Shown: positions 1 through 64,000 of the stretch, piece by piece
Layout: each line of letters begins with the position of its first letter
Numbering within the stretch: position 1 is the first letter of the stretch
Source: Capsulimonas corticalis
GTDB lineage: Bacteria; Armatimonadota; Armatimonadia; Armatimonadales; Capsulimonadaceae
Direction: 5' to 3'
Length of the DNA stretch: 64,000 nucleotides
Assembly: GCF_003574315.2 (NCBI RefSeq)
Contig: NZ_AP025739.1
Coordinates: forward strand, 62,001-126,000
Made by a program: the position numbers and the translations under genes
The notes under the pieces: model-generated
Told to the model about the DNA's origin: nothing
The model's input: only the letters and a program-made list of their open reading frames with translations
The model's database searches: none

Positions 1-2527
1 GGATTTCGCGCATCGTGAAGGCGTTCAGTTTTTTGCGCTTGATCCATTCGATGATGCGCCTGGCGAGCGCAACGATGGAATCGGAGCGCATCAGGCCGAA
101 GGCAGCGACGGCGTGCGGGATACAGTAGGTTCCGATCTCCCACGCCTGAGCCATGGTTTCGCCGCTGATTGGCGTTTCCCAGGGCATACGGCTGCCCGGT
201 TGAACGCCGACGTGCTTGACCATGTGCAGATTGGCGGCGATTCGCGCGACGTTGCCGGCGAGCTTGGAGGACCACGCAAGCATGGCGGCGAGGTCCTGAC
301 CGGGCCGCTGCCGGGCGTTGATGTCGTTGTGATAGTGCTTATGTACGGCGATCGCTTCGGCGTCCATGGTGAGCAGGAACCGTTTGTGGGGCGCATCCTC
401 GGTGATCGCCTTCGGAAGATCATGGAGCGCCAGGATGGTCTGCGTGTAAGCGTATTCGCTGGCGTTCGAGCCGCCTTCGTCCAGGTATGGACGCTCTCCC
501 GCAAGGTTCGGCGCCACGGCGTACAGGAAGCGGGCGAGGAAGCCGTTGTGGTGCAGGCGCTCGTCTTCGGCGAGGGACTGCATGATCTCCGGCTGGACGG
601 TCAGGCCGATGGTCAGCGTCGGCGCCAGGATGTAGCTGTTGCCTTTGCCGACGCGGTCGTTGGTGGCGTAGTCGCCGCTCCAGGCCTTGAGATAGATATC
701 CATGTTGGGGCTGCTGTTCTTGCTCGCGTACAGGCCCTTGATGATGGAGAAGAGGCCGCCCTCAGTATCCAGGTTGGCGATGCAGTTGTCTTCCTGCTCG
801 GAGAGCTTTGTGAACAGCGCCTCCATAGTGATGTCCTGCACTAGCATGCGCGGCAGCGCCTTGGGCTCCTTCATCTCTTCGACCAGGCCGAGGATCTCGT
901 CGTCGATCAATCGGCGGGCGGACGCCTGGGCGTTGGCGGATTTGGTTTGCAGTGCGGTCAGCCGCTTCTTATCGGTCTCGAACTTGGCCACGGCGGTCGT
1001 GTGCGCTCCCTCGAAGCGCTCGCGCAGCTCCCGCTCGATCTGTACGATCGGCGCGGCCATGCGCTTCATGGCGGGGCTTTTGCCCGATCCCGCAACGGAG
1101 GCGACGACCATATAAAGATTGACAGTTTCGATGTGTTTCTTGGACCAGGCGCCGACCTGGACCTGGACGCGGCGGGAGTTCAGGGCGGAAATGACGCACA
1201 GCGCCAGCATCCCCGTGATGTCGATCGGGACCTGGACGTCTTCGGCGACTTCCTTGGCGTAGCTTGCCAGCACCGGCGGCAGGGCGTGCAGCGGGAAGGG
1301 AGGGAGTTTCTCCTCACCAAGCGGCAAGGGACATTCCCATTCCTCATCGGGGGCCACCGGCTCGGGGGCTGCGCCCTGCCGCCGCTGACGGCTTTCGAAC
1401 GCGCCGGCGCCGGAGATCAACTGATCGACGCGCCGCGGATCCGGCGTACTGCCTGCGGCGCTGTTCGGCGCTCCAGGAGTGTTTGAGGCATCCGAATGCG
1501 GGGCCGGCGCGTCGTATGCGTCCGGCTCGTACATCCGCCGCAGATCCTGCCAGGTTCTTCCATGACAGCCGTTGTGGCGGCAGCCAGCGGCGACGGCGCC
1601 GCTGGCGAACTGGATGATGAAGGCGGCGTCATTGGTGTGATCGCCGTTCCACGGGCATGGGTTCAGGATCCACTTGCGGCCGCCTCCAGAGTACGGCCCC
1701 GTCTTCGCGACAGGCAGGTTGTGATCCGCGATCCACCGCTCCAGGTCGAACGCGTCCGCCGTGCGCGGCGGAGCCGCCGGCGTCGGCGGCAGCGTCGCGG
1801 CGAGCTCTTGCAGCAGCGCGAGAGATACCGGCTCCGGCGCCTCGGGCATGCGGTGGATGCGCGCCCGGCGGTGCGGGCGGTCCGGCGTGCTGTCTCCTTT
1901 GGTGGAGACCGTGCCGTACAACTTGCAGATGCGCGAGCTGTTGAACGTCGTGTTGTCGACGCCCACGACGTCATCGCCGAACAGCAGATCCAGGGCTTCC
2001 AGGCAATGGGAGAGCAGATCGCGCGTCTCGTTATCGTTAGGCAGATCCAGACGGTAAAGCAGGTGCCAGCCATTGCCGCTGTCGGCGATGACGGGCTCGG
2101 TGAAGCCCTTCTCGTGAAGGTAATCGCGCACAATTCGAGCGCGGTCCCGCGCGGCGTCGTGCTCGGCGCGCGTGGAGGAAATCCCCTTCGGCCGGACCGG
2201 GTCGAAATCGACCATCAGCCAGCGCCGGCGCATGATGTCCTTGTCGGACGTCAGCGCCTCCGGAGACGCCTCCAGGCGGTTGCAGATGCGCCCGAGCAGG
2301 CTCGGGTTGACGGTGTTCAGCACGGAATACACCGCGCACTTCCCGTCGAACCGGCGCACGTCGGCGGCAGCCTTGGCGAAGTCGTCGTAGTATCCGGCCG
2401 TCGTCTTCTTGGAAGACTCCAGTACACGGATCTCGATGACCTCGCCCGGCGCATGCAGGACCGAGAGCCACGCGGCGACATCCGCCGCGTTGAATTGTGA
2501 GGTTGACACGGGGTCAAGCTCAGGCAT
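1..2527 (-). CDS. Primase-helicase of a mobile element (AEP-like primase + DUF3987), partial
   Basis: I translated this frame by hand: it is open from an ATG at 2527 to the left edge (842 codons seen, C-terminus missing). Residues 107-110 (DFDP), the SGNGWHLLYRL stretch at 150-160 and KLYGT near 203 resemble the three motifs of archaeo-eukaryotic-type primases in mobile elements. A Cys/His cluster follows (C291, H297, C316, H318, C321). A P-loop (AGSGKS, Lys about 483), an acidic NLDTEGG strand and the C-terminal ARRIIEWIKRKK type match DUF3987 helicase-like proteins. The likely role is to prime and unwind DNA for replication of the integrated element. Its start overlaps the upstream gene by 8 bp (translational coupling). 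Family assignment is by motif memory; no search was possible. Confidence 0.75.
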   Translation of the reverse strand, partial: MPELDPVSTSQFNAADVAAWLSVLHAPGEVIEIRVLESSKKTTAGYYDDFAKAAADVRRFDGKCAVYSVLNTVNPSLLGRICNRLEASPEALTSDKDIMRRRWLMVDFDPVRPKGISSTRAEHDAARDRARIVRDYLHEKGFTEPVIADSGNGWHLLYRLDLPNDNETRDLLSHCLEALDLLFGDDVVGVDNTTFNSSRICKLYGTVSTKGDSTPDRPHRRARIHRMPEAPEPVSLALLQELAATLPPTPAAPPRTADAFDLERWIADHNLPVAKTGPYSGGGRKWILNPCPWNGDHTNDAAFIIQFASGAVAAGCRHNGCHGRTWQDLRRMYEPDAYDAPAPHSDASNTPGAPNSAAGSTPDPRRVDQLISGAGAFESRQRRQGAAPEPVAPDEEWECPLPLGEEKLPPFPLHALPPVLASYAKEVAEDVQVPIDITGMLALCVISALNSRRVQVQVGAWSKKHIETVNLYMVVASVAGSGKSPAMKRMAAPIVQIERELRERFEGAHTTAVAKFETDKKRLTALQTKSANAQASARRLIDDEILGLVEEMKEPKALPRMLVQDITMEALFTKLSEQEDNCIANLDTEGGLFSIIKGLYASKNSSPNMDIYLKAWSGDYATNDRVGKGNSYILAPTLTIGLTVQPEIMQSLAEDERLHHNGFLARFLYAVAPNLAGERPYLDEGGSNASEYAYTQTILALHDLPKAITEDAPHKRFLLTMDAEAIAVHKHYHNDINARQRPGQDLAAMLAWSSKLAGNVARIAANLHMVKHVGVQPGSRMPWETPISGETMAQAWEIGTYCIPHAVAAFGLMRSDSIVALARRIIEWIKRKKLNAFTMREI

Positions 2528-3131
2528 TCGCGCTCCGATCGTTCTCACGAGATAGCTTATGTGTGAGAGTAACGCTAATCGTCTTTCCAGGATAATGCCA
2601 GGAGACGGCGTCGATTTCGACGTTCAAATCCAGACGCTCACACAATTTGCCTAACTCGATGATTTCGTCTGTTCGCAGACCATAGGGATGGTATACAAAG
2701 GCGTAGGGCTTGCCGTCCTTGTACCAGAGCGATGGGTGGTCGCAGCCCGGAGGATGGCACGGGAAGCCTTCTGAATCTGGAAATTTTGACGCATATCGAT
2801 GACCTGCGGACCCGCATCGCTTGCCGAATAGTTTACGCAGGCATGCTGATTTCGTGGTCTTGGTAAGGCCATACGCCCTTGCGAATCCCACTTCCCAAAG
2901 AGGAGCGTACACTTCCGCAAACACGAGATCGGAAGTCCGTTCCTTGTCTGCAACGGCGCGGAGAGCTGCTACCGCTTGGAGGTAGAGTGGCGATTTGTCC
3001 TTATTCCTCCCGAAACGGCTTGTACTAATACGTGGCATTCTCTTATAGACTTCCAAGATTTGCTCGGCGGTTGCCGGTTCCTGAGAGTCCGAAGTATTAG
3101 GAGGAGATGTACTCATTGTTCCGTCAGCCAT
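2520..3131 (-). CDS. Hypothetical protein, cysteine-containing, element operon
   Basis: Encodes 203 residues. The ATG at 3131 is chosen over an upstream in-frame start because AAAGGA lies about 6 bases before it. The N-terminus is polar and Thr/Ser/Pro-rich. The middle has a Cys/His-rich stretch (KLFGKRC, then PCHPPGCDHPS) that could bind metal, and the C-terminal third is a predicted alpha/beta segment. I recognise no family. It overlaps the primase-helicase start by 8 bp, so the two are probably translated together and it may assist replication of the element; that role is an inference from position only. Confidence 0.6.
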   Translation of the reverse strand: MADGTMSTSPPNTSDSQEPATAEQILEVYKRMPRISTSRFGRNKDKSPLYLQAVAALRAVADKERTSDLVFAEVYAPLWEVGFARAYGLTKTTKSACLRKLFGKRCGSAGHRYASKFPDSEGFPCHPPGCDHPSLWYKDGKPYAFVYHPYGLRTDEIIELGKLCERLDLNVEIDAVSWHYPGKTISVTLTHKLSRENDRSANA

Positions 3132-3365
3132 AATGTTCCTTTCAAAAGAAAAGGCCGAAACGGCTCTTTCGTCCCGGCCTATATAGGTGCTCCAAGAAGG
3201 GAACATCCGTACTATATTATGCCGATATGTATAATAAAGCTTGACATTTTGGGAAAATTCTGGCCCTCAATCGCTTCTTTAACGATGCCTACCAGGAGGA
3301 TTAGGGATTATCTTCTCCGCGAGAAAGCGGCCGGGCAGAATCCGCCCGGCCGACGGTGAAGCAGC

Positions 3366-3860
3366 TTAGGCGGCTTCCTTTTGCAATACTCGGTCCGTTT
3401 CGGCAGCGCGAGACACCGAACTTTTGGCGGCGATGGCTGCCTCGCGATAAATCACGTAATCGGCGGAGCAATCTGCCTGGTCCGCAAGGTCTCGCCATGC
3501 CTTGATCAGCCAGACACGGCTGTAAGCAAGCTGTCGTTGTTCTTCCTGAGGGTTGTCTTTCATATGCGATCGAAGCATGTCCGGGTCCAGTTTTCCGACC
3601 AACTCTTGACGACATACTGGAAGCTCCAAGCAGGTCATACACAACGATCCCAAATAAGGCTGGCCGCATGCTCCGCAAAAGCTCGCCCTGCCCGCTTCGA
3701 TTTGCGTGCGAAACCAAGAAACGGCGGGGCCACCGGATTGGTCACCTGCACCGATGTACTCCGTGAGAGCATCGCATACGGAAAGGGCATCGAGTTGGTC
3801 TTGAGGGAATAAGACTCGAACGGTTTTAGTCATAGTCATAACAGATGGTGTACGGTGCAT
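3366..3860 (-). CDS. Zinc-ribbon-like hypothetical protein, paralogue A
   Basis: Encodes 164 residues; the ATG at 3860 has AAAGGA 8 bases upstream. The centre holds a four-cysteine motif of the form RASFC-x2-C-x2-P-x-LG-x-LC-x2-C, flanked by helical segments. The same arrangement, including the preceding WF-x3-(I/V)-x-(A/S)-GRASF, recurs in the next gene upstream (3940-4500), so the two are paralogues. The function is unknown. A single structural zinc site or DNA/RNA contact is plausible from the Cys spacing. It is part of the leftward element operon. Confidence 0.6.
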   Translation of the reverse strand: MHRTPSVMTMTKTVRVLFPQDQLDALSVCDALTEYIGAGDQSGGPAVSWFRTQIEAGRASFCGACGQPYLGSLCMTCLELPVCRQELVGKLDPDMLRSHMKDNPQEEQRQLAYSRVWLIKAWRDLADQADCSADYVIYREAAIAAKSSVSRAAETDRVLQKEAA

Positions 3861-3939
3861 TTATTTGATCCTTTCGAGTATATGGTCGCTTTTGGCTAAG
3901 CCAAGAGACGAACGACTATACATTCAGTTATCGGAAAAC

Positions 3940-4500
3940 TCAGCTAGCTGCCTGAGCAGCAATTTCGCTCATTACGACAGCATCCGCCGCCGTTGCGATC
4001 GCGTTGACGGTATGGAAGTACTCTCGAATCAAATCAAGCTGCGCGTCGGCGAGATCTCTGGTTCTGCCTTCCGAGGTATCCGTCCCCTCGTTGGCAGTCT
4101 CGATCCATTCGGCGTCGCGCTCCTGAGCGCGGGCGTCATCAAGGACTAGGCACACGCGGCAGAGATCTCCTAGCACCGGCATCGCGCAGATTGGGCAGAA
4201 TGAGGCGCGCCCCGAGATGACCTCCGATTGGAACCAATGCAGCGCCTCCAGAGAATGCGAATCGGTTGCTTGCACCACCTTCCGCAACGCAACGCAAATC
4301 AAGGTCGACGCAAGACGATAGGCGCCCACGGGGTTTGAGGATGCATGCCGGAACGGCGCCATCACCGAACGCAATGTGCGGCCGTCGTGTGTCAAACCGG
4401 CGATATTCGTGAGAATGTCGCCAAGACGGGTAAAGTCCGCGCCGGAATCGGTTCCAGAGAATTTCCCGGCGGTCGGTTGAGAAATCCGCAATGTCTTCAT
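3940..4500 (-). CDS. Zinc-ribbon-like hypothetical protein, paralogue B
   Basis: Encodes 186 residues. Its ATG overlaps the stop of the upstream 99-residue gene (ATGA-type overlap at 4497-4500). It shares with the 3366-3860 product the core WF-x-S-x-(V/I)-x-SGRASFC-x2-C-x2-P-x-LG-x-LC-x2-CL and an Ala-rich C-terminal helix. The N-terminal 90 residues have no counterpart I recognise. Probably a tandem duplication that diverged inside the element. No function is assigned. Confidence 0.6.
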   Translation of the reverse strand: MKTLRISQPTAGKFSGTDSGADFTRLGDILTNIAGLTHDGRTLRSVMAPFRHASSNPVGAYRLASTLICVALRKVVQATDSHSLEALHWFQSEVISGRASFCPICAMPVLGDLCRVCLVLDDARAQERDAEWIETANEGTDTSEGRTRDLADAQLDLIREYFHTVNAIATAADAVVMSEIAAQAAS

Positions 4501-4796
4501 TGCTGCGTCCCCTCCTCCGCGCGATGATCGGCGAGGATCTTGTCGATCATCTTCTTCACTTCGGGCGAATTATCGTAACGCGCCTGGAAGAAACGGCGGT
4601 ATGCGGCTTCGAACGCGGCGGGGTCATCGCACTTCGGGGTCACGACTTCCCCGTCGATCCACAATGGGACCTTGCAGACTGCGCGCGCCGAGCGAACGAT
4701 TTTGAAGACGACTATCTGGATTTCCGGCTCCTCGGAAAGCGTAGCGTCGGCCGGCTGGTTGACAGTGGCCGCCTGATTGGTGTATGCTTGTGTCAT
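4497..4796 (-). CDS. Small hypothetical protein, element operon
   Basis: Encodes 99 residues, mostly charged and polar. A central strand-rich segment (IQIVVFKIVRSAR) precedes a helical C-terminus rich in Lys/Glu. There is no clear Shine-Dalgarno sequence before the ATG, but the gene sits 22 bp after the upstream HTH gene and its stop overlaps the next start, so it is very likely cotranscribed. No family recognised. Confidence 0.5.
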   Translation of the reverse strand: MTQAYTNQAATVNQPADATLSEEPEIQIVVFKIVRSARAVCKVPLWIDGEVVTPKCDDPAAFEAAYRRFFQARYDNSPEVKKMIDKILADHRAEEGTQQ

Positions 4797-4818
4797 TGTA
4801 AAAACTTAATCGCTTTCT

Positions 4819-5085
4819 TTAGCGGCCAGCGGCACTTTGTGCCTGCTGGTTTTTTCTTTTGGCGTCTCGCTGCTCGGCTAACCGCCCCAGAGCAATGCCG
4901 ATTTTGAGCAAAGTTTTATCCTTGATCGGCTTGCGGTCGTTGAAAAATCGGGATAAAGTGCTCTCATGCACCCCACTCGCGCTTGCGAGTTCCTTCGGCG
5001 CGATGTCATAGGAGTCCAAAACGCCCTCCGTGTACTGCCCTTCGATACACCACTCCGGGCCTAGCGCTGTCTCCTGCTGGCTCAC
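4819..5085 (-). CDS. XRE-type helix-turn-helix protein
   Basis: Encodes 88 residues. Residues about 26-70 form a Cro/CI-like HTH (APKELASASGVHESTLSRFF followed by LLKIGIALGRL). The ATG overlaps the stop of the gene before it by 4 bp. A small HTH protein second in an operon that diverges from a repressor-like gene is typical of Cro- or excisionase-like regulators in integrative elements; which one cannot be told here. Confidence 0.65.
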   Translation of the reverse strand: MSQQETALGPEWCIEGQYTEGVLDSYDIAPKELASASGVHESTLSRFFNDRKPIKDKTLLKIGIALGRLAEQRDAKRKNQQAQSAAGR

Positions 5086-5288
5086 GCTGTTGATGCCTCC
5101 TTCTCTCGTTGACTTACATTTGTGACATCTTCAACCATCCGTACGGTTCGGATTTTCTTACCTGCCCGCAACAAATGGTAGTTAAGCTTGGAGCGGTTTT
5201 CAAGACCAATCTCAGTAGCCACACGTTGCGGAGACATCCCTTCTCGCAGAAGCTCGTCCACTTTTTCAACCTGATCTAAATTTAACAT
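5082..5288 (-). CDS. Small HTH-like protein, first gene of the leftward element operon
   Basis: Encodes 68 residues from the ATG at 5288, which has GAGG 5 bases upstream; an in-frame ATG ten codons earlier lacks this signal. The N-terminal part (VDELLREGMSPQRVATEIG) fits the resolvase/HTH_7 pattern of two short helices with a recognition helix. It is the first gene after the promoter at 5331-5359. It may be an early regulator of the element. The family is inferred from the short pattern only. Confidence 0.5.
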   Translation of the reverse strand: MLNLDQVEKVDELLREGMSPQRVATEIGLENRSKLNYHLLRAGKKIRTVRMVEDVTNVSQREKEASTA

Positions 5289-5312
5289 TTTTACCTCTTC
5301 AAGATAAATGAA

Positions 5313-5370
5313 CAACACTTGAACAAAATAAGTATACCACGCCAGGTCAAATTAATCAACACTTGTACAA
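5313..5370. promoter_or_regulatory. Paired operator-like repeats around the element promoter
   Basis: Two 14-bp direct repeats, CAACACTTGAACAA (5313-5326) and CAACACTTGTACAA (5357-5370), differ at one base and start 44 bp apart, about four helical turns. The second contains the perfect palindrome TTGTACAA and abuts the -35 box. The first lies at the expected transcription start. This layout would let a dimeric repressor, plausibly the divergent two-HTH protein, loop or block the promoter. Confidence 0.6.
5331..5359 (-). promoter_or_regulatory. Promoter of the leftward element operon
   Basis: Read on the minus strand: -35 TTGATT (5354-5359), 17-bp spacer, -10 TATACT (5331-5336). It points at the small HTH gene at 5288. 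Operator-like repeats lie on both sides (see the next entry). Confidence 0.75.
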
Positions 5371-5459
5371 CACTTTTTTAACGAGTAGCTAACAGAATGT
5401 GAACGGTGGGAGCTAAAATTCTGTAGGGAAAGCAGCCCACAAGATTGGATGGTTCGTTG

Positions 5460-6185
5460 ATGCCTACACGGGAAGATAGAGAAAAGGCCGCCGCTCGCCC
5501 GATTGATGGAGCACATAAGGAATTTGCCGAAGAGGTACGACGCCTTCTAGGCTACTTCGAGGAAGCTGGGCGTCCTTTTTTGACTACACGCATGGCGGCG
5601 GGCAAAACGGGAGTGGGTCATGTCACAATTTCTACAATGGTTCGTGGACACAGACCATCAAGGGGAGTAATATCACGCTTTGCTCAAGCCCTGGATGGTG
5701 ACCCGATTAAGCTTCTAGATTTGGCTGGATATATAAGAGATGATGGATCTTCGCAATTATTTATCGAAGGTGTTCAAGATGCGATAGCGGATTCGGAGAG
5801 AAGGCGCAAGCTAGCCATAGAAAAAGCAGATCCCATAGATATTGCAATTGGCAAAAGAATAAAACAACGACGTGAAGAATTAGGATTAAGCCAAAACCAG
5901 TTTGCGTATAAATTACGTTTAAAAGAAAATGATATTGAAATGTGGGAGAATGGTGCTCATGGCTTACACGTATCAGATTTATTAGTAATTGCAGAATCGC
6001 TTCGTATTAAGCCCACTCTTCTAATTGAAGAATCTAATAACGATGACGATGAAATTCAATACACTCCTATCTTAAACGAATTAAAGACAGCCTCATACCG
6101 AGGCGAGCTATCATCAGAAGTCATCCAAGACATTAAAGATTACGTGCTTTTTAGAACTCACCAGGAAGCAAAGAAGCGTGGATAA
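5460..6185 (+). CDS. Two-HTH repressor-like transcriptional regulator
   Basis: Encodes 241 residues from the ATG at 5460 (a TTG at 5445 is the alternative). The first half has a degenerate HTH (AAGKTGVGHVTISTMVRG, then a CI-like helix pair), and residues about 130-195 form a clean XRE HTH (IGKRIKQRREELGLSQNQFA and WENGAHGLHVSDLLVIAESL). It is divergent from the leftward operon with the operator repeats between. Codon use is more A+T-rich than in the chromosomal genes downstream. It probably keeps the element quiescent. There is no LexA-like protease motif, so induction may depend on another protein. Confidence 0.7.
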   Translation: MPTREDREKAAARPIDGAHKEFAEEVRRLLGYFEEAGRPFLTTRMAAGKTGVGHVTISTMVRGHRPSRGVISRFAQALDGDPIKLLDLAGYIRDDGSSQLFIEGVQDAIADSERRRKLAIEKADPIDIAIGKRIKQRREELGLSQNQFAYKLRLKENDIEMWENGAHGLHVSDLLVIAESLRIKPTLLIEESNNDDDEIQYTPILNELKTASYRGELSSEVIQDIKDYVLFRTHQEAKKRG

Positions 6186-6516
6186 CATGAATTGGTACTT
6201 GGTCACGATCAAAACTGAAATCCCAGAAAATGGATTAGAATCCATTCAATTAGAATATGTGGTCTGCGAGGAAGAATTGAGCCTGCTTCAGCGGTATTTT
6301 GAAGTATTCCACCACAACCAAAAGAGCGCTCCCCAATCGTTCGTATTCTGGTATGCCAGCGTTGGAATAGATGGGGTTAAAGCTGGCTCAAATCAAATAC
6401 CTTTAGCAGGGCACTCCATTGAGTCAGTGACCGAACTACCTGGGCACAAAATATATCACGATTACGCAGCATCGCGCAATGCCGTTTATGCGGAGCGATC
6501 TGGACTAGTTTCCTAG
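6178..6516 (+). CDS. Hypothetical protein downstream of the repressor
   Basis: Encodes 112 residues from a GTG that overlaps the repressor stop by 8 bp; an ATG at 6187 is the alternative start. Mixed alpha/beta composition, no Cys cluster, signal peptide or membrane segment. A+T-rich codon use matches the repressor gene, so the two are probably one transcription unit. No family recognised. Confidence 0.5.
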   Translation: MDNMNWYLVTIKTEIPENGLESIQLEYVVCEEELSLLQRYFEVFHHNQKSAPQSFVFWYASVGIDGVKAGSNQIPLAGHSIESVTELPGHKIYHDYAASRNAVYAERSGLVS

Positions 6517-6576
6517 TAGCCCTGCACATGCATTTCAAAAGCCTCTGTTTTTACGTCCAATCCTAGGGATTGCCTT

Positions 6577-6834
6577 ATGCGCAGATCAAAGCCGCAAAAG
6601 CCAGTGATCGACCAACCATTAGCGCCGCCCATCAGGATAATAAAGCCAGTACTTGGACCGAATGAGAAAATCGTCCTCACTGGCGAAGCCGCCGAGATTC
6701 TGCGCATTGCCACACTGAGATTGGCGATGGGCCTCATGGAGACGCACCCAGTAGAGGTGAACGCGATTCTGGATAAGATCGAGGATGAGATGCGCGCTGC
6801 AGAGGAGGCTCGGCAGGCGGTGCGGGGAGTTTGA
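6577..6834 (+). CDS. Small hypothetical protein
   Basis: Encodes 85 residues. AGGG lies 8 bases before the ATG. The N-terminus is basic and Pro-rich; the C-terminal half is strongly helical and acidic (residues about 40-80). No family recognised. It is followed within 60 bp by a long nested hairpin. Confidence 0.45.
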   Translation: MRRSKPQKPVIDQPLAPPIRIIKPVLGPNEKIVLTGEAAEILRIATLRLAMGLMETHPVEVNAILDKIEDEMRAAEEARQAVRGV

Positions 6835-6861
6835 GGGGCAGGTTGATGAGGCGGCGGGATT

Positions 6862-6875
6862 ATTCCGCGCGGAAT
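6862..6875. repeat. Palindrome ATTCCGCGCGGAAT, copy 1
   Basis: A perfect 14-bp palindrome in a non-coding stretch. An identical palindrome is at 9028-9041. No third copy was noticed in the window. It could be a protein-binding or recombination site of the element. Confidence 0.5.
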
Positions 6876-6893
6876 GCTGGACGAGCGGAGATC

Positions 6894-6958
6894 TGGGTTC
6901 GATCAGGACACGTCTCCTTACTGCAAGCAGTAAGGAGAAGAAGCCGTCCTGATCCCAG
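6894..6958. other. Nested hairpin (structured RNA or DNA site)
   Basis: The inner stem is a perfect 12-bp inverted repeat, TCTCCTTACTGC (6913-6924) and its complement (6927-6938), with a 2-base loop. The outer stem is GATCAGGAC (6901-6909) with GTCCTGATC (6946-6954), extended by CTGGG/CCCAG across a three-base bulge. No T-run follows, so it is not a standard terminator. The surrounding 6835-7214 stretch has no supported gene. Confidence 0.6.
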
Positions 6959-7005
6959 GCCGCCGTGGCTTTCACCTCATCTCTCGCCACGAAGCCTGGG
7001 GACTT

Positions 7006-7052
7006 GTAGGCTTGTAATATGCGCACGAAGCTTACAACGTTACAAGCTTACA
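7006..7052. repeat. Iteron-like inverted and direct repeats
   Basis: GTAGGCTTGTAA (7006-7017) is an 11/12 inverted match to TTACAAGCTTAC (7040-7051). CTTGTA is doubled on the left, and AAGCTTACA occurs at 7029-7037 and again at 7044-7052. Short, clustered, locally A+T-richer repeats like these occur at replication origins or partition sites of mobile elements. Function unproven. Confidence 0.45.
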
Positions 7053-7214
7053 GGGCGCGACTCGGGATGGGCAGCCCTTAGGCTCAAAATGAGCTTCAGG
7101 AGGCAATCGGGGGACGCGCGCGCGGCATCCGGATAGAGGCACCCCCGAATTATTGATCGATGAATAATTGCGCCTTAGCCCGGTAATAGATTCTGACGGC
7201 GGGAGGAGAAATTA

Positions 7215-7526
7215 ATGGGGCAGCTTCTTCGAGTGACATTGTCAACAGCGGATGGGCGGCTGATCATGGAGAGCTCAGGTCCGGGTGAGCGCATCATCCA
7301 TGATCGTCTGGAATATGATATCGCGCTTGCCTGCGAGCTCTTCGCGGCGCGGGGGATCCGCTTCACCGCTGAAGACCGCGCGATCATGACGCGGAACTTC
7401 GAGGAGCGCCAGGCCAAGCTGGCGAAGGCGGAGAAGGCTCAGAAGGCGCGCGACGCCGCGCTGGCCCGCCACTCCAGCGGGGCGCCTACCGCACCCGAGA
7501 GGCGGTTCCGCCGGCGTGGGCGGTGA
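7215..7526 (+). CDS. Small hypothetical protein, charged C-terminus
   Basis: Encodes 103 residues, with GGAGGAGAAATTA directly before the ATG, a good ribosome site. The C-terminal half is a highly charged helix rich in Lys, Glu, Arg and Ala, ending in an Arg-rich tail. No family recognised. Confidence 0.5.
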   Translation: MGQLLRVTLSTADGRLIMESSGPGERIIHDRLEYDIALACELFAARGIRFTAEDRAIMTRNFEERQAKLAKAEKAQKARDAALARHSSGAPTAPERRFRRRGR

Positions 7527-7629
7527 GCTGCGGTCTGGCGCGCGGGCGGGGTTGGTGATGATGATAGGCGGCGGGGTTGGTGAAGTGAGTGGTGGAATAA
7601 GGGCATCGTGTTTCTGGTCGAGGCGCACG

Positions 7630-7761
7630 ATGTCCGAACGGCAGTGCCCAATCTGCAAACGGATGCCCCTTGTTACCCCGAACAAAAAAAGCACCGTTGC
7701 CCTTGCCCGTCGTGCCAAGATTCATCATTGTTCGAATGCGGCTACGTGTCGCCCAGAGTAA
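7630..7761 (+). CDS. Possible 43-residue zinc-binding peptide
   Basis: The ATG at 7630 is preceded by GAGG at a 6-base distance. The product contains CPIC, then HHC and a final Cys, enough ligands for one zinc ion. The frame is short and I recognise no homologue, so it may be chance. The preceding 100 bases hold nothing else I can support. Confidence 0.3.
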   Translation: MSERQCPICKRMPLVTPNKKSTVALARRAKIHHCSNAATCRPE

Positions 7762-7816
7762 CAGGCGATCTGAAACGTTTTTGATGCAAATAACAGCTGC
7801 GGAGAGGATGTGCTGA

Positions 7817-8812
7817 GTGGACGAGAAATCGGTGAACGAACAGCTTCACGAAATGGAAGAACGCCAGAATCGAACCGAGAGGTTGCTGGTAGAGACGATC
7901 GCAGGACTTACCACAGCCGCCATGCTCTACAATCTCGGTTCCAACGAACAGTATTACTCTGATGACGCACGATCACTGCGTTCAAAATTGTATGGTCGTA
8001 ATTCAGAAATTAACTGGGATATCGCTGGTGAATTGTCAAACAGACTGAGAGATATAATGCATGATGTCTTCAATACGACCCAATTGTCCAAGGATAACTA
8101 CCCTCGACTATCCTCAGGAATTAGCGAAACTCGTGGGCGGCTACACATTCTGCAAACTGAAATTCATGCATATCTTGCGGCTACGTCGACCGGTATTGAT
8201 CCCAATTTGCTCAGGGTTAGTCGATTTCTTAAGGTGACAATCTATCTACCAGATGGATTGCGGGGCGTTCCTTATGCCGAAGAGACCAAGATCGCCAAGG
8301 CCGTCCGTGATCTGATGGAGTCGATTGGGTTCTATGTCTCTGATGATTTCGATCCGAAGATTCGCTCATGGTACAAAAAGTTCTTCGCCAAGTCCAAAGA
8401 GAGCCTGACCCATCCCGAAGTCGTCAGCCGGCTGAAGAAAATCGAGTATGGACTTGAGAAATATGCGCTGCAGGAACGCCAAGCCAATATTGATGAAAAG
8501 CAGGCAAACGCCGTCGCGGCGCTGATCAAGGCGCTCGAAAATCAGCCTTCGGTCATTGGCCGAATCGGTTCGATCGTTCTGGTGAAATATTGCCGTCCGG
8601 ATGGCCAGCCGATGATTGAGTTCGTTACCCTGACTACGGATGAACTCATGTTCGTCGAGGAACACGGTCACCAAATGAAAGATCCCGCGGAATTTATCGC
8701 CATCATCGAAAGGCAAAGACGGGCCACTAAATCCAGATATGACCATGTTATAGACGAACTGGATGCGAATGATCCCTCGCAATTCGTCGAGCAGCGCGAG
8801 CTTGAGCAATAG
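7817..8812 (+). CDS. Hypothetical protein with conserved-looking C-terminal domain
   Basis: Encodes 331 residues from a GTG. The N-terminal 35 residues are a charged helix, the middle is helical, and from about residue 130 there is a more structured region (FLKVTIYLPDG, then GFYVSDDFDP). A Lys-rich helix and a segment DEKQANAVAALIKALE precede a beta-rich end. I have a sense of this C-terminal arrangement from other accessory proteins but cannot name a family. The next gene, 45 bp downstream, encodes a one-span membrane peptide, so the pair may act together at the membrane. Its location among cargo genes suggests a defence or accessory role (inference). Confidence 0.55.
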   Translation: MDEKSVNEQLHEMEERQNRTERLLVETIAGLTTAAMLYNLGSNEQYYSDDARSLRSKLYGRNSEINWDIAGELSNRLRDIMHDVFNTTQLSKDNYPRLSSGISETRGRLHILQTEIHAYLAATSTGIDPNLLRVSRFLKVTIYLPDGLRGVPYAEETKIAKAVRDLMESIGFYVSDDFDPKIRSWYKKFFAKSKESLTHPEVVSRLKKIEYGLEKYALQERQANIDEKQANAVAALIKALENQPSVIGRIGSIVLVKYCRPDGQPMIEFVTLTTDELMFVEEHGHQMKDPAEFIAIIERQRRATKSRYDHVIDELDANDPSQFVEQRELEQ

Positions 8813-8857
8813 CCAGATGACGATATTCATGGACACTGGCAGCACACGGAGACAACT

Positions 8858-9043
8858 ATGATGATCCCGGGATTTGTCGAGCGATGGGTTGCGCGGTTGC
8901 TCAGACACGGCGAGCGGTGGTCCAAGCGCAAGATCACGGCGTGGGTGATTGCCGCTGTCTTGTCGGCTATCATCAGCCATCATGTTCCCGAGCCGACCGT
9001 CGCCGATCGGCTCATGACGGCGGAAATATTCCGCGCGGAATAA
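8858..9043 (+). CDS. Small single-span membrane protein
   Basis: Encodes 61 residues; GGAG lies 7 bases before the ATG. A basic N-terminal amphipathic segment is followed by one hydrophobic helix (residues about 28-42, AWVIAAVLSAIIS) and a short polar tail. The final codons run through the palindrome at 9028-9041. Probably cotranscribed with the 331-residue gene. Confidence 0.5.
   Translation: MMIPGFVERWVARLLRHGERWSKRKITAWVIAAVLSAIISHHVPEPTVADRLMTAEIFRAE
9028..9041. repeat. Palindrome ATTCCGCGCGGAAT, copy 2
   Basis: Identical to 6862-6875; here the flanks extend it to a 16-bp perfect palindrome (9027-9042). It overlaps the 3' end of the small membrane protein gene. Confidence 0.5.
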
Positions 9044-9102
9044 AGTGCCACCGCGCGAGCGACAGGGACAGTCAACCACATACCCATAGATGGGACCGTC
9101 GG

Positions 9103-9128
9103 TTTTTCACGTTCGTGAAAAATTTCAC
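9103..9128. promoter_or_regulatory. Overlapping TTTCAC/GTGAAA palindromes upstream of sce7726
   Basis: TTTTTCACG (9103-9111) and CGTGAAAAA (9114-9122) form a 9-bp inverted repeat. The right arm makes a second palindrome GTGAAA-AA-TTTCAC (9115-9128). The -35 box begins 1 bp later, so this is a likely operator array. As a terminator for the preceding gene it would be weak. Confidence 0.55.
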
Positions 9129-9129
9129 A

Positions 9130-9158
9130 TTGACAGTTGAGTTCGGTTATGGTAGTAT
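9130..9158 (+). promoter_or_regulatory. Promoter of the sce7726-family gene
   Basis: -35 TTGACA (9130-9135), 17-bp spacer, -10 TAGTAT (9153-9158). The gene starts 35 bp downstream. Confidence 0.75.
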
Positions 9159-9193
9159 GTGCGTCATAGAATTCTATCCCGGAGCGGATCGCC

Positions 9194-9823
9194 ATGACAG
9201 AAAAAACCGCCAATGTGCCCGCCCAAATACGCCAAAATGACAGAGAAGTTCGTAAGGCACTTCACAATAAAGTGCTCAAGGCGCACCGATATGATGGCGA
9301 CACTCTAATCATTGATGAATTAGGGTTACGCCATGGCACATGTCGCGTTGATGTTGCCGTCGTAAATGGACGCCTGCATGGTTACGAGATCAAGAGTGAT
9401 TCCGATACTCTAGAGAGACTGCCACAACAAATAGCAGTATATGGCGAGATTTTTGATAGAGTCACCCTGATCGTTGGTGAGAAGCACGCTGAAAAGTCAA
9501 TCACCCAGATCCCAAGCTGGTGGGGCGTCAAAGTTGCAACCACCGGACCTAATGGCACAAAGTTTGAACACTACCGCCGGGAGAGCAACAACCGGGATAT
9601 TAACCCATTAGCATTAGCTGAATTGCTATGGCGCCCCGAAGTCGTCTCCATTCTTCAAGGGCTAGGCGCGCCTGCTCCTATTTTGAAAAAGCCGCGCGCC
9701 GTCTTATACGCCTATCTTGCTGAATCTGTTGAACTGAACGAGCTGCGACGTCTTGTTCGCACTACTTTGAAGGCACGGACAGATTGGAGAGGTCAGCGAC
9801 CACCTTCGTTAGATGCTGGTTAG
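9194..9823 (+). CDS. sce7726 family protein (PD-(D/E)xK-like)
   Basis: Encodes 209 residues. Residues about 18-75 (EVRKALHNKVL, DELGLRHGTCRVDVAVVNG, HGYEIKSDSDTLERLPQQ) match my recollection of the sce7726 family. D-x-A-V then GYEIK has the look of a PD-(D/E)xK nuclease core, and the WWGVK segment follows. The C-terminal 60 residues are helical. It faces the beta-family gene tail to tail and the two coding regions overlap by 62 bp. I recall sce7726 and beta-family genes as frequent neighbours in accessory islands, which would suggest a joint, possibly antiphage, role. The catalytic function is not proven. Confidence 0.75.
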   Translation: MTEKTANVPAQIRQNDREVRKALHNKVLKAHRYDGDTLIIDELGLRHGTCRVDVAVVNGRLHGYEIKSDSDTLERLPQQIAVYGEIFDRVTLIVGEKHAEKSITQIPSWWGVKVATTGPNGTKFEHYRRESNNRDINPLALAELLWRPEVVSILQGLGAPAPILKKPRAVLYAYLAESVELNELRRLVRTTLKARTDWRGQRPPSLDAG

Positions 9824-10874
9824 TGCTAACCCATACCCATGTCGTCAGATTTCCGGTCGGTTCTGTTCCTTGGGAACAATAATAGATATAATTATCCCCA
9901 GCCGAAGTCATCGGTCCACTGTAATATGGACGAGCAACTAATGTAGTGCATAGCCCTTGATATTGTCCGAAGCCATGCGTTTTTATAGTTCTACCTATTC
10001 CGATATGCCAAGCATCATCTATCGTATATCGTAGTTTTGCGAGCGGCTTTATCACCCGCATGTCCATCTCTATTATATCGGGATGGCTGGCCGCATAATC
10101 TCCAAATGTCGGAATTCGTGTCTCAGTCCCAAGATGCTCCACCAAAGATTTGTAAGCAATCCACTCGCGTCGATTGATCGTTCCAGAAACTTCTAGCTGT
10201 GGATCTTTTGGCGAGCCGATAACCTGTGTTACCAATTGGGGATATGACGTTCCTGCAATCGTTAATGTACGCCAATGAGGAAGATTTGGCAACATCTTGA
10301 ACATGGCAGTCACGGCCTGATTGAATACTGTGTTAGATTGATAGCTATGCGCACCGAAATCAATTATAAGATCCGTCTCTCCTGCATCAACTTTCAAAGT
10401 AGTAAGCAGATTAGCAATATCTACGGCAAAATTAGGCCGGTCAAAATCAGGCAGAAGTAAACGAAGGCAAACGCCTCTTTCGTCGAGCTCAATTACTGCA
10501 CCAACTGCCGCGACGAATGAAGTAGTGCTGCTAAGCCTTATAACCGGCACAGCCGCACATTGATTTTCTCGCGCTCTTGCAAATACATAACCGACACAAT
10601 GTTGCCCCCCCGCCATCATAGTGTCACACCCTATCAGTTGGAGATCAACAAAGCATCTCCGCCCTCCCCACTTTTGCCCTAAACGCTTTCCAAACTCACT
10701 AAGATGTTCATTGATGGTCTTGCTGGCTTTTTGCTGCTCATGATCATAGCCAATAGGCGGTATTTCAAGTAAGGGCGTGATACGGTCCTTCACGTTCCCT
10801 GCTAACCGCATTAGAGCTTGATACTCTCCCTGCTTCCACTTTAGAATCGGCACATAGTGCCTATAGTTGAACAT
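9762..10874 (-). CDS. Beta family protein (phage T4 beta-protein-like, PF14350 type)
   Basis: Encodes 370 residues. The start at 10874 is chosen because the family begins with M-x3-YxPxLK-x-K-x-GEYxAL, seen here at once, although the Shine-Dalgarno match (AAAGG) is about 13 bases away. The predicted fold is an alternating alpha/beta barrel-like protein with ITPLLEIPP near residue 30, LLLPDFDRP and LIIDFG in the middle, and EWIAYKSL late. A TATACT box (10911-10916) on the minus strand is the likely -10. Convergent with and overlapping the sce7726 gene, so expression of one may interfere with the other. Confidence 0.72.
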   Translation of the reverse strand: MFNYRHYVPILKWKQGEYQALMRLAGNVKDRITPLLEIPPIGYDHEQQKASKTINEHLSEFGKRLGQKWGGRRCFVDLQLIGCDTMMAGGQHCVGYVFARARENQCAAVPVIRLSSTTSFVAAVGAVIELDERGVCLRLLLPDFDRPNFAVDIANLLTTLKVDAGETDLIIDFGAHSYQSNTVFNQAVTAMFKMLPNLPHWRTLTIAGTSYPQLVTQVIGSPKDPQLEVSGTINRREWIAYKSLVEHLGTETRIPTFGDYAASHPDIIEMDMRVIKPLAKLRYTIDDAWHIGIGRTIKTHGFGQYQGLCTTLVARPYYSGPMTSAGDNYIYYCSQGTEPTGNLTTWVWVSTNQHLTKVVADLSNLSVPSK

Positions 10875-11033
10875 GATGGATCTGTAACCTTTCACCGCCA
10901 GGATGATTACAGTATAGCAGAAACTGCTACTTAGCATGCAAATTTTGATACATAAGTGCCATTTTTGAGTGGTAATTTTTAATTAAGTAATTTTTATTTC
11001 TAGAAATACGTATATCAAACTTCTAAATTAATA

Positions 11034-11234
11034 GTGTTCGCGAGCCTGGACCATTGCACACAGACCTTCGAGAACGTGACGGCCGACGCCCGGATCAGCG
11101 AGGAGGCGGAGCACGACGTCGCGCTCGCGGTGAAGGCCGGACGGGAAGCCTGGGGGCGGTACGTGGCGGCGACCGGCGGTGAGCCTGACCCGGATGTGCG
11201 GGACCGGACGCCGGCGGCGTTCTTTGGAGCGTAG
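11034..11234 (+). pseudogene. G+C-rich 3' gene fragment at a composition break
   Basis: A 66-codon frame with strongly biased G/C third positions begins exactly where a very A+T-rich stretch (10,938-11,030) ends. It has no ribosome site; its first possible codon is a GTG. The product is acidic and helical and ends in PAAFFGA. It looks like the tail of a gene whose 5' part was removed by the rearrangement that placed the A+T-rich cargo here. The rest of the 10,875-11,380 gap holds only the beta-gene promoter. Confidence 0.35.
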
Positions 11235-11380
11235 GCGGCCAGGGCGGGGACGCGTGCGCGGGCGGAGAGAGTGCTGCGGGAAAACCCTGCCCTCTTGAAA
11301 ATCACACTGAGTACCGGTGACAAACACTTCCAGAACGTGCGTATGTACACTCAGCGCAGGCAGAAAAGGAGAGACTGAAA

Positions 11381-11581
11381 TTGAACTGGATCGAGACGGA
11401 CGAGGATTTGCTGAACTTGGATCATGTGATAACGATAAGCCGTGGACAGAAGACAATCAGCTTCTTTGGCAGTCCAGACTCAGACGGACGGGTGAGGGAA
11501 ATCGGCAAGCTATCTTTTGATTCGAAAGAAGAGATGACGACGGAGTTTCAGCGATTGCGCGTGAAGCTGTGCCGGTCATAG
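11381..11581 (+). CDS. Small hypothetical protein, TTG start
   Basis: Encodes 66 residues from a TTG with AAAGGAGA 8 bases upstream, a strong ribosome site that decides the start. The product MNWIETDEDLLNLDHV then ISRGQKTISFFGS suggests a small beta-barrel or SH3-like fold. No family recognised. It ends just before a bidirectional terminator. Confidence 0.5.
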   Translation: MNWIETDEDLLNLDHVITISRGQKTISFFGSPDSDGRVREIGKLSFDSKEEMTTEFQRLRVKLCRS

Positions 11582-11624
11582 ATACGCTTGCACTCTCGGA
11601 GAGATATCCTCGATGGCAAAAACA

Positions 11625-11672
11625 ACGCGACCGTCTACCAGCGTTGGTAGACGGTCGCGTGAGTAGTTTTTA
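11625..11672. terminator. Bidirectional intrinsic terminator
   Basis: A perfect 16-bp stem (11625-11640 with 11645-11660) around a GCGT loop. A T-run follows on the plus strand (from about 11667) and TGTTTTTG follows on the minus strand, so it can end both the 66-residue gene and the convergent DUF6414-like gene. Confidence 0.8.
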
Positions 11673-12452
11673 GAAGAGGCGGCGGAACATCGCAATCGGC
11701 GTGACGCGAATGGCGTCTTCGTGGAATAGCAAGGTACTCAGCGCCTCAGCGGCTCCCTGCGAGGCTACTAATAGAGGCGTACTGGGCATGGCGAGAGAAG
11801 GTGTCGGAATTTCTTTAATGCCTATTAGGTAGACGTCAGAGAGCCCAGACGTTCCGTACTTGTAATAGTAACTGGAAATCGGCTCTTGCATCCCGTCATC
11901 CTTTATCGTACCCACAACGATGAAGTTTCCGTTGATGTTGAGTTGGAAGGCCGATGGGATCTGTACTTTTTCCAGAAGTGCAATAAGGACCTTCATTTGT
12001 TCAAGTTCAGCACGATCCGCAGCGGTTTTGTTAACCTTGCTCATGAGAGTTTCGGCAGACATCTTAAAAGTTATCGTGCCGATTTCGATCATCGACTTGT
12101 CAACAAATCCGAGCGTCCCTTTGGTAATAACCAACTGCCCATGAGTTCCTTCTAAAATCGACTCTGCGATAACGTCATTCTCGGTGAAGTAAGACAAAAC
12201 TTCGGTCGTGATGAGATCATGCGGGTCGACGATACGCTTGGAGGTCTTCTGCCTACTGGAGGTATGCTTTATGTCGCCGCCGACGAGATGAGCATCAAGC
12301 TTCGCTCCTCTGTCAACACCTGAGCTGTCGGTGTCTGTCTCTTCTAACGAAGAAAGACGCCCACTAAAGAGCTGGGCGTAGTAAGAGGAAATACGGGCGG
12401 AATCTTTGTAGAGGTAATCATACAATGCGACCGCTGGTTCTTCGAGCTCCAC
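11670..12452 (-). CDS. DUF6414-like protein
   Basis: Encodes 260 residues from a GTG. The N-terminus (ALYDYLYKDSARISSYYAQL) fits what I recall of DUF6414, whose members begin with a short Tyr-rich strand-helix. The middle is polar, and the C-terminal half is alpha/beta with an FQLNINGNFIVVGTIKDDG strand pair. The start lies inside the upstream 68-residue gene (35-bp overlap), so translation is coupled. Cellular role unknown; it is found in accessory regions. Confidence 0.5.
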   Translation of the reverse strand: MELEEPAVALYDYLYKDSARISSYYAQLFSGRLSSLEETDTDSSGVDRGAKLDAHLVGGDIKHTSSRQKTSKRIVDPHDLITTEVLSYFTENDVIAESILEGTHGQLVITKGTLGFVDKSMIEIGTITFKMSAETLMSKVNKTAADRAELEQMKVLIALLEKVQIPSAFQLNINGNFIVVGTIKDDGMQEPISSYYYKYGTSGLSDVYLIGIKEIPTPSLAMPSTPLLVASQGAAEALSTLLFHEDAIRVTPIAMFRRLF

Positions 12453-12624
12453 GTTTGATCCTCTCCTGCGTTTCCTTTTTTTGCTTCTCGAAATCGCTCA
12501 AATCCTGAGCGAGCTTTCGGTTGTGGTCAGCAAAAAGCCGAAAAGCGTCTTTCACGAATTCCTTGGCTTGGTCTTGCAGCTCTTCCGGGATGTGCAGGGT
12601 AGGCTGTTCGGTTGTCTTATTCAT
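12418..12624 (-). CDS. Small coiled-coil protein upstream of the DUF6414-like gene
   Basis: Encodes 68 residues, almost entirely a charged helix (residues about 13-58) with heptad-like spacing and an Arg-rich tail. A TATACT box at 12677-12682 (minus strand) is a plausible -10, about 50 bp upstream; no clear -35. It overlaps the next gene by 35 bp and probably forms a complex with its product. Confidence 0.5.
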   Translation of the reverse strand: MNKTTEQPTLHIPEELQDQAKEFVKDAFRLFADHNRKLAQDLSDFEKQKKETQERIKRGARRTSGRIV

Positions 12625-12781
12625 CGAGGCGCCTCATCTGGTTCGGTGGCCGTGTCTTACAAGCATGTCTATTTTCAGTATAGCACAACTCTGATACGGG
12701 TTACCCAATTATCGGTACGTTTCAAATATTCTTGGAGTTCCGAAAAGCAGATCGCGCACACCCGGCGATGGAGTTTTCCAG

Positions 12782-12787
12782 TATAAT
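12782..12787 (+). promoter_or_regulatory. -10 element of the serine integrase gene
   Basis: A perfect TATAAT sits 20 bp before the integrase ATG, with AGGAAGG as ribosome site between. No convincing -35 is visible at 16-18 bp, so the promoter may need an activator or be weak. Confidence 0.5.
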
Positions 12788-12807
12788 AGTCAGGAAGGCA
12801 CTCCACC

Positions 12808-14526
12808 ATGGCGAAGAAAAAACCCCTGCCCAATCTCAACGGCTTGATCGCCGGCTACCTGCGCATCTCCGACGTCAAGTTCCCCGACGGCTGCGTCTCC
12901 GTTCCCGACAAAGAAGCGTTTCTTGACAAGCTGCGCCAGATCCGTATGTCGGAACTGATGCAGGACGCCGAGCGCGACGGATGCACGATTGACATCTGGT
13001 ATGACGACATCGGAATCAGCGGACGGGGCGAGTATCTGGCGAAGCGCATCGCCTACCAGGAGATGCTCAGAGACGCCAAGGCGAAGAAGCTGCGCGCCGT
13101 CTATGCCCGTGATCTCTCCCGCCTCGGCCGCGACCTGATCGAGCAGGAAAACTTCTTTCTCCAGCTCGAAGCCCAGGCGGTCGATGTTCGCGTCGCCGAT
13201 CTTCCCACCAGCGGCGACGAAGCGGCGCGTACGCTCGTGCGCCAGCAGCTTGGCTCCCTCAATCAGTATATGGCGACCAAGAACGGCCAGGTCATCAAGC
13301 AAACGAATCTGGAGCGCGTTCGCACCGGCCAGTGGGTAGGCCGCACCCGCGACCAGCTCGGGCTGAGGTACAACAAGGCAACGAAGTTCTTCGACTACGA
13401 TCCGGAGACGGCGGACCTCGCCTGCCTGGTCTACGAGACGTTCATCGCCTGCCACGGCTTTGCCCGCGCCACGGCGCTGACGCTCAACCAGATGTTGCGT
13501 GACGGCAAGGCGCGCGCGGCGATAGGTCCGCGCGGCGGGATGTGGTCAGGAAGCACGGTCCTGCGGATTATCAAAGGGCCGATCTACCGGCGCAAGATCC
13601 AGTACGAAGATTTGCTGATCGACTCGGAGGACAAAATCCCGGCCGTCGTTCCCCAGGACTTAGTCGACGAAGTGGATCGTCTCCTGCTCGTACGCGCGCC
13701 GCTGAACGAGGTCGGCGCCGCGAAGCGGAAGGCGGGCCGACTGGAACACACCTTCGGAGGAATGCTGTTCTGCATCCATTGCGGCCGGCGCATGATCGCC
13801 CTGCGCAATCCGGGATCGCGCGCCGGCCGCGGTCCCGTGCTGTGGCTTTCGTGGATCTGCTGCCAGGGCGGAGACGGCGAGCGTGGGTTGTGCGACTGCA
13901 AGTTCTCTATTCAGCAATTCCGGCTGGACGCTCTCGTCAGCGAGGGACTGCGCCAGGCGTTCGAAATTTATGAGCGAGAGCATTTCAAGTCTGGGAAAAC
14001 GCCGAAGCCGAAACCCGTCAAGCCCCTCTCAACGTTCTCCGAGATGATGGCGAAACTGGACCAGCGCCGCGACCGGCTTCTGGACCTTCTGGAGTCCTGC
14101 GAACCCGAGGCGGTGGGGACGATCAACGAGCGGTTGAAGGCGATCGCGAATGAACGGATCAAGCTGAAGGAACAGCCAGAAGTCACGGCGGAGCTTGCGG
14201 CTGACACCACCATCGAAACACTCAGCCGGAGGCAGCTGACGTCATTGTCCAAGAAACTGGAGACGGTGTGGGAAACGCCCGACGATATGCTTTCGCACGC
14301 GAAGCACGATCTGCTCAAGACGCTTCAGGTCAGGGTAATGATCAACATCCTCCCCCGCGCCGCAAAAAAGCGCAAAGACGGCAATACGCGGCGCTACCCC
14401 GGACTGCTCAGCGCTCAGCTTCATGTAGGAATTCTCGGTATGGCGGGTGAACACTCACTGGAAATCACGGAGACACAAGACGCGTACAACGCCTACATTC
14501 AATGGAAATGCTGCCGTCGCTGGTAG
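12808..14526 (+). CDS. Large serine recombinase / integrase
   Basis: Encodes 572 residues. The N-terminal resolvase domain has the nucleophile context YLRIS (Ser21), DIGISGRG and the arginine motif ARDLSRLGRD. A recombinase domain follows (residues about 170-290), then a zinc ribbon (C322, C325, C351/C352 and a CDC near 361) and a C-terminal coiled-coil segment. This architecture cuts and rejoins att sites through a Ser-DNA link. The gene lies next to a truncated nucleotidyltransferase in the same reading frame, as expected for an integrase beside its attachment junction. A decayed partial copy is at 17012-17256. Confidence 0.9.
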   Translation: MAKKKPLPNLNGLIAGYLRISDVKFPDGCVSVPDKEAFLDKLRQIRMSELMQDAERDGCTIDIWYDDIGISGRGEYLAKRIAYQEMLRDAKAKKLRAVYARDLSRLGRDLIEQENFFLQLEAQAVDVRVADLPTSGDEAARTLVRQQLGSLNQYMATKNGQVIKQTNLERVRTGQWVGRTRDQLGLRYNKATKFFDYDPETADLACLVYETFIACHGFARATALTLNQMLRDGKARAAIGPRGGMWSGSTVLRIIKGPIYRRKIQYEDLLIDSEDKIPAVVPQDLVDEVDRLLLVRAPLNEVGAAKRKAGRLEHTFGGMLFCIHCGRRMIALRNPGSRAGRGPVLWLSWICCQGGDGERGLCDCKFSIQQFRLDALVSEGLRQAFEIYEREHFKSGKTPKPKPVKPLSTFSEMMAKLDQRRDRLLDLLESCEPEAVGTINERLKAIANERIKLKEQPEVTAELAADTTIETLSRRQLTSLSKKLETVWETPDDMLSHAKHDLLKTLQVRVMINILPRAAKKRKDGNTRRYPGLLSAQLHVGILGMAGEHSLEITETQDAYNAYIQWKCCRRW

Positions 14527-14547
14527 TTTCGTATATACACATTTGTT

Positions 14548-15339
14548 TTGTCGGACCTGTCCGATACCGACTTGTACGGCTTTTGTATCCCCGAGAAGGA
14601 GACGGTGTTTCCGCATCTGCGCGGAGAGATTCCGGGATTCGGCAACCAGATCCCGCGATTCGAGCAATGGCAGGAGCACCACGTGCTCGACAAAAGCGCG
14701 GGCGGCGGCAAGGGACGGTCTTACGATCTCGCCATCTACAATATCGTCAAATACTTTCAGCTTTGCATGGAGAACAATCCGAACATGATTGATTCTCTCT
14801 TCACGCCCCGGACCTGCGTGCTGCATAGCACGGAAGTCGGGAATATGGTGCGGGAGAATCGGCGCTTGTTTCTGCACAAAGGCGCGTGGCACAAATTCAA
14901 AGGGTACGCCTACAGTCAGGTGCACAAGATGAACAGCAAGGACGCGCCGGTCGGAAAGCGTCAGGAGCTTGTCGCGCAGTTCGGCTACGATGTCAAGTAT
15001 GCATACCATGTCATTCGGCTGCTGGATGAAGTCGAGCAGATCCTGACCGAAGGCGACATCGACTTGCAGCGCAACCGCGAGCAGCTCAAATCGATCCGCC
15101 GTGGCGAGTGGACGCAGGAGGATATCCTCAAGCACTTTGAACGCAAGGAACGGGATCTCGAAACGCTCTACACGAACAGCAAACTGCCGCATGCGCCCGA
15201 TGAGGCCCAGATCAAGCAGTTGCTGCTGAACTGCCTGGAGCACCATTACGGAAATTTGAGCGACTGCGTGGTGAACGTGGACGCCGCCGCCGATGCGTTA
15301 CGGCGCATACGAGCCATCGTTGAGCAGGCAGGCTATTGA
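14548..15339 (+). pseudogene. Nucleotidyltransferase-superfamily protein, 5'-truncated
   Basis: Encodes up to 263 residues from a TTG without a ribosome site. The product starts at SDLSDTDLYGF. Related DNA-polymerase-beta-like proteins have a G-S-x-x-Y-G stretch about ten residues before this point, and it is missing here. Conserved downstream parts are intact (YDLAIYNIVKYFQL, NPNMIDSLFTP, ENRRLFLHKGAWHKFKG). The frame runs directly on from the integrase stop codon (TAG at 14524) without another stop. The simplest reading is that the element inserted into this gene and its 5' part lies at the far end of the element. It could instead be a functional short variant. Confidence 0.65.
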
Positions 15340-15463
15340 AGAGTCCTGCGCTGGCTTTCACACGGAGGAAGAGGTGAATGCAGGCTGGACTATGACGACG
15401 CGCCAGCCCAGACACTTTGGCTAAGACGGTAGACGGGCATGCGCTTGTCCCCTCCCCATCCAA

Positions 15464-15518
15464 CACACGACTGCCCCTGCCGGTTGAACCGGCAGGGGCA
15501 GTCGTGTGATCTTTTTTT
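15464..15518 (+). terminator. Strong intrinsic terminator
   Basis: A perfect inverted repeat of about 21-22 bp (15464-15485 with 15487-15508) is followed by seven T (15512-15518). It would end transcription from the integrase/nucleotidyltransferase side, 125 bp after the latter's stop codon. Confidence 0.88.
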
Positions 15519-15539
15519 AAGACGTGCGCCCTGCGCGCA

Positions 15540-16298
15540 TTACTTCCATCGGTCGACCGAGTAGGCCAGTGTCTGGCGAGCGAAGTCGTTGCCGAAATTG
15601 CTGCCGTCGATTGTCCACAAGTTGGCGTCGTTTGAACCACCATCAGGCTTGTCCAAAGTTGCCAGCGGACGCATCGACTTCACGTGGCCGTCCATGAACA
15701 AATAGTTCGAGAAGCCAGTATGGCCCGAGAACAAGTTGCCGGCGTTGTTACCGCTGCCATTAACTTCCTTCTGACGCCAGATGTCACCGCCGTAGTCGAC
15801 GGCAAAGTCGCAGTATCCTTGCGTGTCCTCGACGAGGCCGATCAACTGTGATGGCGATTGAAAGGAAGCGAGCGGCTTGCCGTTGTTATCGGAGAATGCG
15901 CCGTTGGCTGGCGGTCCATTCGTGCTTGCGCCGTATGAGACGTGCTGGACCGAGCTGAATCCGGGAGGGAGACACTGCGGGCACGAGATGTCGTCCTTAC
16001 GAGGGTTGGACGGACACTGGTAAATGCCGACGCTCTTCGTGTAGGTAAGGAGCAGATCTTCGAAGGGAATACCAGCGCCGTTGACACGGGGAGTGCTGAT
16101 CTCATCATAGTCTTGGCTGTACTGGGCCAATGCCAGACCCATCTGCTTCAGGTTGGAAAGGCAGGCGGTCTGGCGAGCTTTTTCGCGAGCTTTTGCGAAT
16201 ACCGGGAAGAGAATTGCGGCAAGGATAGCTATAATAGCTATCACGACGAGCAATTCAATGAGCGTAAAAGCTTTTAGCGATGATTTCATTTTATTCAT
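15540..16298 (-). CDS. DUF1559-type pilin-like protein with prepilin leader
   Basis: Encodes 252 residues. AGGA lies 6-7 bases before the ATG at 16298. The short basic leader [10 protein letters not shown] precedes [19 protein letters not shown], a class III/type II pseudopilin cleavage site and transmembrane helix. The body has four cysteines, and the C-terminus carries the [10 protein letters not shown] motif typical of DUF1559 proteins in Planctomycetota and Armatimonadota. It would be processed by a prepilin peptidase and assembled or displayed by a type II secretion or pilus machine (a GspE/PilB ATPase is at 43473-45434). Confidence 0.88.
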
Positions 16299-16431
16299 TG
16301 CTAGTCCTACTTCTCCACATATCAATGTAGATTTAATTTGGCGCCGTTCTCACCGCAAGTGACTAGCCGCTGATCTTGATTGAGAAGCTTATAGCCGCCT
16401 GCGATAGTTTCATCGGTACAAACGTAAACCA

Positions 16432-16460
16432 ATTATAGTACATAATCAGTATCTTGTCAA
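16432..16460 (-). promoter_or_regulatory. Consensus sigma-70 promoter of the pilin-like gene
   Basis: On the minus strand: -35 TTGACA (16455-16460), 17-bp spacer, -10 TATAAT (16432-16437), a perfect match in all 12 positions. The predicted start near 16425 leaves an untranslated leader of about 125 nt. Confidence 0.88.
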
Positions 16461-16487
16461 TAAGGAAAATACAAAAAATCGTCTGGA

Positions 16488-16982
16488 TTGTTCAGGATTG
16501 TACAAGACACGGCCGATTATGGTATCAAGCGTGCGCTATCGTTCCGTGATTATCCCCCTGACGAGAAGGGTAGTATTCCCGACGAGGCGCACCATCAACT
16601 GCTTCGCCTCATCCGTGACCCGCGCAACATGAAACAGGTCTACAACGAAAACCGCACGCGCCTTTCCCCTTCCGCGCAAAGGAAGCTAGAAGCGACGCTA
16701 GCGATGCTCCTGGGCGAAGCGGGAGAGACGTTCGAGCATCATCTGCAAGACCCTGCCGTGGCCGCTTCCTATCTGGAAGAGAGCGCCCACGCTCTGCTGC
16801 TGGCCCTGCGAGACATCATCCAGGCGAACGGCGGCGTTTCCCATATTGCCCACAAGGCCGCGATCGATAGCAATCGCCTCACAAGCGTTCTGTCCGAAGA
16901 CGATAACCGGGAATTGCGCACGATCCAGTCCGTACTCGACGTCATGGGACTGCAAATGTCATTCACCACAAAAGCTGCGTAG
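16488..16982 (+). CDS. HTH protein resembling HigA-type/addiction-module antidote
   Basis: Encodes up to 164 residues from a TTG with no good ribosome site; an internal ATG at 16629 is an alternative. The C-terminal 45 residues (GGVSHIAHKAAIDSNRLTSVLSE, then TIQSVLDVMGLQMSF) match the HTH of putative addiction-module antidotes that usually pair with RelE/HigB-like toxins. The N-terminal 110 residues are helical and unlike a toxin. No toxin gene is adjacent. Orphan regulator or relic of the neighbouring element. Confidence 0.5.
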   Translation: MFRIVQDTADYGIKRALSFRDYPPDEKGSIPDEAHHQLLRLIRDPRNMKQVYNENRTRLSPSAQRKLEATLAMLLGEAGETFEHHLQDPAVAASYLEESAHALLLALRDIIQANGGVSHIAHKAAIDSNRLTSVLSEDDNRELRTIQSVLDVMGLQMSFTTKAA

Positions 16983-17011
16983 AAAAGCTGCTTAGGATCC
17001 CGGTCTCGCTC

Positions 17012-17256
17012 ATGGCAAATGAAGAACCTCCTCCCCAACTTAAACCGCCTCATCGCCGGCGACCTGCGCATCTCCGACGTCAAGTTCCCCGACGGATGCA
17101 TGGTTGATATCTGGTATAACGACATCGGAATCAACGGACTGGGCAAGTATCCTAGAGCACCATTATGGAAATTTGAGCGAATGTGTGGTGAATGTCGGCG
17201 CGGCTGCGGATACATTGCGGCGAATTCGGGGAATACTGGAGCAGGCAGGCTATTAG
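17012..17256 (+). pseudogene. Decayed copy of integrase 5' end fused to nucleotidyltransferase 3' end
   Basis: Three blocks can be aligned. The start matches the integrase at 12808-12894 (LPNLN-x-LIAG-x-LRISDVKFPDGC) but with a frameshift near the ATG. After a 90-bp deletion between imperfect repeats GACGG(C/A)TGC it matches 12985-13037 (DIWYNDIGI). After a second deletion of about 2.2 kb it matches the last 105 bp of the 14548-15339 gene, down to the GGCTAT stop region. It cannot encode a functional recombinase. Confidence 0.85.
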
Positions 17257-17302
17257 AGCGTCGGAAATTGCGACGTCAGGACGGATCGAAGGAGATTTTA
17301 CT

Positions 17303-17416
17303 GTGCATAGAACGATCTTAATGGCGCTCGCGGTCTGGATCGGCGGGATTGTGTCTTACCTGGTGTTTTACGCGATCAGCACCTGGCGCAATCAATATCG
17401 GACCAAGGACGATTGA
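17303..17416 (+). CDS. 37-residue single-span membrane peptide
   Basis: A GTG start with a perfect AAGGAG (17289-17294) eight bases upstream. The product is one hydrophobic helix (residues about 5-27, ILMALAVWIGGIVSYLVFYA) with a basic C-terminal tail. The ribosome site makes this more than a chance frame. Its last 25 bp overlap, tail to tail, the large membrane protein gene. No family recognised. Confidence 0.5.
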   Translation: MHRTILMALAVWIGGIVSYLVFYAISTWRNQYRTKDD

Positions 17417-19110
17417 GGCGGCGCTGCCCCCAGCGCCAGCCGAGGCTCCGCGCGGCGGCAGCGCTCGATCAGCGCCGCGAACTGAGGGCGGCGACGCAGA
17501 AGAATGCGGCACCGCATATGATAGGGCCGCTTCGGATCCAAATACACAAGAGTCCAGTTCGGGTCGGCAAGAAATGGCCGCGCCTGCCGCAGACTGGTCG
17601 TCACCACGCAGTCAAAGTCGTAATGCGCGGCGGCGCGCTCCCATGCCGGCGAACCGTCCGGTCGCGCCAGGACTAACATATCGTCGAAGGTGCGGCCGAC
17701 ATAGACATCGAGCCGCCCATCGACAAACACCGGCTGCCCTGGCCGCCGCCACATCAAATACCCGCCGATTTCAAAGTTGTTGAGCATCCGCAGGTTTGCC
17801 GGAAAGCCCTCACGATCCATGAACGCGCAGGCGTCCTCCGGATAACTTGGGACGCGCGCGACGGCCTCCCCGATTCCCGCAGGCCCGTATCCCTTGGCCC
17901 CCTCTCGGTCCTTGATCGATGCGGCGGCGACGCACGCCACCAGGGCCGTGTAGATCAGCGCGCCGAATGACAGCAAAAGCGTCCGCGAGAGCGATCGGGG
18001 CGCGAAGTTCAGACTGCCGTGGATCCGCTGGACACAGGACGCCAGGTGGGGCGCGGCGATCACCATCCCGCCGACCGCGAAGAGCGCGATGTTGCGCGCG
18101 TGCAGCAGCGATTCCACGAACAACGCGGCGATCGCCAGGGTATCGGCGAAGTCCCGATAACGGCTAAAGACGAGCGCGCCGAACAAAATCGCCGACACGA
18201 AGAAGAACGGCTCCAGCTGGGCGAACGGCAGCACCGTCACGGGGTTCCATTCGGTGACATTCGCCATCAGATTGTGGTCGCGCAGCGTCACCAGGACATT
18301 CCAGTAGATGCGCCAGCCATACGGGGACGCCATCGCCGCGATGGCGCAGGCGACGGCGAGCGCCAGCATCCGCCGCGCGCCGCGCAGGTTCGCCACGGCC
18401 TCTTCCGGTTCGCGCGCGCGCCGCCGAATCCCGACTATGGCGTCGGCAAGGGCGTACGCCAGCAGCAGGCAGATCAAGACCAGCACGCCCTGGTGTAAGT
18501 TCGCCCAGAGCGCGCAGATCGCCGGCAGCCACAGCAGACGCCGCCAGGACGATCCCGCATCCGCCAGCGCCCCGGATTGGCGAAGGCGCGTGAGATGCGC
18601 GAGGGTGACGGCCAGCAGCAGGTAGCTGAAAGCGTAAGGCCGCTCCTGAATACAGTCTTTCATGGCCAGCAGCGTCAGATTGGCCAATGGAAACGCCCAC
18701 GACATCCCCACCCTCGGCGCAAGCCAGAACCATACCACCCACACGGCGCCGACCGTCAGCAGCGCCATCAGCAGCCATGTCCCCAAAAATCCGCCCGCTT
18801 TGAACGCAAGAGTGTACAGCACAAACGCCAGCCACTCCGGAACATCCCAGCGTGTCCCCCGGTTGGTCCAAGAGTATGTGTCGATATGCGGCAAATGCCC
18901 CGTACGCAGGATATCCATCCCGGTGCGCAGCTCAAAAAACAGGTCGTTTTCGGCTTTGGGGATGAGGCAGACAAGCAGGACGATGATTGTCAGAAGGATG
19001 GTCGCGGCGATTCGAGAGATGCGAAGTGAGGAAGATGGTGTGGATGGATTTGCTGACACGAAGCGGGACGCTTTCCGCCATAGGTGATCGAGGAATTCGA
19101 GCGACGGCAA
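17392..19110 (-). CDS. Polytopic membrane protein, GT-C-like architecture
   Basis: Encodes 572 residues with a cytoplasmic N-terminus, about ten hydrophobic helices from residue 35 to 400, and a soluble C-terminal domain of about 150 residues. The first loop after helix 1 has acidic residues and the DIDTYSW-like segment HIDTYSWTNRG with an EWL motif, as in lipid-linked-sugar glycosyltransferases of the GT-C fold and related uncharacterised membrane proteins. The C-terminal domain has FVDGRLDVY and YDFDCVV. Sugar transfer at the membrane is a reasonable but unproven guess. Confidence 0.55.
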   Translation of the reverse strand: MPSLEFLDHLWRKASRFVSANPSTPSSSLRISRIAATILLTIIVLLVCLIPKAENDLFFELRTGMDILRTGHLPHIDTYSWTNRGTRWDVPEWLAFVLYTLAFKAGGFLGTWLLMALLTVGAVWVVWFWLAPRVGMSWAFPLANLTLLAMKDCIQERPYAFSYLLLAVTLAHLTRLRQSGALADAGSSWRRLLWLPAICALWANLHQGVLVLICLLLAYALADAIVGIRRRAREPEEAVANLRGARRMLALAVACAIAAMASPYGWRIYWNVLVTLRDHNLMANVTEWNPVTVLPFAQLEPFFFVSAILFGALVFSRYRDFADTLAIAALFVESLLHARNIALFAVGGMVIAAPHLASCVQRIHGSLNFAPRSLSRTLLLSFGALIYTALVACVAAASIKDREGAKGYGPAGIGEAVARVPSYPEDACAFMDREGFPANLRMLNNFEIGGYLMWRRPGQPVFVDGRLDVYVGRTFDDMLVLARPDGSPAWERAAAHYDFDCVVTTSLRQARPFLADPNWTLVYLDPKRPYHMRCRILLRRRPQFAALIERCRRAEPRLALGAAPPQSSLVRY

Positions 19111-19168
19111 ACGCCCACAGCTTCGTTATTATACCATTCGGCGCCGGGACGAGCAAACGCACCCGGCT

Positions 19169-20239
19169 TCAATCGGCCCATGACTGGCGCACGGTCGTCA
19201 CGGTTTCCCGAGATGCGGCGGCGCGCTGGATCTCCATCGAAAGATAGTGGTCCTGCGACGCCTCGGCGAGTCCATAAAAACTCGGGCCGCCCTCGGCGTA
19301 ATCGGCCATCTTTTGCAGGCATGCGGCGATCGCGATCTCGTCATCCGCCAGCCGTCCCGGCGCAAACGGATTTCGGTAGACCCACTCGCTCCCGCACAGG
19401 ATCCCCTGATGGAAATAACCTTCCAGGTTTCCGTCCTGCCCGGCGTCCACACGCGTGAGCGCTGCGTGGATCGGGGTTTGAAAGTCCTGAAGAAAGCGCA
19501 CATCGCCGTTATTGATTTCGCCGCGCTCGCCGCGCACTAAGAGGCGGCGTGAGCGCACCCAGGAGAAGTATTGATCGTCGCAAAAGTCGAACACGCCGAG
19601 CTTGCCCTCAAACTCCAGAGTCGCGTGCGTTTGATGGGAGGGACCAATCGACTCCTGCGTCGGCGGGCCGCTCCGATCCGGGCCGCCGGTCAGCGGACTG
19701 GTAAACGCGAGGGCGCGAATCGCGGCGTTCTCAAATCCCACGCCGAGCGCCTTGCGCAGCAGACTGATCCCATGGTAGCCATGCGCCACGGAGACCTGCG
19801 CCTGCGTCACGGCGCCCAGCTTCCCCGAGTCGATGACGGATAACACGGCGGCGTTCCAGGGCTGAAACTGATACTGCTCGGCGACCTGCGTTCGAGACTC
19901 ACGAAGCTGGCCGGCCAGCGCGATCAGCCCCGCAAGATCCGGTGCGGGCGGAGTCTCGGATAGCGCGGGCGTCCCACGACGCGCGAGTTCGGTGAGAACG
20001 CCGGGGTTGACGTCCCACGGAACCGAGGCCACCGCAAACAGCGGCTTATCACGCAGCAGAGAGTCCAGATCGGCGACGACCGGGACGCCCCACTCTTCCC
20101 GTACCTTTTGCGCTTTGGCCTCGCTGCGCGCGAGCACACCGGAAACACGAAAACGCTCGGGCATCTCGCGGGCGATGCGCAGGTAAAACTCGGCCCGCCA
20201 TCCGGCGCCGACAATCGCGAACTCAATCGGGTTCGTCAT
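19169..20239 (-). CDS. Gfo/Idh/MocA family oxidoreductase
   Basis: Encodes 356 residues. GGGGAGA lies just before the ATG. The N-terminal Rossmann fold has IVGAGWRAEFYLRIA (residues 9-23), and the second strand-turn carries ETPPAPDLAG where the family usually has EKP, so the conserved Lys of the EKP motif is replaced. The C-terminal part is the alpha/beta substrate domain. Members oxidise or reduce sugars and cyclitols with NAD(P). The loss of EKP Lys makes the activity uncertain. Confidence 0.8.
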   Translation of the reverse strand: MTNPIEFAIVGAGWRAEFYLRIAREMPERFRVSGVLARSEAKAQKVREEWGVPVVADLDSLLRDKPLFAVASVPWDVNPGVLTELARRGTPALSETPPAPDLAGLIALAGQLRESRTQVAEQYQFQPWNAAVLSVIDSGKLGAVTQAQVSVAHGYHGISLLRKALGVGFENAAIRALAFTSPLTGGPDRSGPPTQESIGPSHQTHATLEFEGKLGVFDFCDDQYFSWVRSRRLLVRGERGEINNGDVRFLQDFQTPIHAALTRVDAGQDGNLEGYFHQGILCGSEWVYRNPFAPGRLADDEIAIAACLQKMADYAEGGPSFYGLAEASQDHYLSMEIQRAAASRETVTTVRQSWAD

Positions 20240-20340
20240 CGCTTTCTCCCCTTCCGGCGCAAAACCTCACAGAATATCACGGTCATCTCACGTCTTCCTC
20301 ACCATCGGGCTGTATTCTGACGCCTATCGTCAAGACGAAA

Positions 20341-20356
20341 GATACTCCATCCCATG
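20341..20356 (+). promoter_or_regulatory. Likely leaderless start of the CAP-domain gene
   Basis: -10-like GATACT (20341-20346) lies 7 bp before the ATG, with CTGACG 18 bp further upstream. No Shine-Dalgarno sequence is present (CCATCCC precedes the ATG), so the transcript probably begins at the start codon. Confidence 0.5.
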
Positions 20357-20896
20357 CTCAAAGCCCTCTTATTTGCCGGATTCGCCATTCACATCGCCGC
20401 CATCCCGGCGGCCCCGACACGCGCCATCACGCCCGCCCTTCGCCCCGCCGTTATCCAAAGCGCGGACGCGCTGGAGCAGCAGATCATCGAAAAGATCAAC
20501 GTCGACCGCGCCGCGCGCGGTCTGGGAGCGCTCACCGTCGATCCCGTTTTGATGCGCGCCGCCGCCGATCACTCCCACGAGATGTGCGCGCGAAACTACC
20601 TCGACCACCACTCGCCCACCCCCGGCATGACCACGCCGATGAACCGCTATCTCAAAACATTGCAGGACGCGGGCGGCTCCGCTCCCGTCACGCTGACCGT
20701 CGGCGAAAACATCTCCTATTGCAGCATGCCCGCCGATCGCTTTACCGCCGATTTCGGCCATCGCGTGTTCATGAACAGCCCCGAGCACCGCGCCAATATC
20801 CTCCAGCCGTGTTATACAAAAGTAGGGCTGGGCGTCTGCCGCCGCGCCAATGGCGAGGTTTGGGTGACGGAGATGTTCTGCCGCGACGGGAAATAA
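20354..20896 (+). CDS. CAP-domain (SCP/PR-1-like) exported protein
   Basis: Encodes 180 residues with an N-terminal signal peptide (residues 1-22). The CAP fold is marked by HSHEMCARNYLDHHSP, GENISY and the NSPEHRANILQPCYTKVGLG block, with the two conserved His and Glu residues of the CAP cavity. Bacterial CAP proteins are secreted and of varied or unknown function. Cysteines (about 80, 118, 155, 163 and 178) could form disulfides after export. Confidence 0.85.
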   Translation: MLKALLFAGFAIHIAAIPAAPTRAITPALRPAVIQSADALEQQIIEKINVDRAARGLGALTVDPVLMRAAADHSHEMCARNYLDHHSPTPGMTTPMNRYLKTLQDAGGSAPVTLTVGENISYCSMPADRFTADFGHRVFMNSPEHRANILQPCYTKVGLGVCRRANGEVWVTEMFCRDGK

Positions 20897-20930
20897 CCAC
20901 ACCCATCTTTTTTCTAACGGCGGCGCCCCA

Positions 20931-21572
20931 TCATCGCTTGGGCGTCGCGGGGTCCTGCCCGTACTCACACCACTCGCGCACCGGGCATTCCGAGCACTTG
21001 GGGATACTCGGCAGACAGATCGCGCGGCCGTGCTGCAAAAAGAGCCGATTGCTCCCCGCCCACAGATCGCGCGGCATCACCTTCTCCAGCGCCTTCTCCG
21101 TCTGATCGGGCGTTTGCGTCTTCACCCATCCCAGCCGGTTCGAAATCCGATGACAGTGGATATCGACGCAGAGCGCTTCACGCTCGAAGGCGTAGATCAG
21201 GACGCAGTTGGCGGTCTTGCGGCCGACTCCGGGCAGCTCAAGCAGGGCGTCGATATCGTTGGGGACTTTGCCGTCGTGCTTGTCGCGCAGGATCTTCGCC
21301 ATCGCGATCAGACGCGGGGCTTTGGCTTCGGGATACTGGCTGCCGTTGAGCAGCGGGAATAACTCCGATTCGTCGGCATCGGCCAGTGACGGAATATCGG
21401 GATAGCGGGCGAAGACGCGATTGGAGACGGCGGTCGTCTGCTCCTCGCGCGTGCGCTGCGAAATGACGGTGGCGGTGAGGACTTTGTACGGATCGCCCAG
21501 CTCAACAGAGCCTCGTCCATGGTAGGTGGCCGCGAGGATCTCCATCACGGTTCGGATATTTTCAGTGGACAT
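20931..21572 (-). CDS. nth: Endonuclease III (DNA glycosylase/AP lyase)
   Basis: Encodes 213 residues, the normal length. The helix-hairpin-helix LPGVGRKTANCVL includes the catalytic Lys; VDIHCHRISNRLG includes the catalytic Asp. The C-terminus has the four-cysteine iron-sulfur motif C-x6-C-x2-C-x5-C. It removes oxidised pyrimidines and nicks abasic sites in base-excision repair. Convergent with the CAP-domain gene. Confidence 0.92.
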   Translation of the reverse strand: MSTENIRTVMEILAATYHGRGSVELGDPYKVLTATVISQRTREEQTTAVSNRVFARYPDIPSLADADESELFPLLNGSQYPEAKAPRLIAMAKILRDKHDGKVPNDIDALLELPGVGRKTANCVLIYAFEREALCVDIHCHRISNRLGWVKTQTPDQTEKALEKVMPRDLWAGSNRLFLQHGRAICLPSIPKCSECPVREWCEYGQDPATPKR

Positions 21573-21680
21573 GCATACCTATACCCGGACAAGACGTTCA
21601 TCTCACGTCTTTCCCCATCTTCCGGAATCCCTTCTTGGATTTCTTTTAGTCAAATGGATTTACTATGGATTGAAAAACCG

Positions 21681-21709
21681 TTGACACACGCTCCAAACTA
21701 TGATAGACT
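21681..21709 (+). promoter_or_regulatory. Promoter of the S53 peptidase gene
   Basis: -35 TTGACA (21681-21686), 17-bp spacer, -10 TAGACT (21704-21709). The predicted start near 21716 leaves a leader of about 150 nt before the ATG at 21865. Confidence 0.75.
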
Positions 21710-21864
21710 TAGCGCGATATTCAAGGGAGGCGGCCAAGAGCACGATCAATTTGTTAAATCTCTTTGCATTCATCGCAATACAGATGAAGCCAATTTCAGA
21801 AAGGAGCTGCACGGAAGTATTTCGCTTGGAAGTTCACACTCATCACGAGAAGGAGAAGGATCTT

Positions 21865-24030
21865 ATGAAGTCGCGCGTCAGACCGTTTCTGAAAATGCAG
21901 GCCGTGATCGGCGCCTGTGTCCTCCTGCCGTTTGTCAGCCCGCTGCCCGGTCAGGCCCAGTCGCTGTTCACGCTGCGCGGCGGCCCGAGCATTCACCCGG
22001 GAGTCATCCGCTCACAGGCCCTCGGACACATGGCGCAAAGTACGCCGCTTGACCTCGCCGTTTCCCTCCCGGTGCAAAACCAAAGCGCGCTCACTTCCCT
22101 GCTCCAGCAGATCTACGACCCGCAGAGCCCCAATTATCACCACTATCTGACCACCGAGGAATTCAACAAAACGTTCGCGCCGACGGAGGCGCAGTACGGC
22201 GCCGTCATCGATTATCTGAAGGCTCATGGATTTACCGTCAATGCAACGTACGGCAACCGTATGGTCGTGGATGTCCGAGGACCGATCGCCAGCGTCGAAC
22301 GGACCTTTCACGTCCATATGCTCGTGTATCAGCACCCCACGGAGGACCGGACGTTTTTCGGCCCCGACGCCGAGCCAGCGCTGGATCAGGCCGTTCCGAT
22401 CCTGGGAGTGACCGGTCTCGATAATTTTGAGCCTCCGCATTCCAACGCGCACATCGCCCCGGCGGTGATGCAGTCGAATGCGGGGTCCGGTCCGAGCGGC
22501 CAGTTCGTCGCCTACGACTTCCGCGCGGCCTACTGCCCCAAGGTCACCCTGGATGGAGCGGGACAGACCATCGCCTTGTTTCAGTTCGGCAGCTACTTCC
22601 CCAGTGACATCGCCACTTATTGCACGCAGACCGGGCTGCCGCCCGCAAACGTGACGGAGGTGCTGCTCGACGGTGTTTCCGGCTCGCCGGCGTCCGGAGA
22701 CAACACGCTCGAACAGTCCCTCGACATCGAGATGGAGCACTCCATGGCGCCAGGCGCCAATATCTTGTTCTACACGGGAAGCAACGCGGCGGACATCTGG
22801 AACCGGATCGCCTCGGACAACATCGCCAAGCAGGTGAGCTCGTCCTGGAGCGTCAGCCCTCCGCCTTCAACTCTCAATCAGATTTTGCAGCAGATGGCGG
22901 CGCAGGGACAGTCGGTGTTCAACGCCTCCGGCGACAGCGGCTATTCGGCGTCGCCGTTCGGCTGGGACGACAACGCCTATATGACCAGTGTCGGCGGCAC
23001 GAACCTCTCGACGGCGAGCGGCGGCGGGACCTGGTCTTCGGAAGACGGCTGGAGCGGCAGCGGCGGCTATATCAGCCCGAACTTCGCCATTCCAAGCTGG
23101 CAGCAGGGGATCAGCATGACCGCCAACGGCGGCTCCACCACCCAGCGCAACTGCCCGGATGTCTCCATGGTCGCCACCAATATCTGGGCCACTTGGAGCA
23201 ACGGGGCGAGCGGAGGCGTGCTCGGCACCAGCGCGGCGTCGCCGCTGTGGGCCGGATTTATGGCGCTGGTCAACCAGCAGGCGGCGCAGCACGGGCTGGG
23301 GACTGCCGGGTTCATCAACCCCGCCGTCTACGCGCTCGGAAAAGGAGCGAATTACAGCACGTATTTCTCTGACATCACGACGGGAAATAACGGCAAGCCG
23401 GCGGTCGCGGGTTACGACCTCGTGACGGGATGGGGATCTCCCAAAGGCCAGCCGCTCATCGATTCGCTCGCGGGCGTCGCCAATTACAGCTTTGCCGCGA
23501 ATGAAAATCAGACCGTGTCGTTCAGCGCGCCGGTCGATGTCGCGTACGGCGCCAACAGCAGCTTCTTTTACAAATACGCCGTCAGCGGCAGCTTCACGTT
23601 CAATAACACGACGTTTGGCGGCGATCCGATCTTTGGCGTCGCCAAAGCCGGTTACTCCAAGCCGTTCGCGAAGAGCGTATCCGAAGGGAACTCCGCCACC
23701 TTCTATCAGCCCATCGAAGCGGCTTACGGAGCCAGCGGGCATTACTTCTTCAACTGGGGCGTCTCCGGACCGGTGACGTTCACGAACGCGGCCTGGGGAG
23801 GCGATCCGATTGCAAACGTCGCGAAGTCCGGTTACTACATGCCCTACATGCTCTGCGCCGGGGAGAACGGCGCCGTCACGTTCTCATCCCCCACGGACCT
23901 TGCCTACGGCGCCAACGGACACTACTTCTACCGGCATCAGTTTACCGGAACCATCACCTTCAATAACGCCACCTTCGGCGATCCCCTCTCGGGGTCGGTC
24001 AAGTGGGGCTTCTATCGACCCAGTCATTAG
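21865..24030 (+). CDS. S53 family (sedolisin/kumamolisin) peptidase with C-terminal repeats
   Basis: Encodes 721 residues. The start at 21865 has AAGGAGAAGG upstream and begins a signal peptide; a longer frame from 21700 would start inside the promoter. Order: signal peptide, pro-kumamolisin activation domain (about 45-180), S53 catalytic domain with Glu283, Asp287, Asp357 and Ser456 (GTSAASP), and a calcium-site-like DI..GYDLVTGWG end. Residues about 540-721 hold three repeats of about 58 residues, each with AYGA(N/S) and GGDPI or GDPLSG-type motifs. It is a secreted acid serine-carboxyl peptidase; the repeats may bind a surface or substrate. Confidence 0.9.
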   Translation: MKSRVRPFLKMQAVIGACVLLPFVSPLPGQAQSLFTLRGGPSIHPGVIRSQALGHMAQSTPLDLAVSLPVQNQSALTSLLQQIYDPQSPNYHHYLTTEEFNKTFAPTEAQYGAVIDYLKAHGFTVNATYGNRMVVDVRGPIASVERTFHVHMLVYQHPTEDRTFFGPDAEPALDQAVPILGVTGLDNFEPPHSNAHIAPAVMQSNAGSGPSGQFVAYDFRAAYCPKVTLDGAGQTIALFQFGSYFPSDIATYCTQTGLPPANVTEVLLDGVSGSPASGDNTLEQSLDIEMEHSMAPGANILFYTGSNAADIWNRIASDNIAKQVSSSWSVSPPPSTLNQILQQMAAQGQSVFNASGDSGYSASPFGWDDNAYMTSVGGTNLSTASGGGTWSSEDGWSGSGGYISPNFAIPSWQQGISMTANGGSTTQRNCPDVSMVATNIWATWSNGASGGVLGTSAASPLWAGFMALVNQQAAQHGLGTAGFINPAVYALGKGANYSTYFSDITTGNNGKPAVAGYDLVTGWGSPKGQPLIDSLAGVANYSFAANENQTVSFSAPVDVAYGANSSFFYKYAVSGSFTFNNTTFGGDPIFGVAKAGYSKPFAKSVSEGNSATFYQPIEAAYGASGHYFFNWGVSGPVTFTNAAWGGDPIANVAKSGYYMPYMLCAGENGAVTFSSPTDLAYGANGHYFYRHQFTGTITFNNATFGDPLSGSVKWGFYRPSH

Positions 24031-24100
24031 ACTGGCGCCAATCGGCCTATGTATGAGGCATTTTGACGACTCAATCGCGCAAAATCCTTGCGACGATTAA

Positions 24101-24132
24101 GAATGGCCGGCGACTGACGTCGCCGGCCATTC
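24101..24132. terminator. Hairpin between convergent genes
   Basis: A perfect 14-bp inverted repeat with a TGAC loop lies between the S53 gene and the convergent aldo/keto reductase gene. No T-run follows on either strand, so it would be a weak terminator or an mRNA end-stabilising hairpin. Confidence 0.5.
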
Positions 24133-24183
24133 TGGCGCATCGCGCTTCTTAAACCTACATGAGCCATGAAGTCGAAGGTATCC

Positions 24184-25179
24184 CTACGGCGCGGTCTTGG
24201 TAAGCTTGTCGATCTTCGCCAGTTCTTCCTCGCTGAACTCCAGGTTCTTGAGGGCCGCGACGTTTTCCTCGATCTGCTTCGCGCTGGAGGCGCCGATCAG
24301 GGCGCTCGTAATCGCGGGCAGGCGCAGCAGCCAGGCGAGGGACATCTGCGCGAGGGTCTGGCCGCGCTCTTTGGCGATATCGTTCAATTCGCGCAGCATC
24401 GCGAGGCGCTCGGGCGACAGGTTGTTCTTCACCCAATCCTCACCCCAGCGGTCGGTCGCGCGGCTGCCTTCGGGGATGCCGTTCAGGTATTTGTCGGTGA
24501 GCAGACCCGAGGCCAGCGGGCAGAACGGGATGACGCCGGTTCCGGCGCGCTCGGTCTGCGGGAGCAGATCCCACTCGACTCCTCGGCCCAGCATGTTGTA
24601 GTATGGCTGATGGATGGTGATCGGCGCGTAGTTCTTGCGGTCCGCCACGCGCACGGCGTCGGCGAAGTGCGCGCCGCCGTAGTTGCTGACTCCGGCGTAG
24701 ATCGCCTTCCCCTGCTTCACGAGCGTGTCAAGCGCGCCCAGAGACTCCTCCAGCGGCGTGTCGGGATCGGGTCGGTGGTGATAGAAGATATCGAAGTACT
24801 CCAGCCCCATGCGCTTGAGCGACTGGTCGCAGCTCGCGATGATGTACTTGCGCGAGCCCCAGTCGCCGTAAGGGCCAGGCCACATCGTGTAGCCGGCTTT
24901 GCTGGAGATGATCAGCTCGTCGCGGGGCATCTCCTTGACGATCTTGCCGCAGACGATCTCGGCGTTTCCCGGCGGGGTCCCGTAGTTGTTCGCGAGGTCG
25001 AAGTGGGTGATCCCCAGGTCGAACGCCTTGAAGAAACACTCGCGGGCGATGTCCTCGCCCCGGTAACCGCCGTAGGTCTCCCATGCGCCCAGCGAGATCG
25101 CCGAAAGCTTCAAACCACTGCGCCCGCACCGGCGATAAAGCATCGTGTCGTAACGATCGCTTGCAAATTCCTGCGCCAT
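24184..25179 (-). CDS. Aldo/keto reductase (YghZ/GPR-like)
   Basis: Encodes 331 residues. LGAWETYGGYRG at the N-terminus, the tetrad regions FDLANNYG (Asp and Tyr), SSKAGY (Lys) and IFYHHRPD (His), and the C-terminal cofactor segment (ALIGASSAKQIEENVAAL) are intact. The YGDWGSRKYIIASCDQSLKRMGL stretch resembles the L-glyceraldehyde-3-phosphate reductase subgroup. NADPH-dependent carbonyl reduction; substrate unknown. Confidence 0.88.
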   Translation of the reverse strand: MAQEFASDRYDTMLYRRCGRSGLKLSAISLGAWETYGGYRGEDIARECFFKAFDLGITHFDLANNYGTPPGNAEIVCGKIVKEMPRDELIISSKAGYTMWPGPYGDWGSRKYIIASCDQSLKRMGLEYFDIFYHHRPDPDTPLEESLGALDTLVKQGKAIYAGVSNYGGAHFADAVRVADRKNYAPITIHQPYYNMLGRGVEWDLLPQTERAGTGVIPFCPLASGLLTDKYLNGIPEGSRATDRWGEDWVKNNLSPERLAMLRELNDIAKERGQTLAQMSLAWLLRLPAITSALIGASSAKQIEENVAALKNLEFSEEELAKIDKLTKTAP

Positions 25180-25247
25180 AAAGTCTTGGTTTCCTTTTGT
25201 CGATAAGATGGCTATCCGAGTGCGATGATACCCGTTTCTTTCCGCGC

Positions 25248-25276
25248 TTGACAGTGGCGGGGGCTCTCAGTATACT
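25248..25276 (+). promoter_or_regulatory. Consensus promoter giving a leaderless transcript
   Basis: -35 TTGACA (25248-25253), 17-bp spacer, -10 TATACT (25271-25276). The ATG of the secretin-like gene is at 25284, exactly where transcription should begin, and there is no Shine-Dalgarno sequence. Confidence 0.8.
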
Positions 25277-25283
25277 GAAATTC

Positions 25284-26114
25284 ATGCCTCACCGTATCGC
25301 CGGCCTTCACCGATGGCCGATGACCGTTCTTCCCGCCCTATGGATCTTTTCCATTTGCGCTGCCCACGCCGACCCCGCCGGCGCTTCCAAACACGAACTG
25401 GCGCTGCACGCGGCTCCGCCGCAGAGCGTCATCGACACGATGCATTGGTCCAAGCCCGAGAACCTGCCGGAAGGCGTCGCCAGCATCACGGCGTCCGGCT
25501 CGTCGCTGGTGGTGGTGGGGACGGACGCGGGATTCGCGCGCGTTCAGGAGATTGCGCCGTTCGTGGATGTCCCCGTCCGCAAGGTGGCGCTACGGGTGCA
25601 GTTTGTGAGCGCGAAGAGCTGGGACGTCACGGCGTCCGGCGTTTCCTTCGCGCTGCTGGGGCCGGCGCCCGACAAAAAGGCGGCGCCGACGATCATGGCC
25701 GGTGTAGACACGCGCATTCAGCAGGCGTCCGGCCCCGCCGTCGCGAAGCTTCAGACGGCGCTGGCGAAGTCCGGCGGATCCCTCAAAACCTCCACGGTGA
25801 CGGCGGTGAACAACACGGAAGTGTCCGCCAGCGTAGGCTCGGCGCCGAAGCTGCCGCTGCTCGCCGGCTGCGCGTTCTTTATCACGCCGCGCGTCAACGA
25901 AGACAATTCGGTCACGCTGTTCCTGCGCCCGGTCGTCACGACACGCTCCGCCGGCAGCGCACAAAAAGAAGAAACACAGGAAACAAAGCTGATCGGGAAG
26001 GTCCAGAGCGGGCAGCCGGTCGTGATTGGAAACCTGGCGCGCTCCGGAAACCGCGCCTCGGACGCCGAGCTGCTGGTCTTCATTACGCCGGCCATCGCGG
26101 AGAATAAATCGTAA
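25284..26114 (+). CDS. Lone secretin-like domain protein
   Basis: Encodes 276 residues with a signal peptide (to about residue 33, ending AHA). The middle resembles an N-domain ring-building fold (VRKVALRVQFVSA). The C-terminal half matches the secretin core pattern of GspD/PilQ (CAFFITPRVNEDNSVTLFLRP, then NLARSGNRASDAELLVFITPAI). At this length it lacks the usual set of N-domains and is much shorter than a true secretin (500-700 residues), so it may be a degenerate or accessory secretin-like exported protein. Confidence 0.65.
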   Translation: MPHRIAGLHRWPMTVLPALWIFSICAAHADPAGASKHELALHAAPPQSVIDTMHWSKPENLPEGVASITASGSSLVVVGTDAGFARVQEIAPFVDVPVRKVALRVQFVSAKSWDVTASGVSFALLGPAPDKKAAPTIMAGVDTRIQQASGPAVAKLQTALAKSGGSLKTSTVTAVNNTEVSASVGSAPKLPLLAGCAFFITPRVNEDNSVTLFLRPVVTTRSAGSAQKEETQETKLIGKVQSGQPVVIGNLARSGNRASDAELLVFITPAIAENKS

Positions 26115-26128
26115 GGCGTTCCGTTCCC

Positions 26129-26157
26129 TTGCTATTCCCTCCAAACCATGATAAAAT
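26129..26157 (+). promoter_or_regulatory. Promoter upstream of the exported Ala-rich protein
   Basis: -35 TTGCTA (26129-26134), 17-bp spacer, -10 TAAAAT (26152-26157). The predicted start near 26164 lies downstream of the first in-frame ATG (26148), which supports the later ATG at 26214. Confidence 0.55.
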
Positions 26158-26213
26158 TCGCCAGATGTTCCGATAATGACGGCAGAAATAGGGACGGCGG
26201 CGGGGGATTGGCG

Positions 26214-27245
26214 ATGACGAGATCACAACGGCGATATTGGACGGCGCTTGGCGCCGCGGCGCTCCTGTGCGCGCACGGCGCCGCCCAGGCGCAATCCCTC
26301 GACGACCGCCGGCATGTGGCGCAGGCCGCCCAAACCGCATCGGACGCTGTCGCGCTCGGCCGGAAGGTCGAGGATCTTCGCAAGACGCCCAATAATCTCG
26401 CCGTCAAAACCGGCGAGGGCACCATGGGAGTGGTCGCGAACACAGCGGGCAATGTCGTCGGCAAGGGCGTGGGCCAGCTCTTCGGCAGCCGCTTCGGACG
26501 GTTCTTCGGCCATGGAACGCGCAGTCTGATCAAAACCGGCGGACGCGCCGCCGGAGCCGCCGTGCGCGGCGCTTCCGACCTCGGCGGCAGTCTTTCCCGA
26601 AAGCTCAGCGACACGGGGACGCAGACTCTGGCGCGCGGCGCCAAATCGTGGGCGCTGAGCGCCGAGCGTCAGGCCCAGCGTGACACCCAGGATCAGTTCC
26701 TGGCCCGCGCCCTCGGCGCGGCGGCCCCCATGGCCCGTCAGGCGTTGGCGCAGGCCGCCCAAGGCAGCGCGCTCGATCTCGGCGGCCAGAGCGGCTGGTC
26801 CGCCCTGCTCGCGACCGCCGCGCGCAATAACCCCGCGATGCTCCAGGATCTGCTCGCCCAGCAAGCCAGCGGCGGCGCCAGCCGCACGAATATGCTCGCT
26901 CTGATCGCGAACGCCGTGCGCGGCGACGCCAGCCTCGCGAACGCCCTGATCAATCCCTCCAAAGACCCAAGCGCCAGCGCCCACACCAACGATCTGGTGC
27001 AGGCCGCGTTCGCCGATAACCTCCCGCTCATCCAGAGCCTGCTGCTCACCGGCGGCAGCGACATCACCTCCACCCTCGCCACCCAGGCCCTCGCCGCCGT
27101 CCTCCAGCAAATGCTGCCGCCCGGCCCCGCGCAGGACCTCGCCAGCGCCGTCAGCGGCGGCATCGCCGACACGGCCGTGGAGCTTGCACCGGTGGTGAAA
27201 GAAGGCGTGCAGTCGCTGGCGGGACTGGTGAATGGCGGGGAGTGA
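26214..27245 (+). CDS. Exported Ala/Gly-rich hypothetical protein
   Basis: Encodes 343 residues. A basic start (MTRSQRRYW) and hydrophobic stretch to AAQAQ form a signal peptide. The rest is Ala-, Gly- and Gln-rich with short repeated helical segments and glycine-zipper-like spacing (TAGNVVGKGVGQLFG). No family recognised. It is followed by a 270-bp inverted-repeat element. Confidence 0.55.
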   Translation: MTRSQRRYWTALGAAALLCAHGAAQAQSLDDRRHVAQAAQTASDAVALGRKVEDLRKTPNNLAVKTGEGTMGVVANTAGNVVGKGVGQLFGSRFGRFFGHGTRSLIKTGGRAAGAAVRGASDLGGSLSRKLSDTGTQTLARGAKSWALSAERQAQRDTQDQFLARALGAAAPMARQALAQAAQGSALDLGGQSGWSALLATAARNNPAMLQDLLAQQASGGASRTNMLALIANAVRGDASLANALINPSKDPSASAHTNDLVQAAFADNLPLIQSLLLTGGSDITSTLATQALAAVLQQMLPPGPAQDLASAVSGGIADTAVELAPVVKEGVQSLAGLVNGGE

Positions 27246-27262
27246 GGTAATTCCTCGCCGCT

Positions 27263-27531
27263 TTAATCCCTATTCCCCCGGCGCTAAAGCGCTTTCTACC
27301 TTTTTCCCAACAAGCTGCTTCGCAGGGGAAAAGGGGTGCTGATAACTACCGTCCATTCACGCGTCACATAACCGTGAGGAGTTGATATTGCGAACGTCAA
27401 ACACTCTTTCCGTCTAATTGCTACTTGTCGAGAGTGAATGGAACTTAATGAGTGGCTCCCCTTTTCCCCCGCGAAGCGGCTTGTTGGGAAAAAGGGGGAA
27501 AGCGCTTTAGCGCCGGGGGAATAGGGATTAA
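27263..27531. mobile_element. 270-bp inverted-repeat (MITE-like) element, copy 1
   Basis: The ends are imperfect inverted repeats of about 70 bp (outer part TTAATCCCTATTCCCCC, inner part with CTTTTTCCCAACAAGC and GGGGAAAAGGGG). The inner 120 bp include CTTGTCGAGAGTGAATGG, shared with copy 2 at 63678-63947. It encodes nothing credible. It sits between two convergent stop codons and, as a long hairpin, may also end transcription. Confidence 0.8.
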
Positions 27532-27533
27532 CC

Positions 27534-28691
27534 TCACACCCCAAACACCCCCCGCAAATAATCCAAATACACCTGATCCTTGCAGATCGTCTTGCCCGGA
27601 CTGTCGCTCAGCTTCGCCACCGGGCGGCCGTTGCAGCGCGTCATTTTGATCACGATCTGGAGTGGCTCAACACCCAGGTCGTTCGTCAAGTTCGTGCCGA
27701 CGCCGAAGGAGGTGAGGATGCGGCCCTGGAAATGGCGCGCGAGGTCGAGGGCTTTGGGGATGGTCAGGCCGTCGCTGAAGACGGCGGCTTTGGTTCGGGG
27801 GTCGACGCCGTACTTGGTGTAGTGGCGGATCAGCTTTTCGCCCCATTCATAAGGGTCGCCGGAGTCGTGGCGCGCGCCGTCGTAGGCTTTGCTGAACAGG
27901 CGGTCGAAATCGTTCAGGAAGGCGTCCATGCCGACGACATCGGAAAGGGCAATGCCAAGGTCGCCGCGATACTCCTGCATCCAGGTTTCCAGCGCGAACT
28001 TCTGAAACTCCGCCAGCGGAGCGAACGCCTGGCAGGCCTGCAAAATCTCGTGCGCCATCGTGCCGAAGGGACGGAGGCCGTGCGTGCGCGCGAAGTGGAC
28101 GTTGCTTGTTCCCATCAGCGTGTCCGGGAGGCGCGATTTCAGCTCCGAAATCACCTCGCCCTGCCAGTCACGGCTGTAGCGGCGGCGCGTGCCGAACTCG
28201 ATGAGATTGAAGCGCGGCAGGCGCGCCTCGGCGATCCATCGACATTTTTCATCCAGGCGGCGGCGGCCTTCAGCGCGCAGCGCCTCCGTCATCGGCTGCG
28301 TATTGCGAAAATAAACTTCGTTGACAATCGACAGCAATGGCACTTCAAAGAGAATCGTCTGGAACCAGTTGCCTTTGACCGTGATCGCAAACTCTCCGTC
28401 AGTCGTGATGCTCACGGCCTGAGGATCGAGTTCAAAACGCTCCAGGGCCTCCACATAGCTGGGATGCAGATAGCGAATGCTTTGAAGATAGGCGATCTCC
28501 TCGTCATTGAGCCGAAGATCGCACAGATGGGCGATTTCGGCCTTGATCTCGTCGGCGTACGGGCGAAGATCGATTCCCTGACTGCGCAGTCGAAACTCAT
28601 ACTCCGCTGTCGCCTGTGGAAACCGATGGAACACGACTTGCTGCATCGTGAACTTATAAAGGTCCGTATCCAGTAACGATTCGATGATCAT
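27534..28691 (-). CDS. pncB: Nicotinate phosphoribosyltransferase
   Basis: Encodes 385 residues from the ATG at 28691, 3 bp after the preceding stop. It starts IESLLDTDLYKFTMQQVVFHRFP, the family signature; FGTRRRYS, GTSNVHFA and the phosphoribosyl-binding end (FGVGTNLTND) are present. It joins nicotinate and PRPP to make nicotinate mononucleotide in the Preiss-Handler route of NAD salvage. It is the last gene of the NAD operon; a nicotinamidase-like gene starts the operon. Confidence 0.93.
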   Translation of the reverse strand: MIIESLLDTDLYKFTMQQVVFHRFPQATAEYEFRLRSQGIDLRPYADEIKAEIAHLCDLRLNDEEIAYLQSIRYLHPSYVEALERFELDPQAVSITTDGEFAITVKGNWFQTILFEVPLLSIVNEVYFRNTQPMTEALRAEGRRRLDEKCRWIAEARLPRFNLIEFGTRRRYSRDWQGEVISELKSRLPDTLMGTSNVHFARTHGLRPFGTMAHEILQACQAFAPLAEFQKFALETWMQEYRGDLGIALSDVVGMDAFLNDFDRLFSKAYDGARHDSGDPYEWGEKLIRHYTKYGVDPRTKAAVFSDGLTIPKALDLARHFQGRILTSFGVGTNLTNDLGVEPLQIVIKMTRCNGRPVAKLSDSPGKTICKDQVYLDYLRGVFGV

Positions 28692-28693
28692 AG

Positions 28694-29143
28694 TTATTTT
28701 TCCAAAAAATCCGACGCCTGCGCGGCCAGTTCTTGCAAACTCAGAACGACGGTCAGCTCCGGGCGCAGGAGGCGCATCTGCTCCTCGATGTCCTTCCGGC
28801 GAGAGTAATCCGGGTGGACGCCGACAAAGATCGGCTTGCCGGCCATCGACCACGCGCCCAGCTCAAACAGTGAGATGGGGCAAACGGTCTCGCAGGGAAA
28901 CCAGAAGAGTATGGCCTCGGCGAGCCTCAGATGATCGAACTCCCATGAAATCTGCTGCTCGGCCGACCAATCGGGATCCTCGAAGTAGCGCGGATGGCGC
29001 GGATTGAGCAGTGTCCACGGCGTCCCGGACAGAAATCCGATCATCGCCGACTGCCAGTCCGGGCATCCCGTGACACCGCCCGCCAGGAACAGCGCCGCGC
29101 CATCCCCGGAAAACCGGTCCGGCGTATTGGTCAGGCGCGCCAT
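28694..29143 (-). CDS. Nucleoside 2-deoxyribosyltransferase-like protein
   Basis: Encodes 149 residues. LFLAGGVTGCPDWQ at the N-terminus, an acidic central segment (EFDHLRLAEAILFWFP) and SLFELGAW with the likely nucleophile Glu match the Nuc_deoxyrib_tr_2 type. In known members the Glu attacks a (deoxy)ribosyl bond. Placed between the kinase-like gene and pncB with no spacing, it may process nicotinamide or ADP-ribose nucleosides; that substrate is inference from context. Confidence 0.75.
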   Translation of the reverse strand: MARLTNTPDRFSGDGAALFLAGGVTGCPDWQSAMIGFLSGTPWTLLNPRHPRYFEDPDWSAEQQISWEFDHLRLAEAILFWFPCETVCPISLFELGAWSMAGKPIFVGVHPDYSRRKDIEEQMRLLRPELTVVLSLQELAAQASDFLEK

Positions 29144-30811
29144 TCAATTCTCCTCCCGCATGCCGAACTTGAACAGCTTCGCGCCGCGCGCGAACAGCGC
29201 CTGCGTCCCGTTTTTTAGGAGGATGCAGTCGCCGTCCAATCCCGTCTCCTCGCAGCGCTGGTATTGAGTCGAATCGAGATCTCGCGCGAAGATCTCCAGA
29301 GCGCCATGGTCGTCGAGAAGCAGGCACACGCCGCTGTCCAGCACGACGAAGTTGATCTCCGCGCTTGCGACATCTTCCCGGCGGCGCAGGTCGTAGCGCC
29401 GGAAATCCGTGGCGAAGCGGATGATGTACTGGTCGTAACGTCCGTCTCGGGCGGCGATCACGATCAGCACGCGGTCTTTGTACGACGCGCTGACGATCCG
29501 CGCGCCGTCCAGCTCCGCCAAACGCACCTGCCGGCTCTCGCCGCGTCTGGGCAGCACGGACACATAACATGCGCCGAGGACATCCTGCACGGCGACGCCT
29601 TCGAAGAGCTGGGTCGCCTGCGGCATGACGTTCGCGACCGGCCGCGCGCTCGCCAGCGTCACGAGCGGCAGCGCCACCAGATCGACTTCGAGCAGCGATC
29701 CCCCTTGCTGAAAATACAGACGCCCGCCGCTGGACATCACGCTGTCGCCGGCAAGGCGCGTCTCCAGCGGCCGGTCTCTTTGTAAGTCGTAAAAACGAAT
29801 ATACCCGTTCTCCGGCCACGCCGCCACCGCCTGTGTCCCGCCCGGCGCGATTCCGATCTTCACATCAGGTCCCAGCACCGTGGCGCCGCCGATCACGACG
29901 CCTTGCGCCGTGATCACCAGGCCGTTGACGAAGTCCACGATATCGGCGCCGTAGTCGCGCATCTCTTCGATCTCAAAGCTCGCGCTGGTCGGCGCCGCCG
30001 CCATGCGCGGCGCGAAAGAAATGGCGCCGTAGGCGCCTTGCGGCGGCGCAATGCGCTGCCCGCCATCGAGCACGGACTGATACCAATCGCGATAGGCGCT
30101 CGGGATAACATCGAACGACAAACACGCGCCGGGCACGCTCACGTCCGGGTTCAAAACGGAGACGTTGCGCAGCATGCGCTCCTCCAACGTCTTCCATTGC
30201 GGATGCTTGCCCCGGTAGGGATGGATGCCGGCAAAGATCTGAAACGAGACCACCGCGAAGGCAAACCAGTCCGTCGCTTCGCTAAAGCCGCGCGCATGGC
30301 GATCTCGAACGCTGTCCATCAGGGCAGTCGCCGGAAACCCGGGCGCCTGATAGCTATCGACATCGATAAAGTACAGATTGTCCAGCGTCTCATCCACCAC
30401 GAAGTTCATCTCGTTCAGATCGACGATCAGCAGGCCCTGCTCGTGGACGTGCTGGACACCCGCCTGTAAACGCCGCACCAGCTCCAGCGCCGCATCCGGC
30501 GTCAGGCCCTTGCGATCCCGAAAGGCGCGCGGAAAAATCTGACACAACGGATACCCTTTCGGCGCCGCGCGCATCGCATAGCCAATGGGGTCGCGGTTCT
30601 TATCCGTCAGCATCGCCTCCGGCCGCAGGATCTCCGGCAGGTTCAGCACCGACAGCGCCCGCACCTTACCCTCGGGAACAACGCTGCCCGCCGAATTGTA
30701 GACTTTGTACGCAGTCGCGCCCTTGACATACACCGCGCCTTCCCCACCCTGCGCCTTGAAATCCGCCTGCGTGAGCGTGATCTTCTGCTTGCCTTCTAAA
30801 TAGACATCCAT
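29144..30811 (-). CDS. Protein-kinase-fold protein with C-terminal beta-rich domain
   Basis: Encodes 555 residues from the ATG at 30811, 10 bp after the ADP-ribosylglycohydrolase stop. Kinase core: a Gly-loop-like GGEGAVY with YKVY Lys (residues about 17-35), catalytic loop IVDLNEMN (Asp and Asn kept, no HRD His) and metal-binding FIDVDSY in place of DFG. The C-terminal 270 residues are beta-strand-rich repeats resembling a propeller (for example PENGYIRFYDLQ, SGGRLYFQQ). Together with the vWA and ADP-ribosylglycohydrolase genes it suggests a phosphorylation-based sensing module. Confidence 0.7.
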   Translation of the reverse strand: MDVYLEGKQKITLTQADFKAQGGEGAVYVKGATAYKVYNSAGSVVPEGKVRALSVLNLPEILRPEAMLTDKNRDPIGYAMRAAPKGYPLCQIFPRAFRDRKGLTPDAALELVRRLQAGVQHVHEQGLLIVDLNEMNFVVDETLDNLYFIDVDSYQAPGFPATALMDSVRDRHARGFSEATDWFAFAVVSFQIFAGIHPYRGKHPQWKTLEERMLRNVSVLNPDVSVPGACLSFDVIPSAYRDWYQSVLDGGQRIAPPQGAYGAISFAPRMAAAPTSASFEIEEMRDYGADIVDFVNGLVITAQGVVIGGATVLGPDVKIGIAPGGTQAVAAWPENGYIRFYDLQRDRPLETRLAGDSVMSSGGRLYFQQGGSLLEVDLVALPLVTLASARPVANVMPQATQLFEGVAVQDVLGACYVSVLPRRGESRQVRLAELDGARIVSASYKDRVLIVIAARDGRYDQYIIRFATDFRRYDLRRREDVASAEINFVVLDSGVCLLLDDHGALEIFARDLDSTQYQRCEETGLDGDCILLKNGTQALFARGAKLFKFGMREEN

Positions 30812-30821
30812 TGTAGCTTCC

Positions 30822-31880
30822 TCAATACGGCGGCGCCAGCCGCCGCAGCCCATGCGCCAAGACGACGAGGGCAAAACAAAAATTGCGCGCGAAGCGCAGG
30901 GCGAATAGCGAATCGACGGGGCGCTCCGGCTGACCGGTCTCGCAGACCTGAGACAATTGCGTCGCGAGCCGCCGCATCCAGGCAATGCTGCATGGTTTTT
31001 CGCAGATCCCATCCAGCCACTCGGAGGGGATCGACGCGCCGCCGGCGCCGACCATTGCGCCGACGATCGCCGCCGTGGTGTCCGTGTCGCCGCCGCAGGC
31101 GATGACGGATCGAACCGCTTTTTCAAAGTCTGCCGGGCTGCTGAGCCAGCAGTGAATGGCGACCGGGACCGTTTGCAGGATATAGCCGCGCACATATCCC
31201 GCCGCGCCAATGCCGGCGGCGAAGTCCGTCACGCTCTCGGATCGTTGCACGCTGGCAATCGCCGCATCCAAGACTCGAAGCGTTTCCGGCTCGTCGACCA
31301 ACTCGTGCAGATGCTCTCGGAATTCAGAGACAATCTCATCTGCCGGCAATCGCCGCGACGAGAGATAAGCGGCGACCGCCACCGCCATCGCACCGGCCTC
31401 GGCTTTGGGGTCGGTGTGCGTGATGCGCGTGGAGGCTTGAACCAGCCGACGCATCTGCTCGGGGTGGTCGCCATAGCAGACGCCGAGCAATGCGCTGCGC
31501 ATCGCGGGACCGTTGCCGGCGGAGCGGACGCCGCTGCGTTCCGGCGGGACTCCGGCAAGCAGCTTGAGGCAGGCGCGCAGTGTGGCGAGACCGATCCCCG
31601 CCGGCAGTCCCAAAAACCAGATCCGCAGGCGACGGGCGAAACGGCGCTGGAAGAGTGCGGCGTCGCCCGCCGACTCGATGAGGCTTTGCGCCAGCAGGCA
31701 TGCGTGCTCGGTGTCATCGGAGACCATGCCGCGCCCGCCGGGCAGCAGGCGCGGACGGTCCAGATTTGGGAACAGTTTGCGCTGCCTTGGATAAGACAGC
31801 CCTTCGGCGGCCAATCCCAGCGCGTCGCCCGCCGCCGTTCCCAATAAGCACCCCGTAATCGCTTCTTCTCTCGACCCCAT
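30822..31880 (-). CDS. ADP-ribosylglycohydrolase family protein
   Basis: Encodes 352 residues; GGAGAG lies 4 bases before the ATG at 31880. GCLLGTAAGDALG (start), MVSDDTEHACLLA and CGGDTDTTAAIVGAMVGA carry the Asp/Thr ligands of the two-magnesium centre. Such enzymes remove ADP-ribose from proteins or small molecules. In this operon freed ADP-ribose could feed back to the Nudix-type regulator NrtR, whose family can sense ADP-ribose. Confidence 0.88.
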   Translation of the reverse strand: MGSREEAITGCLLGTAAGDALGLAAEGLSYPRQRKLFPNLDRPRLLPGGRGMVSDDTEHACLLAQSLIESAGDAALFQRRFARRLRIWFLGLPAGIGLATLRACLKLLAGVPPERSGVRSAGNGPAMRSALLGVCYGDHPEQMRRLVQASTRITHTDPKAEAGAMAVAVAAYLSSRRLPADEIVSEFREHLHELVDEPETLRVLDAAIASVQRSESVTDFAAGIGAAGYVRGYILQTVPVAIHCWLSSPADFEKAVRSVIACGGDTDTTAAIVGAMVGAGGASIPSEWLDGICEKPCSIAWMRRLATQLSQVCETGQPERPVDSLFALRFARNFCFALVVLAHGLRRLAPPY

Positions 31881-31906
31881 CGAACTCTCCTCGCGCCCAG
31901 GCCGCC

Positions 31907-32650
31907 TCAGAACTTGAGCGGCGCCGGCGCGACGCCCGAGCCGAGCGCCTGGGACTGCATGCTGATGCTGCGCGAGACGAACTCCGCGAGCGTCGCCAAT
32001 GTCTGCGCGTTGGCGCTCGCCATCTCGATATACTGACTGAAGCCGCCGTCTTGATAGGCCCGCTGCAGATCCTGACTGACTTGCTTGTCGCGGACGTTGA
32101 CGCCGATCAGCACCGAGAGCGCCATTTCGACATATTCGTCGGAGACCGCCCGCGCCATCGCATCGCGCACGCCCTGCGCGGTATGCTTGGAGGTGTTGTC
32201 GCCGCCGTCGGTGATCACGAACAAGATCGCGTTGGCCGAAAACCCGCCCACACCCAGCTGCTTGCCGTAGTCGACCGTGGCGCTGATGGCGTTCTCCGCC
32301 GCGTCGTAAAGCGAGGTGCTGCCGCCGACATGCAAAACCTTCTCGTAGTCCGCCGGACGGCAGCACTCCAGCATTTTGAAGCCGTGCAGTTCGCGGACGT
32401 CGCCGCTGAACTCCACAAGCCGCAGCAAAAGATTATCGGCGCGCGGGCTGTACTGGCAGGCCTGCACGATGCCTTTCAGTGTCTTCTCCAGCTCGACTTG
32501 AAATCCGGCGACGCTGCTGCTGGCGTCCACGACGATGGAGACCAGCGTATACTCCGTCGCGCCAAGGTTGTCGATCCGGGTGGCCGAGTAGCCGTAATGG
32601 CTCGTCGGCAGCGTCTTCATCTCGAAAGTCAGGTCATTGATCACAGGCAT
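31907..32650 (-). CDS. von Willebrand factor A domain protein
   Basis: Encodes 247 residues; AAAGGAG precedes the ATG at 32650. The metal-ion-dependent adhesion site is complete: DASSSV (D-x-S-x-S), Thr in GGSTSLYD and Asp in ITDGGDN. No signal peptide or membrane helix, so cytoplasmic. vWA proteins next to kinases usually act as adaptors or are the kinase target. Confidence 0.85.
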   Translation of the reverse strand: MPVINDLTFEMKTLPTSHYGYSATRIDNLGATEYTLVSIVVDASSSVAGFQVELEKTLKGIVQACQYSPRADNLLLRLVEFSGDVRELHGFKMLECCRPADYEKVLHVGGSTSLYDAAENAISATVDYGKQLGVGGFSANAILFVITDGGDNTSKHTAQGVRDAMARAVSDEYVEMALSVLIGVNVRDKQVSQDLQRAYQDGGFSQYIEMASANAQTLATLAEFVSRSISMQSQALGSGVAPAPLKF

Positions 32651-32677
32651 TTTCGGGCTCCTTTCCAAGCGCAAATC

Positions 32678-33475
32678 CTAGCGCAGGAAATCCTGCGTGG
32701 TCGCGAGCTGCATCCCTCGCGCGGTCATTTCTTTGATAAAATCGTCCTGATACGCTTCGAACCCGGTCACCGGGCTGGTCGCGTCGGTCAAAAGCACCAG
32801 CTTCTTCACCGCGTCATCGCTGCCGAAGCCGTTGGCGATATCGCGAACCGTGTTCGCCAAACAGTGGCTCCCGGCCTCGCCGGCGACAGCGATGACGTCC
32901 GCCTGCAAGAGCGTCTGGATCAGCGCCGTATTCATCTGCGTGCTCGGGTCCATCGGATCGGGAACTTCGGCTTGAATGGCGCTATAGTGCTCGGTGAAGA
33001 TATTGCTGCCCTTGGTGACATAATCCACCATCGCAAACCGCTTCTCCCACCCAACGAGCGCATCCTGAAGCTCGGGCATCACCGCGTGTCCCTCGGTCCC
33101 GATCAGACAGTGGTAAGGCCAGATGCACAGCGCATATCGTCCATCCGCCGCCAGCGCCTTCACGTAATCCAGTCCACGCCGGTACATCCCCGGCTGCGTG
33201 GTCGTCCACCGCCCATTCTCCACGTCATCGACACTGATCAGCGTGAATGGGTCCGGATGCGCCCCGGTGCTGTCCTTCCAAAAGATCGGGTGCGCGATAT
33301 CGATATAGTGGTGCGAATCGAGCGTGACGTGAATGTCATCCAGCTTCGTCCCCACCCGGTCGATCATTTGCGCGAGCCGGTGAATATCCTGCTCCGCGCC
33401 TTTGACATAAAGTTTGCCGCGCTGGGGATCGCAGAAGTCGATCTGCGGATCGATGATCAATAGTTCTACCTGCAT
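32678..33475 (-). CDS. Isochorismatase-family hydrolase, nicotinamidase-like
   Basis: Encodes 265 residues; AAAGGAGC precedes the ATG at 33475. LIIDPQIDFCDP (catalytic Asp), DSHHYIDIAHP (metal site Asp/His/His) and the cysteine nucleophile region AGEAGSHCLANTV fit a nicotinamidase rather than other members. It would make nicotinate, the substrate of the operon's last gene. It is the first gene after the operator-flanked promoter. Confidence 0.82.
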   Translation of the reverse strand: MQVELLIIDPQIDFCDPQRGKLYVKGAEQDIHRLAQMIDRVGTKLDDIHVTLDSHHYIDIAHPIFWKDSTGAHPDPFTLISVDDVENGRWTTTQPGMYRRGLDYVKALAADGRYALCIWPYHCLIGTEGHAVMPELQDALVGWEKRFAMVDYVTKGSNIFTEHYSAIQAEVPDPMDPSTQMNTALIQTLLQADVIAVAGEAGSHCLANTVRDIANGFGSDDAVKKLVLLTDATSPVTGFEAYQDDFIKEMTARGMQLATTQDFLR

Positions 33476-33493
33476 TGCCTTTGCTCCTTTAAT

Positions 33494-33550
33494 AGTGTTC
33501 AATTTACACTTACAAGAGCAGTATACCACAGATAGTGTAAAACAAACACT
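33494..33550 (-). promoter_or_regulatory. NAD-operon promoter flanked by two AGTGT-N7-ACACT operators
   Basis: Two inverted repeats of identical build, AGTGT-N7-ACACT, are at 33494-33510 and 33534-33550, with centres 40 bp apart. A -10 TATACT (minus strand, 33520-33525) lies between; the poor -35 (TGTTTG, 33543-33548) lies inside the upstream repeat. A repressor bound to both would block the promoter. The NrtR-type gene upstream is the obvious candidate. Confidence 0.75.
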
Positions 33551-33576
33551 TATTTTTGATGTGCGAGAAAAAGATT

Positions 33577-33743
33577 GGCCCTCACCCCCCGGCCCCTCTC
33601 CCAATTTTGGGAGAGGGGGAGTCAGAGGGAGTGAGAGTTTAAAGTCATAAGATCTTTTGGATCAAAGATCCAAATCTTAATCTCTTACTCCTAACCCTCT
33701 CCTAGAATTGGGAGAGGGTGGCCCGAAGGGCCGGGTGAGGGCC
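33577..33743. repeat. Inverted-repeat element, 167 bp
   Basis: The left arm (CCCTCACC..GGCCCCTCTCCCAA) and right arm (TTGGGAGAGGG..GGCCGGGTGAGGG) are imperfect inverted repeats, with smaller nested hairpins on each side and an inner GGATC-AAA-GATCC hairpin. Repeats of this type with GGGAGAGGG and GGGTGAGGG are widespread, non-coding and MITE-like. It lies between nrtR's stop and the NAD operon promoter and could insulate them. Confidence 0.7.
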
Positions 33744-33744
33744 C

Positions 33745-34413
33745 CTATCCTGCAAACTCATACAGCGCCGCCGGGCGGTGTGCGCCGCGTACTTCTTCGG
33801 TGGTCTGGGACAGAATGCCGAGGGACAGAATCCATTTACGGAAGTTGCGTTTGTCGAGTTCACGGCCCATCAGGGTTTCGTAGACTTCTTGAAGCTGGGT
33901 GAGGGTGAATTTGGCGGGGAGGAGGCCGCGCGCGACGTAGCCGGCTTCGACTTTGGCGCGCAGCGATTTGTGCGCGTCTTCGAGAATCTTAATGTGATCG
34001 AAGGCGAGCGGGAGCGGGAGGTCGTCGATGGGGAACCAGTTGGCGTCGGCGGCGTCGGTGTCGGCGCGCAGGATCACGCGGTCGCTGGGGATGAGCGCGG
34101 TGAAGGCGAGGGTGATGACGCGCGTGCGCGGGTCGCGGCCGGGATCGCCGTAGGCGCGCAGCTGTTCCAGAGCGGCGTCGGTGACGCCGGTTTCTTCGCG
34201 CAGTTCCCGCTCGGCGGCCGCCTCCAGGGTTTCCTCCATGCGGACGAAGCCGCCGGGGATCGCCCACAGGCCCTCGAACGGCCAGGCTTTGCGCTGAATC
34301 AGCAGGACCTGAAGCGTGCGATGACGGAGGGTGAAGATGACGATGTCGGCGGTGACGGAAGGCCGTTCAAACTGCGTGACATCGTAGGCGAGCGCGGGAT
34401 CGAGGTCGGGCAT
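33745..34413 (-). CDS. nrtR: NrtR-type Nudix-domain transcriptional repressor
   Basis: Encodes 222 residues. The Nudix box GGFVRMEETLEAAAERELREE is intact (ADP-ribose pyrophosphatase-like fold), followed by a C-terminal winged-helix (LPAKFTLTQLQEVYE, DKRNFRKWILSLGIL). NrtR proteins repress NAD synthesis genes and release DNA when ADP-ribose or related nucleotides rise. The divergent-position promoter has TTGACA (34455-34460) and TAAGAT (34431-34436), and a GTGT-N7-ACAC site (34415-34429) covers its start, so autoregulation is likely. Confidence 0.88.
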   Translation of the reverse strand: MPDLDPALAYDVTQFERPSVTADIVIFTLRHRTLQVLLIQRKAWPFEGLWAIPGGFVRMEETLEAAAERELREETGVTDAALEQLRAYGDPGRDPRTRVITLAFTALIPSDRVILRADTDAADANWFPIDDLPLPLAFDHIKILEDAHKSLRAKVEAGYVARGLLPAKFTLTQLQEVYETLMGRELDKRNFRKWILSLGILSQTTEEVRGAHRPAALYEFAG

Positions 34414-34414
34414 G

Positions 34415-34460
34415 GTGTTCTCCAGACACGATCTTATCTGAAGAGTGAGGGAATTGTCAA
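34415..34460 (-). promoter_or_regulatory. nrtR promoter with overlapping operator
   Basis: On the minus strand: -35 TTGACA (34455-34460), 18-bp spacer, -10 TAAGAT (34431-34436). GTGT-N7-ACAC at 34415-34429 matches the build of the two NAD-operon operators and contains the ribosome site GGAGA. Confidence 0.65.
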
Positions 34461-34485
34461 GCGGCGGGAGTGGTGTACACAGATC

Positions 34486-34513
34486 GGCGCCGGCGGTTTC
34501 CCCCGCCGGCGCC
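34486..34513 (-). terminator. G+C-rich hairpin after the GH43 gene
   Basis: An 11-bp perfect inverted repeat (34486-34496 with 34503-34513), 18 bp beyond the GH43 stop. No T-run follows, so termination efficiency is uncertain. Confidence 0.45.
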
Positions 34514-34530
34514 GTCCGAACATTGCCAAA

Positions 34531-35538
34531 TCAAGGCGTGGCAACGCGCGGCCAGCCGTCGCGGTCCCAGGTTAATTTGTCCACGTTTGCCGTGGTGGCG
34601 CCGCTTTTGTCTTTGGCCCATTCATAATGCGTGGTCAGCCAGTCGCCGTCTTTGTCGAACAGCACGCCGACATGGCCTGGGCCAACTTCGCTTCCATCTG
34701 ATTTCTTGTTGTCCAGGAAGATCGTCCCGCCGCCGTCTTTCAGATCCTTGCCGTCTTTGTCGAGGAAGGGGCCGGTGACGTTCTTGGAGCGTCCCATGCG
34801 AATGTTATACGTGCTTTTTTCGCCCTGGCAGCAGGATCCCCAATTCACGAACAGATAGTACCAGCCGTCGTGGGGAATGATGGCGGACGCTTCGATGTCC
34901 CCGTAGGGCGGGCTGGGATGCGTGGCGATCTTGACGGGAACGGCCCCGGCCGCCGTCTTGCCGGATTCGGGATCGATCTTTACGACATAGATGCCGCTGA
35001 AGTACGAACCGAAGCTCAGCCAGGGCTGGCCGTGAAAATCGACGAAGATGCAGGGATCGATCGTATTGAAACCCTGCGAGGTGGGAGACTGGACGACGAC
35101 GCCCCGATCAACCCAGGCGCGGGGATCGAGCGTGCTATTCGTCGCCACTCCGATCCCCGATCTTTGGCTGCCGAACGACGAGTAAGAGTAGTAGAGATGA
35201 TACTGCCCGTGGAAGTAATGGATGTCCGGCGCCCAGGCGTTGTTATGCCGATTCTCCGGGACCGCCTCCGATACCCAGGCGGGACGCACCGCGAACACGG
35301 GGCCACGGTCCGTCCAATGCAGACGGTCCGTGGAGGAAAACTGCTGGACGCCGCGACCGGTGCCGTAGATCCAGTACGTTCCGTCCTGCTTCACCATCGT
35401 GGAAGGGTCGCGGACAAGGCAGTCGGTCTCGGCGGCGCGCAGCACGCCCGGCGCCAGCAGGGCGCAGATCGCAAAGATCGCCAGAGATCGGTTCTTGACG
35501 GAGCGCGCGTCGACGCTGCGCGAGGACATACGGATCAC
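34531..35538 (-). CDS. GH43 arabinan endo-1,5-alpha-L-arabinosidase-like, exported
   Basis: Encodes 335 residues. A signal peptide (to about residue 35, ending LRAA) precedes a five-bladed propeller domain. RDPSTMVKQDGTYWIYGTG carries the general-base Asp, NTIDPCIFVD the pKa-modulating Asp and GDIEASAI the general-acid Glu; WAPDIHYFHGQYHLYYS is typical of arabinanases. It would cut alpha-1,5-arabinan in plant cell-wall material outside the cytoplasm. Confidence 0.88.
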   Translation of the reverse strand: MIRMSSRSVDARSVKNRSLAIFAICALLAPGVLRAAETDCLVRDPSTMVKQDGTYWIYGTGRGVQQFSSTDRLHWTDRGPVFAVRPAWVSEAVPENRHNNAWAPDIHYFHGQYHLYYSYSSFGSQRSGIGVATNSTLDPRAWVDRGVVVQSPTSQGFNTIDPCIFVDFHGQPWLSFGSYFSGIYVVKIDPESGKTAAGAVPVKIATHPSPPYGDIEASAIIPHDGWYYLFVNWGSCCQGEKSTYNIRMGRSKNVTGPFLDKDGKDLKDGGGTIFLDNKKSDGSEVGPGHVGVLFDKDGDWLTTHYEWAKDKSGATTANVDKLTWDRDGWPRVATP

Positions 35539-35571
35539 GAGAGTTTCTCCTGTGGTTGGGTGAGTTGTGTG

Positions 35572-36444
35572 TTATTCCGAGGATGGACGCACGATGGCGT
35601 CGGACATGCGGGCGACGCGCGCCATTTCGCGGACATCGTGCACGCGGACGATATCCGCGCCGGCGGCGATGCTGAGCGCCACCGTCGCCGCCGTGCCCTC
35701 GCGCCGGTCCATCGGATCTTCTGTACCGAGCACGGCGCCGATGAATCGTTTGCGCGATGCGCCGATCACCATCGGCGCGCCGATCAGCTGAAGCTCGCGC
35801 AGGCGGCGCAGGATCTCCAGATTCTGCTCGGTATTCTTCCCAAAGCCCAGACCAGGATCGATCAGCAGCTGCTCCGGCCATACGCCCAGGGCGCGGACGG
35901 CGGCGATACGGTCGAAGAAGTAGGCGGCGATATCGGACAGGATGTCGCCGTACCGCGCCTTCGCCACATCGCGCGGCTTGCCCGGCAGGTGCATCAGAAT
36001 CGCGGGGACGCCTCGCCTGGCCACCAACGGCGCCATCTCCGGGTCGTAGGACAGGGCGCTGATGTCGTTGACGATCGACGCGCCGGCGTCCAGCGCGGCC
36101 TCGGCGACGGCGGCCTTATACGTATCGATCGACAAAAGAACGTCGGGGAATTCGGAAGCGATCTGGGTGATGGCGGGAAGGACGCGGCGCAGCTCTTCCT
36201 CGGGATTGAGGGGGCTGGAGTCGCGGAAAGTGGCGGGACGGGTGCTTTCGCCGCCGATATCGAGAATATCGGCGCCGTCCGCGATCATCTGGCGCGCGTG
36301 GGCGACGGCGGCGGCGGGGTCCGCGTATTGACCGCCATCCGAAAAGGAATCGGGGGTGACGTTCAGCACACCCATCACCAGGGTGCGCGTCCCCATGCCG
36401 ATCTGCCGGAGGCGATTCAATTGTAGTAGCGAGCGCCGCCCCAA
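35572..36444 (-). CDS. folP: Dihydropteroate synthase
   Basis: Encodes 290 residues from a TTG at 36444 that overlaps the TPR gene end by 28 bp; the ATG at 36396 is an alternative just after that gene. MGVLNVTPDSFSDGG, DILDIGGESTRP, SIDTYK, DPGLGFGK and IGASRKRF are all present. It joins p-aminobenzoate to dihydropterin pyrophosphate in folate synthesis. It is the target of sulfonamides in other bacteria. Confidence 0.93.
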   Translation of the reverse strand: MGRRSLLQLNRLRQIGMGTRTLVMGVLNVTPDSFSDGGQYADPAAAVAHARQMIADGADILDIGGESTRPATFRDSSPLNPEEELRRVLPAITQIASEFPDVLLSIDTYKAAVAEAALDAGASIVNDISALSYDPEMAPLVARRGVPAILMHLPGKPRDVAKARYGDILSDIAAYFFDRIAAVRALGVWPEQLLIDPGLGFGKNTEQNLEILRRLRELQLIGAPMVIGASRKRFIGAVLGTEDPMDRREGTAATVALSIAAGADIVRVHDVREMARVARMSDAIVRPSSE

Positions 36445-37253
36445 TTGGAGGCGTCCGCCTGCCCCTGAGCCACCTCGGAGAAGTGCTCCACGGTCAGGTG
36501 GCGAATGCGGGTCAGGCCCTCATCGCTCAGCGCGTAGCCGCGCTCGGCGATGGCGTCGTCGGCGTTGGTGCGCAGCTGATGCTGGAAGTGCCAATCTTCG
36601 CTGGCGAGCAGCAAAATCTGGCGCATCTGGAACTCGTCCAGCGCCTCCAGCGCCTCCTCGGCTTCCTCATACAGGTCCGTGGTGGTTTCGGCCAGATCGC
36701 GCGCTCGGGAGAACTCACGAACGGCGCCGGGAACATTGCCTTGCTGCTGGAAAAGTAACGCGCGCTTGTAGTGGTGGCTGGGACTGTACGGGTCGAGGCG
36801 AACCATTTCCGCCGTGACATGCAGCGCCTTCTCGATCTGGCCGACCTGAAGATAGGCGATGCTCAGCACGTCCCGCGCGAAGATGCTGCGCGGCAGCATG
36901 GACAGCAGGGCTTTCGCTTCGGCGATCACTTCGGGAAAACGTCCGGTTTCGAGCAGGGTATCGATCAGGGCTTCACGGGAGTCTCGGTGATGGGGGTTGA
37001 GAAAACTGGCTTTGCGAAACGCGGTCAGCGCCGCATCGATCCGGCGCGCTTCACGAAATAAAATGCCCAGCTTGAGCATGGCGATGGCGTTTTCCGGCTG
37101 CAGATTCACCACTTCGGACTGACAGGCGATGGCCTCGTCGACACGTCCCTCGCTGGCAAGCGTCTCGGCGCGCTTGGCCAGGCGCCGGGCGCGCGCCTGC
37201 ATTCGGCGGCTCTCGCCAGCCGATGCATCTTCAAAGACGGTAGTATTCATCAC
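36417..37253 (-). CDS. TPR-repeat protein
   Basis: Encodes 278 residues. At least four tetratricopeptide units lie between residues 30 and 200 (for example GRVDEAIACQSEVVNLQPENAIAM and RRIDAALTAFRKASFLNPHH split across helices). No signal peptide. It precedes and overlaps folP, but a functional link is not apparent. A scaffold for protein contacts is the general role. Confidence 0.8.
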   Translation of the reverse strand: MMNTTVFEDASAGESRRMQARARRLAKRAETLASEGRVDEAIACQSEVVNLQPENAIAMLKLGILFREARRIDAALTAFRKASFLNPHHRDSREALIDTLLETGRFPEVIAEAKALLSMLPRSIFARDVLSIAYLQVGQIEKALHVTAEMVRLDPYSPSHHYKRALLFQQQGNVPGAVREFSRARDLAETTTDLYEEAEEALEALDEFQMRQILLLASEDWHFQHQLRTNADDAIAERGYALSDEGLTRIRHLTVEHFSEVAQGQADASNWGGARYYN

Positions 37254-37428
37254 TCAAATGTCCTCTGTCACTCACCCGATCATTTCAAAAACAGCGCATT
37301 AAATATTAAGATACCCGTTTTTGCGCCGACTTGACACATCCTCACGAGCGAAAGCGGAATTGTTTGATTTTCTTAATAATTTTGCGCGCAGGCGTCCCGA
37401 TTCCCGCCGCGGAACGGGGAAAATCGGA

Positions 37429-38346
37429 TCAAATCATCGGTAAAATCGGGCCGGTCGCGACACGGTCGCGGGTCGGGACCTCGCAGTCGGCGAGTACGCC
37501 GCTGGAGGCGCAGTCTTCGCAGCCGCCTTCGCGATGATCGACGCATCCCGGCACTTCCCCGATGTCCTTGAACCGGACTTCGATGAACTTCTGGGTCTCC
37601 AGCTGGACTGTGATCATCTGCTGAATGACGTTGACTTCCTCGACCTTGGCGCGCCCCATCGGCGTCATCACGACCATGCCCGGGGCCGGCAGCTTCGGCG
37701 CGCCGGTCTCGGGCATGTTGTGCTCGTAGCGCAGGCAGCACATCAGCTTGCCGCACAGACCGGTGAACTTGGCGGGGTTGAGCGAAAGGTTCTGCGTCTT
37801 CGCCATCTTCATGGAGACGGGCTCGAACTCGCGCAGGAAAGTGGAGCAGCAGGTGGGGCGGCCGCAGGGGCCGATGCCGGTGACGATCTTCGCATGGTCG
37901 CGCGGGCCGACCTGATGCATCTGCACGCGGGTGTGCAGCACGGCGGCGATCTCGCGGACCAGCTCCCGGAAGTCGATGCGGCCCTCGGCCGTGAAGTGGA
38001 ACGTGACCTGGGCGCCGTCGAACGCCCACTCACACTCGATCAGCTTCATCGGAAGCTTGAGCAGCGCGATCTTTTGCTTGCAGGTGACGAAGGCTTCCGC
38101 CTGACGCCGCGCGTTGCGCTCCCGGCGCTCAAAGTCGTCGGGCCGGGCCGCGCGCACGATCTTCATCAGCGGCGCCGCGGCCTCACTGTCGGGGATCATG
38201 CGCTCCGTCATCATGATGAAGCCGAATTCCAGACCGTGCTCCGTTTCCAGGATGACGGCGTCGTTCTCCTCCAGCGTAAGGGTGCAAGGATCGCAATAGA
38301 AAATTTTACCGATGGGCTTGAACGCCACTCCCACAACGATGGGCAT
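37429..38346 (-). CDS. ricT: RicT-like PSP1-domain protein
   Basis: Encodes 305 residues from the ATG at 38346; a longer frame lacks support. It starts PIVVGVAFKPIGKIFYCDP. The PSP1 C-terminal domain carries conserved cysteines (PCGRPTCCSTF, LCGKLMCCLRYEHN), which in Bacillus RicT help hold Fe-S clusters of the RicAFT complex that aids RNase Y and mRNA maturation. A Cys-rich tail (VPGCVDHREGGCEDC) is extra. Confidence 0.88.
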   Translation of the reverse strand: MPIVVGVAFKPIGKIFYCDPCTLTLEENDAVILETEHGLEFGFIMMTERMIPDSEAAAPLMKIVRAARPDDFERRERNARRQAEAFVTCKQKIALLKLPMKLIECEWAFDGAQVTFHFTAEGRIDFRELVREIAAVLHTRVQMHQVGPRDHAKIVTGIGPCGRPTCCSTFLREFEPVSMKMAKTQNLSLNPAKFTGLCGKLMCCLRYEHNMPETGAPKLPAPGMVVMTPMGRAKVEEVNVIQQMITVQLETQKFIEVRFKDIGEVPGCVDHREGGCEDCASSGVLADCEVPTRDRVATGPILPMI

Positions 38347-38395
38347 AACAGAACCTAACTCACGGATCAGCCGTGGCAACCGGGAACAACGCGAA

Positions 38396-38695
38396 TCAGC
38401 GACCGTCGCCGCCGCGAAGCCGATGCAAGAGCTTTCCCCAAAATCCCTGTGGAGCCGAATGCGGCGAATCGTCATGAAGCGCGCGCGACGACAATCCGGC
38501 TCCATTCATCTGTGACAGCACGCGCTCCCGAGAGGCGCGCTCGGCGTGTTCGGGCGCTTCGGGCGTGACAAGCGCCGCCTGGGCCAGCCGCACGGACCCC
38601 GCGAGCGACTGTGTCTCCGGGTCGGACGGCGCGGGGGCGAGGTCGCCCTGCGCCATGCGGTCGTCAATGTGTTTCGCCAGTGCTTCTTCCGACAT
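38396..38695 (-). CDS. Small protein coupled to the ECF sigma factor
   Basis: Encodes 99 residues and overlaps the sigma factor gene end by 32 bp. The N-terminal 20 residues (SEEALAKHIDDRMAQGDL) look like the start of zinc-less anti-sigma factors. There is no membrane helix and no HxxxCxxC motif. The C-terminus is basic (GKLLHRLRGG). Possibly a shortened cytoplasmic anti-sigma factor. Confidence 0.5.
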   Translation of the reverse strand: MSEEALAKHIDDRMAQGDLAPAPSDPETQSLAGSVRLAQAALVTPEAPEHAERASRERVLSQMNGAGLSSRALHDDSPHSAPQGFWGKLLHRLRGGDGR

Positions 38696-39407
38696 GTTGC
38701 ATCACCCCTGAGACACGCCGCCGCGCTTCCTCACGCCCCGTCTCCAGTCTCTCCACACTGTCCAGGCGCCGGCTGATCTCGCCGCGCAGCGCCACCACGG
38801 CGCGATGCAGCAGAGACTTGACCGCCGATTCGGACCGCTCCATCAGCGGCGCGATCTCCTTCAGCGACAGATCGCCCAAAAACCGATAAATCAGCACTTC
38901 GCTCTGGTCCGCCGGCAGCGTCGCGATCGCCGCGCGCACCAATTGCTGGACCTCATGCCGCTCCACGACTTCCTGCGGCGACAAGTTCGCCTCGCCGCGC
39001 GCGGGCGTCCGGTCCGCCAGCAAATCCCGCATCCCTTCCACTAACGGCGCATCCAGAGACACGGTTCCCGATGGCGGCCGCTGCCGGCAGGAGTCCACAA
39101 TCAAATTCGTGGCGATACGATGCAGCCAGGGGTAAAGAGAGGCGTCCTGCGGCATGCCGGCCTTAAAATGGAACCTGGGCAGCGAGGAAAGCGCGCGCAG
39201 AAAGGTTTCCGAAGCGACATCTTCCGCATCGCTCGCGTTATTGGTTTTGAGGTAGGCGAGCCGATAGATCCGCGCGTAGTAGCGGCTGTGCAGAGCGGCG
39301 AACGCATCGCCGGAACCCCGCTTCGCCGCCTCCACCAGCGCCCGATCGCTTTCCCCCGCCGCACCCGTTTCACCGGGCGGCAACGCCATGATCAGAGCCA
39401 AAAACAT
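38664..39407 (-). CDS. ECF-type RNA polymerase sigma factor
   Basis: Encodes 247 residues; AGGGG lies 6 bases before the ATG. Region 2 (DAFAALHSRYYARIYRLAY, DAEDVASETFLRAL) and region 4 (LPADQSEVLIYRFLGDLSLKE split by its HTH, then SAVKSLLHRAVVALR) are clear. The last 35 residues are an extra basic tail. It would direct RNA polymerase to a stress or envelope regulon. The overlapping downstream small gene probably controls it. Confidence 0.88.
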   Translation of the reverse strand: MFLALIMALPPGETGAAGESDRALVEAAKRGSGDAFAALHSRYYARIYRLAYLKTNNASDAEDVASETFLRALSSLPRFHFKAGMPQDASLYPWLHRIATNLIVDSCRQRPPSGTVSLDAPLVEGMRDLLADRTPARGEANLSPQEVVERHEVQQLVRAAIATLPADQSEVLIYRFLGDLSLKEIAPLMERSESAVKSLLHRAVVALRGEISRRLDSVERLETGREEARRRVSGVMQHVGRSTGETH

Positions 39408-39551
39408 GCGTATCCCCTGAGTAATATACCATAGCGGAGGGGGAAATACAACTACGAGATGAGAGGAGGCTAATGGAGCCGATGTCGTCTATATCTATCA
39501 ACAACGGATATCAGTCGCGCGCCGACAGAATCGATCTCCAATACCATCGCC

Positions 39552-40697
39552 CTACCCCTTCACCACCACCCGCGCCACGCGCGATGTCAGGCAGGTGGTG
39601 ATCTCGTGGGGCGTCGCGCCGATAGCGTCGGCCATGGCGCCGGCGGCGAGGATTTCGGGGCCGTCCGCTCCGACAATGGTCGCGATGTCGCCGGCCTGAA
39701 CATCGGGAATATTGGAAACGTCCACGACCATTTGATCCATGCAGACCCTGCCGCGGATCGGCGCGCGGCGGCCGTGGATCAGGACGCAGCCGCCGGCGGT
39801 GTGGCGGCGGGAGTAGCCGTCGCCGTAGCCGACGCCGACAGTGGCGTAAACGCCGCCGCCATCGGGAACGGTGTAGGTCTTGCCATAGGAGACCGTGTCG
39901 CCGGCGCGCAGGCGATGCACGAGGATCACGCGGGACTTCAGGGACAGCACGGGACGCCATTCATACGACGACTGCGCCCACACGCCGGGCGCGGGTTCGA
40001 CGCCGTAGAGCAGCAGGCCGGGACGCACGAGCTGATACGCGCCGGCGGCTCCCAGCAGCATGGCGGCCGGCGAATTGCTGGCATGGATCGTCAGACCCCG
40101 GGCGCGCTCCCCCAACCCCGCGAGCGCGGACTGGAACAGGGCGAGCTGCGCGCGCGCGTCCTCGGGGTCTTCATCGGCGCTGGCGAAGTGCGTGGCGATC
40201 CCCGTCAGACGCACATTCGGCAGAGATCTCAGCGCGGCGAGAGCATCCGAAGCTTCATCCGTCGTAAAGCCCGAACGCCCCATCCCCGTATCGATATCGA
40301 GATGGACCTCAGCCGTCTTTGCCTGCGCTTCGGCGGCTTTGGACAGCGCCGCTCCCATCTCACGACTGCTGACGACGGTGGTGAGATCATACGCGACGAT
40401 TGCATCGGCTTCGTGCGGCGTGACGGGGCTGAGCAGATAGATCCGGGCGTCCGCGCCGGCGATCTGCCGGGCGGCGACGCCTTCCAGGGTAGTGGCGACG
40501 CCGAAGTCGCGCGCGCCGAGCGCATGCGCCTGGCGAACGATAATCTCCAGGCCATGCCCGTAGGCGTTGGCTTTGACGATCACCATCACGCGCGCGCCGT
40601 ACGGCTGAGTATAGAGCGCCTGAAGGTTGGCGAGGTTATGGGCGAGAGCATCGGCGTCGATCTGGGCCCAGGTGCGGGACTGTGGTGAAAGTGACAT
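39552..40697 (-). CDS. alr: Alanine racemase
   Basis: Encodes 381 residues. VMVIVKANAYGHG holds the PLP-binding Lys, and the C-terminal VGVGYGDGYSRR holds the catalytic Tyr; the barrel motif IHASNSPA is present. It makes D-alanine for peptidoglycan. A 19-bp hairpin separates it from the next upstream gene. Confidence 0.93.
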   Translation of the reverse strand: MSLSPQSRTWAQIDADALAHNLANLQALYTQPYGARVMVIVKANAYGHGLEIIVRQAHALGARDFGVATTLEGVAARQIAGADARIYLLSPVTPHEADAIVAYDLTTVVSSREMGAALSKAAEAQAKTAEVHLDIDTGMGRSGFTTDEASDALAALRSLPNVRLTGIATHFASADEDPEDARAQLALFQSALAGLGERARGLTIHASNSPAAMLLGAAGAYQLVRPGLLLYGVEPAPGVWAQSSYEWRPVLSLKSRVILVHRLRAGDTVSYGKTYTVPDGGGVYATVGVGYGDGYSRRHTAGGCVLIHGRRAPIRGRVCMDQMVVDVSNIPDVQAGDIATIVGADGPEILAAGAMADAIGATPHEITTCLTSRVARVVVKG

Positions 40698-40711
40698 GAG
40701 GATCTACGGAA

Positions 40712-40755
40712 GACGCCGCCGCGCACGCTTTTTAGGAAGCGTGCGCGGCGGCGTC
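40712..40755 (-). terminator. Long hairpin 3' of the phosphodiester glycosidase gene
   Basis: A perfect 19-bp inverted repeat (40712-40730 with 40737-40755), just after the glycosidase stop on the minus strand and just before alr. The sequence after the stem on the minus strand (TTCCG) has no strong T-run, so it may act as an mRNA end hairpin or partial terminator. Confidence 0.6.
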
Positions 40756-40765
40756 AAGGCAAGAA

Positions 40766-42571
40766 TTAGTTGCGTGCGAGGACGGACGGTTTCTGCGGAG
40801 CCGACGTGCGGCGGTACGGCGCCGGGACCAGCTGATCCAGCGCGCGCTCGTAGCGCTCCTTGCGGCCGTAGACCACGATCATGTTCGTGAGCTTGCGGCC
40901 CGGCCGGGCGAGCGTCGTCCCATTGTAGTAAAAGCCCGTGCTGGTGCCGGCGTCCAGGTTCATCGCCTCCGAGCAGCCAAGACCGCGCATGACGCGGGCC
41001 AGACGTCCCAGATAGATCGAATCGCGGGTCATCGCGAACACGAGCTTGTTACCGGAGGTGATGCCGACGGCGATCCGAGAGTTGGGCGCAAGCATGTGCT
41101 TGTCGCGGAAGCGCTCGGCTCGGGGATCGAGCACGATGCGGCTGCCTTGCAGCAGGCGCGGGCCGCAGGCGCAGACGAAGTCATACGCGCTCCAGTCGTG
41201 ATGCCGGCCCCAGGTGCAGCTCACCATGTCCGCCTTGTTGTTGGGGGTAACGCACAGCGCCGTTCCCATGCCGCCAAAGTGGACCAGGCTGCCGCCGATC
41301 ACGATATCTCCGACCGGCTTGAGGTTGTCCAGCGAGAAGAACGTCCCGGTAACAGCCACGTTCGGGTTCGCCCGGTCGATCATCTGCCGGAAGGCTTCCG
41401 AAGTCCCATCGCCGTTGCGCGCCATCACGGCGGACACTTTGACATTGGGATCGTTCAAATCGACCGTAATGACCTTCACGGGCACGTTCGCCACATTCGT
41501 CTGCCAGAACTTGATGCTGCGGCCGCCGCTGCCGTCGCCGTTCGTCGCTACATAGTGCGAACGCTGGGCGGCGATGTGCGCGTTGTGCGCCGCGAGTCGG
41601 GCCTGATGGAGCGCCTGAGCCCGCAGAAGACGCGCATTGTGCGCGGACTGCTTCTTCTCAAAGGCCGCGCGCCAGGCCGCGACCTTTCGGTCATGCTCGG
41701 CCTGCATCGCGGCCACGCGGCGATCGTGCGCCGATTGCGCGGCGGCGACACGGGCGTCGTGCGCGGCCTGCATGGCGGCGAGGCGGCGGTCGTGCGCCGA
41801 CTGCGCTTTCGAAGCGTGCGTCTGCGCCGCACGGACGGCGTTTTCATGCGCGGCGCGCGCAATGCGCGCTTTGCGGTCGTGATTGGCCTGCTCGGCGGCG
41901 GCGCGGCGGTCGTGCAGGTTCTGCTGCATCGCCCATTTGTGATGCTGCGCCGCCTGGGCGGCCGCCATCCGGCGCGCTTTCAAACTCTGCGACACGGCGG
42001 CCGCATGGTCCATCGCCGCCTGCTTCGCCGCCAGGCGGCGCGCATGCTCGGACTTCGCGGCGCGCGCCTCGCGCGAATGCGGTTTCTTCGCGGCCAGACG
42101 CTGCGCGCGGGCCGCGATCAGGGCCGCCCGGTGGTTATGCTGCGCGATTGCCGCCAGATGCTGTTCGTGCAGCGCCTGCTGCTGGGCCAGGCGCTGGTTG
42201 TGCTGGCGCAGCGCGCGGCGTTCTTTGGGACTGAGTTCGCGGACCTTCGCGATATGCGCGCGCCACGCGGCCTTTTGCTTGGCCGCCAGACGCCTGGCGT
42301 GAAGCGCGCTTTGCTTCGCGCGCAGCGCGTTTTGCCGGGCGAGAAGCGCATGCTGCTTTGCATGGATTGCCTGCTGCTGGGCGGCGAGACGCCTGGCGTG
42401 CGCGCTCTTATGCGAGGCCGCCGCCGGCTGCGCCGGCGCGGATTTATGTTTTGTGTTATGGTGATGCGAGCCCGATGCGGACTGGCTCTTGCCGGAAGCG
42501 CTCACAGCGGAGAGGCTGCTGGCGGCCAAGAGACAGAGAGCAACGGATGCAGCGCGACGTTGGAACTTCAT
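40766..42571 (-). CDS. Phosphodiester glycosidase (NAGPA/DUF2233) domain protein with long Ala/His helix
   Basis: Encodes 601 residues. A signal peptide (to about residue 25) leads into about 310 residues built almost only of Ala, His, Gln, Arg, Lys with repeated 11- to 17-residue units (AHDRRVAAMQ, ARRLAAKQ types), predicted as one long coiled or single alpha-helix. From about residue 345 the NAGPA domain follows (VKVITVDLNDPNVKVSAV, FFSLDNLKPVGD, MNLDAGTSTGFYYNG). The domain cleaves sugar-phosphate diesters or binds wall polymers. The helix may reach through or span the periplasm or wall. Confidence 0.8.
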   Translation of the reverse strand: MKFQRRAASVALCLLAASSLSAVSASGKSQSASGSHHHNTKHKSAPAQPAAASHKSAHARRLAAQQQAIHAKQHALLARQNALRAKQSALHARRLAAKQKAAWRAHIAKVRELSPKERRALRQHNQRLAQQQALHEQHLAAIAQHNHRAALIAARAQRLAAKKPHSREARAAKSEHARRLAAKQAAMDHAAAVSQSLKARRMAAAQAAQHHKWAMQQNLHDRRAAAEQANHDRKARIARAAHENAVRAAQTHASKAQSAHDRRLAAMQAAHDARVAAAQSAHDRRVAAMQAEHDRKVAAWRAAFEKKQSAHNARLLRAQALHQARLAAHNAHIAAQRSHYVATNGDGSGGRSIKFWQTNVANVPVKVITVDLNDPNVKVSAVMARNGDGTSEAFRQMIDRANPNVAVTGTFFSLDNLKPVGDIVIGGSLVHFGGMGTALCVTPNNKADMVSCTWGRHHDWSAYDFVCACGPRLLQGSRIVLDPRAERFRDKHMLAPNSRIAVGITSGNKLVFAMTRDSIYLGRLARVMRGLGCSEAMNLDAGTSTGFYYNGTTLARPGRKLTNMIVVYGRKERYERALDQLVPAPYRRTSAPQKPSVLARN

Positions 42572-42682
42572 AGCCGTTTCCTCCCCACCCTCAAAAGCTT
42601 ACCGAGAGACCACTATAAAGTTTATTATCGGCTATATGTAACAAAAAGTGAAGTTCCTAACACACAGAGTTTTTACGGAATT

Positions 42683-43369
42683 TTACGCTTCGGCGGAGCC
42701 GTGATGCTCGGTCCAGGCGGCGCTCAGCGCGGCGCGCAGATCGGCGGCGGCCTTCTGCGGATCGGCGGCGCCGGTAATGGCGTCGGTGACCGCCACGCCG
42801 TCCGCTCCGGCGGCGATACAAGCCGCCGCCTGCTCCGGAGTTTGAACGCCGCCGAAGCCGATCACGCGGATCTGAACGGCGTCCTTGATCTTGCGCAGCA
42901 GCGCGAGACCGGGGTGGTCCGCTTCCAGCGCTTCGTCGGCCTGGAAGACCGGGCCGAACTGAACGTAATCCGCGCCGCCGCGCTCCGCGCGCGCCGCTTC
43001 CTCAACCGACCGGGCGAACGCTCCGACCAGCTTGACGTTCTCCCCGCGCAGATAACTGCGCGCTTCCGACGGGCGATAGGAATGCTCACGCAGCATCAGG
43101 CCGTCCGCATGACACTTCTCGGCCAGCTCGATGTCGCCGGTCACAACGAAGAGCGCCTTGCCGGCGGTCATTTCGCGCAAGTGGAGGGAGACAGCGTAGA
43201 TCGCGAGGTCGTCCGTCTCCCCCGCCACCGCGCGCAGCTGGACGATATCGACTCCGCCCTGGATCGCCGCGTCGATGAGGGAGATTGGGCCGGACACCCC
43301 TTCGGAGGATTGCCGGTACAGGTTACGATCAGTCACCAAGGTCAAACTTGGTCCGGTTAAATCTGTCAC
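42683..43369 (-). CDS. thiE: Thiamine-phosphate synthase / TenI-like
   Basis: Encodes 228 residues from a GTG at 43369 (a longer frame from 43414 runs through the promoter). LTLVTDRNLYR, QLRA (residues about 44-47), FVVTGDIELA and the phosphate-binding end GFGGVQTPEQ, GVAVTDAI are the ThiE/TenI barrel pattern. ThiE proper usually has QLR.K and GPVF-TPTK; here GPVFQADEA replaces the last, so it may be TenI-like. TACAAT (43377-43382) is 7 bp before the GTG, so the mRNA may be leaderless. Confidence 0.8.
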   Translation of the reverse strand: MTDLTGPSLTLVTDRNLYRQSSEGVSGPISLIDAAIQGGVDIVQLRAVAGETDDLAIYAVSLHLREMTAGKALFVVTGDIELAEKCHADGLMLREHSYRPSEARSYLRGENVKLVGAFARSVEEAARAERGGADYVQFGPVFQADEALEADHPGLALLRKIKDAVQIRVIGFGGVQTPEQAAACIAAGADGVAVTDAITGAADPQKAAADLRAALSAAWTEHHGSAEA

Positions 43370-43472
43370 AATCGGTATTGTACCCCCATTGTCGTCGGGG
43401 AGGTCAACAAGCAAGGCGGCCCCAGCGGCAAAAAATCATTTGCCGCCGACGCCGCCTTACGCAAGCTTACGA

Positions 43473-45434
43473 CTAGAAGGAGATCTCAGGCATCTCCTCG
43501 GTATCGTCGATAAACACGCGCTTCGCTGCTTCCTCGAAGGTCGTGACGCCCTGCATAATCTTGATCGCGGCGTCTTCGCGCATGGACACCATGCCGCGCG
43601 CCATCGCCGCTTTGCGGATCTTGTTGGATGGAATGCGCGCGAGCACCATGTTTCGGATGTTATCGTCCATCGCCATGATCTCCTGAATGCTGCATCGCCC
43701 CTTGTATCCCGTTCCTTCGCAGACATCGCATCCGCGGCCAATCACGAACGTTGCGCGCTTCACCTCGGGAGCCTCGGGATTCAGACCAAACGATTTGATC
43801 ATCTCCGGATCCGGGCTCGTCGGGATCGCGCAGTTCGTACAGACCTTTCGGACGAGACGCTGGGCCATGACGCCGACAACCGACGAAGCCACCAGGAAGG
43901 GATCGACATCCATGTTCAGCAGGCGCGTGACCGCGCCGGCGGCGTCGTTACAGTGCAGGGTGGAGAAGACCATGTGGCCCGTCAGCGCCGCCCGGAATGC
44001 AATCTCCGCCGTTTCCGAGTCGCGGATCTCGCCGACATAGATAATGTCCGGGTCCTGTCGAAGAATGGCGCGCAGCTGCTTCGCCATCGTCAGACCGGCC
44101 TTCTCATGCACGTTGGACTGGCGGATGCCGTCCAGATCGTACTCGATCGGGTCTTCGACCGTGATGATGTTGACTTCCGGAGTGTGGATCGCCTGAATGG
44201 CGCTATAAAGGGTCGTCGTCTTACCGGATCCTGTCGGGCCGGTCGCGAGGAAGATCCCGTGCGGCTTGCGGATCAGGCCGTTCATCAGCTTGAGATTGCG
44301 CTCGGAGAAGCCGAGCTGATCCAGGCCTGGGCGGCGGCCGCCCTTGTCCAGAATACGAAGAACGACCGATTCGCCGTACTGAGTCGGCAGCGAGGAAACG
44401 CGCATGTCGATCGCGCGGTTGTCCAGAGTGACCGCGATACGGCCGTCCTGCGGCACGCGGCGCTCGGCGATGTTCATGTCCGCCATGATCTTGACGCGCG
44501 ACGTACACGCCGCCTGGAACTCGCGGCGGATGCTGTCCACATGATGGAGCGTGCCGTCAATACGATAGCGAATGTCCAGCGTGTCCCGGCGCGGCTCGAA
44601 GTGGATGTCGCTGGCCCCCGCCTTGATCGCGCGGGAAAGGATGGTGTTGACCAGCTGGATGACCATCGGCTGATCGACATCCGCTTCCTCCAGGCCTTCC
44701 GGCTGATTGCTCGTCAGGACGCCGGTGCGGCCGCCGGCAGGCTGGTTGAGCATCTCTCCCGGCTTGCGCGCGGTCGCCGGCGGCGTGGCGAATCGGGCGG
44801 GGCTGTTGGCGGCGGACGGCGGCAGCAACGCGGGAACGGCGCTGCGCTGTCCCGGAGGCGCGATCGGCGGCTTGGGCGCATTCGGATCGCCGCCGTTGTT
44901 GTTGCGGATATCCGGCCCGGCGGCCGCGCCGGCGACAGTCCCAGCGGCGGCGCCGACCAGCACGCGCGCCGGCTGATAGCTGCGCTCGATCTCTTCCCGA
45001 ACGTGCTCCGCCGTGGCGAGCGCGGGCGCGATGCGAACGCGGTGGGCAACGCCGATCTTGGCGGCCGCTTTCATGATCTCATCGGTCCAGTCGGCGACGG
45101 CGAGACGCAGCGTGCCGTCGGCCTTGCGTCCGATGGGAAGCAGCTCGTATCGCTTCGCCACGGCCGGCTCGATCAGCGAAAGCACCGAGCGGTCGATCGT
45201 CGTTTCTTTCAGATTGATGTAGGGGATATCGAGGAACTGAGCGTGGGCGCGCGTCACCTGCTCTTCGCCCATCATTTCCAGGCTGACCAGGGCGTCGGTA
45301 AACGGCCCGCCATTCTGACGCTGGAGCGCCTGCGCCGACGCGCGCTGCGCGCCGGTGAGCAGGTTCTGCTCCACCAAATACTGGCCGAATTCCTCGGCTC
45401 CCTCAAACTGCGATGTATCAGCCACGTCCGCCAT
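43473..45434 (-). CDS. Type II secretion / type IV pilus assembly ATPase (GspE/PilB)
   Basis: Encodes 653 residues. The N-terminal GspE/PilB N1 domain (about 20-160) is followed by a Pro/Ala-rich linker (about 170-240). The catalytic core has Walker A GPTGSGKT (near 400), the Asp and His boxes (VEDPIEYDLDGIRQ, VFSTLHCNDA) and a zinc module CTNC...CDVC (about 530-568). It powers pilus extension or pseudopilus cycling, and fits the pseudopilin-like gene at 15540-16298. Confidence 0.92.
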   Translation of the reverse strand: MADVADTSQFEGAEEFGQYLVEQNLLTGAQRASAQALQRQNGGPFTDALVSLEMMGEEQVTRAHAQFLDIPYINLKETTIDRSVLSLIEPAVAKRYELLPIGRKADGTLRLAVADWTDEIMKAAAKIGVAHRVRIAPALATAEHVREEIERSYQPARVLVGAAAGTVAGAAAGPDIRNNNGGDPNAPKPPIAPPGQRSAVPALLPPSAANSPARFATPPATARKPGEMLNQPAGGRTGVLTSNQPEGLEEADVDQPMVIQLVNTILSRAIKAGASDIHFEPRRDTLDIRYRIDGTLHHVDSIRREFQAACTSRVKIMADMNIAERRVPQDGRIAVTLDNRAIDMRVSSLPTQYGESVVLRILDKGGRRPGLDQLGFSERNLKLMNGLIRKPHGIFLATGPTGSGKTTTLYSAIQAIHTPEVNIITVEDPIEYDLDGIRQSNVHEKAGLTMAKQLRAILRQDPDIIYVGEIRDSETAEIAFRAALTGHMVFSTLHCNDAAGAVTRLLNMDVDPFLVASSVVGVMAQRLVRKVCTNCAIPTSPDPEMIKSFGLNPEAPEVKRATFVIGRGCDVCEGTGYKGRCSIQEIMAMDDNIRNMVLARIPSNKIRKAAMARGMVSMREDAAIKIMQGVTTFEEAAKRVFIDDTEEMPEISF

Positions 45435-45584
45435 CCTTTATCACTTGCACCCAGATGGAAAAACGCAATACAAGTATTGCGTGAACTTCACGATCCATTC
45501 AATCCCGGGAGCCGGCGCTCTTAATGTCTATTATAACATTAGTGCGCCGGACCTTGTCAGACCTTCAACGAAAACGAATGCGAA

Positions 45585-45968
45585 TTAGCGATCGCGGCGG
45601 CCGCGCAGGCCGCCCCCGTCGTCGTCATCGTCGTCTTCGCCAAAGTGTTCATCCTCGATATCATCGAGCGCGCCGGACGAATCCGTGTAAGACGAAATCT
45701 CTTCTCCCCGGAACACCGTGACCAAAAAATCCTCACGATCGAAGGAGGGAAGGTAAGACGACACGATATCCTCGTCGATCTGCGAAAGCAGTTCTTCCTC
45801 GGTATTGACGGGAAGATCCGCCTCAAGAACGAGCGTGGCGTGGATCGTATCGTGCGCGTAGTGCAGATCCAGCTGGCCGATCCGCCGGTCATCGTCCCAG
45901 ATCAGGAAGATTTCCGAGCTTTGCGTGCGCACCAGACGGGAGAGGCGGTAACGGTAAGTGTTTTCCAT
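45585..45968 (-). CDS. Hypothetical protein with acidic tail
   Basis: Encodes 127 residues. A beta-rich N-terminal domain (IFLIWDDDRRIGQLDLHY, TIHATLVLEADL) is followed by a helix and a very acidic C-terminal stretch (EDEHFGEDDDDDDGGG). Cytoplasmic. No family recognised. It lies 54 bp downstream of ftsH on the same strand and may be cotranscribed. Confidence 0.6.
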   Translation of the reverse strand: MENTYRYRLSRLVRTQSSEIFLIWDDDRRIGQLDLHYAHDTIHATLVLEADLPVNTEEELLSQIDEDIVSSYLPSFDREDFLVTVFRGEEISSYTDSSGALDDIEDEHFGEDDDDDDGGGLRGRRDR

Positions 45969-46022
45969 AAGATAAAAAAAGGGGGAGCCATCGTCTGACT
46001 CCCCCGCGTATCGACGTATCGG

Positions 46023-47975
46023 TTAAGCGGTCTCGGGCCGTAAGTTCGGCAGTGGACGCCGCTGTTCAGGCGTATTGGAAGAGTTGTCGCCGGTGATCGG
46101 CGGCGCGCCGGTGGGAGCGACCAGAGGCTTCGAGGGTTCGGGAGCCTTGGCGCCTTCCATCAGCACGATGAACTCTTCGCGCTCCAGCGATTCCTTCTCC
46201 AGCAGCACGCGGACAATCTCGTCCATCTTCGTGCGGTTGTCGAACAGGATCTGGCGGGAGCGAGCGTAGCAGTCGTCGATAATCGACCGGACTTCCTTGT
46301 CGATCTCGACCGCGATCGTCTCCGAATAGTTGCGCTCCTCGTTCCAGTCACGGCCCAAGAAGGGGTTGCCGTGCCGGGTTCCGAGGACGACCGTTCCGAG
46401 ACGCTCGCTCATACCATATTCACAGACCATGGCGCGAGCGATAGCGGTGGCGCGCTCGAAGTCATTCGACGCGCCGGTCGTCACCTCGCCGTAAACGGCT
46501 TCTTCGGCGACGCGGCCCGCGAGCAGGGCGCAGATATCGTCGAGGAACTCCTGACGGGTGGTCAGGTACTTGTCCTCGGTCGGATACTGCATCGTGTATC
46601 CCAGGGCGCGGCCTCGGGGCAGGATCGAGATCTTATGGACCGGGTTGGCGTTGGGCAGAAGCTCGCCGACGATCGCGTGGCCGACCTCATGGTAGGCGAT
46701 CCGCTCGCGGATCTGATCGTTCATGATGCGCGACTTGCGCTCGGGACCGGCTACCACGCGGTCGACGGACTCGTTGAAGTCCGGAATCTCAATGCGCGTC
46801 TTGTCCTTGCGCGCCGCCAGTAGCGCCGCTTCATTGACCAGGTTCGCCAGATCCGCGCCGCTGAAGCCGGGAGTGCGGCGGGCCAGCGCATGCGCGCTGA
46901 CATCTTCCGCGATCGGCTTGCCGCGCAGGTGGACTTCCAGGATCGCCTCGCGGCCCTTGGCGTCCGGCGTATCCACCGTCACATGGCGGTCGAAGCGTCC
47001 GGGGCGCAGAAGCGCCGGGTCCAGGACATCCGGGCGGTTTGTCGCGGCGATCATGATGACGCCGGAGTTCTGATCGAAGCCGTCCATCTCGACCAGCAAT
47101 TGGTTGAGAGTCTGTTCCCGCTCGTCGTGACCACCGCCCATGCCGGCGCCGCGCTGGCGTCCGACGGCGTCGATCTCGTCGATAAAGATCAGCGAGGGCC
47201 GGTTGGCCTTGGCCGTGTCAAACAAGTCGCGGACGCGGCTGGCGCCGACGCCGACGAACATCTCGACAAAGTCCGAACCTGAGATATGGAAGAACGGCAC
47301 GCCCGCCTCGCCGGCGATGGCGCGGGCCAGCATCGTCTTGCCGCATCCGGGAGGTCCGAGCAGCAGCACGCCCTTCGGGATCTTGGCGCCCAGCGCCTGG
47401 AACTTCTTCGCGTTCTTCAGGAACTCGACGACTTCCTCCAGCTCCTGCTTGGCTTCCTCGACGCCCGCGACGTCATCGAAGGTCACCTTCGGAACGCTGT
47501 CCGTCAGACGCTTCGCCTTGGAGCGGCCGAACGACATCGCCTGGTTTCCGCCGCTCTGCGCCTGACGCAGGAAGAAGAGCCAGATGAAGATGACGGCGCC
47601 CAGGGGCAGCAGGCCCGTGACGATCATCGCCCAGGTGCTGTCCGAGATCGGCGACTTCGGATACTTGAAGTTGACGTGATGATCGCGCAGATTCTTGTCG
47701 AGGTCCCGCATGATCTGCGGGTTGTCGGGAAGTTCTACCGTAAAGCCGCCCGAGCGCTGTCCGGCGTTTGCCGCGTACACGCCCTTGAACGTCCCTTTAT
47801 CGATCTCACCGCTGCTCACCCACCCGTTTTCGACATCATCGACGAATTGGCTGTAGGGAACGGATTTGAGCGTATCGCCGCCCATAAACGGGATGCGGTG
47901 GTTGCCTACCAGATACAACACTGTCGCAAGGACAATGAAGGGTACGAGGAAACGTAGTATTTTATTTGTGTTCAA
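46023..47975 (-). CDS. ftsH: ATP-dependent zinc metalloprotease FtsH
   Basis: Encodes 650 residues. The TTG at 47975 is preferred: GGAGGGAGG lies 5 bases upstream, whereas the longer GTG start at 47993 would place that site inside codons 2-4. Two membrane helices flank a small periplasmic domain; the AAA module has [16 protein letters not shown] and the second region of homology ([18 protein letters not shown]), and the zinc site is HEVGH (near residue 425). It degrades membrane and short-lived proteins. Confidence 0.95.
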
Positions 47976-48223
47976 CAGTGCCTCCCTCCGCACATTCGGA
48001 ACAACGTGGGAAGAAAATCCGACCGGTTGATCTGCATCCAGACTTTACCGTGGCGGAAGTATACCACATTCTCCTCGCGGCCGACAACAACGAGCGATCG
48101 CTGTCGCAGGGGCGTATGCGTTCTTTCATTAACTACGCAAATGGGCGCACTCGCGTTCCCCATCGAAAAGCGCGCATGTAAATCCGTTCTACCCAAACTC
48201 CGCGCAGAGTATGCGCGCTCGCG

Positions 48224-48595
48224 TCAAATCGACGCTTCCGGCCCGGTTCGCAGGCGCTCGCCAATCGGAACGGGCAGGTTTGCAAGCGTCCCCGCGCCCA
48301 TTTCGATCGTGTGAACAGCCCCAGGACAGCGCACCAGCGCGCGCCAGGGCGGCACATTCGGGCAGACCGCAAGCACGGTCAAGTCGCGGCTCAAAAAGAG
48401 AATATCCAGGGGAAACGCAACAAACCATGTATGGACGGAAGCCACATCGGGAAGCCAGAGCCCCTCGCCCGCCGGCAGCGCGCGCCGGCCCAAGACGCCG
48501 ACGCCCTTCCCCAGCCAGGAATTTACCTGCGCCACGCTCCCCAGCAAGAGCCCACTCGATTCCATCGTCAGCGTGAAGCGGGGATAAACGGCCAT
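48224..48595 (-). CDS. DUF192 family protein
   Basis: Encodes 123 residues. The pattern GVLGRRALPAGEGLWL, HTWFVAFPLDILFLSRD, NVPPWR and the final VHTIEMGAG is the DUF192 fold. No signal peptide, unlike many members. Function unknown in the family. The 230 bp between it and ftsH hold nothing I can support. Confidence 0.82.
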   Translation of the reverse strand: MAVYPRFTLTMESSGLLLGSVAQVNSWLGKGVGVLGRRALPAGEGLWLPDVASVHTWFVAFPLDILFLSRDLTVLAVCPNVPPWRALVRCPGAVHTIEMGAGTLANLPVPIGERLRTGPEASI

Positions 48596-48659
48596 ATCCG
48601 ACCAGTTTACCCGGCCGCGAAGCCATTGCGCCCAACAGAGATCAATCCGCCCAAATAAA

Positions 48660-48703
48660 CAAAAGCGGCTCCGCTCCTTTGTGAGTGAGCGAAGCCGCTT
48701 TTG
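48660..48703 (-). terminator. Intrinsic terminator of the PEP-CTERM gene
   Basis: On the minus strand a 17-bp near-perfect stem (48687-48703 with 48660-48676, one G-T pair) is followed by TTTATTTG. It lies about 95 bp after the PEP-CTERM stop. Confidence 0.75.
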
Positions 48704-48798
48704 AGTGCTAGCGGAATTATGCGCCGATCAGACCGTCGCTTTTACCATCCGGAGATAACAAAAGACACGGCCTCCGTTCGACGCGTCACGCGTCCGAC

Positions 48799-49422
48799 TT
48801 ACGCAGTCGGAGTGAACGACGTGCGGCGTCGGAACGCCAGCAGCGCCAGGATTGAGCCGCCCGCCAGGAAAGCGACGACGCTGCCCGGCTCGGGAGTAGT
48901 CAGACGATTTGGCGTGAAAGTTACAATCGCGCCCTGGGTGCCCAGGCTGCCGGTCGCTCCGGGAGGAGTCGTGAAGGTCCGGTTGAGCGTGTAGGTGCCG
49001 TCCGCAAAGCTGAATGTCAGCGCGGGGGTCGAGAAGACGTCAGTGACGCTCGTGCTAGGAGCATTGCCGCCAACGCCGCCGTCGGCATCGCCAACGAATG
49101 AGCCTGAGAAGCTCTTGGTTATGTTCCCGCCAGACGCAACATCATGGATGGTGATGGTTGCAGAGTAGGGATCGTTGAAGTGGTTCGGACCAGTCCCAGG
49201 AGTGGTGTTGAGCGATAAGTTGCTCAGCGTGATGAACGTGGTGGCGCCGACGGGACCAGCGGTCGTCGGTAAAATCGTCAGAGTGCTGGTGCCGCTGACA
49301 ATCGATGTGCTGGCGTAAGAAGTGGAGTAGGTGAAGTTCTGAGCGTTTGCCTGTGTTCCGCTCAGCAGAGCGCCAAGAGCCGCGACGGCGATTGCGCCGC
49401 CAATGGCGTTTCGTGTTAACAT
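48799..49422 (-). CDS. PEP-CTERM sorting-domain protein
   Basis: Encodes 207 residues; AAGGAA precedes the ATG at 49422. A signal peptide (to AQA near residue 28) leads into a beta-rich Ser/Thr-rich body; the C-terminus has PEP followed by a hydrophobic helix and an RRR cluster, the PEP-CTERM signal recognised by exosortase. It would be anchored or released at the cell surface. The gene has no exosortase nearby in this window. The 361-bp gap upstream (49423-49783) is A+T-rich and holds no gene I can support. Confidence 0.85.
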   Translation of the reverse strand: MLTRNAIGGAIAVAALGALLSGTQANAQNFTYSTSYASTSIVSGTSTLTILPTTAGPVGATTFITLSNLSLNTTPGTGPNHFNDPYSATITIHDVASGGNITKSFSGSFVGDADGGVGGNAPSTSVTDVFSTPALTFSFADGTYTLNRTFTTPPGATGSLGTQGAIVTFTPNRLTTPEPGSVVAFLAGGSILALLAFRRRTSFTPTA

Positions 49423-49783
49423 GAGTGTGGTTCCTTTTGATCCGAAGCATGGACCAATTAAGTTGACTGGGAGACATAAGTCCGCTGGCGCAACAGGATG
49501 AACAGCAATAATCACGTTGCGAACAGAGGAGCGTACAACACTGGGGATCCAGAACCGCACAGCAAATATACCTCGCCGCGCAAAAAAATAAACACGAATA
49601 TAAGGAATTTCTAAAAATATTTTTCAGAGTATAAATACGGATTGCTTACCATTTTTTATATAAACGAATCACTTAATTATATGAATGAAAGCTATTATCA
49701 CAATTTAATCTTAACGTACGCCAGGCAGCGGCGCCAGGAGAAAAGAAGCGATTCGCCGTCTTCCATCCTGGCGCGTTTTCGTG

Positions 49784-50266
49784 TCACTCTTCGTATCCGG
49801 AAACAGCGCGCACGCTGACGTCGCCGCGCTTTTTCAGCTGGAATGTCAGCTTGTTCGGAGAGCCACAGGAAGGACACTCTTCAATGCGAACCTCCGTCGG
49901 CCCCTCGTCCAGCGCTTCGCGATCGACCCGCGTCGAGACAGCCGCGTCACAGCAAAAGCACTTGTAGTCAATGCGTTCCTCGGGGATCGGTTCGTGCTTC
50001 TTTTCCTGGAGACGAGCCCAGCGGAAGTGGACGAACAATCGCCCCCAGTTGTCTCCGTCCTTTTCGATCCGATGGTACTGCGCTCGGATTTCGGGACGCT
50101 CCAAAAAACGGACAACCGTTTTCTTAAGCGCGCCCGATCCTTTGCCCGGTATGATCTCAAGCTCCGTCGCTCGTTTTGTCACGGCGTCTTCGATCCCCTT
50201 GAGCAGGGACGCCTCGATCTCGCGGCTATCGTTGTAAATCGGATGCAGGTCCAGCTTAATCTTCAA
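49784..50266 (-). CDS. Smr-domain protein with C-terminal zinc finger
   Basis: Encodes 160 residues from a TTG at 50266 with GGGAGAGAG as ribosome site. Residues 2-75 are the Smr fold (KIKLDLHPI, then LEIIPGKGSGALKKTV), the usual LDLHG Gly replaced by Pro. A Cys pair CFCC and CPSC (residues about 113 and 140) form a likely zinc knuckle not usual in Smr proteins. Smr domains nick or bind DNA or RNA. Confidence 0.75.
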   Translation of the reverse strand: MKIKLDLHPIYNDSREIEASLLKGIEDAVTKRATELEIIPGKGSGALKKTVVRFLERPEIRAQYHRIEKDGDNWGRLFVHFRWARLQEKKHEPIPEERIDYKCFCCDAAVSTRVDREALDEGPTEVRIEECPSCGSPNKLTFQLKKRGDVSVRAVSGYEE

Positions 50267-50410
50267 TACTCTCTCCCCAAACTCTCTCTTTCGGCGCGGC
50301 GCGCAGGAAATCTCTCTTGACAAAATGAACTCATGCGCCGTACCCGCCTTTCTTCCATACCGTAACTATTCGGTTCCAAATTTTCGTTCCGCCGCCTGGA
50401 GGATCCTGAC

Positions 50411-51604
50411 ATAGAGCTTAGCATCGAACGTGTCGAAATCTTGCTTCTCGTCTCCGCGATCGTCGCCACCGTCTCCCAGCGGCTCCGGCTTCCCTATACC
50501 GTCGGGCTCGTGCTCGCCGGCGTCGTGATGGCGCTCACCAGCGCGACATCTCAGGTCCATCTCACAAAGCACCTCATCTTCAACGCGTTTCTGCCGCCGC
50601 TGATCTTTGAAGCCGCATACTTTATACCATGGACTGAGCTGCGGCGCGATTTCAGCCCTATCACCGTCCTTGCGACGGTCGGCGTTTTGATCGCCGCCGC
50701 CGTGACGGCGGCGGGGATGCATTTCGGCGCGCAGTGGTCCTGGCCGAGCGCGCTGCTGTTCGGCGTGCTGATCTCCGCGACCGACCCGGTTTCGGTCATC
50801 GCCACGTTCAAGGACGCCGGCGTCCACGGACGTTTGCGGCTGCTGGTGGAGGCGGAAAGCCTCTTCAACGACGGCACGGCGGCAGTGCTCTTCGCCGTTG
50901 TCTCGGCGGCGCTGCTGGGCGCGGGCATGTCCGCCGGCGCCGTCGTCCTCAGCTTTGTCGTCACGGTCGTGGGAGGCGTCCTCTGCGGCGCGCTCGTCGG
51001 CGCGGCGGCCCTGCTGCTGATCGGACGCGCCACGGACCATCTTGTGGAGATCTCCTTCACCGTGGTCGCCGCGTACGGCTCGTTTTTATTGGCCGAGCAG
51101 TTCCATCTGTCGGGGGTGCTCGCGACGCTGACGGCGGGGATGCTGATCGGCAATATCGGCCCCGCGCGCGCCATCACGGATCGCGGGCGTGAAGCGGTCG
51201 GCGCGTTCTGGGAGTACGCGGCCTTTCTCGCCAACTCGCTGATCTTCCTGCTGATCGGCCTGCGCGGCGCGCGGGAAAGCTTCGCCGCGCTGCTCGTCCC
51301 CACCCTCATCGCCATCGCCGTCGTCCTCGCCGGCCGCGCCGCGTCCGTCTACGGCTGCTGCGCTTTCTACGCGCGCGCCGCGCGGCGCATCTCCCTCCAG
51401 CGCCAGCACATCCTCTTCTGGGGCGGCCTGCGCGGCGCCCTCGCCCTGGCGCTCGCCCTCGGCCTGCCGCCCGAGACCCCGGACCGCTCCCAAATCCTCA
51501 CCGTCACCTTCGGCGTCGTCGCCTTCTCCATCATTGTACAAGGACTGACCATCACGCCGCTGCTGCGGCGGCTGGGAGAGATTGAAACAAAGCCCCACTC
51601 TTGA
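50411..51604 (+). CDS. CPA1-type cation:proton antiporter
   Basis: Encodes 397 residues if started at an ATA at 50411 that follows GGAGGA by 7 bases; the first ordinary start (TTG at 50441) has no ribosome site and would cut off the first helix. About 11 membrane helices; the ion-binding signature FLPPLIFEAAY, ATDPVSV and the VEAESLFNDGTA motif are those of Na+(K+)/H+ exchangers. It exports sodium or potassium in exchange for protons across the inner membrane. Confidence 0.85.
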   Translation: MELSIERVEILLLVSAIVATVSQRLRLPYTVGLVLAGVVMALTSATSQVHLTKHLIFNAFLPPLIFEAAYFIPWTELRRDFSPITVLATVGVLIAAAVTAAGMHFGAQWSWPSALLFGVLISATDPVSVIATFKDAGVHGRLRLLVEAESLFNDGTAAVLFAVVSAALLGAGMSAGAVVLSFVVTVVGGVLCGALVGAAALLLIGRATDHLVEISFTVVAAYGSFLLAEQFHLSGVLATLTAGMLIGNIGPARAITDRGREAVGAFWEYAAFLANSLIFLLIGLRGARESFAALLVPTLIAIAVVLAGRAASVYGCCAFYARAARRISLQRQHILFWGGLRGALALALALGLPPETPDRSQILTVTFGVVAFSIIVQGLTITPLLRRLGEIETKPHS

Positions 51605-51629
51605 CAACCCATCCCCGAATCCGTACACT
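51601..51629 (+). promoter_or_regulatory. Promoter of the amino-sugar operon, leaderless layout
   Basis: -35 TTGACA (51601-51606, overlapping the antiporter stop), 17-bp spacer, -10 TACACT (51624-51629). The ATG of nanE follows after 6 bp, with no ribosome site. Confidence 0.75.
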
Positions 51630-51635
51630 GACGGC

Positions 51636-52343
51636 ATGACGATTTCTCAACTTTATTCTCTGGAAACTTTGAACGAGCGCCTGCGCGGCGGCCTCATTGT
51701 GAGCTGTCAGGCGCTGCCGGGCGAAGCGCTGTTTGGCGGCGAGATCATGGCGCGGTTGGCCGTCGCGGCGGAGCGGGGCGGAGCGGTCGGGATTCGCGCG
51801 AATAGTCCCGTGGATATCGCGGCGATCCGCGCCGTCACGAGCTTGCCGATCATCGGTCTGTTCAAAGTCGATGTGGCGAATTACGACGTGTATATCACGC
51901 CGACCGTGAAGGACGCGCTGGCCGTGGCGGAAGCGGGCGCGGATATCATCGCGCTGGACGCCACGGATCGGCCGCATCCGGAAGGGACGACGGCGGAGTT
52001 TATCGCCGCTGTCCGAGTCGCGACGGGGCTGCCTGTATTGGCGGACATTTCGACGTTTGCGGAAGGCGTCGCCGCGCAGGAGGCGGGCGCGGAGTTTATA
52101 TCGACGACGATGTCGGGATACACGCCTTATAGCCCGCAATTGGAGGGACCGGATTTGGAGCTGGCGACGCGGCTGGCGGCGGAGCTCAAGAGGCCGCTCT
52201 TCGCCGAAGGGCGCATCCATACGCCGGAGCAGGCGCGGGCGGCGCTGGACGCGGGGGCGTTTGCGGTGATTGTCGGCGGGGCCATCACGCGGCCCCAGCA
52301 GATCACCGAGCGGTTCGCGCGCGCCGTCGCCGCCGGGAAGTAG
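51636..52343 (+). CDS. nanE: N-acetylmannosamine-6-phosphate 2-epimerase
   Basis: Encodes 235 residues. A TIM barrel with LIVSCQALPGEALF, LFKVD (catalytic Lys), IALDATDRPHP, and the phosphate-binding end FAEGRIHTPEQ and VVGGAITRP. It converts ManNAc-6-P to GlcNAc-6-P in sialic acid or amino-sugar breakdown. The next gene is a sugar kinase of the ROK family, 6 bp downstream, which could supply the phosphate. Confidence 0.9.
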   Translation: MTISQLYSLETLNERLRGGLIVSCQALPGEALFGGEIMARLAVAAERGGAVGIRANSPVDIAAIRAVTSLPIIGLFKVDVANYDVYITPTVKDALAVAEAGADIIALDATDRPHPEGTTAEFIAAVRVATGLPVLADISTFAEGVAAQEAGAEFISTTMSGYTPYSPQLEGPDLELATRLAAELKRPLFAEGRIHTPEQARAALDAGAFAVIVGGAITRPQQITERFARAVAAGK

Positions 52344-52349
52344 CCATTC

Positions 52350-53285
52350 ATGCCCACCTATCTTGGAATCGATATCGGCGGCACGAAGATCGCGGGCGCG
52401 CTGGTGGATGACAACGGACTCGTTCTCAAAACCGGTGTGCGCCCCACGCAAGCGGAGCGCGGCGGGGCGCAGGTGCTTCAAACGGCGATCGCGCTGGGTC
52501 AAGAGCTTTTGCACGGTTCGGAGCAAGTCATCGCCGGCGCCGGCGTCGGCGCCGGCGGGCAGATCGACGCCGAACGCGGCGTCGTGGTCTCGGCCACGGA
52601 GATCCTGCCTGGCTGGGCGGGGACGGAGATCGGCGCGGCCTTTAAGTCCGCATTCGGCGTTCCCGTCGCCGTGGATAACGATGTCAACGCCCTCGCCGCC
52701 GGCGAGGCGAAGTTTGGGGCGGCCCGGGGATTGTCCACCGTCGTCTTTCTGGCGCTCGGCACCGGGGTCGGCGGCGCATTGCTGTTAGAAGGCCGTGTTC
52801 ATTACGGCGCGCACTGGACCGGAGGCGAGTTCGGGCACCTGCTGCTGACGATGGATCCTAACGCCCGGAAGGACGGCGGCGGGGCGCGAGGGACACTCGA
52901 AGCCTACGCGAGCGGGCCCGGCCTCATTCAGACGTGGCGGGAGATCGCGGGCGACGACGAAGCGCCAATCACCGGCGCGGAGATCGCGGCGGACGCCGTT
53001 CAGGATCCCGGAGGGATCGGCGCGGCGGCGATTGCTCAGACCGGTCGCTATCTGGGCTTTGGGCTTGTCAGCCTCGCCAATGCGCTCGATCCGGATGTGA
53101 TCGTGATCGGCGGCGGGCTGGCGGCGCTCGGCGATGCGCTGCTTGCTCCCGCCCGCGCCGTGCTTGCCGAGCGCGCGCTTCCTGGCCCCGCGCAAACGCC
53201 GGTTGTCCTCGCCTCGCTGGGCGAGCACGCCTCGACCATCGGCGCCGCCGCCTTGATCATTCCATTGCCGAAAGCAGTCTCTTGA
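52350..53285 (+). CDS. ROK-family sugar kinase lacking the zinc-binding cysteines
   Basis: Encodes 311 residues. GIDIGGTKIAGALVD (phosphate loop), VDNDVNALA (catalytic Asp), GTGVGGALL and GGEFGH are intact. After this, where ROK kinases have C-x-C-G-x2-G-C-L-E-A, the sequence reads DGGGARGTLEAYASG: all three cysteines are replaced. With nanE next door it is probably a ManNAc or GlcNAc kinase. The missing zinc site may alter stability or substrate. Confidence 0.85.
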   Translation: MPTYLGIDIGGTKIAGALVDDNGLVLKTGVRPTQAERGGAQVLQTAIALGQELLHGSEQVIAGAGVGAGGQIDAERGVVVSATEILPGWAGTEIGAAFKSAFGVPVAVDNDVNALAAGEAKFGAARGLSTVVFLALGTGVGGALLLEGRVHYGAHWTGGEFGHLLLTMDPNARKDGGGARGTLEAYASGPGLIQTWREIAGDDEAPITGAEIAADAVQDPGGIGAAAIAQTGRYLGFGLVSLANALDPDVIVIGGGLAALGDALLAPARAVLAERALPGPAQTPVVLASLGEHASTIGAAALIIPLPKAVS

Positions 53286-53286
53286 T

Positions 53287-54837
53287 ATGAATACGAACTC
53301 CCTGCGCATCGCGCTCGCGCCGCTCGACGAACGCCCCGTCAACACCCGCTATCCGCAAATGCTCGGGCAGATCGCCGGCGCCGAAGTTCTGCTGCCGCCC
53401 TCGGAAGCGCTCGGCCTTCAGCGCGAGCCCGCGGATCTGCCGGTCATCACGCAATGGCTGCGGGACACGGCGCCGACGACTTCGGGCGCGATCGTCTCGT
53501 GCGACTATCTGGGCTACGGCAATCTGATCAACGCCCGTATCTCCCAGGACAGCGCGGCGGCCGTCCTGGGGCGGCTGAGCATTCTGGAGGAGATCGGCGC
53601 GCGGATCCCCGTGCACGCCTTCTCCCTGATCACCCGGGTCGCCAACGCCGACAACTGTGTCGAGGAGCCGCTCTACTGGGAAAAGTGGGGCACGCGCTTT
53701 TACCGATGGGCGCGGCTGACGCACCAGTCGGAAACGAGCCTGCTTCCGCCGGAAGACCGCGTGGTTTTGAAAGATCTGGACGCCCAGCTTCCGCCGGACC
53801 TGAAAGCCGATTGGCTGATGCGGCGCCTGCGCAACCATACCGTCAACTTGGGGCTGATCGACCTGGCGGCGCGCGGCAAAGTCGCGAGCCTGCTGCTGAC
53901 CTCCGACGACACCGCCGCCTACGGCTTTCCCAGCCGCGAGCGGGACTGGCTGCGCGGCTGGCCGCGCCTGATCGGCCCGGCGCTGTCATCGCGGCTGCAC
54001 ATGTATCCCGGCGCCGACGAAGTCGGTTCGGCGCTGGCGGCGCAGCTGATCAACGCGCATCACGGACGCGCGCCCCTGGTCTGGGTGGAGTATGCGATCC
54101 CCGGCGATGAGGAGTATATCGCGCCTTACGAAGACCGCCCGGTGCGCGAAACCGTGCTGGGACAGATCTCCGCCTGCGGATGCGTCCTCGCCGAATGCCC
54201 CGAAGAAAGCGACTTCATCCTCGGAGTCGTCACGCCCTCGCCCCGGCGCACGGACTATCGCCTGGAATACGCGGAGGAGGACCGCCGGGATCGCACCGCC
54301 CCTTATTTGCGCTTTATCGCCCGTCTGGCGGGCTGGCAGGCGCGGGGTCTGGCCGTGGCCGTGGGCGATGTCGCCTACCCCAATGGCGGCGATCCGCTCT
54401 TTTCCGACTTGCTGCTGGACCCGGCTTCGGCGCTGCGTCCCGGGGGGCTGGCGGCGTACGGCGCCTGGAACACGGCGGGCAACACGCTGGGCGTGGTGGT
54501 GGCCCAGGCAGTCTGCGCGCTGTACATCGAAGACAACGCCGAGCAGGCAGAGGCGCAAAAGCGCTTCCTGGCGCATCGGTTCCTGGAGGACTGGGGATAT
54601 CAGACGGTCGCGCGCCGCGCCGCTCGCGACATCATCGAACAGAGTTTTGGACGCCGCGACCCCGACCCCAACTCTCTCGAACAGATCGCCGAGACCCGCA
54701 AAGCCATCGAAGAACAGCTGACGAGTTTACTTACCCGGCTTCAGCAGTCCGGAGTCGGCGAGGGGCTGACGCTCGTTCCCGGGAGCGCCCGCCTTCCCTG
54801 GCGGCGAACCTTCGAGGTGGATTTCGATCTGTCCTGA
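53287..54837 (+). CDS. DUF4127 family protein
   Basis: Encodes 516 residues; the ATG follows the kinase stop by 1 bp. The opening RIALAPLDERPVNTRYP, the SCDYLGYGNLINAR segment and HGRAPLVWVEYAIPG fit DUF4127, a family of uncharacterised cytoplasmic proteins that I recall near sugar or sialic acid genes. No signal peptide. Likely takes part in amino-sugar catabolism by context; reaction unknown. Confidence 0.82.
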   Translation: MNTNSLRIALAPLDERPVNTRYPQMLGQIAGAEVLLPPSEALGLQREPADLPVITQWLRDTAPTTSGAIVSCDYLGYGNLINARISQDSAAAVLGRLSILEEIGARIPVHAFSLITRVANADNCVEEPLYWEKWGTRFYRWARLTHQSETSLLPPEDRVVLKDLDAQLPPDLKADWLMRRLRNHTVNLGLIDLAARGKVASLLLTSDDTAAYGFPSRERDWLRGWPRLIGPALSSRLHMYPGADEVGSALAAQLINAHHGRAPLVWVEYAIPGDEEYIAPYEDRPVRETVLGQISACGCVLAECPEESDFILGVVTPSPRRTDYRLEYAEEDRRDRTAPYLRFIARLAGWQARGLAVAVGDVAYPNGGDPLFSDLLLDPASALRPGGLAAYGAWNTAGNTLGVVVAQAVCALYIEDNAEQAEAQKRFLAHRFLEDWGYQTVARRAARDIIEQSFGRRDPDPNSLEQIAETRKAIEEQLTSLLTRLQQSGVGEGLTLVPGSARLPWRRTFEVDFDLS

Positions 54838-54861
54838 CCCAGACATTCGCCCAAGACGCAA

Positions 54862-54917
54862 TTGTAACCCGCCATTAACCTCATGCACGCCTGCCTTGGG
54901 CGTCGCCGGGGTACAGT
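54862..54917 (+). promoter_or_regulatory. Boxed promoter A (PHO-box-like), upstream of a putative small RNA
   Basis: TTGTAAC (54862-54868), 6 bp, TTAACCT (54875-54881), 28 bp, GGTACAGT (54910-54917) containing the -10 TACAGT. Spacing and boxes are identical to promoter B at 55061-55116. The (G/T)TAAC-type direct repeats at about 11-bp steps resemble PhoB/PhoP boxes. No -35 consensus, so activator-dependent. Confidence 0.65.
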
Positions 54918-54923
54918 AGGGTT

Positions 54924-55024
54924 AGCCGCAATGAAATACGCTTGCTGCTGAGAGTTTGGCAGAACTCTCAAACATAAAGACCCCTTTTCACAGCCTTTTC
55001 CAGAATCTTGGAAAGGGCTTTTTT
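54924..55024 (+). ncRNA. Putative small RNA of about 100 nt
   Basis: Between the expected start of promoter A and a strong terminator: a hairpin GAGAGTT/AACTCTC (54950-54956 with 54963-54969), a single-stranded linker, and a final stem (54993-55002 with 55009-55018) followed by TTTTTT. No reading frame in it is supported. It is inferred from layout only. Confidence 0.55.
54993..55024 (+). terminator. Intrinsic terminator of the putative small RNA
   Basis: A 10-bp stem (one G-T pair) with a six-base loop followed by six T (55019-55024). Confidence 0.85.
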
Positions 55025-55060
55025 GCATCCTCAGAGTCGCCCATATAACAATAATTTCGT

Positions 55061-55116
55061 TTGTAACTATGCGTTAACCTAATCCGCAACAAGCATGGAT
55101 CGACGGCTGGTACAGT
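55061..55116 (+). promoter_or_regulatory. Boxed promoter B (PHO-box-like) of the DUF4331 operon
   Basis: TTGTAAC (55061-55067), 6 bp, TTAACCT (55074-55080), 28 bp, GGTACAGT (55109-55116). Same boxes and spacing as promoter A. The transcript would have a leader of about 93 nt before the ATG at 55216. Confidence 0.7.
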
Positions 55117-55215
55117 TGTCCTTGCATGGAACTCGCGCCGGATCAGGCTTCGGACTTCGTTCCGCGCCGCATTCGGCCCGCATTCTTGTTCGCGATTCAC
55201 GACAAGGAGATACGC

Positions 55216-55932
55216 ATGGCACTCTCTCGTAAAAACATCATTCTGCTGGCGGCGGGCGTAGCGCTCATTCCGACCGGATTTCTGCTGAAGGCGCATGGAT
55301 CGGACCACGCCGATACCCCGGCGATCGCCGCTCAGCCGGGCGCGGACCTTACCGACGTCTTTGTGTTTCCCTCGCCCTCCGACTCCTCGAAAGTCGTCCT
55401 GGCGATGGACGTACACCCTTTGATCCCCAGCGGCGGATCCGGCGGTGTATCCTTCGACCCAAGCGTTCTCTATCAGTTCAAAATTGATAACACCGGCGAC
55501 AATGTCGAGGACCTTGTCATACAAGCCCGCTTTATCGGAACGGGATCGAGCCAGCGCGTCTTGATCTCTGGTCCCATGAAGCCGGATCGCACCGGAACGG
55601 TTACTACGGCGCTGGCGCCCTACGCCGTCACGGGCGCGATCAATCAGGCCTTCTCTCCCGCCACGGGGATCGAAGTCTTCGCGGGCGCGCGAGAAGATCC
55701 CTTCTTCTTCGACCTGAACCGCTTCTTTACGATCCTGCCCGACCGCGCGACGCCGATCACCGGCACGGCGGTCAGCAATCCAAATCAGCCCCAGGCCGCA
55801 AGCTTCAACAACCCGGGAACGGACTTCCTCGCGCCGTACAACGTGCTCGCCATTGTCGTGGAGCTGCCGAAAACGTCGCTGGTCCCGGGGACGAATAAGA
55901 AGATCCACGTTTGGTGCACCACCAGCAAATAA
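55216..55932 (+). CDS. DUF4331-domain exported protein (N-terminal part of the family)
   Basis: Encodes 238 residues; AAGGAG is 6 bases before the ATG, and a longer frame from 55126 lacks this. Signal-anchor helix at residues 6-24, then HGSDHADTPAIAAQPGADLTDVF (split motif of the family), DNTGDNVEDLVIQ and EDPFFFDL. DUF4331 proteins are exported and of unknown function. The usual C-terminal half is absent here and is encoded by the next gene. Confidence 0.82.
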   Translation: MALSRKNIILLAAGVALIPTGFLLKAHGSDHADTPAIAAQPGADLTDVFVFPSPSDSSKVVLAMDVHPLIPSGGSGGVSFDPSVLYQFKIDNTGDNVEDLVIQARFIGTGSSQRVLISGPMKPDRTGTVTTALAPYAVTGAINQAFSPATGIEVFAGAREDPFFFDLNRFFTILPDRATPITGTAVSNPNQPQAASFNNPGTDFLAPYNVLAIVVELPKTSLVPGTNKKIHVWCTTSK

Positions 55933-55961
55933 TCGGCTTTTGTTCAGGAGAAGAGAGAACG

Positions 55962-56534
55962 ATGTTACAGAAAAAATTCATGCTTGGCGGTTTGGCGCTC
56001 AGCCTCGCGGCGATCGCTCTGGCGGGCTGCGGCGGCAGCGGCGACAGCGGCGGAACGAAGACTTACACGCAAGTTGACCGACTGGCCCGCCCCGCCGTCA
56101 ACGAAGTCTTCGCGACAGTCGCCAATAATCGGCACCAGATCAACGACCAGGACAATCCCACGGATGACTCCGGGCAGCTCGCCAACGATATCCAGAGCTT
56201 CATGGTCGGAACCGCCGGCCGCTCCCAGGCGATCACGAACGTCGTCAAGGCCGTACTGGTCCCCGACGTCATGGTGGCTGACTTGAGCCAGTCCGGCAAC
56301 GCGACCTACCTGGGCGTGGAAACCGGCGGAGCCACCGGCGGCACGTTTGGCGGCCGCGACCTGAAGGATGATGTCGTCGACACCTCGCTCGGCGTCATCT
56401 TCGGAGCCACCGTGCCGACGCTCGGCCTGGCGCCGGAAGACGGGAAAGAGATCCCCGCGCTGACGAGCGACCATGTCGGCTTCGGCGCGAAGCACTTCAC
56501 GAGCGCATTCCCTTACCTGGGAGCGCCCAAGTAG
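55962..56534 (+). CDS. Lipoprotein with DUF4331 C-terminal half
   Basis: Encodes 190 residues; AGGAGA precedes the ATG at 55962. Lipobox LAGC (residues 20-23) after a short signal peptide, then a Gly/Ser linker and VDRLARPAVNEVFATVANN, the C-terminal DUF4331 pattern (R-x2-x-P-x-VNE). Probably pairs with the upstream product outside the cytoplasm. Confidence 0.78.
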   Translation: MLQKKFMLGGLALSLAAIALAGCGGSGDSGGTKTYTQVDRLARPAVNEVFATVANNRHQINDQDNPTDDSGQLANDIQSFMVGTAGRSQAITNVVKAVLVPDVMVADLSQSGNATYLGVETGGATGGTFGGRDLKDDVVDTSLGVIFGATVPTLGLAPEDGKEIPALTSDHVGFGAKHFTSAFPYLGAPK

Positions 56535-56540
56535 CGATCC

Positions 56541-56591
56541 TTCGCGCGCCTTCAGTATTCACTACTGAGGGCGCGCGAACCACGCCTTTTT
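56541..56591 (+). terminator. Hairpin with T-run between lipoprotein and TPR genes
   Basis: A 17-bp stem with one mismatch (56541-56557 with 56563-56579) and a TTTTT run about eight bases later (56587-56591). It may reduce, rather than stop, transcription into the TPR gene. Confidence 0.6.
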
Positions 56592-56616
56592 CTTCGATGT
56601 GGAGTCGATCAATACG

Positions 56617-57990
56617 ATGAAACGAGCCGCTATCGCCGCTTCCGCCCTCGCTTTGTGCCTCGCCGGCTGGGCCTGGACCAGCCGCAAGGCGCAGTCACGC
56701 CCGCCCAGCGGCCCTCCCGCGCAGCACGAACCTTACGATCCAGGCCGCCTGGAGCACACCATCCGTTTTTATGAAAGCAATATCCAGCGCGACTCGGAAG
56801 ACGCCATCGGTCGGTCGCTGCTCTCCGGATTCTATTTGCAGCGCTGCCGCGAGACCGGCGACATCGCCGACGCCGCGCGCGCCGAAGCGATGGCCCGCAA
56901 GTCGCTGGCGATCCGAACCCGCAATAATATCGCCGCTTACGATCAGCTCGCGCTCAGCCTGTTCACCCAGCACAAATTCCCCGAGGCGCTTGCGCTCACG
57001 CAAAAGATCGTCAACGCCGCTCCTTCCGATGCGCAGGCGCAGTCGCTTCTCGTGGAGCTGAACACGGAAATGGGCGAGTACCCCAGCGCCGCCACCGGGA
57101 TGGCGAAGCTCGCCGCCGGCAACCACGACCCGCACACGCTGGCGATGGCCGCGCGCCTGATGGAGCTGACCGGCAATCTGGACGGGGCGCTGGCGCAAAT
57201 GCAATCGGCGCGCGCGCAGGCCGACACCAACCTGGATATGTCGGCGGAAGGCGACGCCTGGTATCACATGCGCGAAGGTAACATGCTGGGCGCGCTGGGC
57301 CGGGCGGACGAAGCAAAAAAGGCGTACCTCGCCGCCGTCGCCCTCTTCCCGAACGATTACCGCTCCATGACCTTTTTGACGCGCCTCGCGGCCGGCCGGG
57401 GAGATAACAAAGAAGCGATTGACTGGGGCAAACGATCCTCCGCGATCGTGCCCACTCCGGAGATCCTGGCTCTGCTCGGCGACGCCTACACCGCGTCGGG
57501 AGACACCCGGCAGGCCAATCTGCAATACGCGATGGTGGACGCCGCCGGGCGAATCGCGCGCTCGCAGGGCGGGGTTTACGACCGGCAGCGCGCCATCTAC
57601 TGCGCCGACCATCACGTCCACCTCCCCGAGGCCGTGCGGATCGCCCGGCATGAGCTGACGATCCGGCATGACGTCTACGCCTACGACACGCTCGCCTGGA
57701 CCAGTTACCAGGCCGGCGATCTTCCGACGGCTTCCTCGGCGATGTCCAAAGCGCTGGCGTGGCGCACGCAGGATTCGCTGCTGGAATACCACGCCGGAAT
57801 GATCGCAAAGGCGCTTGGCGACTCCGCCGGCGCGCGCGCTCATCTGGCGAAGGCCCTGGCGCTGAACCCCTACTGGAACCCATTCGCGCCGAAACTGGCC
57901 CGCGCCACTCTCGACACACTGAACGCGGCCGGCGCGGCGACCGCGCAAATCCCGGCTTCGCCGCAAACGCCGCCCACACCCAGGAGTTAA
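56617..57990 (+). CDS. Exported TPR-repeat protein
   Basis: Encodes 457 residues from the ATG at 56617, which opens a signal peptide (to about residue 25). About eight TPR-like helical pairs follow (for example ALFTQHKFPEALALTQKIV-type units without the exact start). It sits between DUF4331 and the transporter gene and ends 8 bp before the next start, so it probably assembles the periplasmic part of the system. Confidence 0.75.
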   Translation: MKRAAIAASALALCLAGWAWTSRKAQSRPPSGPPAQHEPYDPGRLEHTIRFYESNIQRDSEDAIGRSLLSGFYLQRCRETGDIADAARAEAMARKSLAIRTRNNIAAYDQLALSLFTQHKFPEALALTQKIVNAAPSDAQAQSLLVELNTEMGEYPSAATGMAKLAAGNHDPHTLAMAARLMELTGNLDGALAQMQSARAQADTNLDMSAEGDAWYHMREGNMLGALGRADEAKKAYLAAVALFPNDYRSMTFLTRLAAGRGDNKEAIDWGKRSSAIVPTPEILALLGDAYTASGDTRQANLQYAMVDAAGRIARSQGGVYDRQRAIYCADHHVHLPEAVRIARHELTIRHDVYAYDTLAWTSYQAGDLPTASSAMSKALAWRTQDSLLEYHAGMIAKALGDSAGARAHLAKALALNPYWNPFAPKLARATLDTLNAAGAATAQIPASPQTPPTPRS

Positions 57991-57998
57991 AAACGTCC

Positions 57999-59741
57999 AT
58001 GAATATCCGACGTTTCGTGACCGCGGCGCTCACCGCCGCGCTGCTCGCGGGAGCCGCCTTCACCGCGCCCGCCGGCGCTCATCCGATGGGGAACTTCTCC
58101 ATCAGCCACTACAGCCGCATCACGGCCGCCAAGGCCGGTTTGCAGATCTTTTACGTGCTGGACATGGCGGAGATCCCCACCGTGGCGGAGCGCGCCGCGA
58201 TGGACACGAACGGCGACGGCAAGATCACCCCGGCGGAGCAAACCGCCTATCTCGCCGCAAAAACACCCACGCTGGCCCAGGGATTGACGCTCACAGCCGA
58301 CGGGCGCCCGGTCCCATTGGACATCGCGTCCAGCAATCTGGCCTTCCGGCCGGGCGCCGGCGGACTAGACACGATGCGGCTGACGATGGATCTGAAGCCC
58401 GCCGCTCCGCTCGGCGCCGGAGCGCACAAGATCGCGTATCAAGACGGCAACTACGCCGAGCGCACCGGGTGGAAAGAGATCGTCGCGACAACCGACGGAC
58501 ACGCGTATCTTGGCGACGCCTCCGTACCGTCGACCGACCGCACTCAGGCGCTCACCGTTTATCCCAGCATCACGGCGATGTCGCCGCTCCAGGAAACCTC
58601 GGCGACCTTCACCGTTTCCGACACGCCCATCGCGGCGTCGGCGGCGCTTGCGGGAACGCCCGCTCAGACGGCGGCGCCCAGCGTTTCCGCGACAAACACC
58701 AGCACGCCGCAGGACCGCTTCACGCAGGCGATCGCGGCGAAGAAGCTGACGCCGGGGATCATGCTGGTCGGTCTTCTGATCGCTTTTGTCTTCGGCTCTT
58801 TCCATGCGCTCTCGCCCGGCCATGGCAAGACGATGGTCGCGGCGTATCTGGTCGGGTCGCGCGGCACGGTCAAGCACGCGTTCCTGCTCGGCGTCGTGGT
58901 CACGATCACGCACACGCTCGGCGTCTTCGCGCTTGGCCTGGTGACGCTGTTCGCCTCGCAATATATCGTCCCGGAGAAGCTCTTCCCGATATTGAGCGTT
59001 ATCAGCGGCCTCGCGGTCTTCGGCGTCGGCCTCTGGCTGTTCTATAGCCGCATCCGGGGCCTGGACACGGGACATTCCCACGATCACGCGCACGACCATG
59101 GGCATAGCCACGATCATGATCATGATCACAGTCACGACCACGATCATGACCATAGCCACACGCACGAACATCACGATCATGACCACACGCACGAACATGT
59201 TCACGAGCATGTCTATGAGCCTGCCCTGGCGCTGGCGACATCCAATGGGCATGTCCACACGCATATTCACGAGATCGGCCATACACACGATCACGATCAT
59301 GATCACGACCATGGACACGATCATACGCACGATCACGATCATAGCCACGATCACGGACACAGTCATGACGGCGGCCACTCGCATGGGTTCGGGCATCACC
59401 ACCATCATCACGTTCCCGAAGGGCCGATTACGGCGAAGTCGCTGATCGCGCTGGGGATCTCAGGCGGCATCGTCCCCTGCCCGTCCGCGCTCGTCGTGCT
59501 TCTCTCAGCCATCGCGCTGCACCGGATCGCCTACGGTCTGCTGCTGATCACGTCCTTCAGCATCGGCCTCGCCTCGGTGCTGATCGCGATCGGCGTCGCG
59601 GTGGTGTCGGCGTCCAAGCTTTTGCAGCGCGTTCCGCGAAGCGACGCCTTCACGCGCTTCATGCCGATCTTCAGCGCCGCCGCCGTCACCACCATCGGCG
59701 TCATTCTGGTCATTCGCGCGATCGGCGGCGCCCCTCTGTAA
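57999..59741 (+). CDS. Nickel/cobalt-type transporter with exported N-terminal domain and His-rich loop
   Basis: Encodes 580 residues. Signal peptide, an exported domain beginning AHPMGNFSISHYSRI with an EF-hand-like DTNGDGKITPAE (residues about 68-79), then a membrane part with HALSPGHGKT (the HX4-type signature of RcnA/NiCoT-like carriers). A loop from about residue 355 to 470 has more than 50 His and many Asp residues in H-D/S-H units. A further four helices follow. It likely moves nickel or cobalt; direction not certain, RcnA relatives are exporters. Confidence 0.8.
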   Translation: MNIRRFVTAALTAALLAGAAFTAPAGAHPMGNFSISHYSRITAAKAGLQIFYVLDMAEIPTVAERAAMDTNGDGKITPAEQTAYLAAKTPTLAQGLTLTADGRPVPLDIASSNLAFRPGAGGLDTMRLTMDLKPAAPLGAGAHKIAYQDGNYAERTGWKEIVATTDGHAYLGDASVPSTDRTQALTVYPSITAMSPLQETSATFTVSDTPIAASAALAGTPAQTAAPSVSATNTSTPQDRFTQAIAAKKLTPGIMLVGLLIAFVFGSFHALSPGHGKTMVAAYLVGSRGTVKHAFLLGVVVTITHTLGVFALGLVTLFASQYIVPEKLFPILSVISGLAVFGVGLWLFYSRIRGLDTGHSHDHAHDHGHSHDHDHDHSHDHDHDHSHTHEHHDHDHTHEHVHEHVYEPALALATSNGHVHTHIHEIGHTHDHDHDHDHGHDHTHDHDHSHDHGHSHDGGHSHGFGHHHHHHVPEGPITAKSLIALGISGGIVPCPSALVVLLSAIALHRIAYGLLLITSFSIGLASVLIAIGVAVVSASKLLQRVPRSDAFTRFMPIFSAAAVTTIGVILVIRAIGGAPL

Positions 59742-59819
59742 ACTGGCGGGAACGCGACGGCGCTGCGCGGCGTTCTTGAGTGGTACTCCGCGATCACTTC
59801 GGCGGCGCTTCGATGTCGT

Positions 59820-59825
59820 GTATAA
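59820..59825 (+). promoter_or_regulatory. -10 element upstream of the second transporter
   Basis: A perfect TATAAT 55 bp before the GTG start; no convincing -35. A later TAGAAT near 59860 is a second option. Confidence 0.4.
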
Positions 59826-59880
59826 TAGTACACAGCATTGAGGTCGCCGCCCTTTGCGTTAGAATGGATTTTCGTCCCAC

Positions 59881-60885
59881 GTGAACACCATCGATCACAC
59901 GAAACGCCGTGTCGCCGTTCTGCTCGGCTCTCTCTTCGCCATCAACATCTTGATCTGGCTCGTGACCTGGGGCGCTTCGCATACGTACCCCGTGCTGCTG
60001 GCGACGGGATGGCTGGCGTACGCCTTCGGCCTGCGCCACGCCGTTGACGCCGACCATATCTCGGCCATCGACAACACGACCCGCAAGCTGATGCAGGAAG
60101 GCAAGCAGCCGATCGGCGTCGGCTTCTTTTTCTCACTCGGACACTCGACCATCGTCGTTCTCCTCTGCGCCGCGCTCGCCGTCGCCGCCTCATACGTGCA
60201 GCAGCACCTGCACGGCTGGCAGGCGCTGGGCGGCCAGGTCGGCGCGCTCGTGTCCAGCAGCTTTCTGTACATCATCGGTTTCGTCAACCTGATCGTCTTC
60301 ATCGATCTCGTCGGACGCATGCGCGCGCTGTCGCGCGGCCGCGATCTCGACGAGGAAGCGCTGCACAATGCGATGGAGCAGCGCGGTTTCCTGGCGCGGA
60401 TCTTCCGGCCGATTTTGCGCATGGTGACGAGCAGCCGTCAGATGTACCTCGTCGGCTTCTTGTTCGGCCTGGGGTTCGACACCGCGACCGAAGTAGGACT
60501 GCTGGGAATGTCCGCCCACTCGGGACAAACGGGGACGCCGATCTGGGTGATCATGCTCCTGCCGGCGCTCTTCACGGCGGGCATGTGCCTGATCGACACG
60601 CTCAACAGCGTTCTGATGCTCGGCGCCTACGGCTGGGCGTTTATCAAACCCGTCCGCAAACTCTATTACAATCTGAGCATCACGCTGATTTCGGTCGTCG
60701 TCGCATTCGTCATCGCCACGCAGGAGATGCTGGGCCTGGCGCATATCGATCTGTCGCCCAAGGGGCCATTCTGGCAGTCGCTGGACGACCGTCTCGGCTT
60801 CGTCATCATCGCCGTATTCCTTGCCGGCTGGGCGATCTCCGCCCTGCTGCATAAGATCCGCACGTACGAGCCGGAACAATCATGA
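59881..60885 (+). CDS. HoxN/HupN/NixA-family nickel/cobalt permease
   Basis: Encodes 334 residues from a GTG. Eight membrane helices; RHAVDADHISAIDN is the NiCoT helix-II signature that binds the metal, and LGFDTATEV and the second GHSTIVV motifs are present. It imports nickel or cobalt with high affinity. It has no His-rich loop, unlike the transporter upstream, so the pair may be an importer and an exporter. Confidence 0.9.
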   Translation: MNTIDHTKRRVAVLLGSLFAINILIWLVTWGASHTYPVLLATGWLAYAFGLRHAVDADHISAIDNTTRKLMQEGKQPIGVGFFFSLGHSTIVVLLCAALAVAASYVQQHLHGWQALGGQVGALVSSSFLYIIGFVNLIVFIDLVGRMRALSRGRDLDEEALHNAMEQRGFLARIFRPILRMVTSSRQMYLVGFLFGLGFDTATEVGLLGMSAHSGQTGTPIWVIMLLPALFTAGMCLIDTLNSVLMLGAYGWAFIKPVRKLYYNLSITLISVVVAFVIATQEMLGLAHIDLSPKGPFWQSLDDRLGFVIIAVFLAGWAISALLHKIRTYEPEQS

Positions 60886-62123
60886 GCCCGCGCACGCACA
60901 ACTCATCGCTGGCGACGGGCGATGTCCCGATGTCCTCCGATGAGGAGCTGGTCTTGCTGCGCGCGCTCTTGCGCGCCTCGGACTACGGGGTGCTGCTTTC
61001 CGACTCGACCGGCCAGGACTTGATCTGCAATCCGCGCTTCGGCGAAATGTTCGGTTTCGACGTCGTGGAATCTCTGAACGACGGCCCGGAACAGGTGCGC
61101 GCGCAGATGATTCCGCGCGTAATGGATCCGGAAGAGTTCGTCCAGACACTCGATGAGATCTACGCCGATCCCACCCTGACGCGCGAGGATGAGATCGCGA
61201 TCCTGGCGCCCAAGTATCGACTCCTGCGCCGCTACACGGCGCCGGTGCTGGATGACCATATGGCGGTGATCGGCCGCCTCTGGACATTCCTGGACATCAC
61301 GCGCACGCGCCGGCTGGAGCAGAAAGTGCGGACTCAGTCCGAGCAGCTCAAACAGCAGTCGCGCGAGCTCGCCAACGCGCTCAAAGCCGCGCACGGACGC
61401 CTGCATAAAGTCGAGGATGTCCTCACCCAGACCCAGCAGCAGCTTCTGGAATCCGAGAAGCTATCGGCGGTCGGCCTGCTCGCGGTCTCGGTCGCGCACG
61501 ATATCCGCAATATCCTGACGCCGCTCGCCATCGAGCTTGCCCTCGCCGATCAGGACGATCGCGCGCAGCGCGCCGAGTCATTCGATCTGATCCAGAAGCA
61601 GGTCGATCGTCTGTCGCTCCTGACGCATCGCCTGCTCGGCATCGCTCGTCCGCAGGCGACGCACCGCGCGCCGGTCGATCTGCCGGCTCTGGTCGCGCAT
61701 ACCGCCGAGCTGCTGCGCCCACAGGCCGCGCAGGAGAATGTCACGGTCTCGATCCAGATCGCGAAAAAAATCCCCACGGTTGTCGGCGATCTGGGACAGC
61801 TGGATCAAGTCCTGGTCAACCTCGCGCTGAACGGAGTCCAGGCGATGCACGCCTGCGGCGGGACGCTCACCATCTCCCTCGCGCGCGACAAGGGCGGCGC
61901 CTGCCTGAAAGTTTCGGACACCGGTCCCGGGATTCCCGCGAATATCCGCCGCCGTTTGTTCGATCCGTTCTTCACGACCAAGGAAAACGGCGCCGGTCTG
62001 GGACTGTTCTCCAGCCGGCGCATCGTCCAGGACCACGGTGGCGTGATGAAGCTGCGCAGCTCGTCCTCCGGAACTCAATTTTCGATCTGGCTGCCGGCAG
62101 AAGGAGCGAAACATGGCGGGTAA
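60882..62123 (+). CDS. PAS-domain sensor histidine kinase, cytoplasmic
   Basis: Encodes 413 residues; start overlaps the permease stop by 4 bp. A PAS domain (about 25-150) and a coiled linker precede HisKA (SVAHDIRNILTP, His about 206) and the ATPase domain (NLALNGVQAM, SDTGPGIP, GAGLGL). No membrane helix, so it senses an internal signal. It is coupled to the regulator gene that follows. Confidence 0.88.
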   Translation: MSPRTHNSSLATGDVPMSSDEELVLLRALLRASDYGVLLSDSTGQDLICNPRFGEMFGFDVVESLNDGPEQVRAQMIPRVMDPEEFVQTLDEIYADPTLTREDEIAILAPKYRLLRRYTAPVLDDHMAVIGRLWTFLDITRTRRLEQKVRTQSEQLKQQSRELANALKAAHGRLHKVEDVLTQTQQQLLESEKLSAVGLLAVSVAHDIRNILTPLAIELALADQDDRAQRAESFDLIQKQVDRLSLLTHRLLGIARPQATHRAPVDLPALVAHTAELLRPQAAQENVTVSIQIAKKIPTVVGDLGQLDQVLVNLALNGVQAMHACGGTLTISLARDKGGACLKVSDTGPGIPANIRRRLFDPFFTTKENGAGLGLFSSRRIVQDHGGVMKLRSSSSGTQFSIWLPAEGAKHGG

Positions 62124-62814
62124 GATTATGATCGTGGAGGACGACCGCGCCATCGCGCAGTCTCTGTCGCGCCTGCTGGCGCGCGAGGAGTATTACATTG
62201 TCGCCAAAAGCACGGCGGAAGAGGGCATCGCGCAGATTCGGGAGGACCCTTCCTTCGATCTGGCGCTTCTGGATGTGACGCTGCCTGGCCGCGACGGTTT
62301 CTTCTGCTGCCGCGAAATCCGCCAGCTCGGGTGGCGCGGCCCGGTCATCATGCTCACGGGGCGCAGCCTCTCCATTGAAAAGGTCGCGGGCCTGGAAGCG
62401 GGCGCCGACGACTATCTGACCAAGCCCTTCGACCCCGCCGAACTGCTGGCGCGCATCCGCGCCCATCTGCGCCGCACGCGCGACTACAACGCTCCAGACG
62501 ATCAGCAGGACCAGATCGCCGTGGACGCAGATCTGATCGTGGACCTTCGCATACGCGACGCCGTTGTCCAAGGCGCCCCCGTCCACCTGACCGACCGGGA
62601 ATTCGAGCTGCTCCTTCTCCTGGCCCGCAGCCTGGGTACGGCGCAGGACAAGATCTGGCTCTTCCAGCAGATCTGGGGATGCTCGCCCGAAATGGGCATC
62701 AAAGCGCTGGCCGTTTACATTCGACGCCTGCGGCAAAAGATCGAGGTGAACGCCGACGAACCCAGATATATCCAAACCGTGCGCGGCTTCGGATATCGGC
62801 TGGGCGGCGAGTAA
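62113..62814 (+). CDS. OmpR-family response regulator
   Basis: Encodes 233 residues; start overlaps the kinase end by 11 bp. Receiver domain with DD pair (EDDR), phospho-acceptor Asp in LLDVTLPGRDG, and TKPF Lys; C-terminal winged helix (LTDREFELLLLL, IRRLRQKI, TVRGFGYRLGG). It is the partner of the PAS kinase. The operon position after nickel/cobalt permease suggests, but does not prove, metal control. Confidence 0.9.
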   Translation: MAGKIMIVEDDRAIAQSLSRLLAREEYYIVAKSTAEEGIAQIREDPSFDLALLDVTLPGRDGFFCCREIRQLGWRGPVIMLTGRSLSIEKVAGLEAGADDYLTKPFDPAELLARIRAHLRRTRDYNAPDDQQDQIAVDADLIVDLRIRDAVVQGAPVHLTDREFELLLLLARSLGTAQDKIWLFQQIWGCSPEMGIKALAVYIRRLRQKIEVNADEPRYIQTVRGFGYRLGGE

Positions 62815-62820
62815 CAGACC

Positions 62821-63540
62821 TCAGAGACCCGGCGGCAGCAGGCCGTAGCCGACGCCGCGTCGGGTTTCCAGCAGCGAGGCGGTAATCGGGGGGAGTTTGG
62901 CGCGCAGGCGCCGGATATGGATATCCACGGTGCGCTCGCCGCCGTCGAAGTCCACGCCCCACACCATATCCAGCAGACGGTCGCGGGCGAAGAACTTGCC
63001 GCGATGGGTGCCTAAAAAACGCAGCAGGTCGTATTCGCGCGGAGTCAGGGGCAGGACACGGCCGTCGGGGTCCATCGCGCGGCCGCCGGCCAGGTCCAGC
63101 GTCAGATCGGCCAGCGACAGAGTATCTCCCGACAGGACATGGCGTTTGCGGAACAGCAGCAGATCGATGCGCGACAGCGCTTCGCGCGGGGTATAGGGCG
63201 GCAGGATAAAGTCGTCGACGGCGGCCAGCCAGTCCGGCTGCGCGAGATGCCGGGAGTCCAGCAGCGCGAGGCACGCCGGACGCGGCATGTCGTCGCCCCA
63301 CGCCTGCTGGAGCAGCCGCATGACGTGACGGATTGCGAGACAGTCGTACGTCGTGGAAAGATCGGCGAGGAGAACGTCGGGGGGGCGGCCTTCAAAGGCT
63401 CGGCACAGCGCATCCACGGCGTCGGTGCCACGGTCCATGGAAGAGCGAAAGACAATATGACCTGCTTCGGTGAGCACTTCCGCGATGGGCGTCGAGGGAC
63501 CGCCCAGCTCCATCGGCGCGTAAACCAGGATATTCTGCAT
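62821..63540 (-). CDS. Atypical OmpR-family response regulator
   Basis: Encodes 239 residues from the ATG at 63540. The receiver-like N-terminus lacks the acidic pair after strand 1 (ILVYAP), keeps a possible Asp (VLLADLS), and has FILPPY where the Lys of KPF should be. The C-terminal winged-helix is intact (LPLTPREYDLLRFLG, VDIHIRRLRAKL, RRGVGYGLL). It is probably active without phosphorylation. It is convergent with the regular regulator gene, six bp apart. Confidence 0.82.
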   Translation of the reverse strand: MQNILVYAPMELGGPSTPIAEVLTEAGHIVFRSSMDRGTDAVDALCRAFEGRPPDVLLADLSTTYDCLAIRHVMRLLQQAWGDDMPRPACLALLDSRHLAQPDWLAAVDDFILPPYTPREALSRIDLLLFRKRHVLSGDTLSLADLTLDLAGGRAMDPDGRVLPLTPREYDLLRFLGTHRGKFFARDRLLDMVWGVDFDGGERTVDIHIRRLRAKLPPITASLLETRRGVGYGLLPPGL

Positions 63541-63677
63541 GATGCGTGTCGGTTTCCCTTGGAAATCCAACCGCGTCACTGCGGTTCTCACTGGATCGGA
63601 CGTCGGACTCCACGGGGTCGAGGAGATAAAGGATTATAGCATTGCGCGGGCGAGGGCGTCAATGAGAAAGCGAAGAT

Positions 63678-63947
63678 CCCTATTCCCCCGCGCTTTAGCG
63701 CGCTTCCCCCTTTTTCCCAGCAAGCCGCTTCGCGGGGGAAAAGGGGTGCTGATCACTAAGGTCCTTGCTCGTTCGACAAGTAGCAGAGAAGAATAAAAGA
63801 CAAGAGCGTCGGTATTTGTAACTGATGCCCTCTCTTCACATATTCTTGTCGAGAGTGAATGGCTATCAATGATTGGCTCCCCTTTTCCCCGGCGAAGCCG
63901 CATGTTGGGAAAAAGGGGGGAAGCGCTTTAGCGCTGGGGGAATAGGG
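63678..63947. mobile_element. 270-bp inverted-repeat (MITE-like) element, copy 2
   Basis: Ends are inverted repeats (CCCTATTCCCCC..GCGCTT and its complement, CTTTTTCCCA(G/A)CAAGC.GC). The inner part shares CTTGTCGAGAGTGAATGG with copy 1 at 27263-27531, and GGGGTGCTGAT. It lies between two minus-strand genes and contains no credible frame. Confidence 0.8.
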
Positions 63948-63958
63948 CCTAACGCCGC

Positions 63959-64000
63959 CTACCCCACCTCCACCCAAAGATCCCCTTCTTCCGTCACGCG
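63959..64000 (-). CDS. 3' end of a gene running off the right edge
   Basis: The last 13 codons (RVTEEGDLWVEVG) and a TAG stop are open to the right edge on the minus strand, with G/C-rich codons like neighbours. Too short to assign; could be chance. Confidence 0.3.
   Translation of the reverse strand, partial: RVTEEGDLWVEVG

Follow-up and report, generated by a model that had tools for sequence, protein, structure and literature searches.

The window, by which we mean the whole 64-kb stretch of DNA analysed, contains the regulator gene nrtR and, beside it, an operon in the order pncA-VWA-ARG-kinase-NDT2-pncB, all on the minus strand, together with three short palindromes at the promoters of the operon and of nrtR.

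27534-28697, minus strand: pncB, nicotinate phosphoribosyltransferase (profile matches)
28694-29143, minus strand: NDT2, nucleoside 2-deoxyribosyltransferase-like (Nuc_deoxyri_tr2 profile match)
29144-30805, minus strand: kinase-like gene (weak Pkinase match, below the cut-off)
30822-31904, minus strand: ADP-ribosylglycohydrolase (ARG/DraG-like) gene (profile match, 1.9e-64)
31907-32650, minus strand: VWA-domain gene (profile match)
32678-33475, minus strand: pncA-like gene of the isochorismatase/nicotinamidase family, first of the operon (borderline, 26.0 bits in Pfam against a cut-off of 27)
33494-33510, strandless: O1, predicted proximal operator of the pncA operon, AGTGTTCAATTTACACT (AGTGT-N7-ACACT), at about +2 to +19 of the predicted transcript
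33525-33520, minus strand: TATACT, the pncA-operon -10 hexamer, which with TGG in front of it makes an extended -10 (TGG-TATACT, 33528-33520), read from the sequence
33534-33550, strandless: O2, predicted distal operator of the pncA operon, AGTGTAAAACAAACACT (AGTGT-N7-ACACT), over the -35 position of the pncA promoter
33745-34413, minus strand: nrtR, encoding a Nudix domain and an NrtR winged-helix domain, with an intact Nudix box and an LDKRNFRK recognition helix
34414-34430 (core 34415-34429): O3, predicted nrtR operator, GGTGTTCTCCAGACACG, which reads CGTGTCTGGAGAACACC on the minus strand, directly after the nrtR -10
34431-34460, minus strand: nrtR promoter TTGACA-N18-TAAGAT, read from the sequence
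34531-35538, same strand as nrtR: arabinan endo-1,5-alpha-L-arabinosidase-like gene (GH43), directly upstream of nrtR

With pncA-like and pncB genes in the adjoining operon, nrtR is linked to NAD metabolism, as expected of the NrtR family. The pncA assignment is borderline, being based on weak profile matches and on linkage in relatives, where the gene adjoins pncB or NDT2-pncB (G007, G008, G014 and G017). The stretch from the nrtR stop to the pncA promoter holds the sequence CCCTCTCCCAATT(T/C)T(G/A)GGAGAGGG twice (33594-33617 and 33695-33718), each time able to form a hairpin, with no further copies at up to three mismatches in the 64-kb window; these hairpins could terminate the nrtR transcript or belong to a mobile repeat.

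The initial annotation had described two 17-bp AGTGT-N7-ACACT repeats, 40 bp apart from centre to centre, around the -10 of the NAD operon, and O1 and O2 are exactly these: both are perfect, have unlike spacers and flank the extended -10. It had also placed a third, GTGT-N7-ACAC, site over the start of nrtR. That site is present as O3, but the start codon lies outside it; O3 abuts the nrtR -10, and its last base is the base before the nrtR ATG. O3 has the core only and is less symmetrical than either O1 or O2.

Rarity and conservation of the palindromes

The core GTGT-N7-ACAC occurs three times in the window against 0.33 expected, and none of 100 shuffles reached three. Across the 7.65-Mb genome there are 19 cores, compared with 40 for a reversed control, and three of the 19 fall within 935 bp at the pncA/nrtR locus. 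At the genome density of cores, the chance of finding two no more than 150 bp apart is ~7e-8, and that of finding one within 60 bp upstream of nrtR is ~1.5e-4; by this latter value, the core-only O3 is significant through its place alone. A genome scan confirms that the exact AGTGT-N7-ACACT motif is rare, with three copies (control pattern, one), two of which are O1 and O2 at the pncA operon. The third exact copy (G000:6965883), flanked by an unrelated gene on either side, was taken as chance, and other exact sites inspected in genomes of the order are also mostly at unrelated genes. One-mismatch forms show no genome-wide excess (57 versus 92 for the control pattern), so the evidence for the motif is one of position and conservation rather than frequency.

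Our set from the order comprises 19 genomes, nine with an nrtR orthologue and nine with a pncA orthologue. The motif is kept at orthologous promoters, a check that the initial annotation had suggested: eight of the nine pncA promoters, seven of them outside the window genome, have it with at most two mismatches (G000, G002, G003, G007, G008, G009, G015 and G017). The ninth genome, G014, has pncA-pncB and lacks nrtR, and no operator site was found across 17 kb around its pncA-pncB genes, so that site and regulator are absent together. The best mismatch summed over 18 upstream regions is 29 for a spacer of 7, as against 49-68 for spacers of 4-6 and 8-10. In the closest relative, which belongs to the same genus (G002), both pncA sites recur at the identical 40-bp spacing, O1 with one change, and TATACT is kept.

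At nrtR, seven of the nine genes share one layout: 17-18 nt separate a TTGACA-like -35 from the -10, and the operator (degenerate in G015 and G016) comes immediately after. It begins 5-6 bases after the first -10 base in seven genomes and has the same position as in the window genome in G003, G009, G017 and G018. In G009 and G015-G018 (L008-L012), the nrtR ATG lies inside the operator spacer, ~7 nt after the -10, an arrangement that points to a leaderless message and suggests that nrtR transcripts of these genomes have no leader. G007 and G008, from one genus, show no operator at nrtR, though the pncA site is kept. We rejected nadA as an NrtR target in this order, there being no exact site near nadA in the same genomes and a single one-mismatch match (G009). 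A palindromic operator at both nrtR and NAD promoters, kept in relatives, is as expected of the NrtR family.

Similar motifs stand at nrtR promoters elsewhere in the phylum (AGTGTATAATAAACACT in G021, AGTGTAGTATTTACACT in G188 and CGTGTAAAATAGACACT in G190), with extra copies downstream of nrtR in G020 and G021 and with pnuC-like and nadR-like ORFs, recognised by eye from translations, beside nrtR in G188. For a broader view, we used 80 loci that encode related regulators and come from named genomes, a set picked partly by helix sequence, in which one locus (L032) is identical to G020 over 3,624 bases. GTGT-N7-ACAC has 79 sites in these 80 loci versus 2-18 for spacers of 3-6 and 8-12; between -260 and +20 of nrtR, a spacer of 7 gives 49 sites in 36 loci versus 0-8 for other spacers. 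Extended outwards, the consensus reads TTAGTGT-(AT-rich 7)-ACACTAA. Sites often come in pairs, mostly at 22-26 or 30-32 bp, a distance shorter than the 40 bp in the window. The titles of the loci, which may be wrong for metagenome bins, include Chloroflexi, Planctomycetes, Verrucomicrobia, Gammaproteobacteria, Cyanobacteria, Myxococcales, Bacteroidetes groups and others. Among the genes that follow the sites are pncB in five loci and nadA in two, as well as genes for NAD synthase, for a quinolinate phosphoribosyltransferase-like (QRPTase-like) protein and for a protein with a phosphoribosyltransferase/ribose-phosphate pyrophosphokinase domain.

Several further occurrences were noted. One operator precedes an SPFH/Band_7 gene (L034:5738), and two lie just after an ORF that is NADAR-like by eye (L022, from G021, near 867-947); both genes may be further NrtR targets. 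Three loci titled Woesearchaeota or archaeon (L028, L088 and L068) encode NrtR and have the operator upstream of nadA, of a gene for a FAD-dependent oxidoreductase and of a QRPTase-like gene, reflecting either transfer or mis-binning.

The regulator and the competing readings

The window NrtR combines a Nudix domain (PF00293, 1.1e-23) with a winged helix (PF21906, NrtR_WHD, 4.7e-25), the architecture of the family. Its score against the NCBIfam NtrR equivalog, a narrow naming model rather than a family definition, is 163.8 over nearly the full length, below the 400-bit cut-off. The DKRNFRK helix is invariant across 14 aligned regulators, and the LDKRNFRK helix of the window protein is identical to that of BtAraR, which is also its best match among solved structures. 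BtAraR was crystallised on GCAAAAGTGTTACTTTTACACCCATGC, that is, AGTGT-N7-ACACC; its Lys179, Asn181 and Lys184 touch bases, Arg180 intercalates, and Lys204 and Arg205 of the wing define, with residues of the helix, the GTGT half-site (PMC4666351). The window NrtR has His-Arg at this wing position. The initial annotation had regarded the palindromes as protein-binding sites and not a repeat family, and their spacing, their overlap with promoters and the NrtR recognition helix all fit operators, with binding itself predicted. We conclude that the three palindromes very probably serve as operators for the NrtR whose gene lies at 33745-34413.

Effectors in this family comprise ADP-ribose, NAD and arabinose (PMC4666351). 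In an alignment, the window NrtR keeps the equivalents of the SoNrtR ADP-ribose residues Tyr10, Phe15, Arg41 and Arg98, with Ala and Glu in place of the alpha-phosphate contacts Asn43 and Lys76; Phe36 and Gly89 of the BtAraR arabinose pocket are Ala and Arg. ADP-ribose is favoured as the inducer because most SoNrtR contact residues are kept and the BtAraR marks are lost, and we consider this assignment, made from the protein sequence, probable. The Nudix box GX5EX7REUXEEXGU is intact, unlike that of most described NrtRs, so the protein might not only sense ADP-ribose but may also hydrolyse it.

Taken as a whole, the locus is best read as autoregulated NrtR repression relieved by ADP-ribose, to which we assign a probability of roughly 0.88. 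Points against this reading are the replaced alpha-phosphate contacts and intact Nudix box, the poorer symmetry of O3, the lack of an nrtR site in G007 and G008, the missed NCBIfam NtrR cut-off, the lack of an exact site at nadA and the choice of the wider regulon after its genes had been seen. That the palindromes arose by chance, or form a repeat family with no regulator, would accord with the lack of enrichment of one-mismatch forms in the genome; the arms, however, are kept while the spacers differ, and it is only with a spacer of 7 that sites return at the promoters of orthologues in other genera and phyla, which makes such an origin scarcely credible. A regulator of the AraR kind, responding to L-arabinose at an AraR operator, has more to recommend it, as the GH43 arabinosidase gene adjoins nrtR, AraR_C is matched in Pfam (1.1e-11), and BtAraR is both the closest solved structure and a protein that binds AGTGT-N7-ACACC through the same helix. 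NrtR_WHD is nevertheless far the better match, the arabinose-pocket residues are replaced while the SoNrtR ones listed above are kept, and no arabinosidase homologue was seen beside nrtR in G003, G009, G017, G018 or G021. Moreover, the window scan found no GTGT-N7-ACAC before the arabinosidase gene, the sites standing at NAD genes instead. We therefore consider control by arabinose very unlikely.

A third possibility accepts the sites as NrtR operators but sees the system mainly as an island for ADP-ribosylation repair or anti-phage defence rather than for NAD homeostasis. Predicted ARG-centred conflict systems join ARG to a Nudix or WYL regulator, often with a phosphatase and a chaperone, for instance VWA (PMC9503650), and the ARG, VWA and Nudix-HTH regulator genes of the window match the architecture predicted in section 3.8 of that paper; macro-domain genes with the same operator (see below) also suit this role. 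By contrast, what relatives keep as a core is pncA-pncB, with neither ARG nor VWA, no phosphatase partner was seen in the operon, and PADLOC matches are weak and at the level of domains only. We judge a mainly defensive system to be unlikely, with the caveat that the two roles are compatible and not exclusive.

A predicted NAD and ADP-ribose regulon

Among the matches listed for one-mismatch or core sites of the genome (all but the last few of 57), only three outside the window have an all-A/T spacer, and these three lie 28-47 bp before two macro-domain genes and a DUF6939 gene:

G000:3334067: site before a macro-domain gene (PF01661, 4.7e-10)
G000:3042711: site before a second macro-domain gene (recognised by solved structures, 6e-54), overlapping the -10 of a TTGACA promoter
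G000:1520271: site before the DUF6939 gene L151:1504-2040 (G000:C1:1518200-1522400), in its promoter

Searches for DUF6939 returned no solved relative and no paper. The presence of the operator before these genes suggests a regulon that probably links the salvage of nicotinamide with the turnover of ADP-ribose; this extension was chosen after the genes were seen, and we hold a combined NAD and ADP-ribose regulon under NrtR to be somewhat favoured. In G002, a second ADP-ribosylglycohydrolase gene (L156 near 2869, G002:C262) has an exact operator immediately ahead of its ATG. The orthologue in the window genome has a half-site only, and we rejected it as a target there.

We propose that an NrtR dimer would read two GTGT half-sites via its LDKRNFRK helix and thereby repress its own promoter from O3 at the transcription start, as well as pncA-VWA-ARG-kinase-NDT2-pncB, with O2 lying over the -35 and O1 over the start of transcription; the two macro-domain genes and the DUF6939 gene elsewhere would probably be repressed in the same way. 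Consumption of NAD would generate ADP-ribose, whose binding to the Nudix domain could release the NrtR dimer. Salvage and ADP-ribose-handling genes would then switch on together, and NrtR itself would rise through negative autoregulation, such that a single signal, ADP-ribose, could control both the resynthesis of NAD and the handling of ADP-ribose.

More generally, NrtR operators have been described as highly variable (PMC4666351), and our comparison suggests that a large class with a DKRNFRK helix has one common operator. If so, DNA specificity would be readable from protein sequence. A bolder proposal, that AGTGT-N7-ACACT is a widely common code of this class across phyla and that the regulon here joins NAD salvage to ADP-ribose turnover with the macro-domain and DUF6939 genes, is one to which we give slightly less than even odds; were it true, DUF6939 would be a candidate new ADP-ribose-handling family. 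The model offers a concrete, testable NAD/ADP-ribose regulon for a phylum with little experimental genetics, and a motif that can be scanned for in many genomes could find unknown ADP-ribose genes.

Relation to known systems

The system appears to be of a known kind, with its lineage, promoter geometry, breadth of operator code and macro-domain and DUF6939 targets as candidate new parts. As far as the account of Rodionov et al. (2008) given in PMC4666351 extends, the NrtR proteins of Shewanella oneidensis and Synechocystis are alike in having a Nudix domain with a winged helix, an NAD neighbourhood and a palindromic operator, and most ADP-ribose-contacting residues of SoNrtR are common to the window protein. 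Within the same account, the window NrtR differs in its intact Nudix box and in a regulon that seems to take in macro-domain genes; in addition, the aligned helix segment of SoNrtR is IQGKSFRRR, compared with the GTGT-reading LDKRNFRK. MsNrtR of Mycobacterium smegmatis is likewise an autorepressor of NAD genes with operator arms N7 apart, but its operator is GTTTTCGA-N7-TCGAAAAC and its target is the de novo nadABC genes rather than salvage (PMC6800001). BtAraR of Bacteroides thetaiotaomicron (PMC4666351, PDB 5bs6 group) shares the DKRNFRK helix, the AGTGT-N7-ACACC co-crystal DNA and paired operators, and differs in its L-arabinose effector, impaired Nudix box and regulation of arabinose genes. 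Finally, the ARG-centred NAD/ADP-ribose conflict systems (PMC9503650) likewise bring an ADP-ribosylglycohydrolase, a VWA protein and a Nudix-HTH regulator into one neighbourhood, whereas the window locus is joined to pncA and pncB and is without the usual phosphatase.

Follow-up and report, generated by a model that had tools for sequence, protein, structure and literature searches.

Two exact copies of a composite element, TTGTAAC-N6-TTAACCT-N28-GGTACAGT, were found 199 bp apart, at 54862-54917 and 55061-55116 of the 64,000-nucleotide stretch of Capsulimonas corticalis DNA that was analysed (the window). They look like predicted tandem-repeat, activator-dependent promoters, one of them upstream of an operon with DUF4331 and nickel/cobalt transport genes, the other upstream of a short terminated stretch without a credible reading frame. 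The explanation that we tentatively prefer, with somewhat less than even confidence, is that PhoB would drive both promoters under phosphate limitation, giving the operon and an approx. 100-nt RNA of the 3'UTR type.

The first-pass annotation had reported two identical motifs with the same spacings and no similarity beyond the blocks, and both observations held. The copies are identical at 32 of the 56 motif positions, 22 of these within the three blocks, and the flanks agree at the chance level (7/30 and 12/60 positions). The 378-bp intergenic region was dinucleotide-shuffled 1,500 times, and the best co-linear block set reached 17, compared with 22 observed, a value attained by none of the shuffles. 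The genome search for the composite motif proposed by the annotation was carried out as a pattern search of the 7,645,051-base sequence; only two matches were present in the 7.65 Mb, both at the DUF4331 locus, even when 3 mismatches were allowed, and the reversed motif used as control gave zero matches. With a shorter form of the motif and 3 mismatches, 2 extra places appeared, one of which is a perfect TTAAC array. On the plus strand the tandem half-sites TTGTAAC-N6-TTAACCT occupy 54862-54881 in promoter 1 and 55061-55080 in promoter 2, and the -10 regions lie at 54910-54917 and 55109-55116, respectively. In both copies the TAAC cores are exactly 11 bp apart, which gives two direct repeats at an 11-bp step, and the -10 hexamer stands 32 bp after the second TAAC. 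A sigma-70 promoter with a -35 box was rejected for the twins, as the scan of the DUF4127-DUF4331 intergenic region found none. Having tandem 11-bp half-sites and no -35, both elements look activator-dependent, in agreement with the promoter type assigned to them before, and an activator of the OmpR/PhoB family is well supported.

The second promoter indeed precedes DUF4331, its end being approx. 100 bp upstream of the start codon at 55216. This codon, which has AAGGAG upstream and is conserved in the congener Capsulimonas sp. RYN_270, was taken as the start of the gene, and not the ORF start at 55126. The operon, on the plus strand, is headed by this DUF4331 gene (55216-55932, PF14224), followed by a second one carrying the C-terminal part of the family (55962-56534, PF14224), a TPR protein (56599-57990), a His-rich protein of the NicO family with an uncertain start codon (57960-59741, PF03824; matched below cut-off by NF007454, a nickel/cobalt efflux model), a HoxN/HupN/NixA nickel/cobalt transporter (59881-60885, PF03824, TIGR00802 over cut-off), a histidine kinase (60882-62123) and an OmpR-type response regulator (62113-62814). 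A convergent orphan regulator, GlnR-like by its structure relatives and with an atypical receiver, comes next on the minus strand (62821-63591). Upstream of the intergenic region lies the DUF4127 gene (53287-54837, plus strand, PF13552, E 5.9e-128). Cyanobacteria, Eremiobacterota, Gemmatimonadota and others also have the order DUF4331-DUF4331-TPR, in many cases together with NicO; of the loci compared, some of which are incomplete, that of RYN_270 alone showed the complete operon including kinase and regulator. No mention of DUF4331 was found in the literature searched.

PHO boxes are 11-nt direct repeats (PMC4415409); in E. coli they stand 10 bp upstream of the -10, and the cyanobacterial units read CTTAACCT (PMC1906773). 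Judged from its sequence, the C. corticalis genome has a genuine PHO-box class of its own, in which TTAAC is repeated every 11 bp and the -10 comes 10, 21 or 32 bp after a TAAC, and these repeats and this grid agree with the published E. coli and cyanobacterial boxes. Three TTAAC units at 11-bp steps are present ahead of an alkaline phosphatase (PF00245) and a PF04185 phosphoesterase, and also ahead of several DUF1559 pseudopilin-like proteins and of a protein that weakly matches the PstS family. Further genes with PHO arrays came from a second search; they encode a phytase-like protein (PF13449) and a calcineurin-like phosphoesterase, along with another YncE-like protein and a porin matching phosphate-selective porin O/P. 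Four-unit TTAAC arrays occur 19 times in the genome, compared with 4 in the reversed control. The -10 was on the 11-bp grid in 8 of the 12 array hits, against a background of 5.7% of the TAAC/TAAT sites in the window, and of the sites with at least 30 bits 5 were on the grid (some of these had fed the profile) versus 0-1 on four shifted grids. The genome-wide counts come from pattern searches and 2.4 Mb of sampled sequence. The unit profile, built from about 35 strong units of TTAAC-pattern arrays, leans towards the TTAAC core; the array promoters were chosen from the search hits by visual inspection, and the scores of those that fed the profile are not independent. A GG before the -10 was rejected as a Pho mark, since GGTATAAT and GGTACAAT are enriched genome-wide. 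PHO-type promoters were seen at at least six DUF1559 pseudopilin-like genes (C1 2142845, 2144259, 5827702, 2729571, 2529910 and 3585966). An AT-rich part of the window also has five NNAAC units at 11-bp steps (5356-5404); the gene downstream of them would encode a protein resembling a helix-turn-helix regulator.

The twins share the TAAC core, the 11-bp step and the grid position 32 with the PHO promoters of the genome, two DUF1559 promoters having their -10 at the same position; one position in 11 would fit the grid by chance. They are the two best PHO-profile sites of the window, and the 4 matches of TAAC-N7-TAAC-N29-34-TAYART in the genome are the two twins and two PHO arrays. Only the two distal repeats are kept and those nearest to the -10 are absent, a geometry that is also found in two strong DUF1559 gene promoters. 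Like the promoters controlled by E. coli PhoB and cyanobacterial SphR, the twins combine 11-bp direct repeats with a fixed -10 distance and lack a -35 (PMC1906773, PMC4415409), and their TTAACCT core is nearly identical to the cyanobacterial unit (PMC1906773). In contrast to the E. coli boxes, they have just two repeats, set 22 bp further upstream, and their first unit is GTAAC. This G is present in both twins but never in the approx. 35 strong PHO units of the profile; thus the core of the repeat fits the units of the phosphate genes, while the first position does not. The profile scores of the twins were 21.0 and 15.5 bits, compared with 27-42 for nearly all strong members, and in 2.4 Mb 18 and 71 sites, respectively, were as good or better, the lower score belonging to promoter 1. 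The earlier suggestion that the repeats are PHO boxes is therefore supported in part, by the core, the step and the phasing, but weakened by the low scores, the shared non-PHO G and the fact that PhoB is one of three candidate regulators.

Given the low PHO scores of the twins and the non-PHO G in both, PhoB is treated here as a candidate regulator. Pho control appears likely, and PhoB would be the best single guess among the three candidates; that it is the actual activator we regard as roughly an even call. The best PhoB candidate of the genome, which encodes ten OmpR-type regulators, is C1:4497386-4498093, with an adjacent kinase and the top PhoB-model score among the three regulators tested. 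PhoU is encoded elsewhere.

It is possible, if on the unlikely side, that the twin operators serve a regulator of the locus instead of PhoB, either the operon's response regulator, which would control its own operon jointly with its kinase, or the GlnR-like orphan, and that both promoters answer the signal of that regulator, e.g. metal or nitrogen. The exact operator is present twice and only in this one locus, the kinase and the regulator travel with the operon in RYN_270, and the GTAAC-n6-TTAAC of both copies departs from the PHO units in a way that a separate local operator would show. In the case of the orphan, the published GlnR box (gTnAc-n6-GaAAc or t/gTAAC-n6-Gc/aAAC; PMC10704036) has a first half with which GTAAC agrees, the twins have the 5-nt half-sites 6 nt apart that are typical of actinomycete GlnR boxes, and the GlnR-like regulator is encoded at the end of the operon. 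The gTnAc-n6-GaAAc box was, however, only half matched, the second half-site being TTAAC and not GaAAc; furthermore, the organism belongs to another phylum, there is no nitrogen gene nearby, and amtB/glnA genes were not found in the genome sequence sampled. The best solved relatives of the orphan regulator are 8hig and 8hih, labelled as OmpR-family regulators by the search tool, which we take to be GlnR, and the protein is 96% identical in RYN_270, compared with 77% for DUF4331. It has no Pfam receiver match, and the neighbouring genes are 77-87% identical in RYN_270. What speaks against any regulator of the locus is the grid position of the twins, which matches that of the PHO promoters.

If PhoB is preferred, an activator of the OmpR/PhoB family, most likely the PhoB of the genome under phosphate limitation, would act on the two TAAC half-sites upstream of the -10 in both promoters, neither of which has a -35. 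Promoter 2 would then serve the operon from DUF4331 to the response regulator, and promoter 1 an approx. 100-nt transcript that would start inside the DUF4127 3'UTR and share its terminator, an arrangement like that of 3'UTR small RNAs transcribed from a promoter of their own. The RNA may have a regulatory role, possibly through a single-stranded CCCC stretch.

The candidate non-coding RNA, with its presumed start, covers 54924-55024 of the plus strand. In the predicted fold two hairpins (54924-54949 and 54950-54969) are followed by a 22-nt single-stranded stretch which includes CCCC (54970-54991, AAACATAAAGACCCCTTTTCAC), and an intrinsic terminator closes the region at 54992-55023, with a 12-bp stem (54992-55019), a loop of 4 and a T run. 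The stretch folds better than its own shuffles (z -3.5), largely via the terminator. A small protein was rejected, since the only ATG frame near the RNA start reads MKYACC* and lacks a ribosome site inside the expected transcript, and so was a known riboswitch or RNA family, Rfam giving no family on the stretch up to E 1. The description of a region of about 100 nt with two hairpins, a strong terminator and no gene thus stood, but its promoter is a predicted one and the terminator may belong to DUF4127: the terminator scan found none between the DUF4127 stop codon and 54992, so the terminator is also the only visible one for this gene and may simply end its transcript. We consider 54924-55024 a fair candidate for a small RNA, and it is plausible that it would be co-expressed with the operon. 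EsrL of E. coli and other small RNAs that are PhoB-linked or 3'UTR-derived similarly are short terminated transcripts with a PHO-like promoter and the terminator of the upstream gene; the candidate, a predicted transcript, has no sequence relation to them, and PhoB binding at esrL itself is disputed (PMC10294691).

It is doubtful, though it has to be weighed, that promoter 2 is real while promoter 1 makes no functional RNA and the terminator merely ends the DUF4127 transcript, the first copy being either a promoter that is weak or vestigial, or an additional operator of promoter 2. The lack of any other terminator downstream of DUF4127 would agree with this, as would the weaker score of promoter 1 (15.5 bits, a value equalled or exceeded by those 71 sites of the 2.4 Mb) and the failure to find a relative of the interval in 40 genomes. 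The first copy, however, keeps a -10 and the exact spacing, which a bare operator would not need, and separate hairpins are predicted between the start and the terminator. An attenuating, riboswitch-like leader of the DUF4331/nickel operon, in which promoter 1 would read through when metal is bound, is suggested by a structured, terminator-ended stretch upstream of a metal-transport operon but is very improbable, given that Rfam has no match there up to E 1 and that the three-way fold draws on bases ahead of the likely start. Moreover, a promoter of the operon itself follows the terminator, and the sole alternative pairing found by eye, between CCCCUUUUC and GGAAAGGG, would likewise end in the T run.

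RYN_270 was the one genome of the same genus that was compared. Its assembly lacks the RNA interval: a contig ends at the stop codon of DUF4127, and a second one begins 134 nt before DUF4331. In the latter, the promoter 2 region retains a -10 at the co-linear position, GGTAAACT, as well as the conserved block CGCAACAAGC. A DNA relative of the DUF4127-DUF4331 intergenic interval was not found in 40 genomes; no PHO pair was present ahead of DUF4331 in other Armatimonadota, and no PHO boxes above background in cyanobacteria. A different tandem operator, TGAGCA-N5-TGAGCA, then about GTTTTTGGTCTGG, was observed upstream of DUF4331 in Nostocaceae and some Armatimonadota (loci L080, L082, L083, L085-L090 and L104; also L009 and L011), and at least 12 of the 17 matches of its core in 2.1 Mb fall upstream of DUF4331. 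In Aquimarina, Dokdonia and Aequorivita (L126-L140) the region upstream of DUF4331 contains a conserved TTAACA-N5-TTAACA, then GAAAACCG and CGTAAGTA-like blocks, which may represent an ECF-type promoter preceded by a TTAAC pair.

Another gene-free stretch with a perfect four-repeat PHO array was noticed on the minus strand at C1 ~5023460-5023597 (L201). The -10, CATAAT, lies 10 bp after the array, and the second candidate RNA would comprise approx. 84 nt, made up of a hairpin, an unpaired CCCC stretch and a strong terminator, ahead of a SpoU-type methyltransferase gene. It has the layout of 54924-55024 but not its sequence, and the CCCC in both candidates could be chance. The presence of this second candidate behind a strong array makes the idea of PHO-driven RNAs more plausible. 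The broader proposal, that the Pho regulon of Armatimonadota includes PHO-driven small RNAs and that 54924-55024, co-activated with the operon, links phosphate limitation to metal handling, seems to us rather improbable at present. Within the library searched, the literature with both 'pho regulon' and 'Armatimonadetes' consisted of community surveys only. The PHO-box class defined here provides a testable regulon for Armatimonadota, and the twin promoters together with the second RNA single out one operon and two specific small-RNA candidates whose expression can be measured under phosphate limitation.
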